From assembly GCF_017316125.1 (NCBI RefSeq), contig NZ_JAFLWA010000014.1, positions 1 to 51,013 of the forward strand: 51,013 nucleotides of DNA. Direction: 5' to 3'. Positions 1 through 51,013 of the stretch are shown here, piece after piece. The notes under the pieces are model-generated. The model made no database searches. It saw nothing but the letters and a program-made list of their open reading frames with translations, and was not told where the DNA came from. Position numbers and translations under genes: made by a program. How positions within the stretch are numbered: position 1 is the stretch's first letter; each line of letters opens with the position of its first letter. The DNA comes from Enterococcus sp. DIV0660C. GTDB taxonomy: Bacteria > Bacillota > Bacilli > Lactobacillales > Enterococcaceae.

Positions 1-16
1 ATGACACACTCTATTT

Positions 17-460
17 TTATTTTGTTTGGATGATGTTCAATACTTTTCGAGAAATAGGCCCTACGAAAAGGAGTTGTAAAGGTAACGCTGCAACGACATT
101 CATTTTCCAAGCGTTCAGATATGCTGGTAATAAATTATCCGAGATTCCTTGTTCCATTATTACACCAAAAAGTGACATACAAGTAACCATGCCAGCGACC
201 ATTAAACAAGAAATCGTTAAAATAATAGGTACTTTTTTTTCTGGATCCAACGGTAATTTAAAAGCAATTTTCTTTGCTAAAACACCGATAACAAAAACAT
301 CTAAGATGAAGGCAACAATAAAACCTGGGATTAGTCCTGTCATAAATTTCGTCAAATACAGCTCCTGATGTAACCATAAATTATAGGCACTCATTCCAAA
401 AACCATTGAAAAGCACATCATCGTAGTAAAAATAATTCCTTCTTTTTTATTTGTAGGCAC
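17..460 (-). CDS. DUF2798 family membrane protein
   Basis: A 147-residue integral membrane protein of unknown function. The sequence is two similar halves, each with a pair of hydrophobic helices (roughly residues 10-30, 43-63, 78-102 and 120-140). A short motif recurs in each half (TTMMCFSMVFGMSAYN near the start, then a TGLIPGF/VVAALPLQ-type segment). This duplicated arrangement is typical of DUF2798 proteins. The start is a GTG preceded by AAGGA nine bases upstream. The stop lies at the very edge of the window, but the gene is complete. No operon partner is visible. Family assignment is from recognition of the pattern; function is unknown. Confidence 0.75.
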   Translation of the reverse strand: MPTNKKEGIIFTTMMCFSMVFGMSAYNLWLHQELYLTKFMTGLIPGFIVAFILDVFVIGVLAKKIAFKLPLDPEKKVPIILTISCLMVAGMVTCMSLFGVIMEQGISDNLLPAYLNAWKMNVVAALPLQLLFVGPISRKVLNIIQTK

Positions 461-579
461 TCAAATCATTCCTTTCATTTTGTCACGAGGATTATCGTAG
501 CATAGATAAAAAATTCTCGTAAGCATTTATTTATCATAAAATCAATGAAAGTTGACTTGAGCACTTAAAAGGTTGGATT

Positions 580-1209
580 TTATTTGAAAGTAGTCACTTT
601 ATCAGCTGCTAAGCGAACAGACTCGTATCCTTCTTCTACCGCTTTTCCGATGGATAAAATGATAACTGGTACATATCTTTCTTTATCTAAACCAAAAGCT
701 TCTGCGAGTTGATCTGCTTCAAACCCACCAATTGGATTCGTTTCATAGCCATGTTCACGTGCAACTAACATGAATTGCATTGCCGCAAGACTAGAATCAA
801 CTTTTACGACATCGTTCATTTGCGACTTAGAGAATGATTTGTAATAAGGAATAATTGTTGCTAATTGTTGATCGCGGACTTCTTTTGGCATCTTGCCAGC
901 TTCATAAGCTTGATTATAGATTTCTTCACCATATTCATAACATTCTAGATCCCCAAAAATCATCACCATAGCTGAAGATGTATCATTCTGCTTTGTATTA
1001 AAACGAATCAGTGGACGTAATTTTTCTTTTGCTTCGTCACTTTCCGCAACTACAAAACGCCATGGTTGCATATTCACTGAAGAAGGAGCTGTTGTTGCTT
1101 CCTGAATCATGGTTAACATTTCTTCGTGGGAAATTTTATATGTTTCATCGTACACCCGGACAGATTTTCTGCCATACATAATTGTTGAAAAATCTTTTGC
1201 TTGTTCCAT
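580..1209 (-). CDS. Nitroreductase family NAD(P)H oxidoreductase
   Basis: A 209-residue FMN-dependent nitroreductase-fold enzyme, expected to be a cytosolic homodimer that reduces nitro compounds or quinones with NAD(P)H. The N-terminal YGRKSVRVYD segment is the usual phosphate-binding start of the family, followed by ATTAPSSVNMQPWRFVV, the conserved FMN-contacting motif. The C-terminal PIGGFE-x-LAEAFGL...VPVIILSIGKA stretch is also typical. It begins directly after the stop codon of the upstream MarR-type gene (no gap), so the two are co-transcribed and the regulator very probably controls this enzyme. The natural substrate cannot be told from sequence. Confidence 0.9.
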   Translation of the reverse strand: MEQAKDFSTIMYGRKSVRVYDETYKISHEEMLTMIQEATTAPSSVNMQPWRFVVAESDEAKEKLRPLIRFNTKQNDTSSAMVMIFGDLECYEYGEEIYNQAYEAGKMPKEVRDQQLATIIPYYKSFSKSQMNDVVKVDSSLAAMQFMLVAREHGYETNPIGGFEADQLAEAFGLDKERYVPVIILSIGKAVEEGYESVRLAADKVTTFK

Positions 1210-1650
1210 TTATTCCACTTCTTTCGTTTTGATTGCTGATAATTGCGTATTTAATTTATTAAGCAACACTAATAACTGTGACATTTCTTCTCGATCGAAT
1301 GCCTGTGATAAAATGCTAGCCATATCCGTGTGCTCTCTTTCGCAGTTTGAAAGTTTCTCTTCTGCTTTAGCGGTTACAGTGACCACTACTTCGCGATTAT
1401 TCAAAGGATTTCTTTGTCGTGTAACGTAACCTTTTGTTTCTAATAATTTTAAGTGCCTAGTCACCGCTCCTTGATCAATTTGTAATAAAGATTGTAACGT
1501 GTTTTGTGAACAAGGATTCTTTTCTCTTAAAAGCGTTAATAATTCATAACGCGTCAAGCTCAACCCAATATTTTCTTCAAAAATTTGGATAATCTTTTGA
1601 TCTGCTACTTTGATTTGATATAAAACATGACTAACTTCTTCTAAAGACAT
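1210..1650 (-). CDS. MarR family transcriptional regulator
   Basis: A 146-residue winged-helix regulator. The central part shows the MarR order: LTRYELLTLLRE, then a recognition helix region (NTLQSLLQIDQGAVTRHLKLLETKGYVTRQ), then the wing with NPLNNREVVVTVT. It sits immediately upstream of the nitroreductase gene in the same operon. Two copies of a 12-bp near-palindrome lie just upstream of its start (1673-1684 and 1688-1699), the expected position of an autoregulatory operator. MarR proteins usually respond to small aromatic or oxidising compounds; the ligand here is unknown. Confidence 0.9.
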   Translation of the reverse strand: MSLEEVSHVLYQIKVADQKIIQIFEENIGLSLTRYELLTLLREKNPCSQNTLQSLLQIDQGAVTRHLKLLETKGYVTRQRNPLNNREVVVTVTAKAEEKLSNCEREHTDMASILSQAFDREEMSQLLVLLNKLNTQLSAIKTKEVE

Positions 1651-1672
1651 CTGTTCCTCCTCACACTAACAA

Positions 1673-1699
1673 TTGACTCGTCAACTATTGACTCGTCAA
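1673..1699. promoter_or_regulatory. Tandem MarR-type operator
   Basis: The sequence TTGACTCGTCAA (inverted repeat TTGAC-N2-GTCAA) occurs twice, at 1673-1684 and 1688-1699, within a 15-bp direct repeat. It lies 23 bp upstream of the marR-like start. On the minus strand the TTGACG also resembles a -35 element, so bound repressor would block the promoter. The repeats are seen directly; the binding protein is inferred from position. Confidence 0.6.
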
Positions 1700-1935
1700 T
1701 GATAAAACGATTTGTTGAGAAAGGCAAGAATTTTTGTTTGTTAAATGAATTTTTTTATTGGCGATTCAAGATATGATCACTAAAAATTCTTTAATAATAA
1801 ATGAACAAGTTAATAACTTAGTAATGATTTTAGTAAGCAGGTTTTAGTTTACAGCACAAAAAAACTAACTAACAACTCTTCCCAAATGCCAAAGCACATT
1901 TTTTAGTAACTGGCGTTTGCTAGCTAGTTCGTTAT

Positions 1936-2613
1936 TTAAATTAGTTCATTAATCAATAACTTGGCAACTGCTCGCACAGAAAATAGATTTTGCCCTGTCA
2001 GAATTCTGCCGTCTTGTATTGCATATTCTCGATAAAATCTTTTCTTCTTAAAATGTCCTCCTCTTTTTTCCACCGCTACTTGATTCAAAAATGGGACAAC
2101 CGATTTTTTCCCTGCGAGAATTTCTTCTGCCGTAGTAAACCCAGTAATATTCTTACCTTCAATCAAATAATTACCACTCTTATCTTTAATATTCAATAAT
2201 CCTGCTACTCCATGACACACAGAAACAAGATATCCACCATTATCATAAATAGCAGTTGCCAGATTTTGAATGGTCAAATCCTCTGGAAAATCCCACATGA
2301 CACCATGTCCGCCAGTATAATAAATAGCCGAATAGTCAGTTGGATTCACTTGATCTGGACGCAAAGTGTCCGTTAATCCTCTATGAATAAAATCAGGATC
2401 TTCATAAATTTCAAGAATTGATTCATCTGTGTATTTCATACTTCGTGGATCAAGTGGTACAAATCCACCGTTTGGACTAACGAAATCGAATTCAATCCTA
2501 ACCTTTTGCATTTCATCCACAAATTCAGCCGCTTCACCTAGCCATAATCCAGTTGGCTCAGTTGTTCCCTGATAGCGAGTAACATTTGTTTCAATAATCA
2601 ATACTTTTTTCAC
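1936..2613 (-). CDS. DJ-1/PfpI family (type 1 glutamine amidotransferase-like) protein
   Basis: A 225-residue protein of the DJ-1/PfpI superfamily, close in layout to Hsp31-like glyoxalase/chaperones. The nucleophile elbow is VSVCHGVAGLL, with the cysteine near residue 133. A conserved glutamate is in the EPTGLWLGE segment near residue 19, and YYTGGHGVMWD supplies the oxyanion-side loop. The gene follows the ArsR-type regulator with a 1-bp gap, so the two form an operon. A likely role is detoxifying reactive carbonyls or a stress function, inferred from the family. Residues 190 onward match the usual C-terminal region, so the protein looks intact. Confidence 0.85.
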   Translation of the reverse strand: MKKVLIIETNVTRYQGTTEPTGLWLGEAAEFVDEMQKVRIEFDFVSPNGGFVPLDPRSMKYTDESILEIYEDPDFIHRGLTDTLRPDQVNPTDYSAIYYTGGHGVMWDFPEDLTIQNLATAIYDNGGYLVSVCHGVAGLLNIKDKSGNYLIEGKNITGFTTAEEILAGKKSVVPFLNQVAVEKRGGHFKKKRFYREYAIQDGRILTGQNLFSVRAVAKLLINELI

Positions 2614-2614
2614 A

Positions 2615-2944
2615 TTAATCCACCTCTGCGATAATTTGGGTCACATCACCCAATAATTTTTGCAATTTATTGATTTCGGTTGTTTCATGCGTTAAATAAT
2701 AGAAATTTTTCGTTCCTTCACTACGATAATCAATGATTTTTGCTTCTTTTAAAATTTTCAAATGATGAGATACTGCTGGGCGAGAAAGATTTGTTGTTGC
2801 TGTTAACTCATTCACCCTAACTCCTTGGCAAGCACGGTCTTCTAGTAATCGAATGATAATTGCCTGACGTTTTTCATCGCCCAAAGCGATTAAAAAATTA
2901 CTCACTTCTGAAAATTCTTTTTTTAAATTTGTAAAGTCAGCCAT
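2615..2944 (-). CDS. ArsR family winged-helix regulator
   Basis: A 109-residue ArsR/SmtB-type repressor. The helix-turn-helix is LTATTNLSRPAVSHHLKILKEAKIIDYRSEGTKNFYYL (about residues 47-86), the family's hallmark recognition helix followed by the beta-wing. No Cys-rich metal site (such as CVC) is visible; the single Cys near residue 39 is not a metal motif, so it may sense something other than a thiophilic metal. It is first in an operon with the DJ-1/PfpI gene and divergent from the P-type ATPase gene, and it may control either or both. Confidence 0.88.
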   Translation of the reverse strand: MADFTNLKKEFSEVSNFLIALGDEKRQAIIIRLLEDRACQGVRVNELTATTNLSRPAVSHHLKILKEAKIIDYRSEGTKNFYYLTHETTEINKLQKLLGDVTQIIAEVD

Positions 2945-2998
2945 CTGACACCCTCCGTTTATATTTTTAAACCATTAAACCACCAAAGTAATCTCCTT

Positions 2999-3026
2999 GT
3001 CAAATTAGTTATTCCTTTCTAACTAA
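2999..3026. promoter_or_regulatory. Inverted repeat between arsR-like gene and cation ATPase
   Basis: TTAGTTA (3005-3011) and TAACTAA (3020-3026) form an inverted repeat with an 8-bp spacer. A TTGACA sequence on the minus strand (complement of 2999-3004) abuts it and could be the -35 of the arsR-like gene. It lies in the divergent intergenic region, where an ArsR-type operator would be expected. The assignment is inference from position only. Confidence 0.35.
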
Positions 3027-3127
3027 CAACGCATCTTTTTCAGTCCTCCCTGAAATTATCGACCAGAAATCAAAAAATTTCTCTATATACTTAAGGTATC
3101 AAGTAAATGATCACAGGAGGAAACACA

Positions 3128-5680
3128 ATGAAATGGTATAAACTTTCAACTGAACAAGTGAAGCAAAAAACTCGTGCTGAAACAACTGGCCTTACACAAA
3201 AGGAACGTCAAACTCGTTTAGAAACTGATGGATTAAATAAGATTGAAAAACAGGAACAATTAAAACCATGGCAAAAATTTGCGAAACATTTTACGGATTT
3301 ATTGATGATCGTTTTGATGATTGCTGCATTACTTAAATTTTTCACCGGAGATATCATTGGTGGGAGTATTATTTTGCTAGTAGTCGTTATCAATGGGTTG
3401 ATTAGTTACTGGCAAGAGAGAAGAGCGGAAGATTCTTTGGATGGACTGAGAAATATGATGGGACAAGAATCAGTCGTCCTTAGTGATGGTATTCAAGAAA
3501 CAATTGATGCGGAGCAACTCGTTCGTGGAGATATTGTTATCTTAAAAGCAGGCGATGTTGTCCCAGCAGATTTACGTTTGATTGACACACACGATCTAAC
3601 GATTGAAGAAGCTATTTTAACTGGTGAATCTTTAGCTGTTGAAAAGCAAAGCGCCACGATTGAAGAAACATCGCCAACAGGAGATCAAGTGAACATGGCA
3701 TTTTCTGGGACATTGGTCCAAACGGGCTCTGCTCAAGGGATCGTTGTCGAAATTGGAAATCAAACTGAGATTGGGAAAATCAACCAAGCACTTCAGTCTG
3801 TAAAAGTACAGACAACCCCGCTTATCAAAAAAATGCACCAACTAAATAAGTACATTTTCCAAGGTATCTTGGCCTTGATCGTGTTCTTGCTTTTCTTCTC
3901 TAGTTTAAGATACGGGCTAGAATTGAATTTGATGTTCTCTGCTTCTGTCGCATTGATCGTCTCAATGATTCCAGAAGGATTACCTGCTGTCCTAACAATG
4001 ATCCTTTCAATGGGCGTCAAAGAAATGGCAAAAGAAAATGCCATCATCAAAGGCATGCCAACAATTGAAACATTAGGCTCGATGACCGTTATTTGCTCTG
4101 ACAAAACAGGAACATTGACCAAAAATGAAATGACCGTGATGGACGTCTTAACTGATGAACCACAAATGATGAAAGAAATTATGAACAACTGCCAAGAATT
4201 AAAGACTAAGGACGATCAACCAATCAAGCAATTAAAAGGAAACCCAACAGAATTAGCCTTACTAAACTATGTGAAAAATGATGCACTATCTTTAAAACCA
4301 GTTCTAGGCAAGATTCCTTTTAGTTCAAGTTACAAATACATGGCAACTGCACATTCTGTCGACAACCAATTTCTTGTTTTTGTCAAAGGTGCGCCAGAAA
4401 TTTTGATGCAAAAATCACAATTGACTGAAACTGAAAAATTAAATTGGGAAGAACAAGCTACACAATTAGCAGAAAAAGGGCAACGTGTTCTTGGATTTGC
4501 CTACAAGGCGTTCAATGAGTCGACAGAGTTGACCCATGAACTTTTAACCGAGCTAACCTTCGTTGGTTTGTCTGGTATCATTGATCCACCAAAAGAAAGT
4601 GCGATCCAAGCAGTCAGAGAAGCACAACAAGCTGGAATTTCAGTTAAGATGATCACAGGTGATCACAAAGAAACAGCTAAAGCCATTGGGATTCAAATTG
4701 GATTGAAGCATACAGAAAATGTATTAGAAGGAGTCGACATCGACTTATTATCAGATGAAGAACTTGCTAAACAGGTCCAAAAGGTGGATGTTTTTGCCCG
4801 AACGACACCTGAACATAAATTACGAATCGTCACCACTTTACAAAAAAATGACGAAATCGTTGGTATGACGGGTGATGGTGTCAACGACGCACCTGCCCTA
4901 AAGAAAGCAGACGTTGGTATCGCTATGGGAATCAAAGGTAGCGAGGTCAGTAAGCAAGCTGCCGACATGGTCTTAGCTGATGATGACTTCCATACAATTG
5001 CTAAAGCAGTCAAAGAAGGACGTAGACTCTTTGATAATTTGCAAAAAACCATCAACTTCTTCTTACCCACTGCATTAGCACAAGGGCTAATCGTGATCGT
5101 AGCCTTATTATTAAACCGCCCACTTCCCCTAACTACTGTACAAATTTTATGGGTAAATATGGCTACAACGATTACACTTTCTTACGCTTTAGGATTTGAA
5201 AAAGCAAGTCCAAACGTGATGAAACGTCCTCCTAGAGAAACAAATGCTGGAATCTTGTCACTTTACAATGTCTTTCGAATATTCTATGTATCCTTGTTAA
5301 TCATGGTACCTGCCTACCTATTATCCATTCAGTTCGATGGCACTGCATTACAACAAACGATCTTGTTGCAAAGCATCGTTTTAGGTCAAGCAGTCTACAT
5401 GATTAACTGTCGCGAATTACTTGATCCTTCACTCAACCAAGGAATTTGGAAAAACAAAGCTCTGTTCATTTCATTAGGAATCTTGTTCATCCTTCAAACA
5501 ATCGTGATTTTCTTACCGACTGCTCAACAATTGATTGGCACAACTAGCTTATCCCTCAACCAACAATTATTGATTTTTGGAAACGCATTGGTTCTTTTCC
5601 TCATCGTTGAGTTTGAGAAAAAAATCAGTAAAAAACTTTTAAGCAAAAAAAAAGCACCTAACCATGGGTCTACCTCCTAA
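3128..5680 (+). CDS. P2-type cation-transporting ATPase (Ca2+ ATPase-like)
   Basis: An 850-residue P-type ATPase that pumps a cation across the membrane using ATP. The order of motifs is canonical: N-terminal cation-ATPase domain, TGES in the actuator domain, PEGLPAVLT in the fourth membrane helix, the phosphorylated aspartate in DKTGTLT, KGAPE in the nucleotide domain, and MTGDGVNDAPALKKADVGIAMG in the hinge. The PEGLP signature and overall layout fit type IIA/PMR1-like calcium pumps rather than heavy-metal pumps (no CPx motif, no HMA domain). I chose the ATG with AGGAGG seven bases upstream (3115-3120) rather than the upstream in-frame ATG at 3107. Cation specificity is inferred; Mn2+ or Na+ transport is also possible. 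Confidence 0.9.
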   Translation: MKWYKLSTEQVKQKTRAETTGLTQKERQTRLETDGLNKIEKQEQLKPWQKFAKHFTDLLMIVLMIAALLKFFTGDIIGGSIILLVVVINGLISYWQERRAEDSLDGLRNMMGQESVVLSDGIQETIDAEQLVRGDIVILKAGDVVPADLRLIDTHDLTIEEAILTGESLAVEKQSATIEETSPTGDQVNMAFSGTLVQTGSAQGIVVEIGNQTEIGKINQALQSVKVQTTPLIKKMHQLNKYIFQGILALIVFLLFFSSLRYGLELNLMFSASVALIVSMIPEGLPAVLTMILSMGVKEMAKENAIIKGMPTIETLGSMTVICSDKTGTLTKNEMTVMDVLTDEPQMMKEIMNNCQELKTKDDQPIKQLKGNPTELALLNYVKNDALSLKPVLGKIPFSSSYKYMATAHSVDNQFLVFVKGAPEILMQKSQLTETEKLNWEEQATQLAEKGQRVLGFAYKAFNESTELTHELLTELTFVGLSGIIDPPKESAIQAVREAQQAGISVKMITGDHKETAKAIGIQIGLKHTENVLEGVDIDLLSDEELAKQVQKVDVFARTTPEHKLRIVTTLQKNDEIVGMTGDGVNDAPALKKADVGIAMGIKGSEVSKQAADMVLADDDFHTIAKAVKEGRRLFDNLQKTINFFLPTALAQGLIVIVALLLNRPLPLTTVQILWVNMATTITLSYALGFEKASPNVMKRPPRETNAGILSLYNVFRIFYVSLLIMVPAYLLSIQFDGTALQQTILLQSIVLGQAVYMINCRELLDPSLNQGIWKNKALFISLGILFILQTIVIFLPTAQQLIGTTSLSLNQQLLIFGNALVLFLIVEFEKKISKKLLSKKKAPNHGSTS

Positions 5681-5692
5681 GAGAAAACTTGG

Positions 5693-7141
5693 TTAGATGT
5701 AAGAATGATTCGTGAGTTCAGTCAATCGGCTGAGCTCATTTTTTGTAGGTATCAATGAAAGATAAAAAACCGGAAGCGGAGAACTGTCAATGGGGATATT
5801 TGAAACAATCAAATCCCCTGCTTGATACTTGATTGCGTTTAATTGTGTCAGTTCAATTGGTTCAATCCGAATCCGTTTGCCTAAGTAATCAGATAGTTCT
5901 TGTTGTAAAAATAACTTCCAGGCAGGTTCACTTTGAAAAATAAGATAGATAGTTATGGTGTGTGTTTTGATTGAGAAAATTGCTTGCTGGCACAACAAAA
6001 GAAAAATATTTACAAAATATGCTTGTTCTTTAATGGATGCGACTTGCAATAATTCTTGAAATAGCTCGTCTCCGACCATTTGGACGATGGGATATGCTTC
6101 ATTCTGTTGGATCAATAGCTCTTGATACTCTAATTGAAATTGCTCTGAAAGGCTAGGCGACTCAGCATATTTCAATAACAGCACCAGTAAATTACACTGC
6201 AAGTGTGTGTCGTGTAATTTGGGAATATCTAGTTTTTTAGCTAATTTTTGAACCGTTTGTTGTGCTTTAGCAAGTAGGTCAGGATAGTCAGTATCTAAAA
6301 CTGTCTTCACTTCTTCACCAAAATCATTGTTATAATTCCAACTTTCAAAAAAACAGAAAAAAGCAAAAAAAAGTTCTGATTCTTCAAGATAAATGCCCTC
6401 TTTTTTATATAAACTCTTTAATGATGACGCATATAAACATAACAGAGAATCATTCTGATTAAATGAAAATTGGTTGATCTGGCAACCTGCCTTGATTCTA
6501 ATAGTATTGATAAAGAACCAGCAAATACCAAATATCTGTTCCGTTTCAACTTTCAGTTTAGTTGAGATATCTTTCGCTAAAAAATAATGATAATGATCTT
6601 CATGAATAAAATAGTCTTCAAAAAAATAATTATTATGGGTGAACGGTAAAAGTAACCTGTGGTAAAAAATCCGAATGGAGCTTTCTTCTCCAATCAGCTG
6701 TGCTTTTCCGCCCTTTAAACGAATTCGAATATGATAACTTTTTAGATTCTGATTAACCTTTGTGGTATGACGTTTGAGTGTTTCCATGGATATTCCTGTG
6801 TTATACAAAAAATCAGATAAATTTAATTCCTTTGCAAAAAGCAACTCTTTGACTAATTGAAGAGTAATCGAATGCGGCAAGAAAAATTCCCAAATATCAT
6901 TTGTTGCAACTGTACTTTCACTAATCAATTTAATACCGTTATTATCTGTAGCAATTTTCCATCCAGAAGGTAAATAACTACGAACAGAATTCAAATCTGA
7001 AAAAACTGTACGTTCTGTCGTGTCGATTTTTTCAGCTAATTCTTTGACCGTAATCTGTGAATTATTCAGAAGTTGTTCCAACAATAACACTTGTCGATAT
7101 AAATCTTTCTCTGTTATAAATTGTTTCACTAATGAGTACAT
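5693..7141 (-). CDS. Mga-like helix-turn-helix transcriptional regulator
   Basis: A 482-residue regulator. The N-terminus has an HTH (VKELAEKIDTTERTVFSDLNSVRSYLP, about residues 32-60) and a second one (LNLSDFLYNTGISMETLKRHTTKVNQNL, about 107-135), the double-HTH layout of Mga/AtxA-type virulence regulators. The rest is a helical PRD-like region and a C-terminal EIIB-like fold would be expected, but I cannot identify phosphorylatable histidines with confidence. The start at 7141 is preferred over 7159 because AAGGGG lies seven bases before it. It is convergent with the cation ATPase and ends 12 bp from its stop. It is the last chromosomal gene before the integrated elements. Confidence 0.75.
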   Translation of the reverse strand: MYSLVKQFITEKDLYRQVLLLEQLLNNSQITVKELAEKIDTTERTVFSDLNSVRSYLPSGWKIATDNNGIKLISESTVATNDIWEFFLPHSITLQLVKELLFAKELNLSDFLYNTGISMETLKRHTTKVNQNLKSYHIRIRLKGGKAQLIGEESSIRIFYHRLLLPFTHNNYFFEDYFIHEDHYHYFLAKDISTKLKVETEQIFGICWFFINTIRIKAGCQINQFSFNQNDSLLCLYASSLKSLYKKEGIYLEESELFFAFFCFFESWNYNNDFGEEVKTVLDTDYPDLLAKAQQTVQKLAKKLDIPKLHDTHLQCNLLVLLLKYAESPSLSEQFQLEYQELLIQQNEAYPIVQMVGDELFQELLQVASIKEQAYFVNIFLLLCQQAIFSIKTHTITIYLIFQSEPAWKLFLQQELSDYLGKRIRIEPIELTQLNAIKYQAGDLIVSNIPIDSSPLPVFYLSLIPTKNELSRLTELTNHSYI

Positions 7142-7573
7142 GAAAGGTCCCCTTCCCAAAAATAATCAATTCGTAAAAATTGGTGTGATAAATTTTTTAT
7201 GTGTAACAGAACTGAAAAAAATAGCTATTTCATCTTTTCGACATGTATCTACCCAAACTTTGATTGAATGATTGAAGATTGATTCGATACCTCTGATTTG
7301 TATCAGTCTCATGGTTTCCGACATCGTTTTCATTACTTTACTAAGTATAATTTTAAATAAATAAAATGAAAAGACTTAACTTGATAAGGCATAAACTAAA
7401 TTTGAACTTTGGTAATCAATTAGTACGCAATTTCTAGAATAATCGCTAGTATAGATAACTTCATAAAAATAAACTTTTTATCACTTCGTCAACCAATCGC
7501 TAACCAGTGTGAGCCTCATCATATACAAAAAAGACATTCCAAAAATGGAATGTCTTTTTGAACGATAATAAAA
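7142..7573. other. Non-coding stretch before the integration site
   Basis: No credible gene is seen in about 430 bp between the Mga-like regulator and the leftmost rpsI 3'-end copy. The only structure recognised is the terminator at 7527-7559. AT-rich sequence upstream of the regulator may hold its promoter, but no clear -35/-10 pair stands out. Confidence 0.6.
7527..7559 (-). terminator. Original chromosomal rpsI terminator
   Basis: A 13-bp stem (AAAAAGACATTCC / GGAATGTCTTTTT) with a short A-rich loop and a T-run on both strands. On the minus strand it follows the leftmost copy of the rpsI 3' end by 14 bp. It is therefore most simply the terminator that followed rpsI before the two elements inserted. 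Confidence 0.85.
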
Positions 7574-7623
7574 TTAACGTTTAGAGAATTGTGAAGCTTT
7601 ACGAGCTTTCTTAAGACCTGGTT
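7574..7623 (-). repeat. att copy 1: rpsI 3' end, chromosome/element A junction
   Basis: On the minus strand this encodes the last residues of ribosomal protein S9 (...ASQFSKR, stop TAA). The 40 bp at 7584-7623 are identical to 16089-16128 and 25362-25401. The remaining bases up to the stop differ only synonymously (TCT AAA CGT here). It is the attachment site at the outer end of element A. Confidence 0.92.
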
Positions 7624-7763
7624 CGACTGATCTGATTTTGAATAAGCTTCAAAAAGCTTTAATATCACTGATTTTAATCAAATTTAGTATTAAACATTTT
7701 ATTGCATTTCAAGAAATTTGAAAACAATAGTGTCATTTTATAAAAAATGCGAGTCGAAACAAT

Positions 7764-10115
7764 TTACTCAAAAAGTAGTTTTTCTAAATTACTATGAATT
7801 TGCCTCAAACTAGCTTTTCCAACTTTTCCATGAGGAGCTTCTTTTAATGTTTCATAAATACCTTCTATATATTCATCAAGTGTCATATCCAATCTATCGA
7901 GCAAGTAAATTCCAGCAGATTTAAAATCTGCTAAAAATTGTTTATTGTTAAAGCATTTCTCATATCTTTTATCAATCATTTCTAAAGCAAAAAAAGTAAA
8001 CGTAGATCCTCGCCAAAAAAAGTAAGAAATCTCTTTTCCCTTTCTATTGGTTACTGCATCTAAAAATAAACTATTAGTTTGTATGCCTTTTTTCCACTCC
8101 AAAATAAATCTGTAATACAGTAAACTCACTATTCCTAAATCATTTATTAGTCTTTCTATACTCAAATCGATATTTTCAAGCAAATATTCCATTGTATAAC
8201 TTAAACCTTCACACTTTGTAATTTCTGGAATTTCGTCAATAGAACGTAAAAAATCTACACATAATATTTCAACCCTTTTCACATCATTTTCTACAGATTG
8301 GTCTGGCAAATTGATCCTAATAGAGTACTTACTATCATAATATAAATTCTCTTGTGTGAAAATAATCTTAAGAGGGGTAGTACGACAATATTTAAACTGG
8401 TCAAAATAGGACATACTAGAAATACTTTTACTTCTATCATTAAAAATAGTCATCAGCATTTTAAAAGTGATTCTATGATTTATATGAGTTTTATCGACAA
8501 CCGCAGCAGCTGAACTATACAAGTCTTTTCCTTCATCGCCTAATTTAAAATAAAAAATATCTTTCAGCTTTTCTTGAAAAAACATAATATTTTTCGTCCA
8601 CCCACTGTCAGGATAAAATATTTGATATAAATAATAAGCTACTCTATATTTTTTATTCATTGAAAAAACTAAATCCATTAATTTTCTATTATCTGAAATA
8701 GGTTCTCTTAAATCCCCATAGTGATTAATCAAAAAATCAAATACTGATTTTGAATACCATTCTTTATTACTATCACTATAAAATTCAGGTAATTTAAAGC
8801 GACTTTCTGAATCCAAATAATATTCAGCAATTTTTTTCCATTTATATTGTTCAAATTCAATATAGTATTCTAAAAGAGCTGGTGACATATTTTTGTCCTC
8901 TTTAAATGCGATCTCTCTCGTACTATCTTCAATATCATCATACAAATTTTTCATTTCACAGGTATCTGAAATTGCCTTTTCTAGTAATCTATCAAATAGA
9001 TATTCATGTATATTATCCACTTTATTACCCAAGAGGTTTCTCCAACTATTGTTGTCTTTTTCATACGCTTTAGGAGTTTTAGCAACTAAACGCTTCATAG
9101 TACGTAAATCCATATTAATAAGGCTACTAAAATTATTCCAATCAATCCTATTTTTAACAGTAGATAAAAGTTCCCATTTTCGCACTATAAATTTTTTGTA
9201 ATCATCATATAGATATTTTTTATACTCTCCGTAACTACGTTTTTCACTTCGTACACTATTAAATTCTCCATATTCCGAGCCAACCTCTATGGAGATTTCT
9301 GTAAATACTTTAGTTAAGAAAAAACCTAATGACTGATCATCAACTCTAGAAATATCGAACTTAAGAGAATAAAAAAAGGTATCCTCATCCTCACTAGAAA
9401 ATTTACTTCTATACATTTTTTTAAAAAGTCGATAGTACTCAGCTCTTACTGAATTTTTTATGATACTTTCTAAACCACTATCTGTTTTTCCTTTTATTAA
9501 AAAAAGGATTCTTAGAATCTGTAAGCTTATACCAATTAAAAAAATATAAATCAAAAGCAAGATCATAATACTAGCCTGCCAAGCATAAATGAAACTACTT
9601 TTCATTTCTCCACTCATATTAACAATAAAAACCGGAGATACAATAGTAAGAAATAATACTACTAAGAATGGCTTTGTCTGAGTAATCTGATACCAAACTG
9701 AAGTATCTACCAAATACTTTATCTTGCTTTTCCCCAAATACCTAACCTTATCACTGTCACCAACGATGAACTGTAAAAAACCTATATAAATACCATACAT
9801 ACTGAGAATTCCGATAACAAAACCATAAATACCAACTAAATCAAAAGATGCTTGATCATACTTAATGAGTTCTATTTTTTCTCTTTGTTGAAAAATAAAA
9901 AGGAAAAAATAAAAGGTTAAAAACATTATGGTGCTAATCCATGGTAGATTTCTTTCTGATAATAAACTATCAAAAAAATGCAGTAACCTTCTACTAGGTT
10001 TAGTTTGAATCATTAATAATCGAATAGTCAGTTCAATTTTTGGGTATACTATAACAATTAAAAATAAACCTATTACTAGGTCAAAACCTTTAAAATTATA
10101 ATTATTTATATTCAC
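7764..10115 (-). CDS. Unrecognised large membrane protein of candidate defence cluster
   Basis: I do not recognise this 783-residue protein. The first 210 residues carry about five hydrophobic helices (near 10-33, 56-75, 93-118, 145-163 and 175-205). About 570 soluble, charged, helix-rich residues follow with no motif I can name. That shape, a small membrane anchor with a large cytoplasmic part, is seen in membrane effectors of phage-defence systems, but this is only analogy. It lies 126 bp downstream of the nSTAND3 gene on the same strand, so it may be the last gene of that transcript or have its own promoter. Very AT-rich, as are its neighbours in element A. Confidence 0.6.
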   Translation of the reverse strand: MNINNYNFKGFDLVIGLFLIVIVYPKIELTIRLLMIQTKPSRRLLHFFDSLLSERNLPWISTIMFLTFYFFLFIFQQREKIELIKYDQASFDLVGIYGFVIGILSMYGIYIGFLQFIVGDSDKVRYLGKSKIKYLVDTSVWYQITQTKPFLVVLFLTIVSPVFIVNMSGEMKSSFIYAWQASIMILLLIYIFLIGISLQILRILFLIKGKTDSGLESIIKNSVRAEYYRLFKKMYRSKFSSEDEDTFFYSLKFDISRVDDQSLGFFLTKVFTEISIEVGSEYGEFNSVRSEKRSYGEYKKYLYDDYKKFIVRKWELLSTVKNRIDWNNFSSLINMDLRTMKRLVAKTPKAYEKDNNSWRNLLGNKVDNIHEYLFDRLLEKAISDTCEMKNLYDDIEDSTREIAFKEDKNMSPALLEYYIEFEQYKWKKIAEYYLDSESRFKLPEFYSDSNKEWYSKSVFDFLINHYGDLREPISDNRKLMDLVFSMNKKYRVAYYLYQIFYPDSGWTKNIMFFQEKLKDIFYFKLGDEGKDLYSSAAAVVDKTHINHRITFKMLMTIFNDRSKSISSMSYFDQFKYCRTTPLKIIFTQENLYYDSKYSIRINLPDQSVENDVKRVEILCVDFLRSIDEIPEITKCEGLSYTMEYLLENIDLSIERLINDLGIVSLLYYRFILEWKKGIQTNSLFLDAVTNRKGKEISYFFWRGSTFTFFALEMIDKRYEKCFNNKQFLADFKSAGIYLLDRLDMTLDEYIEGIYETLKEAPHGKVGKASLRQIHSNLEKLLFE

Positions 10116-10241
10116 ATTCTCTCCTACTCTTATCTTACTCAGTTTTTTTATATCATTGAAAATTATTCGAACGCTTATAGAATACTATCAAATTGAAGCT
10201 TGACTACGTTTCAATTGAATTCGTTATCTTTTCTAATTTTG

Positions 10242-12536
10242 CTATCTCTCAAACATAACTTTTATCAAATTGTCATCATGATCTGTTCTATCAACGAACG
10301 GATTCTCATCATCACTTTCAGTAAAATAACCATATACTGTATTTGCTACATCATACTCACTTAAAAGGTTATCTATAAATATCTCCTGTCTCTCAATAAC
10401 TAATTCATTGGAAATAAATTCAAATTTTTTCTCTAAATTTTGAGCAATGCTTTCTGATAAATCAGAAATTACTTCCTCTTCAATCATCTGATAGTCTTCA
10501 TCTGTTTGAGGGTTCTCGTCAATCTGCATCCTACTAACAATCTCATAATCTTTAAATGTTAATTCATCACATAATTCATCAAAAGATGTTTTTTCTATAA
10601 CTGTTTTAAACGTATCAAGAATCCTACTAGTTATCAGTTCTTGATCCCCTAATTCTTTAAATACAAAAGATAACATTTCTGTATTTAAAGGCTCTATTAT
10701 ATGATACAACTTTTCTTCCGACTTAAATATGCTGGCTAAATCATAAAACTCAAAAAATTCTTCATTAAAAAAGAGCTTTTCTATCAGAATGTTATAGTCA
10801 CTGCGTTCTTTAATACTTAAATTTTCATAAGCTCTTTCCACAGAAAGTCTAACTTTCTCAAACAACCTTTTGTCTAGCAAATCATTCTCAACAACTTTTT
10901 CTAAAAAATAGTAGAATATAGAGTTTTCCAATGTTTTAAACTGCAAAATGTCATCTCTGAATAAATCTTTCTTTATAAAACTTGCCGTTTCATTTGAAAA
11001 ATCAATTCTTCTGACTTGTTCATAATAGATTGCGTTTTCCATAATTTTAATTTGTTCATTTTGGTTTTTTTTAATTTCACTTGAAACATAATCATTTATT
11101 GAAGGGTTTAAAACTGATATGTTCCTTGTATTAATACCACTCTTTATAACTAATAAGGAGTTAGTCAATCTTTTCATAGTCTTGTTAAAATGATTATAAG
11201 TTGTATCTAATATACCTTCATCACGAATCCTTGCATTAAAGGCCCTCTCTAAAACTGATTTTTCTATCTGTGTATCGGTTAATGAATATAGTGTGTTCAT
11301 CAAACACCTGTCTTCGATAACCATCCGATTTTCAAACTCATCTTGCCAAACATCAGTTGGATTATCCATTTTTTCAAAAATATAACTATAGTAAGATTTT
11401 GGTGTTACCGATTCAAAATTTCTTTTCTTTGTAACATACTCGATAATTCGAGGATTATAGTTTTTATGATTCACAATCTTCATGTAGTTATTATCTCTAG
11501 CAATTTCTTTAAAATATTCCTTTGGTACTTTATTGAAAAATAAATGGTTATACAGTATTTTAGCTTTTTCATATTTAGATATCTGATCCAAGTCTACTAA
11601 GTATTTTTGAACTTCATACCTGTTCATTAGCTCATCAAACTTAAGTGAAATTTCCCTTGCTTCGTTTAAGATTGTTATTCTACTATTTAGAATAATTTTC
11701 TTTGATTTGTTCCTATTCACGAATGAGAGCAAAGTCTTTAGTTCATTAGGTTGATCTTCTCTAATTTTCAGATAATGTTGTCCTAAAAAATCATCTAAAA
11801 GTATAATCTCTTTTTTATCTGCAGCCATGCTAACAGCTTTTTTCAAGTCAGAAATATCATTGTTAGTTACATATCTAATTGAGTAATCTTTGGCAACATA
11901 ATGAAGAATTATCATTTCGGAAATAGTACTTTTACCTACACCCGGAGCCCCTACTATTATTAGAATATTATGCTCAATTATTTTATTTAGAGCATCAATA
12001 TATGCCTTTGTATCAACAAATAGTCCTATTTTTGATTCAATATCTTCTAAAAATTCATACGAATCTAAATAAATATTCTGATTTTGAATTATTGAAAGTA
12101 CGTTAGAGGCATTTATCCATAACTTAAAATTTTTTTGTACAATATCAGTATTTTTCGCTTCAGCAAGAAATGACTCTATCTCATTTTTACCCCAAATATC
12201 AGAAATGTTTTTCATGTATTTCGGAAATAGATTTAGAATTTCAATTTTATTTTGTCTAGTTAAGGAGTAACTCGTCATAATAATATATTTGCTAGGATTA
12301 TGTTTATTTACTTTTGCAATTTCTTCTTTTAAAGAACGTCTCAAACTACTAAAACTACTATTTGCATAATGCTTAACTTGTATCATTATTTCGGGTCTTG
12401 TTCCCTTATCACAAATATCAATCCCCTGATCTACTCCCCTTGGAAAAATATAAAGAGGCGTATCTAAATACATTTGCATTATATCTTTACATAAACTTTC
12501 AAACTCATAGTCATTTAACATAGTAAAATCAAACAT
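10242..12536 (-). CDS. PD-(D/E)xK nuclease fused to nSTAND3 NTPase
   Basis: A 764-residue fusion. The N-terminus is an Mrr-like restriction-endonuclease fold: VDQGID with the aspartate at residue 40, then IMIQVKHY with Q53 and K55, the D...QxK active-site pattern. A linker leads to a P-loop NTPase with GAPGVGKST (about 195-203) and ILLDDFLGQ (about 245), the Walker B signature typical of the nSTAND3 group. The remaining 400 residues are helical and probably sense a ligand. STAND-type proteins oligomerise on recognising a trigger, here presumably activating the nuclease against phage or plasmid DNA. Start: ATG at 12536 with GAGGAG four bases upstream rather than the in-frame GTG at 12548. It follows the OLD gene closely (about 34 bp), so the two are co-transcribed. 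Confidence 0.8.
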   Translation of the reverse strand: MFDFTMLNDYEFESLCKDIMQMYLDTPLYIFPRGVDQGIDICDKGTRPEIMIQVKHYANSSFSSLRRSLKEEIAKVNKHNPSKYIIMTSYSLTRQNKIEILNLFPKYMKNISDIWGKNEIESFLAEAKNTDIVQKNFKLWINASNVLSIIQNQNIYLDSYEFLEDIESKIGLFVDTKAYIDALNKIIEHNILIIVGAPGVGKSTISEMIILHYVAKDYSIRYVTNNDISDLKKAVSMAADKKEIILLDDFLGQHYLKIREDQPNELKTLLSFVNRNKSKKIILNSRITILNEAREISLKFDELMNRYEVQKYLVDLDQISKYEKAKILYNHLFFNKVPKEYFKEIARDNNYMKIVNHKNYNPRIIEYVTKKRNFESVTPKSYYSYIFEKMDNPTDVWQDEFENRMVIEDRCLMNTLYSLTDTQIEKSVLERAFNARIRDEGILDTTYNHFNKTMKRLTNSLLVIKSGINTRNISVLNPSINDYVSSEIKKNQNEQIKIMENAIYYEQVRRIDFSNETASFIKKDLFRDDILQFKTLENSIFYYFLEKVVENDLLDKRLFEKVRLSVERAYENLSIKERSDYNILIEKLFFNEEFFEFYDLASIFKSEEKLYHIIEPLNTEMLSFVFKELGDQELITSRILDTFKTVIEKTSFDELCDELTFKDYEIVSRMQIDENPQTDEDYQMIEEEVISDLSESIAQNLEKKFEFISNELVIERQEIFIDNLLSEYDVANTVYGYFTESDDENPFVDRTDHDDNLIKVMFER

Positions 12537-12570
12537 TTTTCTCCTCACGTTATCCTAATTTATTTACTAT

Positions 12571-14445
12571 CTAACTATTTAAACACGAATTAATAGTATT
12601 TATCATCTCTTCAAAAAAACTGTTTTGAAAGGATTGATTCTTTAGCATTTCATAATAAATATCACTATTCTTATCAGTATATACCTCTGCTTTATCACAA
12701 AGAATTTGATATTTCTCGTCAAAATCAGGCATACACTTTCTTAACTCAGATTCCAAGTTCTCCTCGTAAGATGTGTATAAATTGCATACCTCAGATGAAG
12801 GTATTTCAACTCTCACACCCGAAAAATACTCTGTAATATTACCATTTTGCTTCGCATTATTTTGTTGATTTTTTCCGTCCTTATTCTTAGTATAATCTCC
12901 ATCAAAGATCGTATATGTTTTTATACCAAAGAATTTTAGTATTTGTGCGTATAAAATAATATTGGTTTTCGATCCACAAACGACGTAATTAATTCCTAAA
13001 CGTTCAAAATAGTCTGCTCCAAAATAAGAATCCACTATTCCTTTAATGCAAGCATGATCGGTTGTTCCTTCTAATAGAACAGCTTTATCTGAAAAAACAG
13101 CCTCAGAAAGATCATTACCTAAAATATTTTTAATCTGATTATTTATCGTAAAATCTTTAACATAGCCTTCCAAAGAATCATATAGATCAGCCAAAGAAAA
13201 ACTTTTGATTTCTGATCCTTTTTCAGATTCTATGCAGCTAACTTTTCTAATTTTATGAACTTCTTTTGTTTCAATAAATATAGAACTGTGAGTTGCGAAC
13301 ATTACTTGGGTTTTCTCAGGATTGTCAGAAATTATCTTACGCAAAGCCGAACTGAATATCCTTGTTTGTACAGGATGTTGATACAATTCAGGTTCCTCGA
13401 TAGCGAGGCAAATTGTCGCATCATTACCACTACCCCGACCATACTCAGCTAGATATTGTAAGGCAGATATGATTAATGTACGCTGAAATCCATGACCTTG
13501 TCTATCCACACTATATTGATTATTTTCATCCATAAAGTCTATAACACCTACATCAAATCTAGCTTTAGGAGGAGTTATGCTAGGCATTTTAGGTGTTACT
13601 ATTACCTTTTTATTAAGTGTATAGTGCGAAATAACTTTATTCATGTTATTAGAAATATCTTGTAGAACTTCACCATAAACCTGATCATAGACTTGTTTTT
13701 GATTTTCTGATATTGTAACGTACAACTCGTTTACTTTATCATCTGCCTCCTTTCGATCAATTGTACTTTCAATAATTCTACTTATCACACTTGCCTTATT
13801 ATCATCATTTGCTTCTTCATTTGCTCTCAAGTTCGCACTAATAAAAATAAAACTAAAATTATTCTTCATCACACCTTGACCATTGAAGCCAAAAAAATCT
13901 GTGCTTAAATGACTCGGAACTTTTGATAATAAGTCTCTATGCGCATTCTCAAACTCCTTCATTTTATTCTCAACATCAGCTTTACTCGTCCCTTTTTGTA
14001 TATGGGAAAGCTTTTCATCTGTCTCAATAAGTCGGTTGAAAATATCTTTTTTTTCTTTGACTGACTTCGCTTCTTTTATCTCAATAAATGGTTCGTAACC
14101 CATACTATTTGCTGATAATCGTTCTTCCCCATCAACGCCTCTTGTTTTTATTATTACAAGATCATCATCAAGGTCGGTTACATATGTGCCTAAAATCTCT
14201 TTATCATACTCAGTTAAGTCATCAAACACGACCTCAACAGAAATCTCTTTACCATTATTACAATTACAATCATCATCTGATAGATTATTATTTTTTCCGT
14301 AGGCATTAAAAAACCAATCTAATGCGTACATAATTGATGATTTTCCTGCACCATTAGGTCCAATAAATGTCGTAATATCTTCAAAACCAATTTGAACATC
14401 CTTTAAAGCTCTAAAATTTTTAATTTTTACACTTTTAATTTTCAT
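12571..14445 (-). CDS. OLD-family ATP-dependent nuclease (ATPase + TOPRIM)
   Basis: A 624-residue protein with an SMC/ABC-type ATPase: Walker A GPNGAGKSS (residues 29-37), a signature-like RQGHGFQRTL, Walker B LAIEEPELYQHP and the switch histidine in FATHSS. A C-terminal TOPRIM domain follows, with the glutamate in VLLEGTTDH (about 459) and the DGD acidic pair (about 513-515). This is the OLD architecture found in Gabija GajA, PARIS AriA and stand-alone OLD nucleases. No UvrD-like helicase (GajB) or AriB is adjacent, so it is not a standard Gabija or PARIS locus. The start has AGGAG six bases upstream. The next gene is the nSTAND3 nuclease, with which it probably acts. Confidence 0.85.
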   Translation of the reverse strand: MKIKSVKIKNFRALKDVQIGFEDITTFIGPNGAGKSSIMYALDWFFNAYGKNNNLSDDDCNCNNGKEISVEVVFDDLTEYDKEILGTYVTDLDDDLVIIKTRGVDGEERLSANSMGYEPFIEIKEAKSVKEKKDIFNRLIETDEKLSHIQKGTSKADVENKMKEFENAHRDLLSKVPSHLSTDFFGFNGQGVMKNNFSFIFISANLRANEEANDDNKASVISRIIESTIDRKEADDKVNELYVTISENQKQVYDQVYGEVLQDISNNMNKVISHYTLNKKVIVTPKMPSITPPKARFDVGVIDFMDENNQYSVDRQGHGFQRTLIISALQYLAEYGRGSGNDATICLAIEEPELYQHPVQTRIFSSALRKIISDNPEKTQVMFATHSSIFIETKEVHKIRKVSCIESEKGSEIKSFSLADLYDSLEGYVKDFTINNQIKNILGNDLSEAVFSDKAVLLEGTTDHACIKGIVDSYFGADYFERLGINYVVCGSKTNIILYAQILKFFGIKTYTIFDGDYTKNKDGKNQQNNAKQNGNITEYFSGVRVEIPSSEVCNLYTSYEENLESELRKCMPDFDEKYQILCDKAEVYTDKNSDIYYEMLKNQSFQNSFFEEMINTINSCLNS

Positions 14446-14601
14446 CTTTATCTCCTAAAATTATCTACAAGATTGAAATAGCATCAATACGATTTTTCGA
14501 ACAGTTCTTCCAATCATGTACCCTAAAAAAGGCCTAACATTAAATTTCATTACTTATTCAAATAACTAATAATCAACTTATTTATATTCTATTTGCAAGT
14601 A

Positions 14602-15030
14602 TTATCGACCATTAACAGCATAGACAAATGTTAAGTAGTTAGCAAAATCTCCTATTCTTTGTCTATGATCAGATACATCTTTTCTGGTTCTATTTTGCAT
14701 ACCCTCTTGTAAAAATAATTGCTCGGTCCAAGTATCACTTTTCCAAGAGTTCATTTTAAATACACGTTCCAAAACAATAAAATTATTTATTAACGTGTTA
14801 TGTTCCATCGTTCTTGATGAATCCTTAGACATCTTCTGTTCTTTAGTTAAATAACTCCATTCAGCACGGGTTGTGGTATATTTGATTGCGGATTCAATCA
14901 AATCTTTCCAAACCTCTGAAACGTCTTCTGTAGTAAAGTCTGCATTTTTTAGAATCTCTTCATGAATTTTTGACATTTGTTCAAATGTCATATGTTCTCT
15001 CATAGTTAAATAGTTATTATAATCAATCAT
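14602..15030 (-). CDS. Conserved-looking small protein of unknown function
   Basis: A 142-residue soluble, helical, charged protein that I do not recognise. Notable features are a Met- and Glu-rich N-terminal half and a C-terminal DHRQRIGDFANYLTFVYAV segment. No signal peptide or membrane helix is present. The ribosome-binding site is weak. It lies 156 bp upstream of the OLD nuclease gene on the same strand and downstream of the ardA terminator, so it may be the first gene of the defence transcript. A regulator, accessory factor or unrelated cargo are all possible. Confidence 0.55.
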   Translation of the reverse strand: MIDYNNYLTMREHMTFEQMSKIHEEILKNADFTTEDVSEVWKDLIESAIKYTTTRAEWSYLTKEQKMSKDSSRTMEHNTLINNFIVLERVFKMNSWKSDTWTEQLFLQEGMQNRTRKDVSDHRQRIGDFANYLTFVYAVNGR

Positions 15031-15137
15031 TTTTATCTAACCCATCCATTCATCATTTTATACAATCCTATGTTAAATAGTACACTAGCTTATTTAGAAT
15101 TTCACTATCTTGTTGTAATCATTTTCATATGAACTAT

Positions 15138-15168
15138 CAAAAAAAGCTGACTGTGCATAAGTCAGCTT
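15138..15168 (-). terminator. Terminator after ardA
   Basis: An 8-bp stem (AAGCTGAC / GTCAGCTT) with a 9-nt loop, followed on the minus strand by seven T. It sits directly after the ardA stop, separating ardA from the downstream nuclease genes. Confidence 0.8.
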
Positions 15169-15173
15169 AAAAA

Positions 15174-15743
15174 CTATATAAATTCTAAAAAGTAATTACT
15201 TGCGAATTCTCCAGTTATATTCAGTGCAAAATCTCTTCCCATTAATTCATAGTCAACATAATTGAGCAAGTGTTCAGGAATTTCATAATAGCCCAACTCT
15301 ACTAACGAACACCCCAATCTCTCATACTCACTTAAATTATTTTTTTCACAAAGATCGATAATATTAATTTCTTTTCCCATATTATCCGCAATACAACGAA
15401 CTACTTCATCTGGATAGCTCATGTAGTCGCTCAAACTATCATATTTTTCTGATAAAGCCTGCGGATAATCATATTCATTAATTGTAAACGGTACATCATA
15501 ATCACTAATAAAATATTCTTCATAAGAACAACCAAGCTCATCAATAAATTCATTTCCTACTAAAATTTTATTATACGCCATTTCTAAATCTTCATGAGAA
15601 AATGGAAGATGCAGGTATACGCCTAATAGATAACCTTCATTGTATGCCTTCAAATTAGTTAAATAAATCCAATGATTGCTACATCCACCAACCTGCTTTC
15701 CATCATGCTCCAACATCATCTCTTCAGTTACTAAAATTGCCAT
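15174..15743 (-). CDS. ardA: ArdA-type antirestriction protein
   Basis: An acidic protein of about 189 residues. The pattern IYLTNLKAYNEGYLLGVYLHLP, then YEEYFISDYDVPFTINEYDYP, and the C-terminal GYYEIPEHLLNYVDYELMGRDFAL...YFLEFI follow the ArdA family closely, as in the ArdA of Tn916 (Orf18). ArdA dimers mimic bent B-form DNA and inhibit type I restriction and modification enzymes, helping incoming elements survive. The ATG at 15743 has AAAGGA eight bases upstream. The reading frame stays open upstream to 15926. It is the gene nearest to the right end of element A, in the position an integrase occupies in element B. Confidence 0.85.
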   Translation of the reverse strand: MAILVTEEMMLEHDGKQVGGCSNHWIYLTNLKAYNEGYLLGVYLHLPFSHEDLEMAYNKILVGNEFIDELGCSYEEYFISDYDVPFTINEYDYPQALSEKYDSLSDYMSYPDEVVRCIADNMGKEINIIDLCEKNNLSEYERLGCSLVELGYYEIPEHLLNYVDYELMGRDFALNITGEFASNYFLEFI

Positions 15744-16016
15744 TTTCATCGTCCTTTCTTTTTGACCACCCATTTTGTTTCGAGCTGAGGCATCTTTAAG
15801 AACTTGCTTTTTAGATTTAGTTTTCAAAAAACCTCGTATCAAATTTGAATTGAATGGTTCATTTTGCTTTTTCGCTGTCGGCGCAATTGATACAGCAATG
15901 TTCTTTTGGAATGGAAAGAGGGAAATTTATTTGAGTGGCTCTGCCCGACCCTTGTAGTGGAGAATTGCTTATCGGAAGCTATCACAAAACACTGTTGACC
16001 GTAGTGGTGTCAACTC

Positions 16017-16054
16017 AAAAAAAGACGCCTCGCAAACTGAATTGCGAAACGCCT
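16017..16054 (-). terminator. Element A-supplied rpsI-type terminator
   Basis: On the minus strand a GC-containing stem (around TTTCGCAA / TTTGCGAGG, with G-T pairs) is followed by seven T. It lies 25 bp beyond the stop codon of the middle rpsI 3'-end copy, so element A brings its own terminator for whatever rpsI end it joins. Confidence 0.65.
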
Positions 16055-16078
16055 GAAAGTACTGATATAAAGCTGTTC

Positions 16079-16128
16079 TTAACGCTTTGAGAATTGTGAA
16101 GCTTTACGAGCTTTCTTAAGACCTGGTT
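16079..16128 (-). repeat. att copy 2: rpsI 3' end, element A/element B junction
   Basis: Identical to the other two copies over 16089-16128. On the minus strand it encodes ...ASQFSKR and a TAA stop, with a synonymous AAG for lysine. It marks the junction between the two tandem elements. Confidence 0.92.
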
Positions 16129-16234
16129 GGAAAATCTGTTGTTTTATGGCGTTAGATTATCTTTTAAAAATCGTTGTATACTAATGATTTTAAGCTTTAT
16201 AATTTTATAAAATATCATTGAGTTTCAATCAGTC

Positions 16235-16291
16235 GTTACCAAAATCCGTAACCAAAAACGACGTTAGCATTTCTTAAGCGTATTTGGTTAC
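16235..16291. repeat. Candidate integrase arm-type repeats, left end of element B
   Basis: GTTACCAAA (16235-16243), GTAACCAAA (16248-16256) and the inverse TTTGGTTAC (16283-16291) lie about 110-160 bp inside att copy 2. The same nonamer occurs at the other end of the element. Similar repeats at both ends are typical arm sites of Tn916-like integrases; binding is inferred. Confidence 0.55.
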
Positions 16292-16328
16292 AAAAATTAG
16301 TTACTTGCACATCGGAACTACTACGTTT

Positions 16329-18284
16329 TTACATATCAGCTTCAGCAAAAATTTTATCTCTCCAACTCAGATCAAAATTGCCCGCAAGTTCTGCATATGA
16401 TTCATCAATTGCTCTTAACAGTTTTCGTTCGTCAAGATTATTTTTCAGCATATCAAGTAATTTACGATTCTCCAAAGGAAAAATCTTTACTAAATCCGTA
16501 ATTGCATCTTTGTTTGATGACCGTAGCGGAACACTTGCAACCGCTCGCCAAATATTAACAGTGTTGTCATCCAATTCATCAGCAATAAATAAAGTAATGA
16601 CATTTTTATCAAAATTATCTACGGTTAAATTCGTTGCATGCCGTAAAACTGGCTCCCACTCTCCACGTTTTTGAGCTTGTGCGTTCATCAATGTAACTTC
16701 AAGCATTAGTGTCAAATTTTCATAGTCAATGACAATATCACCAGCTCCACCAGCTGCATGAGATAGCGGGCGCATTTCACCATCCAATGTTAAATTCAAG
16801 CTCTTTGTTATAAAAAACTCTTCCTTAGAAATATAAAACCACGCAATTGCGATAATATATTCGTAAATTGTTGGAACTGTTGCGGATTCTGATACTTCTG
16901 ACTTAATTTTTTTGTCATCCCTTGTTGAAAATAACAGTAAGATTTCAATAATTTTTTCCTTTGGAAATGTTTTTGATATAAATTTTCTAAATTTATTTTC
17001 TTTTTGTGTTAAAACAACACTTTCAATTTGCGAAGTATTTTCAATTCCAAGAAGTTTTTTAAGAGCTAACAAAGTTAAAGATTCATTTAAACCTAAAATA
17101 TCAGTTATTGTAGATTCTTGATAGAAGGGATAAGATAAATCTTCTTCATAATCAGTGTAATTTTCAGTTCCCGCAAAGTTCATAGAATTAAATATTATTG
17201 AAAGAACATCTTGATTAGTTGCATTAACTAGACCAGTATTGAAATCTAATAGTCCCGATAAATTAAACGTTCGTTTTGTCATGTCTCGATACTCTCGAAC
17301 AATATCGTCTTTTTTTGAAAGTACAAATCGGTTGTAAATCAACGTGTTATTTTCTGACAGCAACTCATTATCTATGTTTTCGTCTAAAAAATCTTGGATG
17401 TTTTTCGATTTTATAAACTCGGTTTTGACAAAAATAGCTTTCCCAAACCCAAACGCTTTTGTTAATTTATCGTCGGAACTCACTTCAAGTAAAGATTCCA
17501 AAGTTTTAACGTTCTTGTTAGACTTAAACGCCAATAACTTATTTACAAATTCAAAATATACCCCTTGCGTTGCTGATGATTTCCTATTTACAAACAAAGA
17601 GTCAAATTCTTTTCTATTTAACGGTTCTTTTGAAAAAAGTTCATCGGCAGTCAATTCAGTTGTGCTTTCTGGAAAATTTCTATCTAAAAATTCTGAGAAA
17701 ATTTCATTATTGTCATTAACACTTTGATAATCATTAATTATGTCTTTTATTTTTTGGTTGTCAAATGATGGCTGAACTAAATGAATCAGCGTTAAAAAAT
17801 CTTGTTGTGGGATATTCTGATATTTTATAACCATTCCTAACGCAACACGAAAGGGATAAAAATAATTCATTTTATTTGAATTATAAACACGTAGTTTTAA
17901 CAATTGACGAGTGAACAATAAATTATTCACATCAATCCCTAGTGCGCGTTCAACATCATTTGCACTCAGTGTGTCTTCATTTATCCAACTATTAGCAACT
18001 CTTGAAAGTCTCCTTTTTGAATTTGTTAATCCAATTTTAACTAAGGCGTTGGTTAAAGTTCTGCCCCGTTTTGCAAAATCTTCATCGGTATTCCTAGAAA
18101 ATAACTCTGTCTTTGTCAAAATTTTTTCGTAAAATTTTGCTTGTGCGTCATTATTCCATTCGTTAAATTCTAAATTTGTTTCTTGAAGATAAGGCAACAA
18201 GGTTTTATAGTCATCAATTAACGTTTTTCTTCTAAAACTCGTGTCACCTAGGTTAAATGTTTCTGCGGTACTAGTAAGCTTCAT
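16329..18284 (-). CDS. Type IIS-like restriction endonuclease (AlwI/BstNBI group)
   Basis: A 651-residue endonuclease. Its C-terminal part contains GGAGDIVIDY...LEVTLMNAQ...GEWEPVLRH. The acidic residues fall at D516, E529 and E542, the same 13/13 spacing as the active-site D456, E469 and E482 that I recall for N.BspD6I (BstNBI group). The neighbouring EVT and RH also match that group. Relatives cut or nick at a fixed distance from asymmetric sites such as GGATC or GAGTC. The start overlaps the methyltransferase stop by one base (TAATG), so translation is coupled. The target sequence cannot be deduced. It may be a double-strand cutter or a nicking subunit. Confidence 0.8.
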   Translation of the reverse strand: MKLTSTAETFNLGDTSFRRKTLIDDYKTLLPYLQETNLEFNEWNNDAQAKFYEKILTKTELFSRNTDEDFAKRGRTLTNALVKIGLTNSKRRLSRVANSWINEDTLSANDVERALGIDVNNLLFTRQLLKLRVYNSNKMNYFYPFRVALGMVIKYQNIPQQDFLTLIHLVQPSFDNQKIKDIINDYQSVNDNNEIFSEFLDRNFPESTTELTADELFSKEPLNRKEFDSLFVNRKSSATQGVYFEFVNKLLAFKSNKNVKTLESLLEVSSDDKLTKAFGFGKAIFVKTEFIKSKNIQDFLDENIDNELLSENNTLIYNRFVLSKKDDIVREYRDMTKRTFNLSGLLDFNTGLVNATNQDVLSIIFNSMNFAGTENYTDYEEDLSYPFYQESTITDILGLNESLTLLALKKLLGIENTSQIESVVLTQKENKFRKFISKTFPKEKIIEILLLFSTRDDKKIKSEVSESATVPTIYEYIIAIAWFYISKEEFFITKSLNLTLDGEMRPLSHAAGGAGDIVIDYENLTLMLEVTLMNAQAQKRGEWEPVLRHATNLTVDNFDKNVITLFIADELDDNTVNIWRAVASVPLRSSNKDAITDLVKIFPLENRKLLDMLKNNLDERKLLRAIDESYAELAGNFDLSWRDKIFAEADM

Positions 18285-20386
18285 TAGATATACCTCTCGT
18301 AATTTGTGATTAAAACCTCCACTGTTTCGCTTTGTTTAGCCTTAGACTGATAGTTACTATTATTATAGTTATAGTTTAAGACGTACAAATTGTATTTTGA
18401 AGCCCAATGTTTAAGGATTTCATTTTCTCTTTCTTTATGAATTATCACATTTGAAAGTGCAAACTTAATATTTCTTTCATTTGCTTTATCAAGATACTCA
18501 TATAAGGCTTTTTCATCTTTTTCAGACCATCCACCATTTTCATTGTAGGCAGCTGTCGTGATAAGATACGGCGGATCTGCATAGATAAAATCTCCTGTAT
18601 CTACACTCACTTCTCGGAAATCTTTTGCGGAATATGCAATTGGTGAATTCTGTATTACTTTTACAAACTTCCGTAATTTTTCCTCCATTTTTTTGTTAAA
18701 GTCTCGCTTACCAACCGGAAGATTGTATTCCCCTCTTGAATTAAAACGAATCTGGTTATTAAAACCGAATACAACTAACAAATAAAACAACAATGGTGAC
18801 GGTGAATTATTATAGTCTTTTCTTAACTTTAAAAATTTTTCTTTGTTATATGCGCCTAAACCACTAGCGCTATTCGCAGAATAGAATTCATATCCATTTT
18901 CCTTTGTATTAGATAGTCCATAATCGTTTATTTTCATTTCCACCATGTTAATGAAATCATCCACATCAATAGCTGAAATATACTCAAAAAAGTCAATTAC
19001 ATGATTTTCAACATCATTCATAAGATAACTTTCTGCTTGTCTATTTTTTGCCAGGTTGGCAGTGACACTTCCACCGCCAGAAAACAAGTCAATCATTCGT
19101 GTATAACTTGACGGAAAATAAGGCTTTAATTGTGGAAGCAATTTTTGTTTTCCCCCCGTATAATTCAATGGTGATTGAATTATTTCATCATCAACTGTGC
19201 AAAGATATAGTAACTCTTTATGATTTTCTATATTCGATTTGCCAGTTGTAAAAGCATTAAAATCAGTTGAAAAGACTTCTACTTGCCCTCGTTTCTTCAA
19301 TGTGGAAATGATTTCTTCATTTGAAATCTTTGCGTTTGAACGTGAATTTCCTTTTTTCGCCATATTATTGTACGAAACTAAAATATAGCGAGCATTAATA
19401 TTTTGAATTAAATCATCAAATGCTTGCGGTGCTTTAGATTTAGTATAGTCCGAAGATTTTTCAGAGCGATTGACTGCTTTCATAGCCACACCCTCAACAT
19501 CAGGTTTTTTCCATTCCATAACATTCTCTAAAACATGATATGCACTTTCATATCCTCGAGAATTATAAGGCGTATCAATGTAAACCAAGTCTGTTTTTAT
19601 TTTTCTGACCAACTGATTTGCATCTTCATTGTAAATTTCATTTCCAACATTTTTATTAAATTCTGGCACTCGTAAATAAATCGGTTTGAAAGTATCCATT
19701 TTTTTCCGATATGCATCAAAATGTCCTACAGTATTAGCCACCTTGTCCATAGCATATAGCAAAGAAGTTAACAAAAATGCTTTTTCACGCTCATTTAAAT
19801 CGTTGTAAGTTTCAATTTTTTCACGAATTGCATCAATTTTTTGAGCATTCTCGATTGAAAAATATTTATTACCAAAGTTTTTATCAACGTAGCCATGTAT
19901 TCCTTGAAGAGCATTCAATTCCTCAATTTTTAGTTGAATCTTTTTTTCATCTACTGGCATATTCCCGAACCATGTTTCATAAGAAATATAGTTACTTGTA
20001 AGAATATCATTAACTATAACTTTTTTTCCTTGTATGTTAAATAGGTTAGCAACAACACCTGTTCCTCCAAAAACATCCGCAACTGATTTAACATTTTTTG
20101 TATGTTCTGATACAACATCATTGATAAAATCTAGCATCTTCTGCTTACTTCCTAAATATCTTCTATTATTTATATGAAGAGGAGTCAGTTCAGTTTTAAA
20201 CAACTCCAATTTTTTATTATGACTTTGTTTCATTTTTTTATCAATAAGTTCTACTTGCCTAAATGTCCAAGCGTTTTGATGCCCTTTTTTTTTCGCGGGT
20301 TCAGGAATTTCATTTTTTCTAACCCAATTATTTATGGTTTGTCGTGAGATTTCGTACTTCTTCATTAAATCTTGTGTTGTCATCAT
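18284..20386 (-). CDS. Bifunctional N6-adenine DNA methyltransferase with N-terminal HTH
   Basis: A 700-residue fusion of two Dam/D12-class adenine methyltransferases. Domain 1 has RYLGSKQKML and DVFGGTGVV (about 104-112) with DTPYNSRGYE (about 271). Domain 2 has NYTGGKQKLLPQL, DLFSGGGSV and ADPPY (about 605). Two domains let one protein methylate both strands of an asymmetric site, as in M.FokI, consistent with the type IIS-like nuclease downstream. Residues 1-45 form a MerR/excisionase-like helix-turn-helix (LMKKYEISRQTINNWVRKNEIP), which could give transcriptional autoregulation, as known for some other methyltransferases. An in-frame second ATG follows the first at 20383. Confidence 0.9.
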   Translation of the reverse strand: MMTTQDLMKKYEISRQTINNWVRKNEIPEPAKKKGHQNAWTFRQVELIDKKMKQSHNKKLELFKTELTPLHINNRRYLGSKQKMLDFINDVVSEHTKNVKSVADVFGGTGVVANLFNIQGKKVIVNDILTSNYISYETWFGNMPVDEKKIQLKIEELNALQGIHGYVDKNFGNKYFSIENAQKIDAIREKIETYNDLNEREKAFLLTSLLYAMDKVANTVGHFDAYRKKMDTFKPIYLRVPEFNKNVGNEIYNEDANQLVRKIKTDLVYIDTPYNSRGYESAYHVLENVMEWKKPDVEGVAMKAVNRSEKSSDYTKSKAPQAFDDLIQNINARYILVSYNNMAKKGNSRSNAKISNEEIISTLKKRGQVEVFSTDFNAFTTGKSNIENHKELLYLCTVDDEIIQSPLNYTGGKQKLLPQLKPYFPSSYTRMIDLFSGGGSVTANLAKNRQAESYLMNDVENHVIDFFEYISAIDVDDFINMVEMKINDYGLSNTKENGYEFYSANSASGLGAYNKEKFLKLRKDYNNSPSPLLFYLLVVFGFNNQIRFNSRGEYNLPVGKRDFNKKMEEKLRKFVKVIQNSPIAYSAKDFREVSVDTGDFIYADPPYLITTAAYNENGGWSEKDEKALYEYLDKANERNIKFALSNVIIHKERENEILKHWASKYNLYVLNYNYNNSNYQSKAKQSETVEVLITNYERYI

Positions 20387-20466
20387 TTAGGCATCATCTC
20401 CTTTTTACAGTTATTGCAATTCTATCATATTTAATACAATAAGTAACTATTAATGATAAAACATCT

Positions 20467-21186
20467 TCACAAGCTACTTATTAAAATTTGAGAAAGTTCG
20501 CCAATCATTACTAAATTTGCGAATTTAGGTAAATAAGAATCAATTTTTTTAAAACTCAGAGAACCTCCTTGCATTAGTCCTAGTCTCCTTGTTTCAGAGT
20601 CTATAACATAAATTTCGTTCGCTTCATGAATGTAGATATTCTGGCTTGTTTTTGATTTTTTTCCTACCTTTTCGAAACCTTTTTTATACTTTTTTGAATT
20701 GTGAACAGTTATTTCTCCCTGTGTAAATTTCCAAAAAGAGTCATGAAATTCGTTTTTTATGGCAGAATAAATCGATTCTTTTGTTTGGAATCGAAGTACT
20801 GATGAAACGATTTCTTGAATTTGTGCATTATTTGAATCTTTTTTCATGTCATTAAGGAGACAAAAGAAAAGTTCTTGACAGTAAGCATCAAATTCCTCAT
20901 TTGTTCCCCAATACAGCTCATGAAATGTATTGAACTCCAATGCGTCCTTAAAAAATTCGGCATAGTTTTGTGTTAATAAAAACCGATTCCCCTTTTTTTC
21001 AATATTGCCTTTCAATATTTTTTTTATTACTTGGTCGTTCCACGTCCTGTATGATTGCTCGTAGTCTTTTTTTGAAGTAAATCCTAAAATTTCATATACA
21101 TCTTTTACTCCATTATCTAACATTCGCTTATTTAGTCTATCGACAGTTCGTTGAAAAATAAATTGTTTTGTTTCATCATAGCTCAT
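20467..21186 (-). CDS. Unknown protein, first gene of R-M operon
   Basis: A 239-residue soluble protein that I cannot assign. It is rich in Lys, Phe and Tyr, with a helical N-terminal half and a C-terminal KSKTSQNIYIHEANEIYVIDSETRRLGLMQGG region that looks like beta-strands. GGAGGG nine bases upstream supports the start. It precedes the methyltransferase by 80 bp on the same strand. By analogy with R.BspD6I, which has a separate small subunit, it could be a partner of the nuclease; it could also be a regulator. No PD-(D/E)xK or HTH motif is clear, so both ideas are speculative. Confidence 0.55.
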   Translation of the reverse strand: MSYDETKQFIFQRTVDRLNKRMLDNGVKDVYEILGFTSKKDYEQSYRTWNDQVIKKILKGNIEKKGNRFLLTQNYAEFFKDALEFNTFHELYWGTNEEFDAYCQELFFCLLNDMKKDSNNAQIQEIVSSVLRFQTKESIYSAIKNEFHDSFWKFTQGEITVHNSKKYKKGFEKVGKKSKTSQNIYIHEANEIYVIDSETRRLGLMQGGSLSFKKIDSYLPKFANLVMIGELSQILISSL

Positions 21187-21288
21187 ACATTACATCCCTC
21201 CATTTGTCAATACCCGACTTTATGCTTTTATTTTACCAAAAAAGGCCTTGATTAAAAATTGAACTTTTTATGTTTATCATAAAATCAT

Positions 21289-21310
21289 CAAAGATCAGCG
21301 CTGACCTTTG
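21289..21310. promoter_or_regulatory. 22-bp near-perfect palindrome in divergent promoter region
   Basis: A palindrome centred on AGCGCT, with CAAAG/CTTTG ends and a single mismatched pair. It sits in the 177-bp gap between the R-M operon (leftward) and the replication module (rightward), the natural place for an operator. The HTH-bearing methyltransferase is a candidate binder; a Rep-module regulator is another. Confidence 0.5.
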
Positions 21311-21363
21311 AAAAAAACTACACGCTCCAAGTGCTAGCCTTGAAGCAGAAAAGGAGTATTTCC

Positions 21364-21786
21364 ATGAATATCAAATTAAACTTAATACCATTTTCAACGG
21401 CAAAACTCAGCGAAGTAATAATCGCCAACGTTGCACCTGAATCAAGCAGACTTATCTTATCCGCTAAAAAAGCTCCACGTTATAATGGCGAGGATGAAAT
21501 CCGTGGTTCTGTTGCAAAAATCAAATGTGAGTTTATCAATGCAGACCTCGCAAAAATTCTTAAAAAATCTGGGGCAGACATTCATCAACTCAAAACAAAT
21601 ACATTGGAAATCAGTGGCAACGAAAATGATCTAATCAATATTATCGAAGAAGAATTGATTAACACCATTTTGCCACTCCATAAAGCAAAAGTTATGTTGA
21701 AATGGGTAAGTACTCGTTCGTCTTCTGGTTGGAAAATCTTAAAACTTGTCGTTGATTTAACTGATTTACATGAGGGGGAAAAGTAA
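21364..21786 (+). CDS. Unknown small protein of replication module
   Basis: A 140-residue protein of unknown function. AAGGAG lies eight bases before the ATG at 21364, which is preferred over the upstream in-frame start at 21331. It has no membrane helix and shows an alternating beta/helix character. It is translationally adjacent to the next gene (stop codon directly followed by ATG), and both precede the rep pseudogene. Small genes of this kind often sit between the promoter and rep of integrative elements. Confidence 0.65.
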   Translation: MNIKLNLIPFSTAKLSEVIIANVAPESSRLILSAKKAPRYNGEDEIRGSVAKIKCEFINADLAKILKKSGADIHQLKTNTLEISGNENDLINIIEEELINTILPLHKAKVMLKWVSTRSSSGWKILKLVVDLTDLHEGEK

Positions 21787-22200
21787 ATGAAGAAGCAAGT
21801 ACTCATCAAATCAAATAAAGAACTAATCGAAGATGCTAATTTACTAACTATCAAATTTAATGGATTCAGCCTTCTTCCAAGTGTAGTTTATTACGTTGCA
21901 GATAGAATCCAAGTAATGAAAAGCGTTACTCGCTACTTGGAAAATGGAGAACGTAGTTATGACTTGGCTTTACGACAATTGGATGTTGTAAAAGAGTTTT
22001 TACTAACTGAACCAGTTTTCAAGAAAACTGAAGAGGAATCAGAACCAAATGAAGCATGGACTCCGCTAACTGTCGTGAAAGATATTGACCAATTAACCAA
22101 GGATATTGCTCTGAGAAAAGAGTGGCAAGCTAAAATGAAATATAAAAAGCATGGAAAGAACTTGAAAGAAATGCTTGATAATGCAGACGATAACGCTTAG
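21787..22200 (+). CDS. Unknown small protein of replication module
   Basis: A 137-residue hydrophilic protein, unrecognised. It starts on the base after the previous stop, with GAGGGGG upstream, so the two are co-translated. The C-terminal half is acidic and then Lys-rich (KKHGKNLKEMLDNADD). Right after its stop come the two strong hairpins at 22218-22302 and 22338-22368. Confidence 0.65.
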   Translation: MKKQVLIKSNKELIEDANLLTIKFNGFSLLPSVVYYVADRIQVMKSVTRYLENGERSYDLALRQLDVVKEFLLTEPVFKKTEEESEPNEAWTPLTVVKDIDQLTKDIALRKEWQAKMKYKKHGKNLKEMLDNADDNA

Positions 22201-22217
22201 AAAATAGCTTGTAATTC

Positions 22218-22302
22218 CCCTCCAAATGAGTGGAACAGGAGTAAACACGCCCAAGCGTGTTTAGCGGTAGCGACTCCGATTCGTTTCACTCATTTTGGAG
22301 GG
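22218..22302. repeat. Long inverted repeat with inner hairpin (candidate replication or transfer origin)
   Basis: Arms at 22218-22236 (starting CCCTCCAAATGAGTG) and 22283-22302 pair except for one mismatch and one bulge. Inside is a perfect 8-bp hairpin, AAACACGC-CCAA-GCGTGTTT (22243-22262). The structure lies 160 bp upstream of a gene for a rolling-circle-type Rep, where a double-strand origin or oriT would be expected. The fold is read directly; the role is inferred. Confidence 0.6.
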
Positions 22303-22337
22303 TGTATTTTAAAATTAAAAGGCTCAATTTCAACGCC

Positions 22338-22368
22338 TGCGGTTTCGGGCTTGTCAATAGAAACCGCA
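22338..22368. repeat. Second hairpin upstream of rep
   Basis: TGCGGTTTC (22338-22346) and GAAACCGCA (22360-22368) form a perfect 9-bp stem with a 13-nt loop. No T-run follows, so it is not a terminator. It could be the nick-site hairpin of a rolling-circle origin. Confidence 0.55.
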
Positions 22369-22462
22369 TGTAATAAGGAAAGTAATTGGTTTGGTAATAT
22401 TTAACCCTTGAGCTTTATAAATTTTTAATGAGTTAAAAAGCTCATAGTAAAGGCGTGAAACA

Positions 22463-23681
22463 ATGATGCAACCAAAAAGAAGTCAGTTAAAATCATTTTT
22501 CGGAACGCAACAACTGGCACAAGACAATATTGAAGAAACCTTTTGGAATTTTGAGGATGATAATATCAGGCGTGAATTTGATGAGTTAGTCAAGTTTTCC
22601 AGAAAAAATCAACATAGAATTTTTGAACTTATCGCAACAAGGTTCTTGTCAGACTTACGGAAATCCGACAATGGAAATATCGCTAAAATCGCTTTTGTCC
22701 TTCATGACAAGGATAAAGACGATACAGGAACTTTTATAAAGCCACATGTTCATTGGTTACTCGAATTAAAAAATAAACGTGATTTAGACGAAGTTGCTTA
22801 TAAATTTTTCGTTCATCCTCAACAAATTGAAAAAGGTTCTAAAGGAAAAAATGGTTTGTTAGGTCGAATAGGGTACTTAACGCACCAAGCCGAACCCGAT
22901 AAATTTAAATATGACGGTCATGATGTCGAAACGTTTGGAACTTTTGATTATGCAGACTACATCTCTAAAAATTCTGCTTACTTCAAAAAAAGATTAACCT
23001 TTAATCGAAAGCAACAAGCAAAAATTTCGTGAAGCTTTTGATGCGTATTCAAAACTAAACTCTTTTCGCACAAATCGAGATAAAAGGCTAGGAATATTTG
23101 ATTTCACAACAATTTTTATTTATGGAAAATCAGGATTGGGAAAAACTACAATTGCAATGGCTATACTTGATAGATTAAAAGAAATAGCAAAACCCAATGG
23201 TATAAAATGGTGATCATATTCTGGAAGTGCAAAAAATGCTGTTGACGATTATAAAGCGGAAGAGCTCATACTGTTTGATGACCTAAAACAAGATAGTTTT
23301 CTCATTGCGGATTGGCTAAAAATACTAGATTCGAGAAATGAAAGTACAATTTCAGGACGATTTCATAATAAGCCACTGTCAGCAAGATTAATTATTCTAA
23401 CTACAATAGAAAGCCCATTTAAATATTTTGATTTTGGGAAAGATGAACCAAAAGAACAGTTCATTAGACGACTAAGTTACATCATCAACATTTCTTCATT
23501 CAGTATGGACGATGAACAAATGATAAAGACAAATTTTTCGATAAGCGTTCCGAACAAACAAGATAACTATCATTTAAAAGAAAAATATAAAGAAATCTGC
23601 ATGGATAATTTACTTAATTCAGAGTGGATAAATGAAATTTATGAACGGATTAAGGGGAAGAGACGTAAATGGATAACCTAA
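22463..23681 (+). pseudogene. Rep initiator gene, disrupted by frameshift and nonsense codon
   Basis: Read through two lesions, this encodes about 405 residues. The first 189 are a Rep_2-like initiator with an HUH motif (KPHVHWLLE) and a YLTHQAEPDKFKYD block. A P-loop helicase-like part follows (YGKSGLGKTT, LILFDD, LIILTT). The first frame ends at about 23030, after an A5 run (around 23021-23025); removing one A restores the frame (AKFREAFDAYSK). A TGA at 23211-23213 then follows TGG in a KW context, consistent with a Trp codon mutated to stop. The restored frame ends at 23681, overlapping the next gene by 13 bp as in an intact operon. Both lesions should be confirmed in reads. Confidence 0.85.
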
Positions 23682-23947
23682 TTCAAATAAAAATTGATGA
23701 TGAGCAACTAGAAAATATACGCTTGCAATTACATGGTGTTGCTGTCTCCGAAATCGAACGTGTGAAAAATGACGTTAAAGATCCAAGCCCTTTTGTGAAG
23801 AAAAACGAAACGTGTAAATACCTTCATATTTCAAACAATACGCTTGATAAGATGATTATTCTAGGATTTCCAAAAATCACTGTTGGTGGTGTAACTCGTT
23901 TCGACAAACGTGAGATAGATAAATGGCTTTATCAGCATAACGAATAA
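23669..23947 (+). CDS. Excisionase-like HTH protein
   Basis: A 92-residue basic protein. The C-terminal half is a MerR-type winged helix of the excisionase group: FVKKNETCKYLHISNNTLDKMIILGFPKITVGGVTRFDKREIDKWL. This family binds att-region DNA and directs the integrase toward excision. It overlaps the end of the rep frame and precedes the integrase by about 80 bp, the normal order for such elements. The N-terminal 40 residues are charged and less conserved-looking. It looks intact. Confidence 0.8.
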   Translation: MDNLIQIKIDDEQLENIRLQLHGVAVSEIERVKNDVKDPSPFVKKNETCKYLHISNNTLDKMIILGFPKITVGGVTRFDKREIDKWLYQHNE

Positions 23948-24026
23948 TCGAATAAATTTATGGTACAGTCGGATCGTAGTAGTTTTACGTTCCGATTTGC
24001 CTATTTTTTTGAAAGTAGGTTACATT

Positions 24027-25223
24027 ATGTCAATTACAAAAATGAAAACTGGAAAGTTTAAAATTAATATTTACATGGGGGAGGGAAATTCTCGTTACAT
24101 TGCTTATGCTGACACTAAACATGAAGCTGAAATCTTGGAAGCTGAAGCGAATCTTCGTAAGTTAAAAGGAAAATCAAAAACGAAAAAAGGCGATTACACC
24201 TTTGAAGAAGTTTATCAAGAGTGGTGGAAGAAAAAATACACTGTCACAAAACATCATGAGCAATCCACATTAAACGGTACAAAATCAGTATTCCGTTTAC
24301 AAATTTTACCGTATCTTGCCAAAAAGAAAATCAAAAAAATTACTTACAACGATTTAGAAGAATTACAGATTTTATGGGCATTCGGTGATGAAGATAAAAG
24401 GATTAAACCCCATGCCAATTTCAAGAAAAATATCTCCTATACAAAACAAGTCTTTCGTTACGCTATGATTAAAGGGTATATTGCTATGAATCCTTTTGAA
24501 TTACTTGATATGCCTGTCAACGAAACACTAAAGCGCAACAAAGAAGAAAAACGCCGTAAGAAATACTATTCTGCGGAAACAATTCAGAGGTCATTGCAAC
24601 TGATTAAAAATGAATATGGCATGATGGCTTATACATTGCTGGCGCTAACTTATTATCTAGGTGCAATTAAAGGCGAAATCTATCCACTTGTATGGGGTGA
24701 TGTTGATCTTCAAAACAATACCATCACAATGAACCACAAGTTAATAAAAAACGCTATAACAGGCAAAAGAGAACGTGTCAGTGGCATGAAAAATAATTAC
24801 CGCTATCGTACAGTCCCAATCAACCATTCCATCGTTAAACTATTAGAAGAATGGCAAACATTGCAAGCTAAAGAATTAAAACAGGTTAACATCAAACTAA
24901 CACAAGAACAATTTCTTTTCACCTATACCACACAAAAGGGAGAATTGAATCAACCGCTTCATCCAGACTGGCTAAACAATAAACTGAATGCCTTAGAAAA
25001 GAAATATGGCTTACCGCATATCATTCCTCATGGTTTGCGCCATACGTTCGTTTCTGATTTGCTGAATCAAGGCTATGATGAACTTGTAGTAAAATCGCTT
25101 GTCGGTCATGCTGAAACCTCAAACATTACTCGTGAAGTCTACGGGCACGCAAACATTGCCAAACAGATTGAAGCTGTTAATTTACTTGAAGAAATTCGAG
25201 CAAAAGAATTTCAAAAGGCTTAA
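24027..25223 (+). CDS. int: Tyrosine recombinase (Tn916/phage-type integrase)
   Basis: A 398-residue tyrosine recombinase with an N-terminal arm-binding domain, a SAM-like core-binding domain (about 60-165) and a C-terminal catalytic domain. The HxxR box (HGLRHTF), the GH of VGHAE and the nucleophile tyrosine in TREVYGHA are present. The first catalytic arginine, usually in a G-x-R-x-G-E motif, falls at an ATT (Ile) codon here (LGAIKGEI, 24666-24668). That would be expected to impair strand cleavage. The ATG at 24027 is used; the upstream in-frame TTG lacks support. It lies next to att copy 3 and is presumably the enzyme that targeted rpsI. Confidence 0.9.
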   Translation: MSITKMKTGKFKINIYMGEGNSRYIAYADTKHEAEILEAEANLRKLKGKSKTKKGDYTFEEVYQEWWKKKYTVTKHHEQSTLNGTKSVFRLQILPYLAKKKIKKITYNDLEELQILWAFGDEDKRIKPHANFKKNISYTKQVFRYAMIKGYIAMNPFELLDMPVNETLKRNKEEKRRKKYYSAETIQRSLQLIKNEYGMMAYTLLALTYYLGAIKGEIYPLVWGDVDLQNNTITMNHKLIKNAITGKRERVSGMKNNYRYRTVPINHSIVKLLEEWQTLQAKELKQVNIKLTQEQFLFTYTTQKGELNQPLHPDWLNNKLNALEKKYGLPHIIPHGLRHTFVSDLLNQGYDELVVKSLVGHAETSNITREVYGHANIAKQIEAVNLLEEIRAKEFQKA

Positions 25224-25244
25224 GAAAGTTAGTTCACAAAATTC

Positions 25245-25290
25245 ATTGGTTACGAGTACTAAAAAAGTCGTAACCAAACTCGTAACCAAA
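25245..25290. repeat. Candidate arm-type repeats, right end of element B
   Basis: ATTGGTTAC (25245-25253, inverse) and GTAACCAAA twice (25270-25278 and 25282-25290), between int and the att copy. They match the repeats at 16235-16291, as expected for integrase arm sites at both ends of one element. Confidence 0.6.
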
Positions 25291-25293
25291 ACG

Positions 25294-25326
25294 AAAAAAA
25301 GACACCCACTCTTTCGAGCGGATGCC
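25294..25326 (-). terminator. Present rpsI terminator, supplied by element B
   Basis: An 11-bp stem (25301-25311 with 25316-25326, G-T pairs included), a TTTC loop, and seven T on the minus strand. It lies 25 bp beyond the rpsI stop and inside the element, so it replaced the original terminator (7527-7559). Confidence 0.85.
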
Positions 25327-25351
25327 TTGTAAGTCCAGTAATACCAACGAA

Positions 25352-25401
25352 TTAACGTTTTGAGAATTGTGAAGCTTTACGAGCTTTCTTAAGACCTGGT
25401 T
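25352..25401 (-). repeat. att copy 3: rpsI 3' end, element B/chromosome junction
   Basis: This is the end of the working rpsI gene. Bases 25362-25401 are identical to the two other copies. Because the repeat extends through the stop codon, integration leaves S9 unchanged. Confidence 0.92.
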
Positions 25402-25744
25402 TTTTACGTTCAACCATACGTGCGTCACGAGTAAGTAAGCCAGCACGTTTAAGAGCTGCACGGAAGTCAGGATCAACTTCTAGCAATGCACGAGCGATAC
25501 CATGACGGATAGCTCCTGATTGTCCAGCATAGCCTCCACCGTTTACGTTAACAAAAACGTCATATGCGCCTTTTGTTTCAGTAACAGCGAAAGGTTGATT
25601 GATAACTTCACGCAAGTCAGCATGTGGGATGTATTCTTCAACATCTTTTTTGTTTACAATAACTTTACCAGTTCCTGGTACTAAGCGTACGCGAGCAACT
25701 GCATTTTTACGACGGCCTGTGCCGATATATTGAACTTGTGCCAA
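25352..25744 (-). CDS. rpsI: 30S ribosomal protein S9
   Basis: A 130-residue S9 (uS9), starting [24 protein letters not shown] and ending in the basic [16 protein letters not shown] tail that reaches the ribosomal P site. Full length. It follows rplM by 15 bp, the conserved L13-S9 operon. Its last codons and stop are the integration target of two tandem elements; the final residues are encoded by sequence shared with, and possibly contributed by, element B. Confidence 0.98.
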
Positions 25745-25759
25745 TGAAATTCCCTCCTA

Positions 25760-26203
25760 TTAGATTAAGTTTGTGATATCTAAAACTTCTGGTTGTTGAG
25801 CAGTATGTGGATGTTCTGAACCACCATATACGTTCAATTTAGTAAATTGTTTGCGACCTAAAGTATTTTTAGGAAGCATTCCTTTTACTGAAGTTTCGAT
25901 TAAACGACGAGAATTTTTAGCACGCAATTCGCCAGCTGTGACTGATTTCAATCCACCTGGGTAGTTGCTGTGACGGTAATAAATTTTGTCAGTCGCTTTT
26001 TTACCTGTTAATTTCACTTTATCTGCATTGATGACAATGACGAAATCGCCAGTATCCACATGAGGTGTGAAAGTTGGTTTATTTTTACCACGTAGTACAG
26101 ATGCAACAACTGTTGAAAGACGTCCCAATGGAACATCAGTTGCGTCTACTACATACCATTTACGTTCTACTTCGCCTGGTTTGGCCATATATGTTGTACG
26201 CAC
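25760..26203 (-). CDS. rplM: 50S ribosomal protein L13
   Basis: A 147-residue L13 (uL13) with typical [18 protein letters not shown] and [10 protein letters not shown]...VYGGSEHPH motifs. The start is a GTG (26203) giving [24 protein letters not shown] lies eight bases upstream (26212-26216). The longer reading frame to 26284 is leader RNA rather than protein. First gene of the L13-S9 operon. Confidence 0.97.
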
Positions 26204-26284
26204 GTTAGTTTCCTCCAATTTAAGTTCTGATGTTTGACATACACTTCGAGTTTCCGGGGCTCTTTGTGGGGCAAACAATACCAT
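26204..26284 (-). promoter_or_regulatory. rplM 5' leader, possible L13 leader RNA
   Basis: About 80 nt separate the promoter from the rplM start. The leader contains short GC-rich complementary segments (GCCCC / GGGGC type) near its 5' end. Firmicutes rplM is often preceded by the L13 leader that autoregulates the operon. I infer a similar element from position and base composition; the fold was not verified. Confidence 0.4.
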
Positions 26285-26289
26285 TTAAC

Positions 26290-26318
26290 ATATTACCTGC
26301 TACTTCGCATAATGTCAA
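26290..26318 (-). promoter_or_regulatory. rplM-rpsI promoter
   Basis: TTGACA (complement of 26313-26318) and TAATAT (complement of 26290-26295), separated by exactly 17 bp. It is a near-consensus vegetative promoter firing into the rplM leader. Confidence 0.8.
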
Positions 26319-26436
26319 CGTTTTTCTGCTCGCATGAAAAATTTTTCAAAAGTTTACATCTTTGATCTATTCTCCTATCTGCCTCTATACTTCCAATTTC
26401 AATTACTGTATAAAAAGGAATTAAATTCCGTTATTT

Positions 26437-26484
26437 TTTGTATATTAAATAATTAAATTACAAAATAATGCATATTTATTTAAT
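26437..26484. promoter_or_regulatory. Two ARG-box-like sites upstream of argG
   Basis: TTTGTATATTAAATAATT (26437-26454) and AATGCATATTTATTTAAT (26467-26484) partly match the ArgR/AhrC consensus TNTGNATWWWWATNCANA; the left halves fit best. They lie just upstream of the argG promoter. Regulation by arginine is expected for argGH; these exact sites are tentative. Confidence 0.35.
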
Positions 26485-26491
26485 AAAAGTG

Positions 26492-26520
26492 TTGCTTTTT
26501 TATTTTTATGATGCTATTAT
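26492..26520 (+). promoter_or_regulatory. argG promoter
   Basis: TTGCTT (26492-26497) and TATTAT (26515-26520) with 17-bp spacing, about 48 bp before the argG start. Confidence 0.7.
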
Positions 26521-26567
26521 TTGAAACATCAATTTTCAAAAGAATGCAAAGTAAGGGGAGTTTTTTT

Positions 26568-27782
26568 ATGAAAGAGAAAATTATTTTAGCTTATTCCGGT
26601 GGATTAGATACATCTGTTGCCATTAAGTGGCTGACGGATGAAGGCTATGACGTGATTGCTTGTTGTTTAGACATCGGCGAAGGAAAAGATACGTCTTTTA
26701 TCAAAGAAAAAGCATTGCAAGTTGGTGCTAGCGCTTCTTATGCGATTGATGCTAAAGAGGAATTTGCGCAAGAATTTGCTTTGGCTGCTCTTCAAGGACA
26801 TACCTTCTATGAACAATCGTATCCATTAGTTTCTGCCCTTTCACGCCCCTTAATTGCGAAGAAACTAGTTGAACTTGCTCGCATGACAGGAGCTTCAACC
26901 ATCGCTCATGGCTGTACCGGAAAAGGAAATGACCAAGTTCGATTTGAAGTTGCAATCAATGCTTTAGCACCTGACTTAAAAATTATCGCTCCTGTTCGTC
27001 AATGGCAGTGGTCTCGTGAAGAAGAAATTGCTTATGCAAAAACAAATGATATTCCAATTCCTGCAAATTTAGACAATCCTTATTCAATTGATCAAAATCT
27101 TTGGGGGCGTGCATGTGAATGCGGAATTTTAGAAGACCCTTGGGCCACCCCACCTGCAGGAGCTTACGAGTTAACGACTGCTTTAGAATATACACCAGAT
27201 CTACCCGATGTGATTGAGCTAACATTTGAACACGGTATCCCAATTGAATTAAATCAAGAAAAGATGTCTTTATCACAACTAATCTTGACCTTAAATCAAC
27301 TCGCTGGTAAACATGGAATCGGTCGAATTGATCATGTTGAAAATCGGTTAGTTGGTATCAAATCACGTGAAGTTTATGAATGTCCCGGAGCGGTGGTCTT
27401 GATGCAAGCGCACAAAGAATTGGAAGATTTGACTTTTGTACGTGAGCTTGCCCACTTTAAACCACTAATTGAGCAGCAGCTCAGTCAAATGATTTATGAT
27501 GGTTTATGGTTCAATCCATTAACAGAAGCCTTGTTACAATTTCTAAAATCAACACAAATTTATGTAAATGGGACCGTCCGGGTCAAACTCTTTAAAGGAA
27601 ACGTGATTGTTGAGGGGCGGAAATCATTTAATAGTCTGTATAGTGAAGAACTGGCTACTTATACATCCGCAGATACCTTTGATCAACAAGCAGCTATTGG
27701 GTTCATCAAACTTTGGGGATTACCTTCTAAAGTCCACGCAGAGGTACAATCGAAACAAGAAAACTTGTCACAAATAATTTAA
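26568..27782 (+). CDS. argG: Argininosuccinate synthase
   Basis: A 404-residue argininosuccinate synthase, joining citrulline and aspartate with ATP in arginine synthesis. The N-terminal ATP-pyrophosphatase loop is [16 protein letters not shown]. Other family blocks present are [14 protein letters not shown] and [36 protein letters not shown] lies seven or so bases before the ATG. argH follows after 85 bp that include a hairpin. Confidence 0.97.
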
Positions 27783-27793
27783 ATACACTAGCT

Positions 27794-27838
27794 AATGAAG
27801 ATTTCTTTACGTTATAACAGGAAAAAGAAATCTTCATT
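27794..27838 (+). terminator. Strong hairpin between argG and argH (attenuator or terminator)
   Basis: A perfect 15-bp stem (27794-27808 with 27824-27838) and 15-nt loop, followed by GTTTTAC. The T-run is short, so termination may be partial. It would reduce argH transcription relative to argG or stabilise the argG mRNA end. Confidence 0.6.
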
Positions 27839-27867
27839 GTTTTACATAATTTTGGGGAGGAACAGAT

Positions 27868-29262
27868 ATGGAAAAACTTTGGGGTGGTCGTTTTCAAGGC
27901 GAAAGTGAACAATGGATTGACGAATTTGGAGCATCCATTTCTTTTGACCAGAAGTTAGCAAAGCAAGATATCCTTGGCAGTTTAGCTCATGTCAAAATGC
28001 TTGGTCATACAGGAATTTTAACTACAGATGAAACGTTAGCAATTATTTCCGGTTTAGAAACTTTGCAGCAAAAATTAGCAGCAAATGAATTACAATTCAC
28101 CATTGAAAATGAAGATATCCACTTAAATATCGAAACATTACTTCATCAAGAAATTGGTGCAGTTGCGGGAAAGTTACATACCGCTCGCAGCCGAAATGAT
28201 CAAGTCGCGACAGATATGCATCTTTTTCTCAAGGAGACTGTTTTGGAATTAATAACCAAACTTCACCAGTTACGAACAACTTTAGTCAAGAAAGCTGAAG
28301 AACATGTTGAAACAATTGCACCTGGATATACGCACCTCCAACATGCACAGCCAATCTCCTTCGGCCATCATTTGCTCGCTTATTATCAGATGTTGACTAG
28401 GGATGCGGAACGTTTTGAAGAAAGTTTAAAACGAATTGATTTATCTCCACTTGGCAGTGCAGCACTGGCTGGAACTACCTTTCCAATCGACCGTCAATTT
28501 TCAGCAAAAGAATTAGGTTTTTCTGGTATTTATCAAAACAGTTTGGACGCTGTGAGTGATCGTGATTTTATCTTAGAATTTCTAAGTAATTGTTCTCTTT
28601 TAATGATGCATCTTTCACGTTTTTGCGAGGAATTGATTTTGTGGTGCAGCCATGAGTTTCAATTTGTTGAATTGACAGATACTTTCTCAACAGGAAGTTC
28701 AATTATGCCGCAAAAGAAAAATCCAGATATGGCTGAACTTATTCGTGGGAAAACAGGTAGAGTTTACGGAAATCTTTTTGGTCTTTTAGCCTTGATGAAA
28801 GGTTTACCACTTGCATACAATAAAGATTTTCAAGAAGATAAAGAAGGTATGTTTGACTCAAGTGAAACAGTTCTAGCTAGTTTAACGATCATGGATGGCA
28901 TGATTGCAACGATGAAAGTCAATCAATCACGTATGCATGCTTCCACACAACAAGATTTTTCTAATGCAACAGAATTAGCTGACTACTTGGCTACCAAAGG
29001 AATGCCTTTCCGTCAAGCACATGAAATTGTCGGAAAACTTGTCCTCCATTGTACACAAAGAGGCTATTTTTTACAGGATATTCCATTAACTGAATTCCAA
29101 GCCATCAGTTCACTGATTGAAGACGATATTTACGATACTTTACGGTCAGAAGCAGCCGTTCAAAGAAGACATTCCGAAGGTGGAACTGGCTTTGACCAAG
29201 TAAGAGCACAAATCGACTACGCATTTTCTCAATTAGCATCTGAGATCGTTCCCTTGTCCTGA
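27868..29262 (+). CDS. argH: Argininosuccinate lyase
   Basis: A 464-residue lyase that cleaves argininosuccinate to arginine and fumarate, the last step of arginine synthesis. It begins [12 protein letters not shown]. The fumarase/lyase signature is [20 protein letters not shown], including the flexible catalytic serine loop, and the TARSRNDQV and HLQHAQPI blocks are intact. A GGGGAGG site precedes the ATG. Paired with argG. Confidence 0.97.
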
Positions 29263-29310
29263 ATTGCTTTGCGAAAGGTTAGTAATGCATAGGGCTCCCT
29301 TCTTCCACAC

Positions 29311-29347
29311 AAAAAGACACACAACTTAATGAGTTGCGTGTCTTTTT
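29311..29347. terminator. Bidirectional terminator between argH and dps
   Basis: Arms 29311-29326 and 29332-29347 pair over 16 bp with one mismatch and have A/T runs on both ends. It serves the convergent argH and dps genes. Confidence 0.85.
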
Positions 29348-29372
29348 CTTCTATTATTATAGAAATAAATTT

Positions 29373-29840
29373 CTAAGCATCAATTTCTGGAGCTTTTCCA
29401 AGATGTGCTTGGATCATCCAGATGCGTTTTTCAGTTGCTGTTTTAAATTCAATAAAGATATCTTGTGTAGGATCGTCGCCTTCTTCACCAGAAACTTCAA
29501 TTCCTTTTTGGTAAAGATCAGCTAGATAACGATAATTTTTCACTAATGTTTCTAAACGTTCTGGAATCGTACGGTCCCAACGACCTACTTCATCAGAAAT
29601 TTTTGTATTGTCTGCAAACTCACGTAATGTTGAGTAAGGTGCGCCATCAAGGGTGATCAAACGTTCTGAGATCTCATCTAATTGATCATTTAGATCATCC
29701 ATGAATTCGTCCATCATTGGGTGCAAAGTAAGGAAACCTGGACCTCTCATGTACCAATGTGTTTGATGCACAACAACAGACATTTGACTTAAATCTGCAA
29801 CTAATTGGTTCAATACTTCTTTTGTTTTTGGAAATTTCAT
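29373..29840 (-). CDS. dps: Dps-family DNA-binding ferritin-like protein
   Basis: A 155-residue Dps: a dodecameric mini-ferritin that oxidises Fe2+ with H2O2 and stores the iron, protecting DNA. The ferroxidase residues are visible in HQTHWYMRGPGFLTLHPMMDEFMDDLNDQLDEISERL (His near 30, the Asp/Glu pair near 57-61). The C-terminus lacks a lysine-rich tail. A Fur/PerR-like box lies about 80 bp upstream (29918-29932). Confidence 0.95.
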   Translation of the reverse strand: MKFPKTKEVLNQLVADLSQMSVVVHQTHWYMRGPGFLTLHPMMDEFMDDLNDQLDEISERLITLDGAPYSTLREFADNTKISDEVGRWDRTIPERLETLVKNYRYLADLYQKGIEVSGEEGDDPTQDIFIEFKTATEKRIWMIQAHLGKAPEIDA

Positions 29841-29917
29841 TTTGTTACCTCCCTACATTTGTTTACATATAAAATCATAGTCAATTTTCAATTAAATGTA
29901 CACTAAAACCAATTACC

Positions 29918-29932
29918 TGAGAATGATTTTCA
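29918..29932. promoter_or_regulatory. Fur/PerR-family box upstream of dps
   Basis: TGAGAATGATTTTCA matches the 7-1-7 core TGATAATNATTATCA at 12 of 14 defined positions. It lies upstream of dps, a usual target of PerR or Fur. Which of the two would bind cannot be told from sequence. Confidence 0.5.
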
Positions 29933-29954
29933 TCCAAGTAATCTTTAAATCATA

Positions 29955-30002
29955 AAAATCATCGAAAAGCAAATGATATATCATTTGCTTTTCGATGATT
30001 TT
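29955..30002. repeat. Perfect 48-bp palindrome
   Basis: Two 24-bp arms (29955-29978 and 29979-30002) are exact reverse complements with no loop, centred on GATATATC. It lies between the divergent dps and prepilin peptidase genes, 60 bp before the latter. As RNA it would be a very stable hairpin ending GATGATTTT. Its position between two diverging genes is unusual for a terminator. Confidence 0.9.
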
Positions 30003-30061
30003 AACTAAATAATTTTCTGCTTATCACTTTGCGTATTTCATTTTAGAAAGGAGCAAATCAG

Positions 30062-30742
30062 ATGATACTTCATTTTATTCTTGGTAGTTGTTTCGGGTCA
30101 TTCTTTTGTTTAGTTGCACAACGGATTCCTATTAACGAATCCATTCTATCGCCTGGCTCACATTGCAATCACTGTCAAACACGTTTAGCTTGGTATGAGT
30201 TAATTCCTTTATTATCAATACTTTGGCAAAATTTTCACTGCCGTTATTGCCATTGTAAATTACCAATTAGTTATTTTTTAGCCGAGGTAGTTTGTGGCGC
30301 ATTATTTAGCTGGCATTTTTATTTTTATTCATGGGATCTTCTTCTTTTATTTTGGATTAGCATGGCTTTTCTGCTAAGTCTAATGGATATCTTTTATCTG
30401 TTAATTGATTCTTTACTTCTTTATCTCATGTGGGGAATCTTGTGGTTATCTTGGTTTTTGAATGCCAATTTTCATTGGAAGAGTGTTCTCCTAGTCATTT
30501 TTGTTATGTGTTTGATTTTATCTTTTGTGCCTAGATCATTAGGAATAGGGGATTGTTTACTACTGATTTGTTGGAGTGGTGGATTGTCATTAGTTTCCTT
30601 AGCTCAATTACTATTTGTCGCTAGCTTGCTAGGCGTAACATACTTTGTTTTCTATTATGTGTGTTATCGTAAACAACTGGTGCATCTACCTTTTATCCCT
30701 TTTCTAACTATGGGATTAATTATTGTTTTAAGCAGCAAGTAA
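30062..30742 (+). CDS. comC: Prepilin peptidase (A24 family), ComC-like
   Basis: A 226-residue polytopic membrane aspartyl protease that cleaves and often N-methylates type IV pilin-like competence pseudopilins. The N-terminal zinc-ribbon-like pair HCNHC and CRYCHC is present. The catalytic aspartates are likely in LMDIFYLLID and GIGDCLLL, the latter equivalent to the G-x-GD motif. About seven membrane helices follow. AAAGGAG lies seven to nine bases upstream. No competence pilin genes are in the window, so the gene stands alone, as in other Firmicutes. Confidence 0.88.
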   Translation: MILHFILGSCFGSFFCLVAQRIPINESILSPGSHCNHCQTRLAWYELIPLLSILWQNFHCRYCHCKLPISYFLAEVVCGALFSWHFYFYSWDLLLLFWISMAFLLSLMDIFYLLIDSLLLYLMWGILWLSWFLNANFHWKSVLLVIFVMCLILSFVPRSLGIGDCLLLICWSGGLSLVSLAQLLFVASLLGVTYFVFYYVCYRKQLVHLPFIPFLTMGLIIVLSSK

Positions 30743-30744
30743 AT

Positions 30745-30774
30745 AAAAAACGATGACCAGAGTCATCGTTTTTT
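30745..30774. terminator. Bidirectional terminator between comC and msrA
   Basis: A 13-bp perfect stem, AAAAAACGATGAC / GTCATCGTTTTTT, with a CAGA loop, between converging genes. Confidence 0.9.
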
Positions 30775-30807
30775 ATTAGCAATTATTCCAAATAGAAATT
30801 ATTTTCG

Positions 30808-31353
30808 TTATTTTTTAGATACCTTATCTGACCACTTTTTTCGGATAAAACCAGCGCGTCCAGAACCTTCACGATATAAATTATAATGTACACGATTTTT
30901 TTTGTAATAGTCTTGATGATATTCTTCAGCCGGATAAAAAGTTACTTTTGGTTCAATTTTAGTTACAATCGGTTGTTCAAATCGACCACTCGCTTCCAAT
31001 CGTTGCTTAGATTCTTCAGCTAGTCGTTGTTCTTCTTCACTTCCATAATAAATAACTGGTCGATACGAGTCTCCTCGATCAGCAAATTGTCCTAATGCAT
31101 CCGTTGGATCTGTTTGTTGCCAATAAATATCCAGTAATTGTTCATAACTGATGATTTCCGGATCATATTCAATTTCTACAGCTTCTGTGTGTCCTGTTGT
31201 CCCCGTCGTTACTTGTTCATACGTTGGATTTGGAACATGTCCGCCAGTGTAACCAGAAGTGACGGAAATAATCCCTGGTTGCGTATCAAAAGGCTTTACC
31301 ATGCACCAAAAACATCCGCCAGCAAAAACTGCTGTTTTCGTTTTACTTGTCAT
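30808..31353 (-). CDS. msrA: Peptide methionine sulfoxide reductase A
   Basis: A 181-residue MsrA that reduces methionine-S-sulfoxide in proteins. The catalytic cysteine is in GGCFWCMV near residue 13-16. The family blocks [18 protein letters not shown] and YHQDYYKKN are intact. No resolving C-terminal cysteine is evident, so recycling may use another thiol. No fused MsrB domain. Confidence 0.95.
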
Positions 31354-31665
31354 TTTATATCATCTCCCTTTTCTTTATCATACTCATTTCTAAGAAAAGG
31401 AACATTATTTTGCTTGAAACCAAAAAAATATTGTTAATCGCGCTTACCCTCTGGGGGTATATTTTAAAAGATGGACTTTACTTCTCTAAAAGCCACGAAC
31501 CAGTAAGTTGTCCACATGTGGACATTTTATTTTTCTTTTTATTTATCATTCTTGTGGATATTTTCTCCTTAAACTTCACCCAAATTTATCCACAAAACAC
31601 AAAAGAGGTCGAACGTCATGACGTTCGACCTCTTATTTCAATCCAAAATTCTCAAACGAATTGAT
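31354..31665. other. msrA-rpoC intergenic region with DnaA-box cluster
   Basis: No gene is seen in 312 bp. The stretch holds four DnaA-box-like nonamers (31508-31516, 31517-31525, 31553-31561, 31586-31594) and the rpoC terminator at 31603-31634. The best box is a perfect TTATCCACA (31586-31594). Two of the others form a 16-bp palindrome, TGTCCACATGTGGACA (31509-31524). Confidence 0.65.
31603..31634 (-). terminator. rpoC terminator
   Basis: A perfect 32-bp palindrome centred on GTCATGAC, with AAGAGGTCGAACGTC arms, followed on the minus strand by TTTGTGTTTTGTGG. It lies 32 bp past the rpoC stop. Confidence 0.8.
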
Positions 31666-34600
31666 TTATTTTGTTTGATTGTTGTTCATTGCATCTTCAG
31701 CAGCCATTTGTGCTTCAATATCAGAAATACTGTACACATTTTCGCTAGCCACACCAACTTCTTTTGGTTCCATGTCACGGTAACGTTGCATACCAGTACC
31801 AGCTGGGATGATTTTACCGATGATAACATTTTCTTTCAAACCAAGAAGTGGATCTTTCTTACCGCGAATTGCGGCATCCGTCAAGACACGAGTTGTTTCT
31901 TGGAATGATGCAGCAGATAAGAAACTGTTTGTTTCCAATGAAGCTTTTGTAATTCCTAGCAAGACTGGACGAGATGTCGCAGGAACACCACCAGCAACTA
32001 AAGTATTGTAGTTTTGATCTTTAAAGTCTGCAATATCCATTAAAGTACCTGGTAAGATTTCTGTGTCACCTGGGTCCATTACGCGAACTTTACGCAACAT
32101 TTGACGTACCATTACTTCAATATGTTTATCTCCGATTTCTACCCCTTGCATGCGGTATACGCGTTGTACTTCACGCAATAGATAATTTTCAACAGATAAA
32201 ACATCACGAACTTGCAACAATTGTTTAGGATCGATTGAACCTTCTGTTAATGGTGCACCACGATGAATCATATCGCCTTCAGCTACTTTCATACGTGCTG
32301 TATAAGGTACAGTGTACGTACGAGTATCTGTTTTACCTTTAATTGTTACTTCTTTTGTACGTGTCGCAGGATCTTCTGAGATGTCAATAACATCCCCAGT
32401 TACTTCTGTGATCACAGCTTGTCCTTTTGGATTACGTGCTTCAAAAATTTCTTGGACACGAGGAAGACCCTGAGTAATATCATCTCCGGCAACCCCACCC
32501 GTATGGAACGTACGCATTGTTAACTGTGTACCTGGTTCACCAATTGATTGAGCAGCGATTGTACCAACTGCTTCACCTACTTCAACGTCAGAACCAGTTG
32601 CAAGGTTACGTCCATAACAATGTTTACATACACCATGTTTTGTATTACATGTGAATACTGAGCGAATCGTTACCGTTTCAACACCAGCATCAACGATTTG
32701 TTTTGCAATATCTTCAGAAATCAATTCATTTCCTTCAATAATTAGTTCGTCTGTTTCCGGGTTACGGATTTCTTTACGAGTGTAACGTCCAATTAGACGA
32801 TCTTCTAATGACTCAATGATTTCGTTTCCTTCACGGATTGCACGAATTTCAAGACCACGGTCAGTACCACAATCTTCTTCACGAATAATAACATCTTGTG
32901 CTACGTCAACTAAACGACGAGTCAAGTAACCTGAATCGGCTGTCTTCAAGGCAGTATCGGTCATCCCTTTACGAGCCCCGTGAGTTGAGATAAACATTTC
33001 TAAGACAGATAGTCCTTCGCGGAAGTTAGAAATGATTGGCAATTCCATGATTCGACCATTCGGAGCAGCCATCAATCCACGCATACCGGCAAGCTGAGTA
33101 AAGTTGGAGATGTTACCACGAGCCCCAGAATCAGACATCATGAAGATTGGATTTTTTGCTTCCAAACCTTCCATCAGTTTTTGTTGGATTTCATCTTTGG
33201 CAGCATTCCAAACAGCGATTACGCGTTCATAACGTTCGTCATCTGTGATCAGACCACGACGGAATTGTTTTGTAATTGTTTCAACTTGTTTGTGTGCATT
33301 TTGGATAATTCCTTGTTTTTCTTCAAGAACACTAATATCCGCAATCCCTACAGTGATACCTGCATGAGTTGAATGTTTGTATCCTAAGTCTTTCATACGG
33401 TCAAGCATTTTAGATGTTTCAGTCACTTTGAAACGTTTAAAGACTTCAGCGATGATGTTTCCTAAGTTTTTCTTCTTGAATGGCAAGATCAACTCTTGTT
33501 CTTTGATGTGTGCAGGAATATCTGTACCCGCTTCAACAAAGTATTTATCTGGCGTTTGAACTGTTAAGTTAAAGTCAGTTGGTTCATTCAAGTAAGGAAA
33601 CTCTTGTGGCATGATTTCATTGAAGATAATCTTACCAACAGTAGTAATCATTGTGCGTTCTTTTTGCCAATCAGTAAATGGTTTGTCACCTAATGTGTTA
33701 GGATTTACACCAATACGAGAGTGTAAATGAACATAGCCATTACGCCATGCGATTACAGCTTCATTTTGATCTCTGAAGACCATTCCTTCGCCTTCACGAC
33801 CTTCTTCTTCCATAGTTAGATAGTAGTTACCTAAAACCATATCTTGAGAAGGTGTTACAACTGGTTTACCATCTTTTGGATTCAAAATATTTTGTGCAGC
33901 TAGCATCAACATACGTGCTTCAGCTTGTGCTTCTTCATTCAATGGAACATGGACAGCCATTTGGTCTCCATCGAAATCGGCATTGTAGGCTTCACAAACA
34001 AGTGGATGCAAACGAATTGCACGGCCTTGTACCAATACTGGTTCAAATGCTTGAATACCAAGTCTGTGAAGTGTAGGTGCTCGGTTAAGTAATACTGGGT
34101 GTTCTTTGATTACGTCTTCTAAAACATCCCAAACTTCATCTTCTTGACGTTCGATTTTACGTTTTGCATTTTTGATGTTTGATGCAAGTTCACGTTGAAC
34201 TAATTCACGCATTACAAATGGTTTGAACAATTCGATAGCCATTTCTTTTGGAAGACCACATTGATACATCTTCAAGAAAGGACCAACAACGATAACTGAA
34301 CGACCAGAATAGTCAACACGTTTACCTAGTAAGTTTTGACGGAAACGACCTTGTTTCCCTTTTAGCATATGAGAAAGAGATTTCAATGGACGGTTACCTG
34401 GTCCAGTAACTGGACGGCCACGACGACCATTGTCAATCAATGCATCAACGGCTTCTTGTAACATACGTTTTTCATTTTGAACAATGATTCCTGGTGCATT
34501 CAAATCTAACAAACGTTTCAAACGATTGTTGCGGTTGATTACTCGACGATACAAATCGTTTAAATCACTTGTTGCAAAACGTCCACCTTCTAATTGAACC

Positions 34601-35322
34601 ATTGGACGTAAATCAGGAGGGATTACAGGAATAACATCCATAACCATCCAGCTTGGTTCATTTCCAGAAGCACGGAATGCTTCTAAAATGTCTAAGCGAC
34701 GAATAGCACGTGTACGTTTTTGTCCTTGTGCTGATTTCAATTCTTCTTTTAATTCAGCAACTTCTGCATCCAAATCAACATTATCTAATAATTGTTTGAT
34801 TGCTTCCGCACCCATTGCAGCTTGGAATTCTTGACCATACTGTTCACGTTTCTCACGATATTCACGTTCAGTCAATAATTGTTTCTTCTCTAAATTAGTA
34901 TTACCTGGTTCGATAACTACATAAGAGGCAAAATAAATGATTTCTTCCAATGCACGTGGGCTCATATCTAAAACAAGACCCATACGTGAAGGAATACCTT
35001 TAAAATACCAGATATGTGAAACAGGAGCAGCTAATTCAATGTGTCCCATACGTTCACGACGAACTTTCGAGCGAGTAACTTCTACTCCACAACGGTCACA
35101 AACAATTCCTTTATAACGGATACGTTTGTATTTTCCGCAGGCACATTCCCAGTCTTTTGTAGGACCAAAAATCCGCTCACAGAACAACCCTTCGCGTTCA
35201 GGTTTTAAGGTACGATAGTTAATCGTCTCAGGCTTTTTAACTTCGCCGTAAGACCAGCTTCTGATTTTTTCGGGAGAAGCCAAACCTATTTGCATACTTT
35301 CGAATTTATTTACATCGATCAA
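31666..35322 (-). CDS. rpoC: RNA polymerase beta' subunit
   Basis: A 1218-residue beta' subunit. It has the N-terminal zinc site [20 protein letters not shown], the catalytic [12 protein letters not shown] with three Mg-binding aspartates, and the second zinc cluster ending [13 protein letters not shown]. The start is a TTG ([28 protein letters not shown]) with GGAGGG eight bases upstream. It follows rpoB by 79 bp that include a small hairpin. Length is normal for Firmicutes. Confidence 0.98.
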
Positions 35323-35360
35323 AAGGGGTTCCCTCCATTTCGTTTAATGGCAAAACCACA

Positions 35361-35383
35361 AGGCGGCTGATCATCGACCGCCT
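35361..35383 (-). other. Hairpin between rpoB and rpoC
   Basis: AGGCGG / CCGCCT (35361-35366, 35378-35383) form a 6-bp GC stem with an 11-nt loop. There is no T-run, so it is more likely an RNA processing or stability element than a terminator. Confidence 0.4.
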
Positions 35384-35401
35384 CGCAGCCCATAGACCGG
35401 A

Positions 35402-38400
35402 TTAGTCTAATTTATCTTCTGCAGTTTCAAAGTTTTGGATTGCATCTTCATGCACTTGTTCAACTTGTTCTGCAGCTTGTTTTTCTAATTCTTTTGCAGA
35501 TTGTTGTTCAGCAAATTTTGTTAAAGCATCTACTGTAATCAAATCATCATCTTCGTCATCCATGTCGCGTAATTCAATCTCTTCATCTTGGATATCTAAG
35601 ACGCGCATGTCTAAACCTAATGATTGTAATTCTTTAACTAATACACGGAATGATTCTGGTACACCAGGTTTTGGAATTGGTTCGCCCTTAACGATTGCTT
35701 CGTATGTTTTCACACGACCAACAACGTCATCTGATTTGTATGTCAAGATTTCTTGTAGGGTATAAGCAGCACCATAAGCTTCCAGTGCCCAAACTTCCAT
35801 TTCCCCAAAACGTTGTCCACCAAATTGAGCTTTACCACCCAATGGTTGTTGCGTAACCAATGAGTAAGGTCCAATTGAACGAGCATGTAATTTATCATCA
35901 ACCATGTGGGCAAGTTTAATCATATACATAACCCCAACAGATACACGTCCATCGAAAGGTTCCCCAGTACGACCATCATAAAGAACTGTTTTAGCATCGC
36001 TAGCCATACCAGCTTCACGAACTGTTGCCCAAACATCTTCATCAGTCGCGCCATCAAATACAGGAGTTGCTACGTGGATTCCTAATTGACGTGCAGCCAT
36101 ACCTAAGTGTAATTCTAATACTTGTCCGATGTTCATCCGAGATGGTACCCCTAATGGATTCAACATGATATCGATTGGTGTTCCATCAGGTAAGAATGGC
36201 ATATCTTCTTCTGGCATAATACGGGATACAACCCCTTTATTACCATGACGACCGGCCATCTTATCTCCTTCATGAATTTTACGTTTTTGAACGATATAAA
36301 CACGAACGAGCATGTTAACACCTGGTGACAATTCATCGCCAGCTTCACGAGTAAAGATTTTTACATCATGAACGATTCCGCCACCACCATGTGGTACACG
36401 TAATGAAGTATCGCGAACTTCACGAGCTTTTTCGCCAAAGATTGCATGTAGCAAACGTTCTTCTGCTGATAATTCAGTTACACCTTTTGGAGTAACTTTA
36501 CCAACAAGTAAATCGCCATCTTGAACTTCCGCACCAATGCGGATAATACCCATTTCATCTAAGTCTTTCAAAGCATCTTCCCCAACGTTAGGGATTTCGC
36601 GAGTAATTTCTTCAGGTCCTAATTTTGTATCACGAGCTTCTGACTCATACTCTTCAATATGGATTGAAGTATAAACATCATCTTTTACAAGACGACGACT
36701 CATGATAATCGCATCTTCATAGTTGTAACCTTCCCAAGTCATGAAACCAACTAAAACGTTTTGTCCTAGTGCCATTTCACCTTGTTCCATAGAAGGTCCA
36801 TCTGCTAAAGTATCACCTTTTTCAACGCGTTCGCCTAAAAGAGCGATTGGGCGTTGGTTATAACTTGTTCCAGAGTTTGAACGACGGAATTTTGTTACAA
36901 CATATTTATCTAATGCACCATTGTCACGACGAACACGGATTTCTGAAGCATCTACATACTCAACGACACCATCATGTTTACACAATAATGCAGCACCTGA
37001 GTCATGCGCAGATTTATATTCCATACCAGTACCAACCCATGGTGATTGTGGATTGATCAACGGAACAGCTTGACGCTGCATGTTGGCACCCATCAAGGCA
37101 CGGTTGGAGTCATCGTTTTCCAAGAAAGGAATACATGCTGTCGCAACAGCTACTACTTGCTTAGGAGAAACGTCCATATAGTCAACTTTATCAATAGAAA
37201 CTTCTAAGTTTTCACTTTGTGCACGAGCCATTACAACGTCTTCAGCAAATGTGCCATCTTCATTTAGAATACTATTTGCTTGGGCAACGATATAGTGGTC
37301 TTCGATGTCTGCAGTTAAGTAATCAATTTGATCAGTAACGCGTCCTGTCGCACGATCAACTCGGCGATATGGTGTTTCAATAAAACCAAACTTATTAACT
37401 TTTGCATAACTTGACAAACTGTTAATCAATCCGATATTCGGACCTTCAGGAGTTTCAATCGGACACATACGACCATAGTGAGAATAGTGAACGTCACGAA
37501 CTTCATAACCAGCACGGTCACGAGTCAAACCACCAGGCCCTAAGGCTGATAGACGACGTTTATGTGTTAACTCACCCAATGGATTTGTTTGATCCATGAA
37601 CTGTGACAACTGTGAAGAACCAAAGAATTCTTTGATACTTGCTACAACTGGACGAATATTAATCAATTGTTGTGGTGTTAATGTTTCTGTGTCTTGGATA
37701 GACATTCTTTCACGTACCACACGTTCCATACGAGCTAAACCAATACGGAATTGATTTTGCAATAATTCACCAACTGAACGGATACGACGATTACCTAAGT
37801 GATCGATATCATCAACATTTCCAATATCTTCCATTAAGTTCAAGAAGTAGCTCATTGAAGCAACAATATCTGCGGGACGAATAGTCTTAACAGCTGCTTC
37901 TGGGTAGCCATTACCGATTACGTTAACTTCACGTTCTGGATCTTTTGGTGAAAATACTTTAATCACTTGGACAGTCATTGGATCAGTGACTACACCATCT
38001 TCTGATGGGTAATAAGTAACTGAGTTCAAACCATTGTCAATAAATGGAGCTAATGTTTCCATCACTTGGTGTGTCAACACAGTTCCTTTTTCAACGATGA
38101 TCTCACCAGTTTCTGGATCAACTAACGTTTCAGCTAATGTTAAGTTTAATAGACGTGTTTTTAAATCTAATTTTTTATTTACTTTGTAACGACCAACATT
38201 TGCTAAGTCGTAGCGTTTTGGATCGAAGAAACGAGCATTTAATAAGTTACGAGAACTATCTGCTGTTTTTGGTTCTCCTGGACGTAAACGTTCGTAAACA
38301 TCTTTCAAACCTTCTTCTGTACGTGAATCACTTGCATTTTTGTGCAAATCTTTTTCAATAGTATTACGCAATGTTTCGCTATCACCAAATATTTCAAAAA

Positions 38401-39019
38401 TCGTATCATCAGAACCAAATCCTAATGCACGAACTAAAACAGTCAAAGGAATTTTACGTGTACGGTCAATACGTACGTAAGAAATATCTTTTGCGTCAGT
38501 TTCCATTTCCAACCAAGCACCACGGTTAGGAATAACTGTTGATCCAAAGCCTTCTTTTCCGTTTTTGTCTACTTTCCCATGGAAGTAAACACCGGGTGAA
38601 CGAACTAATTGAGAAACAATTACACGTTCAGCACCATTGATAATAAATGTACCTTGTTCAGTCATTAGTGGGAAATCACCAAAGAATACTTCTTGTGCTT
38701 TGATTTCACCTGTTTCACGATTTGTTAAACGCAAAGTAACATGTAATGGTGCAGAATAGTTAGCATCATGTGCGCGAGCTTCTGCTACTGTATACTTAGG
38801 TTCCTTAAGTTCATAATCCACAAATTCCAAAGATAAGTTGCCATTAAAATCATCGATTGGCAAAATGTCTTCAAACATTTCTCTAAGTCCTTCATCTAAG
38901 AACCATTGGTAAGAGTCTGTTTGAATTTCAATCAAATTTGGTAATTCCAACACTTCACTGATGCGTGCGAAACTTCTACGTTCGCGATGTTTTCCGTATT
39001 TTACTACGTGTCCAGCCAA
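35402..39019 (-). CDS. rpoB: RNA polymerase beta subunit
   Basis: A 1205-residue beta subunit, first of the rpoBC operon. I chose the TTG start at 39019 ([20 protein letters not shown]), with AGGGG eight bases upstream; the frame extends three codons to a GTG at 39028. The rifampicin region reads [31 protein letters not shown] with the wild-type Gln, Asp, His and Ser positions, so no classical resistance change is seen. The C-terminal tail is long, acidic and Glu/Gln-rich, as in other enterococci. Confidence 0.98.
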
Positions 39020-39265
39020 GCTCTTCACCCCTCTAAAATGTCATTCAAAAAGACTACCCGACTAATTGTTACAAAAATATTTCATATATTTTTTTTAGGT
39101 AACAACAGACATTTTTTGCGGCTTTTAGGCAAAAAAAAACCAAAAATAGAACAATCTCTTGAAAACTTACTTTCGTGAGCTCCTACTTTTGTTTCTCTTA
39201 TAAAGCCGAAACGGACAATATTTCGTTTCTGCCTTTCATTCATCAGATAGTTTTTGCAACTTCAT

Positions 39266-39294
39266 ATAATACACGTATTTCGTACAAAAGTCAA
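39266..39294 (-). promoter_or_regulatory. rpoBC promoter
   Basis: TTGACT (complement of 39289-39294) and TATTAT (complement of 39266-39271) with 17-bp spacing. The transcript would have a leader of about 240 nt, containing a run of nine T around 39131-39139. Confidence 0.7.
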
Positions 39295-39380
39295 CCTCTC
39301 ATCGCTTTGCTCACTTGCTTTCGCAACCTTTTCTTAATTCTTTCATCTACTATCAATTTTTTTCATTGATCACTTTTGTA

Positions 39381-39409
39381 TTGACAGACCAAAACCCCTT
39401 TGCTAAGAT
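39381..39409 (+). promoter_or_regulatory. Promoter of ABC transporter leader
   Basis: TTGACA (39381-39386), 17 bp, and TAAGAT (39404-39409) with an extended TGC before the -10. It points into a 320-nt leader ending at the ABC operon. Confidence 0.8.
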
Positions 39410-39439
39410 TGAGGAAATTCATTTTGTGGAGGAATTACT

Positions 39440-39502
39440 ATGATAACTAATCGAATAAAACCAACACAACTGAATAACTTTTTCTTTAGCTACTTTAGAT
39501 AG
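39440..39502 (+). CDS. Leader peptide rich in Phe/Tyr codons
   Basis: A 20-codon reading frame with a strong GGAGG (39428-39432) about eight bases upstream, ending FFFSYFR-stop. Four Phe and one Tyr codons fall in the last seven sense codons. It starts about 25 bases after the predicted transcription start. Immediately after the stop begin mutually exclusive hairpins and then an intrinsic terminator (39676-39711) before the ABC operon. This is the layout of translation-coupled attenuation, where a ribosome stalled at scarce Phe (or Tyr) would change RNA folding. Peptide expression itself is inferred. Confidence 0.7.
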   Translation: MITNRIKPTQLNNFFFSYFR

Positions 39503-39651
39503 GTTTGTATTCATCATGATGGATACAAACGTTAAACAACTTGTTTGTATCTATGATGGCTAAAGAACTTTGTATTACGCAAAAAGCCACGTAGACATTA
39601 CGCTAAGTGGCTAAGCAAAGAAAATACAAAGTATTTCTGGTACCATACTTT
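39503..39651 (+). promoter_or_regulatory. Attenuator with competing RNA pairings
   Basis: The heptamer TTTGTAT occurs at 39504-39510, 39544-39550 and 39569-39575. Its complement ATACAAA occurs at 39523-39529 and 39624-39630. Thus 39503-39530, 39521-39551 and 39568-39631 can each form stems that exclude one another. AAAGTAT / ATACTTT (39628-39634, 39645-39651) overlaps the last copy. An AGCCAC / GTGGCT stem is at 39585-39612. The switching order is inferred. Confidence 0.65.
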
Positions 39652-39675
39652 TCTATTTATTTTCTCGCTTTTTCG

Positions 39676-39711
39676 AATCCATTTAGACGTCATGTCTGAA
39701 TGGATTTTTTT
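39676..39711 (+). terminator. Intrinsic terminator upstream of the ABC operon
   Basis: A 13-bp stem (39676-39688 with 39694-39706, one G-T pair), a 5-nt loop and a run of T. It lies 33 bp before the first ABC gene, inside the leader, so transcription must pass it to reach the operon. Confidence 0.85.
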
Positions 39712-39738
39712 GTTTCTTAAAACTAAGGGGGAAATCAA

Positions 39739-40710
39739 ATGAAAAAGAATGTATTAATTGGACTTGGACTAACAGTATTACTTGCACTAGGTGGTTGTGC
39801 TCAAAAAAGCGAAGCAAAAAATGGCGATGAAGAAATGAAAACGGTGGGCGTACTTCAACTTGTACAACATAATTCTCTTGACGATTCTTATAAAGGTTTC
39901 AAAGAAGGTTTGTCAGAAGGTGGTTACGTTGAAGGAAAAAATTTAACAATTGATTATCAAAACGCTCAGAACAATCAAGATAACTTAAAAAGTATGAGCG
40001 AAAAATTAGTCAAAGAAAAACCTGATTTATTGTTGGGAATCGCAACACCTGCTGCTCAATCATTACTAAATGAAACGACAACTATTCCGATTACTGTTAC
40101 TGCAGTGACTGATTTGAAAGAAGCCAAACTAGTTGCGTCCAACAAAGAACCCGGAGGAAATGTAACTGGCACTTCTGATATGGTTCCAATCAAAAAACAA
40201 ATTGATTTATTACTAAGCATTGTTCCGAATGCAAAAAAAATCGGAATCATGTACAACAACGGCGAAGCAAACTCTAAACTTCAAGGTGATCTTGCTCAAA
40301 AAGAATTAGAAAAAGCTGGAATTAAAGTAAAAGTTTTAACTGCTAACTCAACCAACGATGTTCAACAAGTAACGAAAAGTTTAGCCAAAGACGTTGATGG
40401 CATTTATATTCCAACAGACAATACATTCGCTAGTGCCGCAAGTGTCGTTGGTGAAGTAGCAAAAGAAACAAAGACTCCTGTCGTTGCTGGTTCAGCTGCA
40501 CAAGTAAAAGAAGGTGGACTTGCAACTGTCGGCATTGATTATGAAAAACTTGGAAAACAAACTGGAATCATGGCTGCAAAAATCCTTGATGGAAAAGCAA
40601 CACCTGACTCACTTCCTGTTGAATCTGCAAACGATTTAGAACTAATTGTAAATGAAAAAATGGCTGATGATTTAGGAATTGATCCTGCCAGTATTAAAGC
40701 AGCTGAGTAG
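39739..40710 (+). CDS. ABC transporter substrate-binding lipoprotein (TrpX-like)
   Basis: A 323-residue lipoprotein of the COG2984 type. A signal peptide ends in the lipobox LALGGC, with the lipidated cysteine near residue 20. The body has the periplasmic-binding-protein layout: GVLQLVQHNSLDD..YKGFKEGL, then LLLGIATPAAQSLLN, NAKKIGIMYNNGEANSKLQ and GGLATVGIDYEKLGKQTGIMAAKIL. Streptococcal relatives are called TrpX and are assigned to tryptophan uptake. Here the leader peptide has Phe and Tyr but no Trp codons, so an aromatic amino acid such as Phe may be the substrate; that is inference. Confidence 0.85.
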   Translation: MKKNVLIGLGLTVLLALGGCAQKSEAKNGDEEMKTVGVLQLVQHNSLDDSYKGFKEGLSEGGYVEGKNLTIDYQNAQNNQDNLKSMSEKLVKEKPDLLLGIATPAAQSLLNETTTIPITVTAVTDLKEAKLVASNKEPGGNVTGTSDMVPIKKQIDLLLSIVPNAKKIGIMYNNGEANSKLQGDLAQKELEKAGIKVKVLTANSTNDVQQVTKSLAKDVDGIYIPTDNTFASAASVVGEVAKETKTPVVAGSAAQVKEGGLATVGIDYEKLGKQTGIMAAKILDGKATPDSLPVESANDLELIVNEKMADDLGIDPASIKAAE

Positions 40711-40732
40711 CAAACAATAGGAGGAACAAAAT

Positions 40733-41638
40733 ATGTTAAATCTATTTTCAATTTTCTTATCTTCTGCCTCACAAGGTGTTCTTTGGGCATTATTAGCAAT
40801 TGGTGTTTATATTACGTTTCGTATTTTAGATATTGCTGATCTAACTGCTGAAGGAAGTTTTCCTTTAGGTGCTGGGATAGCGGCAATGAGTATTACAACA
40901 GGCATCCATCCTTTACTTGCTTGCCTACTAGGATTTTTAGGCGGTGCGTTGGCTGGATTGGTTTCCGGATTGCTTCATACAAAACTCAAAATTCCTGCAT
41001 TACTTGCAGGAATCATCACCATGACAGGCTTGTATTCTGTGACTTCACGAGTGATGGGCGCACCTAATATCTCACTGCTTGGACAGCCCACTATTTTTGA
41101 ATGGGTTGAGTCATTGGGCGTCTCAAAAACAACCGCCGTTTTAATTGTAGGTTTGTGTATCGCTTTACTGATTGTTTTTCTACTAGTGTTTTTCTTAAGA
41201 ACAGAAACAGGACTTGCAATTCGAGCAACAGGAGACAACTTAGCGATGAGCGAAGCAAATGGCATCAACACGGATAACATGAAAATTATTGGCTATATGA
41301 TCTCGAACGGTTGCATTGCTTTAGCTGGCTCCTTACTTGCACAAAACAATGGTTTTGCTGACTTAAACTCTGGAATTGGCACAATCGTTATTGGCTTAGC
41401 TTCGATCATCATTGCAGAAGTCTTGTTCCGTAACCAGCCACTACTTTCACGTTTCTTGACAGTCATTCTTGGTGCAGTGATTTATCGTTTTATTTTAGCA
41501 CTCGTTTTCGAATTAAATGTCGAACCTAGTGACTCCAAATTGGCTTCTGCTTTAGTTTTAGTTATCTGTTTATCTTTCCCACAAATTCAAGAAAAATTGC
41601 GTATTCCTAAATTCAATCGAGGAGGGAACAACAAATGA
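40733..41638 (+). CDS. ABC transporter permease (TrpY-like)
   Basis: A 301-residue integral membrane permease with eight or so helices, of the COG4120/branched-chain permease-like class. Typical motifs are ITFRILDIADLTAEGSFPLGAG and ETGLAIRATGDNLAMSEANGINTDNMKIIGYMISNG. The gene follows the binding protein by 22 bp with AGGAGG upstream and overlaps the ATPase start (ATGA), showing a tight operon. Confidence 0.88.
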   Translation: MLNLFSIFLSSASQGVLWALLAIGVYITFRILDIADLTAEGSFPLGAGIAAMSITTGIHPLLACLLGFLGGALAGLVSGLLHTKLKIPALLAGIITMTGLYSVTSRVMGAPNISLLGQPTIFEWVESLGVSKTTAVLIVGLCIALLIVFLLVFFLRTETGLAIRATGDNLAMSEANGINTDNMKIIGYMISNGCIALAGSLLAQNNGFADLNSGIGTIVIGLASIIIAEVLFRNQPLLSRFLTVILGAVIYRFILALVFELNVEPSDSKLASALVLVICLSFPQIQEKLRIPKFNRGGNNK

Positions 41639-42438
41639 GTGCCGTACTGACAATTAAAGATTTACACCATACTTTTGAAAAAGGAACAACAAACGAAAAT
41701 CACGTACTAAAGGGAATTAATCTCTCACTTCAACCAGCTGATTTTGTAACAATTATTGGCGGGAATGGTGCTGGAAAATCTACCTTACTTAATAGTATCG
41801 CGGGAACTTTTACCGCTGATCAAGGAAAAATTATTTTGCGTGAACAAGACATTACCAAAAAATCGGTAGTAGAACGTTCTAAAAATATCAGCCGTGTATT
41901 CCAAGATCCCAAACTAGGGACAGCTGTTCGTTTAACTGTTGAAGAAAATTTAGCGCTTGCAATGAAACGAGGAAAGAAACGTGGCTTCTTTCGTGGCGTA
42001 AAACCTCGGGATCGTCAATTTTTTAAAGAGCAACTAGCAAGTTTGAATTTAGGATTAGAAAATCGTTTGACCACAGAAATCGGCTTATTATCTGGCGGGC
42101 AACGCCAAGCAATCACATTGTTAATGGCAACGCTACAACGCCCCGAATTGATTTTATTAGATGAACATACCGCTGCACTTGATCCGGCAACTTCTGCCAC
42201 TGTAATGAAATTGACTCAGAAATTAATTCAGGAACAAAAACTAACAGCTTTTATGGTTACGCATGATATGGAAGATGCTATTCGTTACGGCAATCGTTTA
42301 ATCATGTTGCATCAAGGGCAAATCGTTGTGGATATTACAAATGAAGAAAAACAACAATTAACTGTTGCTAAATTACTTGATCTTTTCAAAAAAAATAGTG
42401 GTACCACACTCAAAGAAGACACCGTTCTTTTAGCTTAA
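41635..42438 (+). CDS. ABC transporter ATP-binding protein (TrpZ-like)
   Basis: A 267-residue ABC ATPase with Walker A GGNGAGKSTLL, Q-loop RVFQDPKLGT, signature LLSGGQRQAITL, Walker B LILLDEHTAALDP and H-loop VTHD. It energises uptake by the two preceding gene products, with which it overlaps by four bases. No clear terminator follows; birA lies about 110 bp downstream. Confidence 0.9.
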   Translation: MSAVLTIKDLHHTFEKGTTNENHVLKGINLSLQPADFVTIIGGNGAGKSTLLNSIAGTFTADQGKIILREQDITKKSVVERSKNISRVFQDPKLGTAVRLTVEENLALAMKRGKKRGFFRGVKPRDRQFFKEQLASLNLGLENRLTTEIGLLSGGQRQAITLLMATLQRPELILLDEHTAALDPATSATVMKLTQKLIQEQKLTAFMVTHDMEDAIRYGNRLIMLHQGQIVVDITNEEKQQLTVAKLLDLFKKNSGTTLKEDTVLLA

Positions 42439-42487
42439 ACATTCTTTGTAATCTACAAAAATTCAATCAGCGGAAATTAACTTTTTA

Positions 42488-42525
42488 CTATTGTATACGA
42501 AGAAAGTCAGAATTTGATACAATAG
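42488..42525. promoter_or_regulatory. Inverted repeat upstream of birA
   Basis: CTATTGTAT (42488-42496) and ATACAATAG (42517-42525) with a 20-bp spacer, 23 bp before the birA start. The wide spacing recalls BirA operators, whose half-sites are also far apart, but the half-site sequence differs from the usual GTTAAC type. Autoregulation is a guess. Confidence 0.35.
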
Positions 42526-42548
42526 CAAAAAAGGAGTTGGATAACCAG

Positions 42549-43517
42549 ATGGCTACAAAAGATACTGTACTTCGCTTATTAAAAAATTCAACGACATTTC
42601 TTTCTGGAGAAAAAATCGCCCAAGAACTACAACTTTCTCGTACCAGTGTTTGGAAAGCAATCAAAGAACTAGAAAAAGCTGGCTATCAATTCGAACACGG
42701 TCCTATTGGCTACCGCTATTTACCTTCTGATGTACTAGATGCAACGGAAATCAAACAGGAACTTCAGAACGATCAACCACGTTTACACGTGAAGACAATG
42801 ACTACTTCTCAATCAACAATGCAAGATGCAAAACTAGCTGCCGCAAAGGGAACCGACGATCCAACATTATTTGTTGCAGACATGCAGGAAAACGCACGTG
42901 GACGCTTCGGTCGGCCTTTTTTTGCCGAACCAGGACGTGGCATTTACATGAGTTTACTTTTGCATCCTAACCAAGAATTTGATGAGTTACCTCAATACAC
43001 ATTGGTTGCAGCTAGCGCTTGTGCCAAAGCAATTGAAAAACTTACAGGAGTATCAACTCAAATCAAATGGGTCAATGATATTTATGTCAATGGTAAAAAG
43101 ATTTGTGGCATTTTATCAGAAGCAATTAGTGATATGGAATCTGGCAGGATCAGTCACGTGATTATTGGGATGGGCATTAATTTTTCATTGCCTCAAAACG
43201 AATTTCCCCAAGAAATACAGCAAAAAGCAACTTCAATATTTCCTGATGGACATGCTTTGATTACTCGTAATCAATTAATCATTGAAATTTGGAAAGAATT
43301 ATTTACTTATTTACGTGAACCAGCAAATAAAGAATACTTGTCCTTCTATCGAAAAAAATCATTTGTGTTAGGTAAACAAGTCTCTTTTACCCAAAAAGGC
43401 ACCACCTACCATGGTGTTGCTAAATCAATTACTGATACAGGTGAATTAGTCGTTCAAACACCTCAAGAACTTAAAGTATTATCTTCTGGGGAAATTAGTC
43501 TTTCATCAATCAATTAA
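42549..43517 (+). CDS. birA: Bifunctional biotin ligase / biotin operon repressor
   Basis: A 322-residue group II BirA. The N-terminal winged helix (LSRTSVWKAIKELEKAGYQFEHGPIGYRY) is followed by the ligase core with ARGRFGRPFFAEPGRGIYMSLL and IKWVNDIYVNGKKICGILSEA, the biotinyl-adenylate and lysine-containing motifs. The SH3-like C-terminal domain is complete. It attaches biotin to carboxylases and can repress biotin genes. AAGGAG lies 12 bases before the ATG, a rather long spacing; an in-frame TTG at 42537 is too close to it. Confidence 0.93.
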   Translation: MATKDTVLRLLKNSTTFLSGEKIAQELQLSRTSVWKAIKELEKAGYQFEHGPIGYRYLPSDVLDATEIKQELQNDQPRLHVKTMTTSQSTMQDAKLAAAKGTDDPTLFVADMQENARGRFGRPFFAEPGRGIYMSLLLHPNQEFDELPQYTLVAASACAKAIEKLTGVSTQIKWVNDIYVNGKKICGILSEAISDMESGRISHVIIGMGINFSLPQNEFPQEIQQKATSIFPDGHALITRNQLIIEIWKELFTYLREPANKEYLSFYRKKSFVLGKQVSFTQKGTTYHGVAKSITDTGELVVQTPQELKVLSSGEISLSSIN

Positions 43518-43569
43518 AAAATACGCATACCTTATGACAAAATTTTTATCATAAGATATGCGTATTTTT
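43516..43569. terminator. Bidirectional terminator between birA and menA
   Basis: Long arms (43516-43537 and 43549-43569) pairing through AAATACGCATA...CTTATGA with one mismatch, with A/T runs at both ends. It separates the convergent genes. Confidence 0.9.
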
Positions 43570-43571
43570 TA

Positions 43572-44525
43572 TTAAATATTTTGAAAAAGAATGGTTAACA
43601 ATAATCCTAGAACATAACTGCCGTTAAATAAAATCATATTTTTGATAGAGTAACTAAAACTGATTGGCTGTGGCAAACTCTTTTTGAATGCTTGCAAGTT
43701 CCCATGAATTTTCGGAAAAGTTGCTAGTATAATCAAGATCGGCCATTCAAACACACCTGTTAACAGTCCTAATAATATAGCTATATAACTAGCATACATT
43801 AAGCTTTGAAAAAGGACTGTGCCCACTGGACGACCAATATAAAACACTAAGGTATAACGATGATTTTCAATATCTCGATCAAGATCTCTTAAATTGTTGG
43901 CTAGCATGATATTAGCAATTGTAAAAACTAATGGTAAGGAAGCAAGAACAATAGCTGCAACTGCCCAAAAATTCCCTTCCAAAGCAAAATCACCAGTTTG
44001 AAAATCAATCATTAAATCATATACATTTGTACTATGAGTATTGACATATACGACCATTGCAAAAATTCCTAGGCCCATCGTAAATCCACTAAAAATTTCT
44101 CCCAGTGGCATACGTGATAACGGAATTGGCCCAAAAGTATAAAACACACCAATAAAGCAACAAATAGCACCCATCACTAACAATAACCAACCCGTTTGAA
44201 TCGTTAAAATGATGCCGATAATAAAAACAAATGCAATCATTCCTAAAATCATATTTCGAATAATTTTCGGTGAAGTTTTTGTTCGACCGATTACATTTTC
44301 TTGATATTTATAAACTTCTGAATGCGCTTTTTGATAATCCATATAATTATTGATTGCCGTTGTTGCCAAATCAAAAACTAACATTCCTATAAAAAATAAA
44401 AGTGTACTTAACCAGTGTACTTCATGAAAAAAAGCGATAGAGAATAAAACCCCTATCGCAAAAGGAAATACACTTGCCACTTTTGTTCGAATCTCAACGA
44501 CTTCTAAAAAAATTTTCAGTGACAT
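43572..44525 (-). CDS. menA: UbiA-family prenyltransferase, menaquinone (DHNA) type
   Basis: A 317-residue polytopic prenyltransferase that joins a polyprenyl chain to 1,4-dihydroxy-2-naphthoate to give demethylmenaquinone. The two Asp-rich motifs are NNYMDYQKAH and ANNLRDLDRDIENHRYT. About eight hydrophobic helices are visible. In the EET locus of Listeria the matching function is encoded by an extra prenyltransferase gene (dmk), and the location next to apbE and pplA points to that role. It follows apbE by 10 bp. Confidence 0.88.
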   Translation of the reverse strand: MSLKIFLEVVEIRTKVASVFPFAIGVLFSIAFFHEVHWLSTLLFFIGMLVFDLATTAINNYMDYQKAHSEVYKYQENVIGRTKTSPKIIRNMILGMIAFVFIIGIILTIQTGWLLLVMGAICCFIGVFYTFGPIPLSRMPLGEIFSGFTMGLGIFAMVVYVNTHSTNVYDLMIDFQTGDFALEGNFWAVAAIVLASLPLVFTIANIMLANNLRDLDRDIENHRYTLVFYIGRPVGTVLFQSLMYASYIAILLGLLTGVFEWPILIILATFPKIHGNLQAFKKSLPQPISFSYSIKNMILFNGSYVLGLLLTILFQNI

Positions 44526-44535
44526 CTGCTTACTC

Positions 44536-45633
44536 CTACTCTAGCTTTGAACGATCACCCATTGCGTAATCTGAGTCTTCTGCTAACTTAAATTCATCTT
44601 TGATTGGATCAGTCACATAGACTTTTCCTTCTTTGGTAACAAAAATAGCATTTGTTCCATTGTCTAGTTCTTCAACATAAGATAACCCTTTTTTCACACC
44701 CATTGAGAAAACAGCTGTTGAAAGACCATCCCCATCAATCGATTTGTTTGTGATGATTGTCACACTGGCAATGTCATTATCAAAAGGATAACCTGTTTTA
44801 GGATCAAATAAATGATGGTATTTCACGCCATCTACTTCCAAATACCGTTCATATATGCCTGAAGTTACCAATGTTTTATTTTTTTCTTTGATTGTTCCTA
44901 AAACAGAACCGCGAGCAAGATTAGGATCCTGAATACCTACATTCCAATCTTGATTTTTTCCACGAGGACTGTGTCCCAAAACATACACATTTCCACCTAA
45001 ATCAACAATTGCTGTTGTTACACCATTATCTTTAAGTACTTTGATAACTTCATCAGTAATGTACCCTTTAGCAATTGCACCTAAGTCAATGATCATTCCT
45101 TTTTCTTTTAAGTAAACAGTTTTCTCTTCATCGTTTAGTTCAATTTTATGATAGTCAACTAATTTTAAAGCTTGATCAATTTCTTCTTGCGATGGCTTTC
45201 TTGCATCATCAAAACCAATGCGCCACAGCTGTGTTACTGAACCAATTGCCATGTCAAAACCGCCGCGAGAATCTTCACTATATTCATACGCTTTTTTTAC
45301 AAGTGAATAAACATCATCAGAAACTTTAACAGGTTTAATACCTGCTTGTGCATTGACCTCATCAATCTCAGAGCCTGATTGATTAATTGTAATTTTATCG
45401 CCCAATTCTTTCACACGATCAAAGGCTGGTGTTAATACAGACTCTTTTCCTTCATCATATACTCGTATTCGCACATAAGTTCCTAACAAAAATTTTTCTT
45501 GTGCATATGGTTCACTTAGAATTCCTTTGGCTGGTTTATCACTTTCTACTGTCTTTTCAGATGATGAACCACAACCAACTAGTGCAACTAAAGTACATAC
45601 GGCTAGTAAGGAAAGTAGTAATTTTTTTCGCAT
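44536..45633 (-). CDS. apbE: FAD:protein FMN transferase (ApbE/FmnB) lipoprotein
   Basis: A 365-residue lipoprotein (lipobox LVALVGC). It carries the ApbE fold: LGTYVRIRVYD, DMAIGSVTQLWRIGF, VDLGGNVYVLGHSPRGK, YHHLFDPKTGYP and DGLSTAVFSMG. ApbE transfers FMN from FAD to a Ser/Thr in a (D)xxTGAT-type motif. The neighbouring gene product PplA has two such motifs and is the expected substrate. In Listeria this enzyme is called FmnB. It lies between pplA and menA on the same strand, after the pplA terminator, so it may have its own promoter or depend on readthrough. Confidence 0.92.
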   Translation of the reverse strand: MRKKLLLSLLAVCTLVALVGCGSSSEKTVESDKPAKGILSEPYAQEKFLLGTYVRIRVYDEGKESVLTPAFDRVKELGDKITINQSGSEIDEVNAQAGIKPVKVSDDVYSLVKKAYEYSEDSRGGFDMAIGSVTQLWRIGFDDARKPSQEEIDQALKLVDYHKIELNDEEKTVYLKEKGMIIDLGAIAKGYITDEVIKVLKDNGVTTAIVDLGGNVYVLGHSPRGKNQDWNVGIQDPNLARGSVLGTIKEKNKTLVTSGIYERYLEVDGVKYHHLFDPKTGYPFDNDIASVTIITNKSIDGDGLSTAVFSMGVKKGLSYVEELDNGTNAIFVTKEGKVYVTDPIKDEFKLAEDSDYAMGDRSKLE

Positions 45634-45713
45634 AATTTTCCCCTTTTTACTTATTCTTAAGTTATCATACCTTCTTTTTTTCTAAATGAAAAGGTCGATA
45701 TCAAAAAGAAAGA

Positions 45714-45739
45714 GGCTGATCTCAATTAAGTGATCAGCC
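45714..45739 (-). terminator. Terminator after pplA
   Basis: GGCTGATC / GATCAGCC stem (45714-45721, 45732-45739), followed on the minus strand by TCTTTCTTTTT. It separates pplA from apbE-menA. Confidence 0.75.
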
Positions 45740-45759
45740 CGTCATCATTTCTTGTTTAA

Positions 45760-46692
45760 TTATTTAGTTACGATGTTGTCAACTTCAATTGTCTTTGTGT
45801 CGCCTTTTTCAGCAGCATTGATCAATTGTTGACCATACATAATAAATGAATGTGAGCTATGTGTAGCGCCTGTTACTACTTCTACATCAGCTGGTGAACC
45901 GTCTTCTTCACTCATCACTTTAACTAATTCTTCGTTTAGTTCTGGGATGTATGTTTCTGGAGCAGTTCCGCTTTTTTCTTTCATTGATTTGTTGTATTCT
46001 TCATCATCTTGTTTTGATTTTCCATCTGCATTGATGTAATCAAAGTTTGATTTTGTAACTTTACCGTCAGCTACAGTTAATTCAAATGTTGTACGGTAAC
46101 CATTTTTTTCATTTTTTTCTTCTAATTTATAAGTACCGTCTTTCAAGTCAGCACCATTATCAATTTCAATTGTTTCTGTGTTTCCAGCTTGAGCAGCTTG
46201 AACTAATTGTTGAGCGTAGTTTTGGAAGCTTTCTGATGAGTGAGTTGCTCCTGTTACTACTTCTACATCACCTGGGTTTTGTGCTTCAACAAATTTTTCA
46301 TTTAATTCAGGAATAAATGCTTCTGGATTTGTGCCAGATTTTGCTTTCATATTTTTATTGTAATCAGCATCTTCTTGTTTTGATTTTCCATCTTCATTTA
46401 CATTATCATAGTTTGATTCAGTGATCTTTCCATCTTTAACAACCATTGTGAACACTGTACGATAACCATTTGAATAATTTTTTTCTTCCAATTTATATGT
46501 GCCATCTTGTAATTCTCCACCTGCAATTACCGTTGCAGTTGATTCTGTTGTTGAACTTTGTGAAGATTGTGCAACTGAAGACTCTGAAGTTGAACTGTCT
46601 GAACTACTGTTGTTATCTGCTCCACAAGCTCCTAATACCAAGGCTGAAAAAGCTAAAACAGCAAATCCAGTTACAAAACGATTCTTTTTCAT
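45760..46692 (-). CDS. pplA: PplA-like flavinylated electron-transfer lipoprotein
   Basis: A 310-residue lipoprotein with lipobox LVLGAC, a Ser/Thr-rich linker (about 25-55), then two tandem FMN-binding domains. Each begins ELQDGTYKLEEKN/DLKDGTYKLEEKN and ends DVEVVTGATHSS, the flavinylation motif (about residues 147 and 272). The domains are clearly duplicates. In Listeria, PplA carries FMN on the outer face and passes electrons to extracellular acceptors. A 10-bp-arm palindrome overlaps its likely -10. It is the first gene of the leftward arm of the EET locus. Confidence 0.92.
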   Translation of the reverse strand: MKKNRFVTGFAVLAFSALVLGACGADNNSSSDSSTSESSVAQSSQSSTTESTATVIAGGELQDGTYKLEEKNYSNGYRTVFTMVVKDGKITESNYDNVNEDGKSKQEDADYNKNMKAKSGTNPEAFIPELNEKFVEAQNPGDVEVVTGATHSSESFQNYAQQLVQAAQAGNTETIEIDNGADLKDGTYKLEEKNEKNGYRTTFELTVADGKVTKSNFDYINADGKSKQDDEEYNKSMKEKSGTAPETYIPELNEELVKVMSEEDGSPADVEVVTGATHSSHSFIMYGQQLINAAEKGDTKTIEVDNIVTK

Positions 46693-46736
46693 TATTAACC
46701 CACCAATCCCTTTTTATAATTCTTATAAATAATTTG

Positions 46737-46763
46737 TGATTCATTATACATTCTAATGAATCA
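46737..46763. promoter_or_regulatory. Palindromic operator at the pplA promoter
   Basis: TGATTCATTA (46737-46746) and TAATGAATCA (46754-46763) are exact inverse repeats with a 7-bp spacer. On the minus strand they enclose TATAAT (complement of 46743-46748), the best -10 candidate for pplA. A repressor bound here would block the promoter. The regulator is unknown. Confidence 0.6.
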
Positions 46764-46882
46764 TACCAATAAGTCAACCGTTTTCTAAAAAAAAATAACA
46801 CGAACGTATAAATCGTTTTCTTTCAGTAATTTTCGTGAAAAAAACGCTTAATAATCTTTTGATTAAAAAATGAAAAAGGAGT

Positions 46883-46940
46883 TAGACAAATTTACATAAC
46901 GTATATATAATGTAAAAGGATTGTGTAATAATTATCAAAC
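46883..46940 (+). promoter_or_regulatory. ndh2 promoter with operator-like repeats
   Basis: TAGACA (46883-46888) and TATAAT (46906-46911) are 17 bp apart. TTTACAT / ATGTAAA (46891-46897, 46910-46916) is an inverted repeat around the -10. TTGTGTAATAATTATCAA (46921-46938) resembles the Rex consensus TTGTGAANNNNTTCACAA at 11 of 14 positions. Rex control of an NADH dehydrogenase would make sense, but it is inferred. Confidence 0.5.
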
Positions 46941-46969
46941 TGAAATGTTTACTAAGGAGCGGATTATCA

Positions 46970-48904
46970 ATGACAAAGCAAAATATTGTCGTTGTAGGTG
47001 CAGGGTATGCCGGTGTGTCAGCAACAAAATTACTGGCAAAAAAACTTAAAAAAGAAGACGTAACGATCACTTTGATTGATCGCCATTCTTATCACACTAT
47101 GATGACAGAACTACATGAAGTTGCCGGAGGGCGTGTTGAGCCAGAAGCCATTCAATATGACTTACAGCATTTATTCTCTCGCCAAAAAAATGTGCAATTA
47201 GTCACCGATACAGTAATTGGTATCGACAAAGAAAAGAAAATTGTTAAAACAAAACTAGGTACTTATCCATTTGATCAATTGATTTTAGGTATGGGTGGCG
47301 AGCCAAATGATTTCGGAACTCCTGGAGTGAAGGAACATGGATTCACGCTTTGGTCATTTGAAGACTCAGTAAAAATTCGTGAACACATTGAAACAACGGT
47401 TGCTAAAGCTGCAATTGAACCAGATGATGCTTTACGAAAAGCAATGCTAACATTTGTTGTCTGTGGTTCTGGATTCACTGGAATTGAAATGATTGGTGAA
47501 TTAATCGATTGGAAAGCGCGTTTAGCGAAAGACTATAAATTAGATCCAAACGAAATCACTTTAATGGTGGTTGAAGCAATGCCAACGATTTTAAATATGC
47601 TTGATCGTAATGACGCCGCTAAAGCAGAGCGTTACTTACAAAAACATCAAGTTGAGTTGTTACTAAACTCTCCAATCGTTGAAGTTGATGCCAATCATAT
47701 TAAATTAAAAGACGGACGTCAAATTCCAACACATACATTGATCTGGACAGCTGGTGTCAAAGGTACAACTGATGCTGCTGACTTTGGTCTTGAAACAGCT
47801 CGTGGCCAACGTCTTGTTGCTAACGAATACATGCAAGCTAAAGGATACGAAGATAAAAACATTTATATTATTGGTGACTTGGTATTCTATGAAGAATTTC
47901 CAAATACACCAACTCCTCAAATTGTTCAAGCAGCTGAACAAACAGGTCATACTGCTGCTGCTAACATCGTCGCTTCTATCAAAGGTGGCGAGAAACATAA
48001 ATTCAAAGGAAACTATCAAGGATTTATGGTTTCGATCGGTGCTAAATGGGGCGTCGCAAACTTATTTGATAAAATTCATTTAAGCGGATTTTTAGCTATT
48101 ATCATGAAACATATCGTCAACTTGAAATATTTCTTTGATATTCGTTCTGGTTACTATATGTTCCAATACTTGATGCATGAATTCTTCCATATCAAAGATG
48201 ATCGTAATGTTGCCCGTGGACATTCTTCACGCTACGGAAATGTTTTATGGAGTGTTCCACTTCGCGTTTTCTACGGTTTGGTATGGTTTATCGAAGCTGG
48301 CAAGAAAATTGTCGGTGACGGTGAAGTACTAAAACCTAGCACTTGGTTTGGTGAAGGTTCATGGTTCCAAGGAAATAGTGTATTCCCTTGGACATGGGAA
48401 TACACTGTTACTGATGTAGCAAGTGGTGCATCAGCAGCCGGTGATGCAACAACAGCTGCAAGTGGCGCTGGTGAAGCAACTGCAGAAACAGCGACGCAAG
48501 CTGCGCATTTTGGTTTAAGTTACGCTTATGGTGAACAGCCAATGGCTGTTATCGAAAAATCACCAAATTGGTTTACAAAAATCATGCAATTTATTATGCC
48601 AAATAATGATGTTGCAATGTTCTTCCAAAAATTTATGGTCTTCTTCGAAATTGCTTTAGCATTAGCATTGATTGCAGGATTGTTTACATGGTTATGTAGT
48701 GCAACAACAATCGTTCTTGTCATTACTTTCTGTCTATCAGGTATGTTCTATTGGGTAAACATTTGGTTTATCTTTGTAGCATTCGCACTTATGAATGGTT
48801 CTGGTCGTGCAATTGGTTTAGATCGTTGGGTCATCCCATGGTTGCAACGTACACTAGGTAGTTGGTGGTATGGCAGACCAAAAGCTCGCTACGGCGAAAA
48901 ATAA
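46970..48904 (+). CDS. ndh2: Type II NADH dehydrogenase with C-terminal DoxX-like membrane domain (EET Ndh2)
   Basis: A 644-residue flavoprotein. Residues 1-400 form an NDH-2 domain: GAGYAGVSATKLL for FAD, FVVCGSGFTGIEMIGEL for NADH, and the C-terminal GDLVFYEE block. A Gly/Ala/Thr-rich linker (about 483-512, ASGASAAGDATTAASGAGE) follows, then about four hydrophobic helices ending NGSGRAIGLDRWVIPWLQ, a DoxX-like pattern. The fusion is longer than ordinary NDH-2 (about 400 residues) and matches the EET Ndh2 of Listeria. It passes NADH electrons to a demethylmenaquinone pool used for extracellular reduction. Divergent from pplA. Confidence 0.92.
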   Translation: MTKQNIVVVGAGYAGVSATKLLAKKLKKEDVTITLIDRHSYHTMMTELHEVAGGRVEPEAIQYDLQHLFSRQKNVQLVTDTVIGIDKEKKIVKTKLGTYPFDQLILGMGGEPNDFGTPGVKEHGFTLWSFEDSVKIREHIETTVAKAAIEPDDALRKAMLTFVVCGSGFTGIEMIGELIDWKARLAKDYKLDPNEITLMVVEAMPTILNMLDRNDAAKAERYLQKHQVELLLNSPIVEVDANHIKLKDGRQIPTHTLIWTAGVKGTTDAADFGLETARGQRLVANEYMQAKGYEDKNIYIIGDLVFYEEFPNTPTPQIVQAAEQTGHTAAANIVASIKGGEKHKFKGNYQGFMVSIGAKWGVANLFDKIHLSGFLAIIMKHIVNLKYFFDIRSGYYMFQYLMHEFFHIKDDRNVARGHSSRYGNVLWSVPLRVFYGLVWFIEAGKKIVGDGEVLKPSTWFGEGSWFQGNSVFPWTWEYTVTDVASGASAAGDATTAASGAGEATAETATQAAHFGLSYAYGEQPMAVIEKSPNWFTKIMQFIMPNNDVAMFFQKFMVFFEIALALALIAGLFTWLCSATTIVLVITFCLSGMFYWVNIWFIFVAFALMNGSGRAIGLDRWVIPWLQRTLGSWWYGRPKARYGEK

Positions 48905-48917
48905 AATGATTTTAGAA

Positions 48918-48949
48918 GAAAGTTCTAGGGAAGCCTAGGACTTTCTTTT
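48918..48949 (+). terminator. Terminator between ndh2 and eetA
   Basis: A 12-bp stem (48918-48929, 48934-48945) with GAAG loop and TTTT after it. It suggests that eetA-eetB-hepT are partly uncoupled from ndh2. TAAAAT preceded by TGC at 48957-48965 may be an extended -10 for eetA. Confidence 0.75.
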
Positions 48950-49003
48950 GTTCCTATGCTAAAATTGGAGCAGTTATTCTGGAACAAGGAGGTCAATTAC
49001 AGA

Positions 49004-49414
49004 ATGAAAGATTTTATCAAGAAAAGTTTACTCAAACCATGGGATATCTTCATCATTATGCTTTTGATTGTCCTTTCTTTTTTGCCAATTATTATTTTTG
49101 GTAGTCAACAAAGCCAGTCCGTTGCAGAAAAAGAAGCTGTTTTACGCGTAGATGGAACAGAAATCAAAACATTTCCTTTAATCAGTGGAAATAAAAGCTA
49201 CACTTACACATATACAGATGCAGATGGTGACTACAATATTATTGAAATCGCCGGTGATAAAATACGAATGAAAGAAGCAGATTGTGGGGATCAAATTTGC
49301 GTTCGTCGCGGATGGGTAACGAAAAACGGCGAAACAATTGTTTGCTTACCTCATAAATTAGTGATCGAAGTTCGATCAACAGACGGGAGTGAGGAAGACA
49401 GCTTGATTTACTAG
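49004..49414 (+). CDS. eetA: EetA-like NusG-domain-II protein
   Basis: A 136-residue protein with one N-terminal membrane helix (about 12-32) and an extracellular NusG domain II-like fold. The conserved block is EADCGDQICVRRGWVTKNGETIVCLPHKLVIEV, with three cysteines. This matches EetA of the Listeria EET locus, thought to help transfer electrons from the quinone pool to extracellular flavoproteins. AAGGAGG lies upstream of the ATG at 49004. The next gene, eetB, starts 11 bp after its stop. Confidence 0.88.
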   Translation: MKDFIKKSLLKPWDIFIIMLLIVLSFLPIIIFGSQQSQSVAEKEAVLRVDGTEIKTFPLISGNKSYTYTYTDADGDYNIIEIAGDKIRMKEADCGDQICVRRGWVTKNGETIVCLPHKLVIEVRSTDGSEEDSLIY

Positions 49415-49425
49415 CTGAAAAAATT

Positions 49426-49992
49426 ATGAGCAAACTACAAAAATTGATTTATATCTCCTTACTCGTAGCCCAAGGAGTCATTATTGGCTTGTTAGAAAAT
49501 ATGATTCCTTACCCGTTTGCTTTTGCTCCTGGTGCAAAATTAGGATTAGCAAATTTGATTACCATCGTAGCTATTTTTACAATGAAAAAAAGAGATAGTT
49601 TCCTCTTGATTTGGTTGCGATTATTTCTAACAACTTTACTTGGTGGAACAATTTCAACTTTTCTTTATAGTATGAGTGGTGCTTTATTAAGTTACTTTGG
49701 CATGCTTTTGATAAAACAATTAGGACCAAAACGTGTCAGCATTATTGGAATCAGTGCTACAGGTGGTTTTATGCATAATGTAGGCCAATTAGTCACTGCG
49801 TCCTTTATTGCTCAATCTTGGACAGTTATGCTGTACCTACCTGTCCTTTCAATTTTTGGCATTTTATCTGGAATCGCAATTGGTATTGCCGCAAATTATT
49901 TATTACAGCATGTCCAAACACTTCAACGATTCCAACTGGATTATGAACGGGAAACCAAACAAAAATGGAGTCCAGTGTTTTTAAAAAAATAA
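49426..49992 (+). CDS. eetB: EetB-like Gx transporter family membrane protein
   Basis: A 188-residue polytopic membrane protein with five or six helices. It carries LLENMIPYPFAFAPGAKLGLANLITIVAIF and GFMHNVGQLVTASFI, the family signatures of Gx transporter/heptaprenyl diphosphate synthase component I-like proteins. These are also related to ECF S-components. In EET loci EetB always accompanies EetA and is proposed to contribute to electron transfer across the membrane. The precise mechanism is unresolved. It overlaps no neighbour and is 21 bp from hepT. Confidence 0.88.
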   Translation: MSKLQKLIYISLLVAQGVIIGLLENMIPYPFAFAPGAKLGLANLITIVAIFTMKKRDSFLLIWLRLFLTTLLGGTISTFLYSMSGALLSYFGMLLIKQLGPKRVSIIGISATGGFMHNVGQLVTASFIAQSWTVMLYLPVLSIFGILSGIAIGIAANYLLQHVQTLQRFQLDYERETKQKWSPVFLKK

Positions 49993-50013
49993 TCGTTATA
50001 CGAGGAGTTTTTT

Positions 50014-51000
50014 ATGAATCTACATCCAATGTGGAAAAATTACCCAACTTTAGCTTTAGAACTAGAAGCTACATTAACCAAAATGGAAAAAATCATCAAT
50101 CTTAAAAATAAACCTGTCGAACAAGCAATTCGCGAAACAATTCATGCTGGTGGAAAGTTATTACGACCAGCTTATCAATTACTTTTTTCACAATTTGGAT
50201 CAGAACGTGATCGTGACAAAGCAATCTCACTTGCTGCGTCAATTGAAATGTTACACACAGCGACACTCATTCACGATGATATCGTTGATGAATCAGATTT
50301 ACGCCGGGGAAAGCCCACTTTACGTAATCAATTTGGGAACACCGTTGCCGTATATGCAGGCGATTATTTATTTGTTTGTTGTTTCAAGTTATTATCAGAC
50401 TACTCAACATCACTTAAAAGTTTACAACTTAACTCAAGAAGTATGGAAAAAGTCCTTGATGGTGAACTTGGCCAAATGGATGATCGTTATCAATACAATT
50501 TATCTGTAAAAGAGTATTTAGAAAATATCTCGGGAAAAACAGCTGAACTCTTTCAATTAAGTTGTTTTATTGGTGCCTATGAAAGTGGTACATCTGAATA
50601 TTTTGCTAAAAAAGCAGGTGAAATTGGCAAAAATATCGGCATTGCCTTTCAAATCATTGATGATATCTTAGATTACACACAGGACAGTGAGGAAATTGGT
50701 AAACCCGTTTTGGAAGACATGCGTCAAGGTGTCTACTCGCTACCATTGATTTATTCTTTGCAAAAGGAACAGGCTGCTTTACTCCCTTATTTAGAAAAAA
50801 GAACGAATATGACCCTTGAAGATGTCAATAAAGTTCGACAACTAGTTCATGAATTTGGTGGTGTCAAACAAGCGCAACAACTAGCTACTAAATATACAGA
50901 GGCTGCTTTGAAAGACATTCAAAAATTACCTCAAACAACCGAGCAAACCAAAGAAAATTTATTAACTTTAACACAAACCATCTTGACTAGAACAAATTAA
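50014..51000 (+). CDS. hepT: Polyprenyl (heptaprenyl-type) diphosphate synthase, EET-linked
   Basis: A 328-residue trans-prenyltransferase. The first aspartate-rich motif is LIHDDIVDESDLRRGKPT, the second IIDDILDYTQD, and the GGKLLRPAY lysine-arginine block is present. It makes the long isoprenoid tail that MenA attaches to DHNA. In Listeria the corresponding gene is dmkB, needed for the EET-specific quinone. It is the last gene of the rightward arm; the stop is 13 bp from the window end, so any terminator is out of view. Confidence 0.92.
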   Translation: MNLHPMWKNYPTLALELEATLTKMEKIINLKNKPVEQAIRETIHAGGKLLRPAYQLLFSQFGSERDRDKAISLAASIEMLHTATLIHDDIVDESDLRRGKPTLRNQFGNTVAVYAGDYLFVCCFKLLSDYSTSLKSLQLNSRSMEKVLDGELGQMDDRYQYNLSVKEYLENISGKTAELFQLSCFIGAYESGTSEYFAKKAGEIGKNIGIAFQIIDDILDYTQDSEEIGKPVLEDMRQGVYSLPLIYSLQKEQAALLPYLEKRTNMTLEDVNKVRQLVHEFGGVKQAQQLATKYTEAALKDIQKLPQTTEQTKENLLTLTQTILTRTN

Positions 51001-51013
51001 AAACGTTCAAGCA

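Follow-up and report, generated by a model that had tools for sequence, protein, structure and literature searches.

A probable ribosome-mediated attenuator with exchangeable, gene-matched leader codons upstream of an aromatic amino acid importer operon in Enterococcus

The region from 39381 to 39738 of the 51,013-nucleotide stretch of Enterococcus sp. DIV0660C that we analysed (contig NZ_JAFLWA010000014.1; hereafter the window) very probably encodes a ribosome-mediated attenuator that senses charged tRNA-Phe and tRNA-Tyr and switches an operon for a Phe/Tyr importer, and its RNA appears to be one version of a Lactobacillales scaffold whose leader codons are exchangeable and matched to the downstream gene. 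We put the probability of this reading, which was reached by comparing sequences, at roughly 0.87. The comparison supports the leader ORF, its codon runs, a set of possible mutually exclusive pairings, the target genes, and the match between codons and targets. We also think it likely, with less assurance, that the element represents a portable class of RNA: a homologous, order-wide attenuator whose specificity is reset by codon exchange, which unites an sRNA family with an orphan riboswitch candidate, and in which a second terminator stage evolved from a one-stage form. As far as our searches show, what is new is the RNA family itself, the fact that it extends across the order, and a homologous scaffold on which codons are exchanged; ribosome-mediated attenuation itself is an established kind of regulation, and experiments in Firmicutes include those on Rli60 and the S. 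aureus ilv leader.

An earlier, sequence-only reading of this DNA had described a promoter, a 20-codon ORF and a multi-hairpin attenuator with a terminator in front of an ABC transporter operon. We confirmed that layout between 39381 and 39712, with a Shine-Dalgarno sequence and nested hairpins, and the features of the region and of the operon are as follows.

39381..39409, + strand: promoter TTGACA, 17 nt, TAAGAT, with an extended TG before the second hexamer (promoter scan)
39428..39432, + strand: Shine-Dalgarno sequence GGAGG of the leader ORF, 7 nt 5' of the ATG
39440..39502, + strand: leader ORF MITNRIKPTQLNNFFFSYFR and stop, 20 codons, ending FFFSYFR, with Phe/Tyr codons at 39479-39487 and 39491-39496 (ORF reading and Enterococcaceae copies)
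39484..39490, + strand: region R1, CTTTAGC, inside the ORF end; possible partner, GCTAAAG of region c
39503..39514, + strand: region a, GTTTGTATTCAT, immediately 3' of the stop codon
39519..39530, + strand: region b, ATGGATACAAAC; possible partners, a or c
39543..39565, + strand: region c, GTTTGTATCTATGATGGCTAAAG; possible partners, b, region R1 or the P4 5' arm
39568..39632, + strand: lineage-specific outer stem around P4 (heptamers 4 and 5; seen by eye in close relatives and drawn in the predicted fold)
39585..39596, + strand: P4 5' arm, AGCCACGTAGAC; possible partners, c or the P4 3' arm
39602..39611, + strand: P4 3' arm, GCTAAGTGGC; possible partners, the P4 5' arm or the terminator 5' arm, CCATTTAG (39679-39686)
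39675..39712, + strand: intrinsic terminator, hairpin 39675-39707 plus U-run (terminator scan)
39486..39676, + strand: match to Rfam RF02863, sRNA_2410 ("Enterococcus sRNA 2410"), 177.3 bits (covariance model; gathering score 61 bits)
39739..40710, + strand: substrate-binding lipoprotein (SBP), PF04392, with Tyr268 at the selectivity position and Ser252 at the second pocket position
40733..41638, + strand: ABC permease, PF02653 (Pfam)
41635..42438, + strand: ABC ATPase, PF00005 (Pfam)

A promoter match alone is weak, since the scan returned 2 promoter-like sites for the region and shuffled sequence gave 4.0 on average; by eye, a TTGACA/TATACT-like pair stands at the equivalent place in many relatives. 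The terminator scan found 1 terminator in the region (shuffled mean 0.8), and the predicted fold of 39486-39715, at -66.3 kcal/mol, lies 6.6 standard deviations below shuffles. The five alternating heptamers that had been pointed out earlier were found as TTTGTAT at 39504, 39544 and 39569 and ATACAAA at 39523 and 39624. In 500 shuffles of the region the two words together averaged 0.15 occurrences and never exceeded 3, but in 24 of the 500 at least one heptamer of any sequence was present five times or more. While the count of five stands, wide conservation does not extend to the fourth and fifth copies: those at 39569 and 39624 are, by eye, kept in close relatives of the window only, and the widely conserved core consists, again by eye, of the first three heptamers, GGCTAAAG, a GCCAC/GTGGC hairpin and the terminator. 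Palindromic TTTGTAT/ATACAAA copies in a leader could also form a DNA operator for a repressor, an explanation to which we give almost no credence, as the heptamers are located 3' of the promoter, within a leader whose ORF is conserved, and the frequent G-U pairs in a:b and b:c suit RNA, not DNA.

Two minor matters concern the same stretch. A reading of TGGTACC at 39638-39644 as a remnant T-box was dropped, the motif being absent in five other copies (L002, L003, L004, L008 and L010). A match to the Lacto-rpoB RNA (RF01709, 40.7 bits against a cut-off of 40) lies at 39187-39244 on the - strand, which it shares with a divergent gene at 35402-39028 that we take to be rpoB-like.

RF02863 matches occur in 101 of the 105 genomes of the family Enterococcaceae, with one to six per genome. 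Among 130 copies fetched from the RF02863 matches listed, the leader ORF was present in 129, a figure which means that an ORF of aromatic pattern exists, other frames remaining possible, since the frame was sought by that pattern and the start chosen with a preference for ATG and a Shine-Dalgarno sequence. In the remaining copy (L085), which was left out of the counts, one base of the ORF is masked. The typical leader reads QLN, two or so residues, and (Y/F)(Y/F)FS(Y/F)FR, and none of the 129 contains a Trp codon. Some paralogues are Phe-only (FFFSFFR: L035, L039, L066, L092 and L093) and others Tyr-only (YYVSYY: L069, L115 and L124), and in the protein tree the SBPs of these two kinds are sister clades from largely the same genomes. 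A hairpin precedes a T-run in 129 of 129 copies, by a permissive scan run without a shuffle control. The Q-L-N triplet 5' of the codon run is largely conserved, its Asn being nearly always AAT, and among the Enterococcaceae leaders we found no peptide or pairing reason for this. We weighed whether TGAATA, in the QLN codons, might pair with TATTCA in region a, and dropped the idea because QLN persists where region a has lost TATTCA (e.g., L171).

The target survey covered genes downstream on the same strand. The first gene 3' of the 129 leaders was an SBP gene in 73 cases, aroE in 41, aroF (DAHP synthase) in 9 and aroC in 2, and the rest comprised 1 aroK, 1 aroB, 1 transposase and 1 unassigned gene; no target family was given to L075 and L101. 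Consequently, 127 of the 129 leaders stand directly before an aromatic-pathway gene or a gene for a TrpX-family binding protein or importer. At L101 (genome G096) the first gene is transposase-like, and the near-identical peptides of L086 and L099 precede aroE. As a check independent of the RNA, we scanned named genomes with the window SBP, which is 98% identical to an Enterococcus thailandicus protein. The scan returned 51 loci in Enterococcus, Tetragenococcus, Vagococcus, Lactobacillus and relatives; upstream of the SBP, the whole-element model matched at 51 of 51, and an ORF with a codon run was recognized by pattern at 50 of 51. One of the two outcomes that, for the sequence-only reading, would count against it was a lack of conservation of the ORF and heptamers in relatives, and the 129 copies with the ORF and the 51 loci with the element do not bear this out; with the pairings and targets, they support its proposal of a Phe-codon leader peptide and a multi-hairpin attenuator.

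RF02863 is the same RNA as the window element (sRNA_2410; Sinel et al. 2017, PMC5593968), and counterparts of the region R1:c and a:b pairings are already drawn in its Rfam consensus line. Rfam files it as an Enterococcus sRNA gene (type Gene; sRNA), in contrast with our reading as a cis-acting attenuator. The portions of PMC5593968 available to us state that RNA-seq and Northern blotting revealed two transcripts in E. faecium Aus0004 and give a length of 195 nt, and in those portions no cis role is given for sRNA_2410; the words leader, T-box and ABC transporter are absent from the main text. The element might therefore be a free-standing, trans-acting sRNA to which the ORF and terminator are incidental. 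Besides the two detected transcripts and the Rfam type, this alternative can call on a rise with daptomycin (2.3-fold by RNA-seq and 4.1 by qPCR, in a text, as far as available, that calls expression during growth mostly uniform). Length counts against the attenuator reading: the promoter-to-terminator RNA that it leads one to expect is roughly 295 nt, longer than the published 195 nt, and the Rfam model begins inside the ORF. We nevertheless judge a trans-acting sRNA very unlikely. The position of 127 of 129 copies directly before aromatic-pathway or importer genes, and the presence of the element upstream of all 51 importer relatives, speak against an independent sRNA gene, as do the conserved ORF, the covarying terminator pairings, and a codon run that changes with the downstream gene. 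Premature termination at an attenuator would also leave a short, stable RNA.

Pairings were counted over 42 dissimilar sequences, with shuffle controls (n = 500). Covariation is strong for a:b and for the antiterminator, and weaker for the other pairings. The a:b pairing is intact in 98.8% of cells and shows double changes at 7 of its 12 pairs, which 0 of 500 shuffles reached. Region R1:c is paired in all 294 cells (100%) across the 42 sequences, mostly through conservation; its one double change (T-A to G-U, which turns Phe into Val) was reached by 16 of 500 shuffles. For b:c, 94.8% of cells are paired, and its 3 double-change pairs were reached by 8 of 500 shuffles. For c with the P4 5' arm, 96.5% are paired, one pair occurring as G-C, A-U or G-U, and the covariation is mixed, in that 337 of 500 shuffles reached its number of double-change pairs and 2 of 500 its number of double-change cells. 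The near-invariance of region c is to be expected, because c would join three pairings. P4 itself varies in a paired manner across families, its pair counts having been obtained apart from the counting procedure used for the other pairings. For the antiterminator, in which the P4 3' arm would pair with the terminator 5' arm, each copy scored higher with its own partner (20.06) than with permuted partners (14.88), and none of 2000 permutations reached the observed value (14 of 2000 within the importer type and 1 of 2000 within the aro type), although the test missed the main terminator hairpin in some copies, which made some own-partner scores too low (for example, those of L050 and L043). Covariation across relatives, which had been suggested earlier as a check, thus favors a:b and the antiterminator, and through the latter it supports predicted antiterminator and terminator pairings that are mutually exclusive.

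We then infer stalling, folding order and direction of response as follows. When Phe or Tyr is scarce, a ribosome would stall on the FFFSYF codons, masking region R1 and sparing region a; a:b would form, the free region c would take the P4 5' arm, the freed P4 3' arm would take the terminator 5' arm, and transcription would continue. With ample Phe and Tyr, the ribosome would reach the stop codon and cover region a, so that b:c, P4 and the terminator could form. If no ribosome translated the leader, region R1:c and a:b would form together, P4 would form again, and the operon would be off.

We simulated stalling on the 42 sequences with transcripts that ended at the terminator 5' arm, along which a ribosome footprint was moved codon by codon, the stop codon being -1; the footprint was 10 nt, and 8 and 12 nt gave similar results with a peak at -4 or -5. 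The mean number of antiterminator pairs, by codon in the A site, was 2.03 at -12, 4.71 at -8, 6.19 at -5 and 3.55 at the stop codon, compared with 3.01 without a ribosome. At least four antiterminator pairs were predicted in 8, 19, 27, 16 and 14 of the 42 sequences, respectively, so the stop-codon state is not fully off even on average. Region R1:c held 9.14 pairs with the A site at -12, and b:c held 12.28 at the stop. This trend implies that stalling at Phe/Tyr codons would favor read-through, and that finishing the peptide or not translating it would favor termination. The codon position suits the alternative pairings in the model on average over the 42 sequences, and only weakly for the window alone, where the antiterminator reached 4.4 pairs solely with the Ser codon in the A site (-5), and 0.1, 0.1 and 1.1 pairs at -8, -7 and -6, 0.7 at -4, and 2.9 without a ribosome. 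Because this equilibrium result is clear at one position only, the model needs co-transcriptional folding in the window: a:b forming before c exists would be expected to widen the effect.

The conservation of QLN and FSYFR in the peptide raises another mechanism, in which the nascent leader peptide binds free Phe or Tyr and arrests the ribosome, like TnaC, in place of stalling at hungry codons. We consider this highly improbable. The number of residues separating QLN from FS is not constant (3 in 97 of 129 leaders, 4 in 26 and another number in 6, some of these perhaps artefacts of the pattern), and the scaffold also occurs with IISIIR, WQNWRR or FFFSFFR as its peptide. Moreover, the conserved TTT and AGC codons sit in region R1, whose pairing is kept when Phe is replaced by Val (YYVSYY).

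The binding protein bears on a puzzle raised by the sequence-only reading, namely that a family usually linked to tryptophan should follow a leader without Trp codons. The window SBP scores 344.6 bits against the NCBIfam TrpX equivalog, below the cut-off of 390, and the solved structure that it matches best is that of the tyrosine-binding CD0873 (6HNI, E 5.7e-71). According to the part of PMC6816091 at hand, Trp binding is explained by Gln284 of SP1069, and Tyr- and Phe-binding members have Tyr there; the aligned position of the window SBP holds no Gln, and has Tyr268. In C. difficile, reduced uptake of Tyr and Phe accompanied the loss of a related transporter (PMC5951980, as available in part). 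Together with the absence of Trp from all 129 Enterococcaceae leaders, these results make it likely that the window SBP is not of the Trp-selective type, which would dispose of the puzzle.

We compared the selectivity position in 159 SBPs encoded 3' of leaders. After Phe/Tyr leaders (n = 150) it was Tyr in 144, Phe in 5, a gap in 1 and Gln in none; after leaders with at least two Trp codons it was Gln in 7 of 7, and after leaders with a single TGG it was Gln in 2 of 2 (L257 and L338, classed as "unclear" in the pocket count and labelled Trp in the protein tree). The SBPs of Trp leaders form one clade (support 99), and the match between leader and pocket therefore amounts to one split, kept in families f1, f4, f6 and f8. 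The genome of the window holds both kinds: in addition to the Phe/Tyr leader and its Tyr-type SBP, a second copy (L342, contig G000:C4, about 156950-157140, - strand; leader MNLSNQALLGNNYAWRNWRR) carries AWRNWRR and stands before a TrpX-family SBP that is, by eye, of the Gln type, with an RF04312 score of 47.5 bits, below the cut-off. A finer match, of Tyr-only and Phe-only leaders with Glu, Ala or Ser at the second pocket position, failed: three Tyr-only leaders precede SBPs with Ala there, a residue linked to more hydrophobic ligands in the available part of PMC6816091.

Beyond the family, the whole-element model matches at least 251 of 395 genomes of the order Lactobacillales, in 59 of 80 genera, and, in the class sample, at least 27 of 299 genomes, of which five lie outside the order. 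Searches of more than 40 genomes ran stricter filters, so the order, class and phylum counts are lower bounds. The 53 loci first inspected outside Enterococcaceae stood before binding proteins (33), aroE (12) and other genes (8). Because some weaker matches carried other codon runs, we built a scaffold model (R2) that starts with the conserved Ser codon and thus includes just the final codons of the leader, the frame being set by that Ser codon; it matches at least 4 of 398 genomes of the phylum sample.

Codon types were surveyed in 276 distinct copies, 129 from Enterococcaceae and 147 from elsewhere, after dropping repeats (copies identical over their first 110 bases, or identical in both leader end and first 60 residues) and antisense or overlapping matches (L166:+, L194:+, L201:+ and L315:+). 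Phe/Tyr runs were found before aroE in 52 of 52 cases, aroF in 12 of 12, pheA in 5 of 5 and class I aminotransferases in 4 of 4. Ile/Leu/Val runs (e.g., AIISIIR) precede ilvE-like (3 of 3), ilvA-like (3 of 3), ilvB-like (2 of 2) and LivJ-like (9 of 9) genes; Pfam assigned representative targets to PALP, TPP enzyme, Aminotran_4 and Peripla_BP_6, which we take to be ilvA, ilvB, ilvE and LivJ, respectively. Trp runs (e.g., RTWQNWRR) stand before TrpX-family binding proteins. One locus, L255, at which the frame anchor failed, entered the survey as Ile/Leu/Val with an SBP_bac_3 target, and its other frame reads, by eye, RFYYFAYYR. In one genome (G295), the scaffolds of a YFYSYFR and an IISIIIR copy show 87% agreement over ungapped positions beyond the leader, agreement among all 14 copies compared being 67 to 88%, and this pair only suggests a recent codon exchange. 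Mixed aromatic leaders were seen before a transketolase (YYYFGWFS, L230) and an SNF-family symporter (IWYSYRR, L282), and Phe/Tyr leaders before MFS transporters (L280, L329 and L337), of which that of L280, when scanned, had a chorismate mutase domain at its C-terminal end. The published livJ motif was tried as an Ile-type relative and set aside, as the leaders of L226, L267, L269 and L248 gave no match in Rfam.

The Trp-type copies lead to a second known RNA. RF04312, the trpB motif (Narunsky et al. 2024, PMC11109978), matches 2 of the 7 Trp-type loci scanned (L319 and L260) above cut-off; the window copy gave no RF04312 match in the Rfam scan at the gathering score. The phylum search supplied five loci for this comparison. 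Two RF04312 matches, L343 and L344, lack a comparable ORF with a codon run and are probably fortuitous. The motif starts after the Trp codons. The available part of the paper describes its second hairpin as a terminator, whereas the window has a further terminator hairpin. We propose, on comparative grounds, that RF02863 and RF04312 represent two versions of a single attenuator: P4 would act as the terminator in the trpB version, and in the RF02863 version a second, similar hairpin would have become the terminator and the P4 3' arm the antiterminator strand.

The same source classes the trpB motif as a strong riboswitch candidate, and the RNA studied here might by extension be a metabolite riboswitch, a possibility that we rate a shade below peptide arrest. 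A leader ORF with matching codons precedes the Enterococcaceae and the Trp-type copies alike, one scaffold serves three amino-acid groups, and the discoverers themselves, in the text at hand, leave a classic attenuator open. If the attenuator reading holds, an sRNA with no assigned role and a riboswitch candidate with no assigned ligand would come together in one testable mechanism.

Several systems resemble the proposed attenuator. The E. coli pheA and trp leaders combine a codon run, alternative hairpins and a terminator; to our knowledge these two leader RNAs are not homologous to each other, in contrast with the single scaffold here that carries several codon runs. Panina and co-workers are said to have described, in 2003, an ARO signal for aromatic regulation in low-GC Gram-positive bacteria. 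Rli60 of the Listeria ilv-leu operon was likewise an RNA of uncertain kind, until experiments identified it as a ribosome-mediated attenuator with a branched-chain amino acid leader peptide (PMC5864092); the S. aureus ilvD attenuator peptide is Leu-rich and is a Firmicute case of leader-peptide attenuation, the B. subtilis counterpart being a T-box (PMC5794164). Both are likened here by description only, from partial texts, and each serves a single operon, unlike the multi-target scaffold. His leaders have also been predicted in Bacilli in published work. In 2005 a putative attenuator was listed before the E. faecalis aromatic supraoperon (PMC1173090, Table 7; "leader peptide" is absent from the text available), and it may be an element of the window type. 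In the mostly open-access literature that we searched, as far as its text was available, we found no description of this RNA family as an attenuator, and the shortest leader-peptide string was found only in unrelated open-access papers.

The T-box offers a further parallel: in S. suis trpX, for example, a specifier codon sets specificity and a TrpX importer is controlled, as here, but the T-box reads tRNA directly, without translation (PMC9382623, as available in part). The window gave no T-box match in Rfam at the gathering score. A portable attenuator scaffold would, if true, be a ribosome-read counterpart of the T-box, and its occurrence in at least 251 of 395 genomes suggests wide use of leader-peptide attenuation in an order better known for its T-boxes. 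The substrates of many uncharacterised ABC importers might then be predicted from a few codons, and the copies would provide a natural codon-exchange series on one RNA for dissecting attenuation.

Finally, we note some variation in the arrangement of copies. The genome of the window has no full copy before aroE-aroF, the whole-element model finding the window copy only; upstream of aroE (L214; G000:C4:150500-155500) there remains, by eye, a P4-like hairpin, GCCACGTAG..CTAAGTGGC, with a T-run. Nine close relatives, by contrast, have a full copy shortly before aroF. Elsewhere, copies occur in pairs within about 1.5 kb at single loci (L184/L278, L265, L200, L386, L389, L390 and L391): at L265 each of the two copies has its own binding protein, and at L386 and L389-L391 one copy lies before and one after a binding-protein gene.
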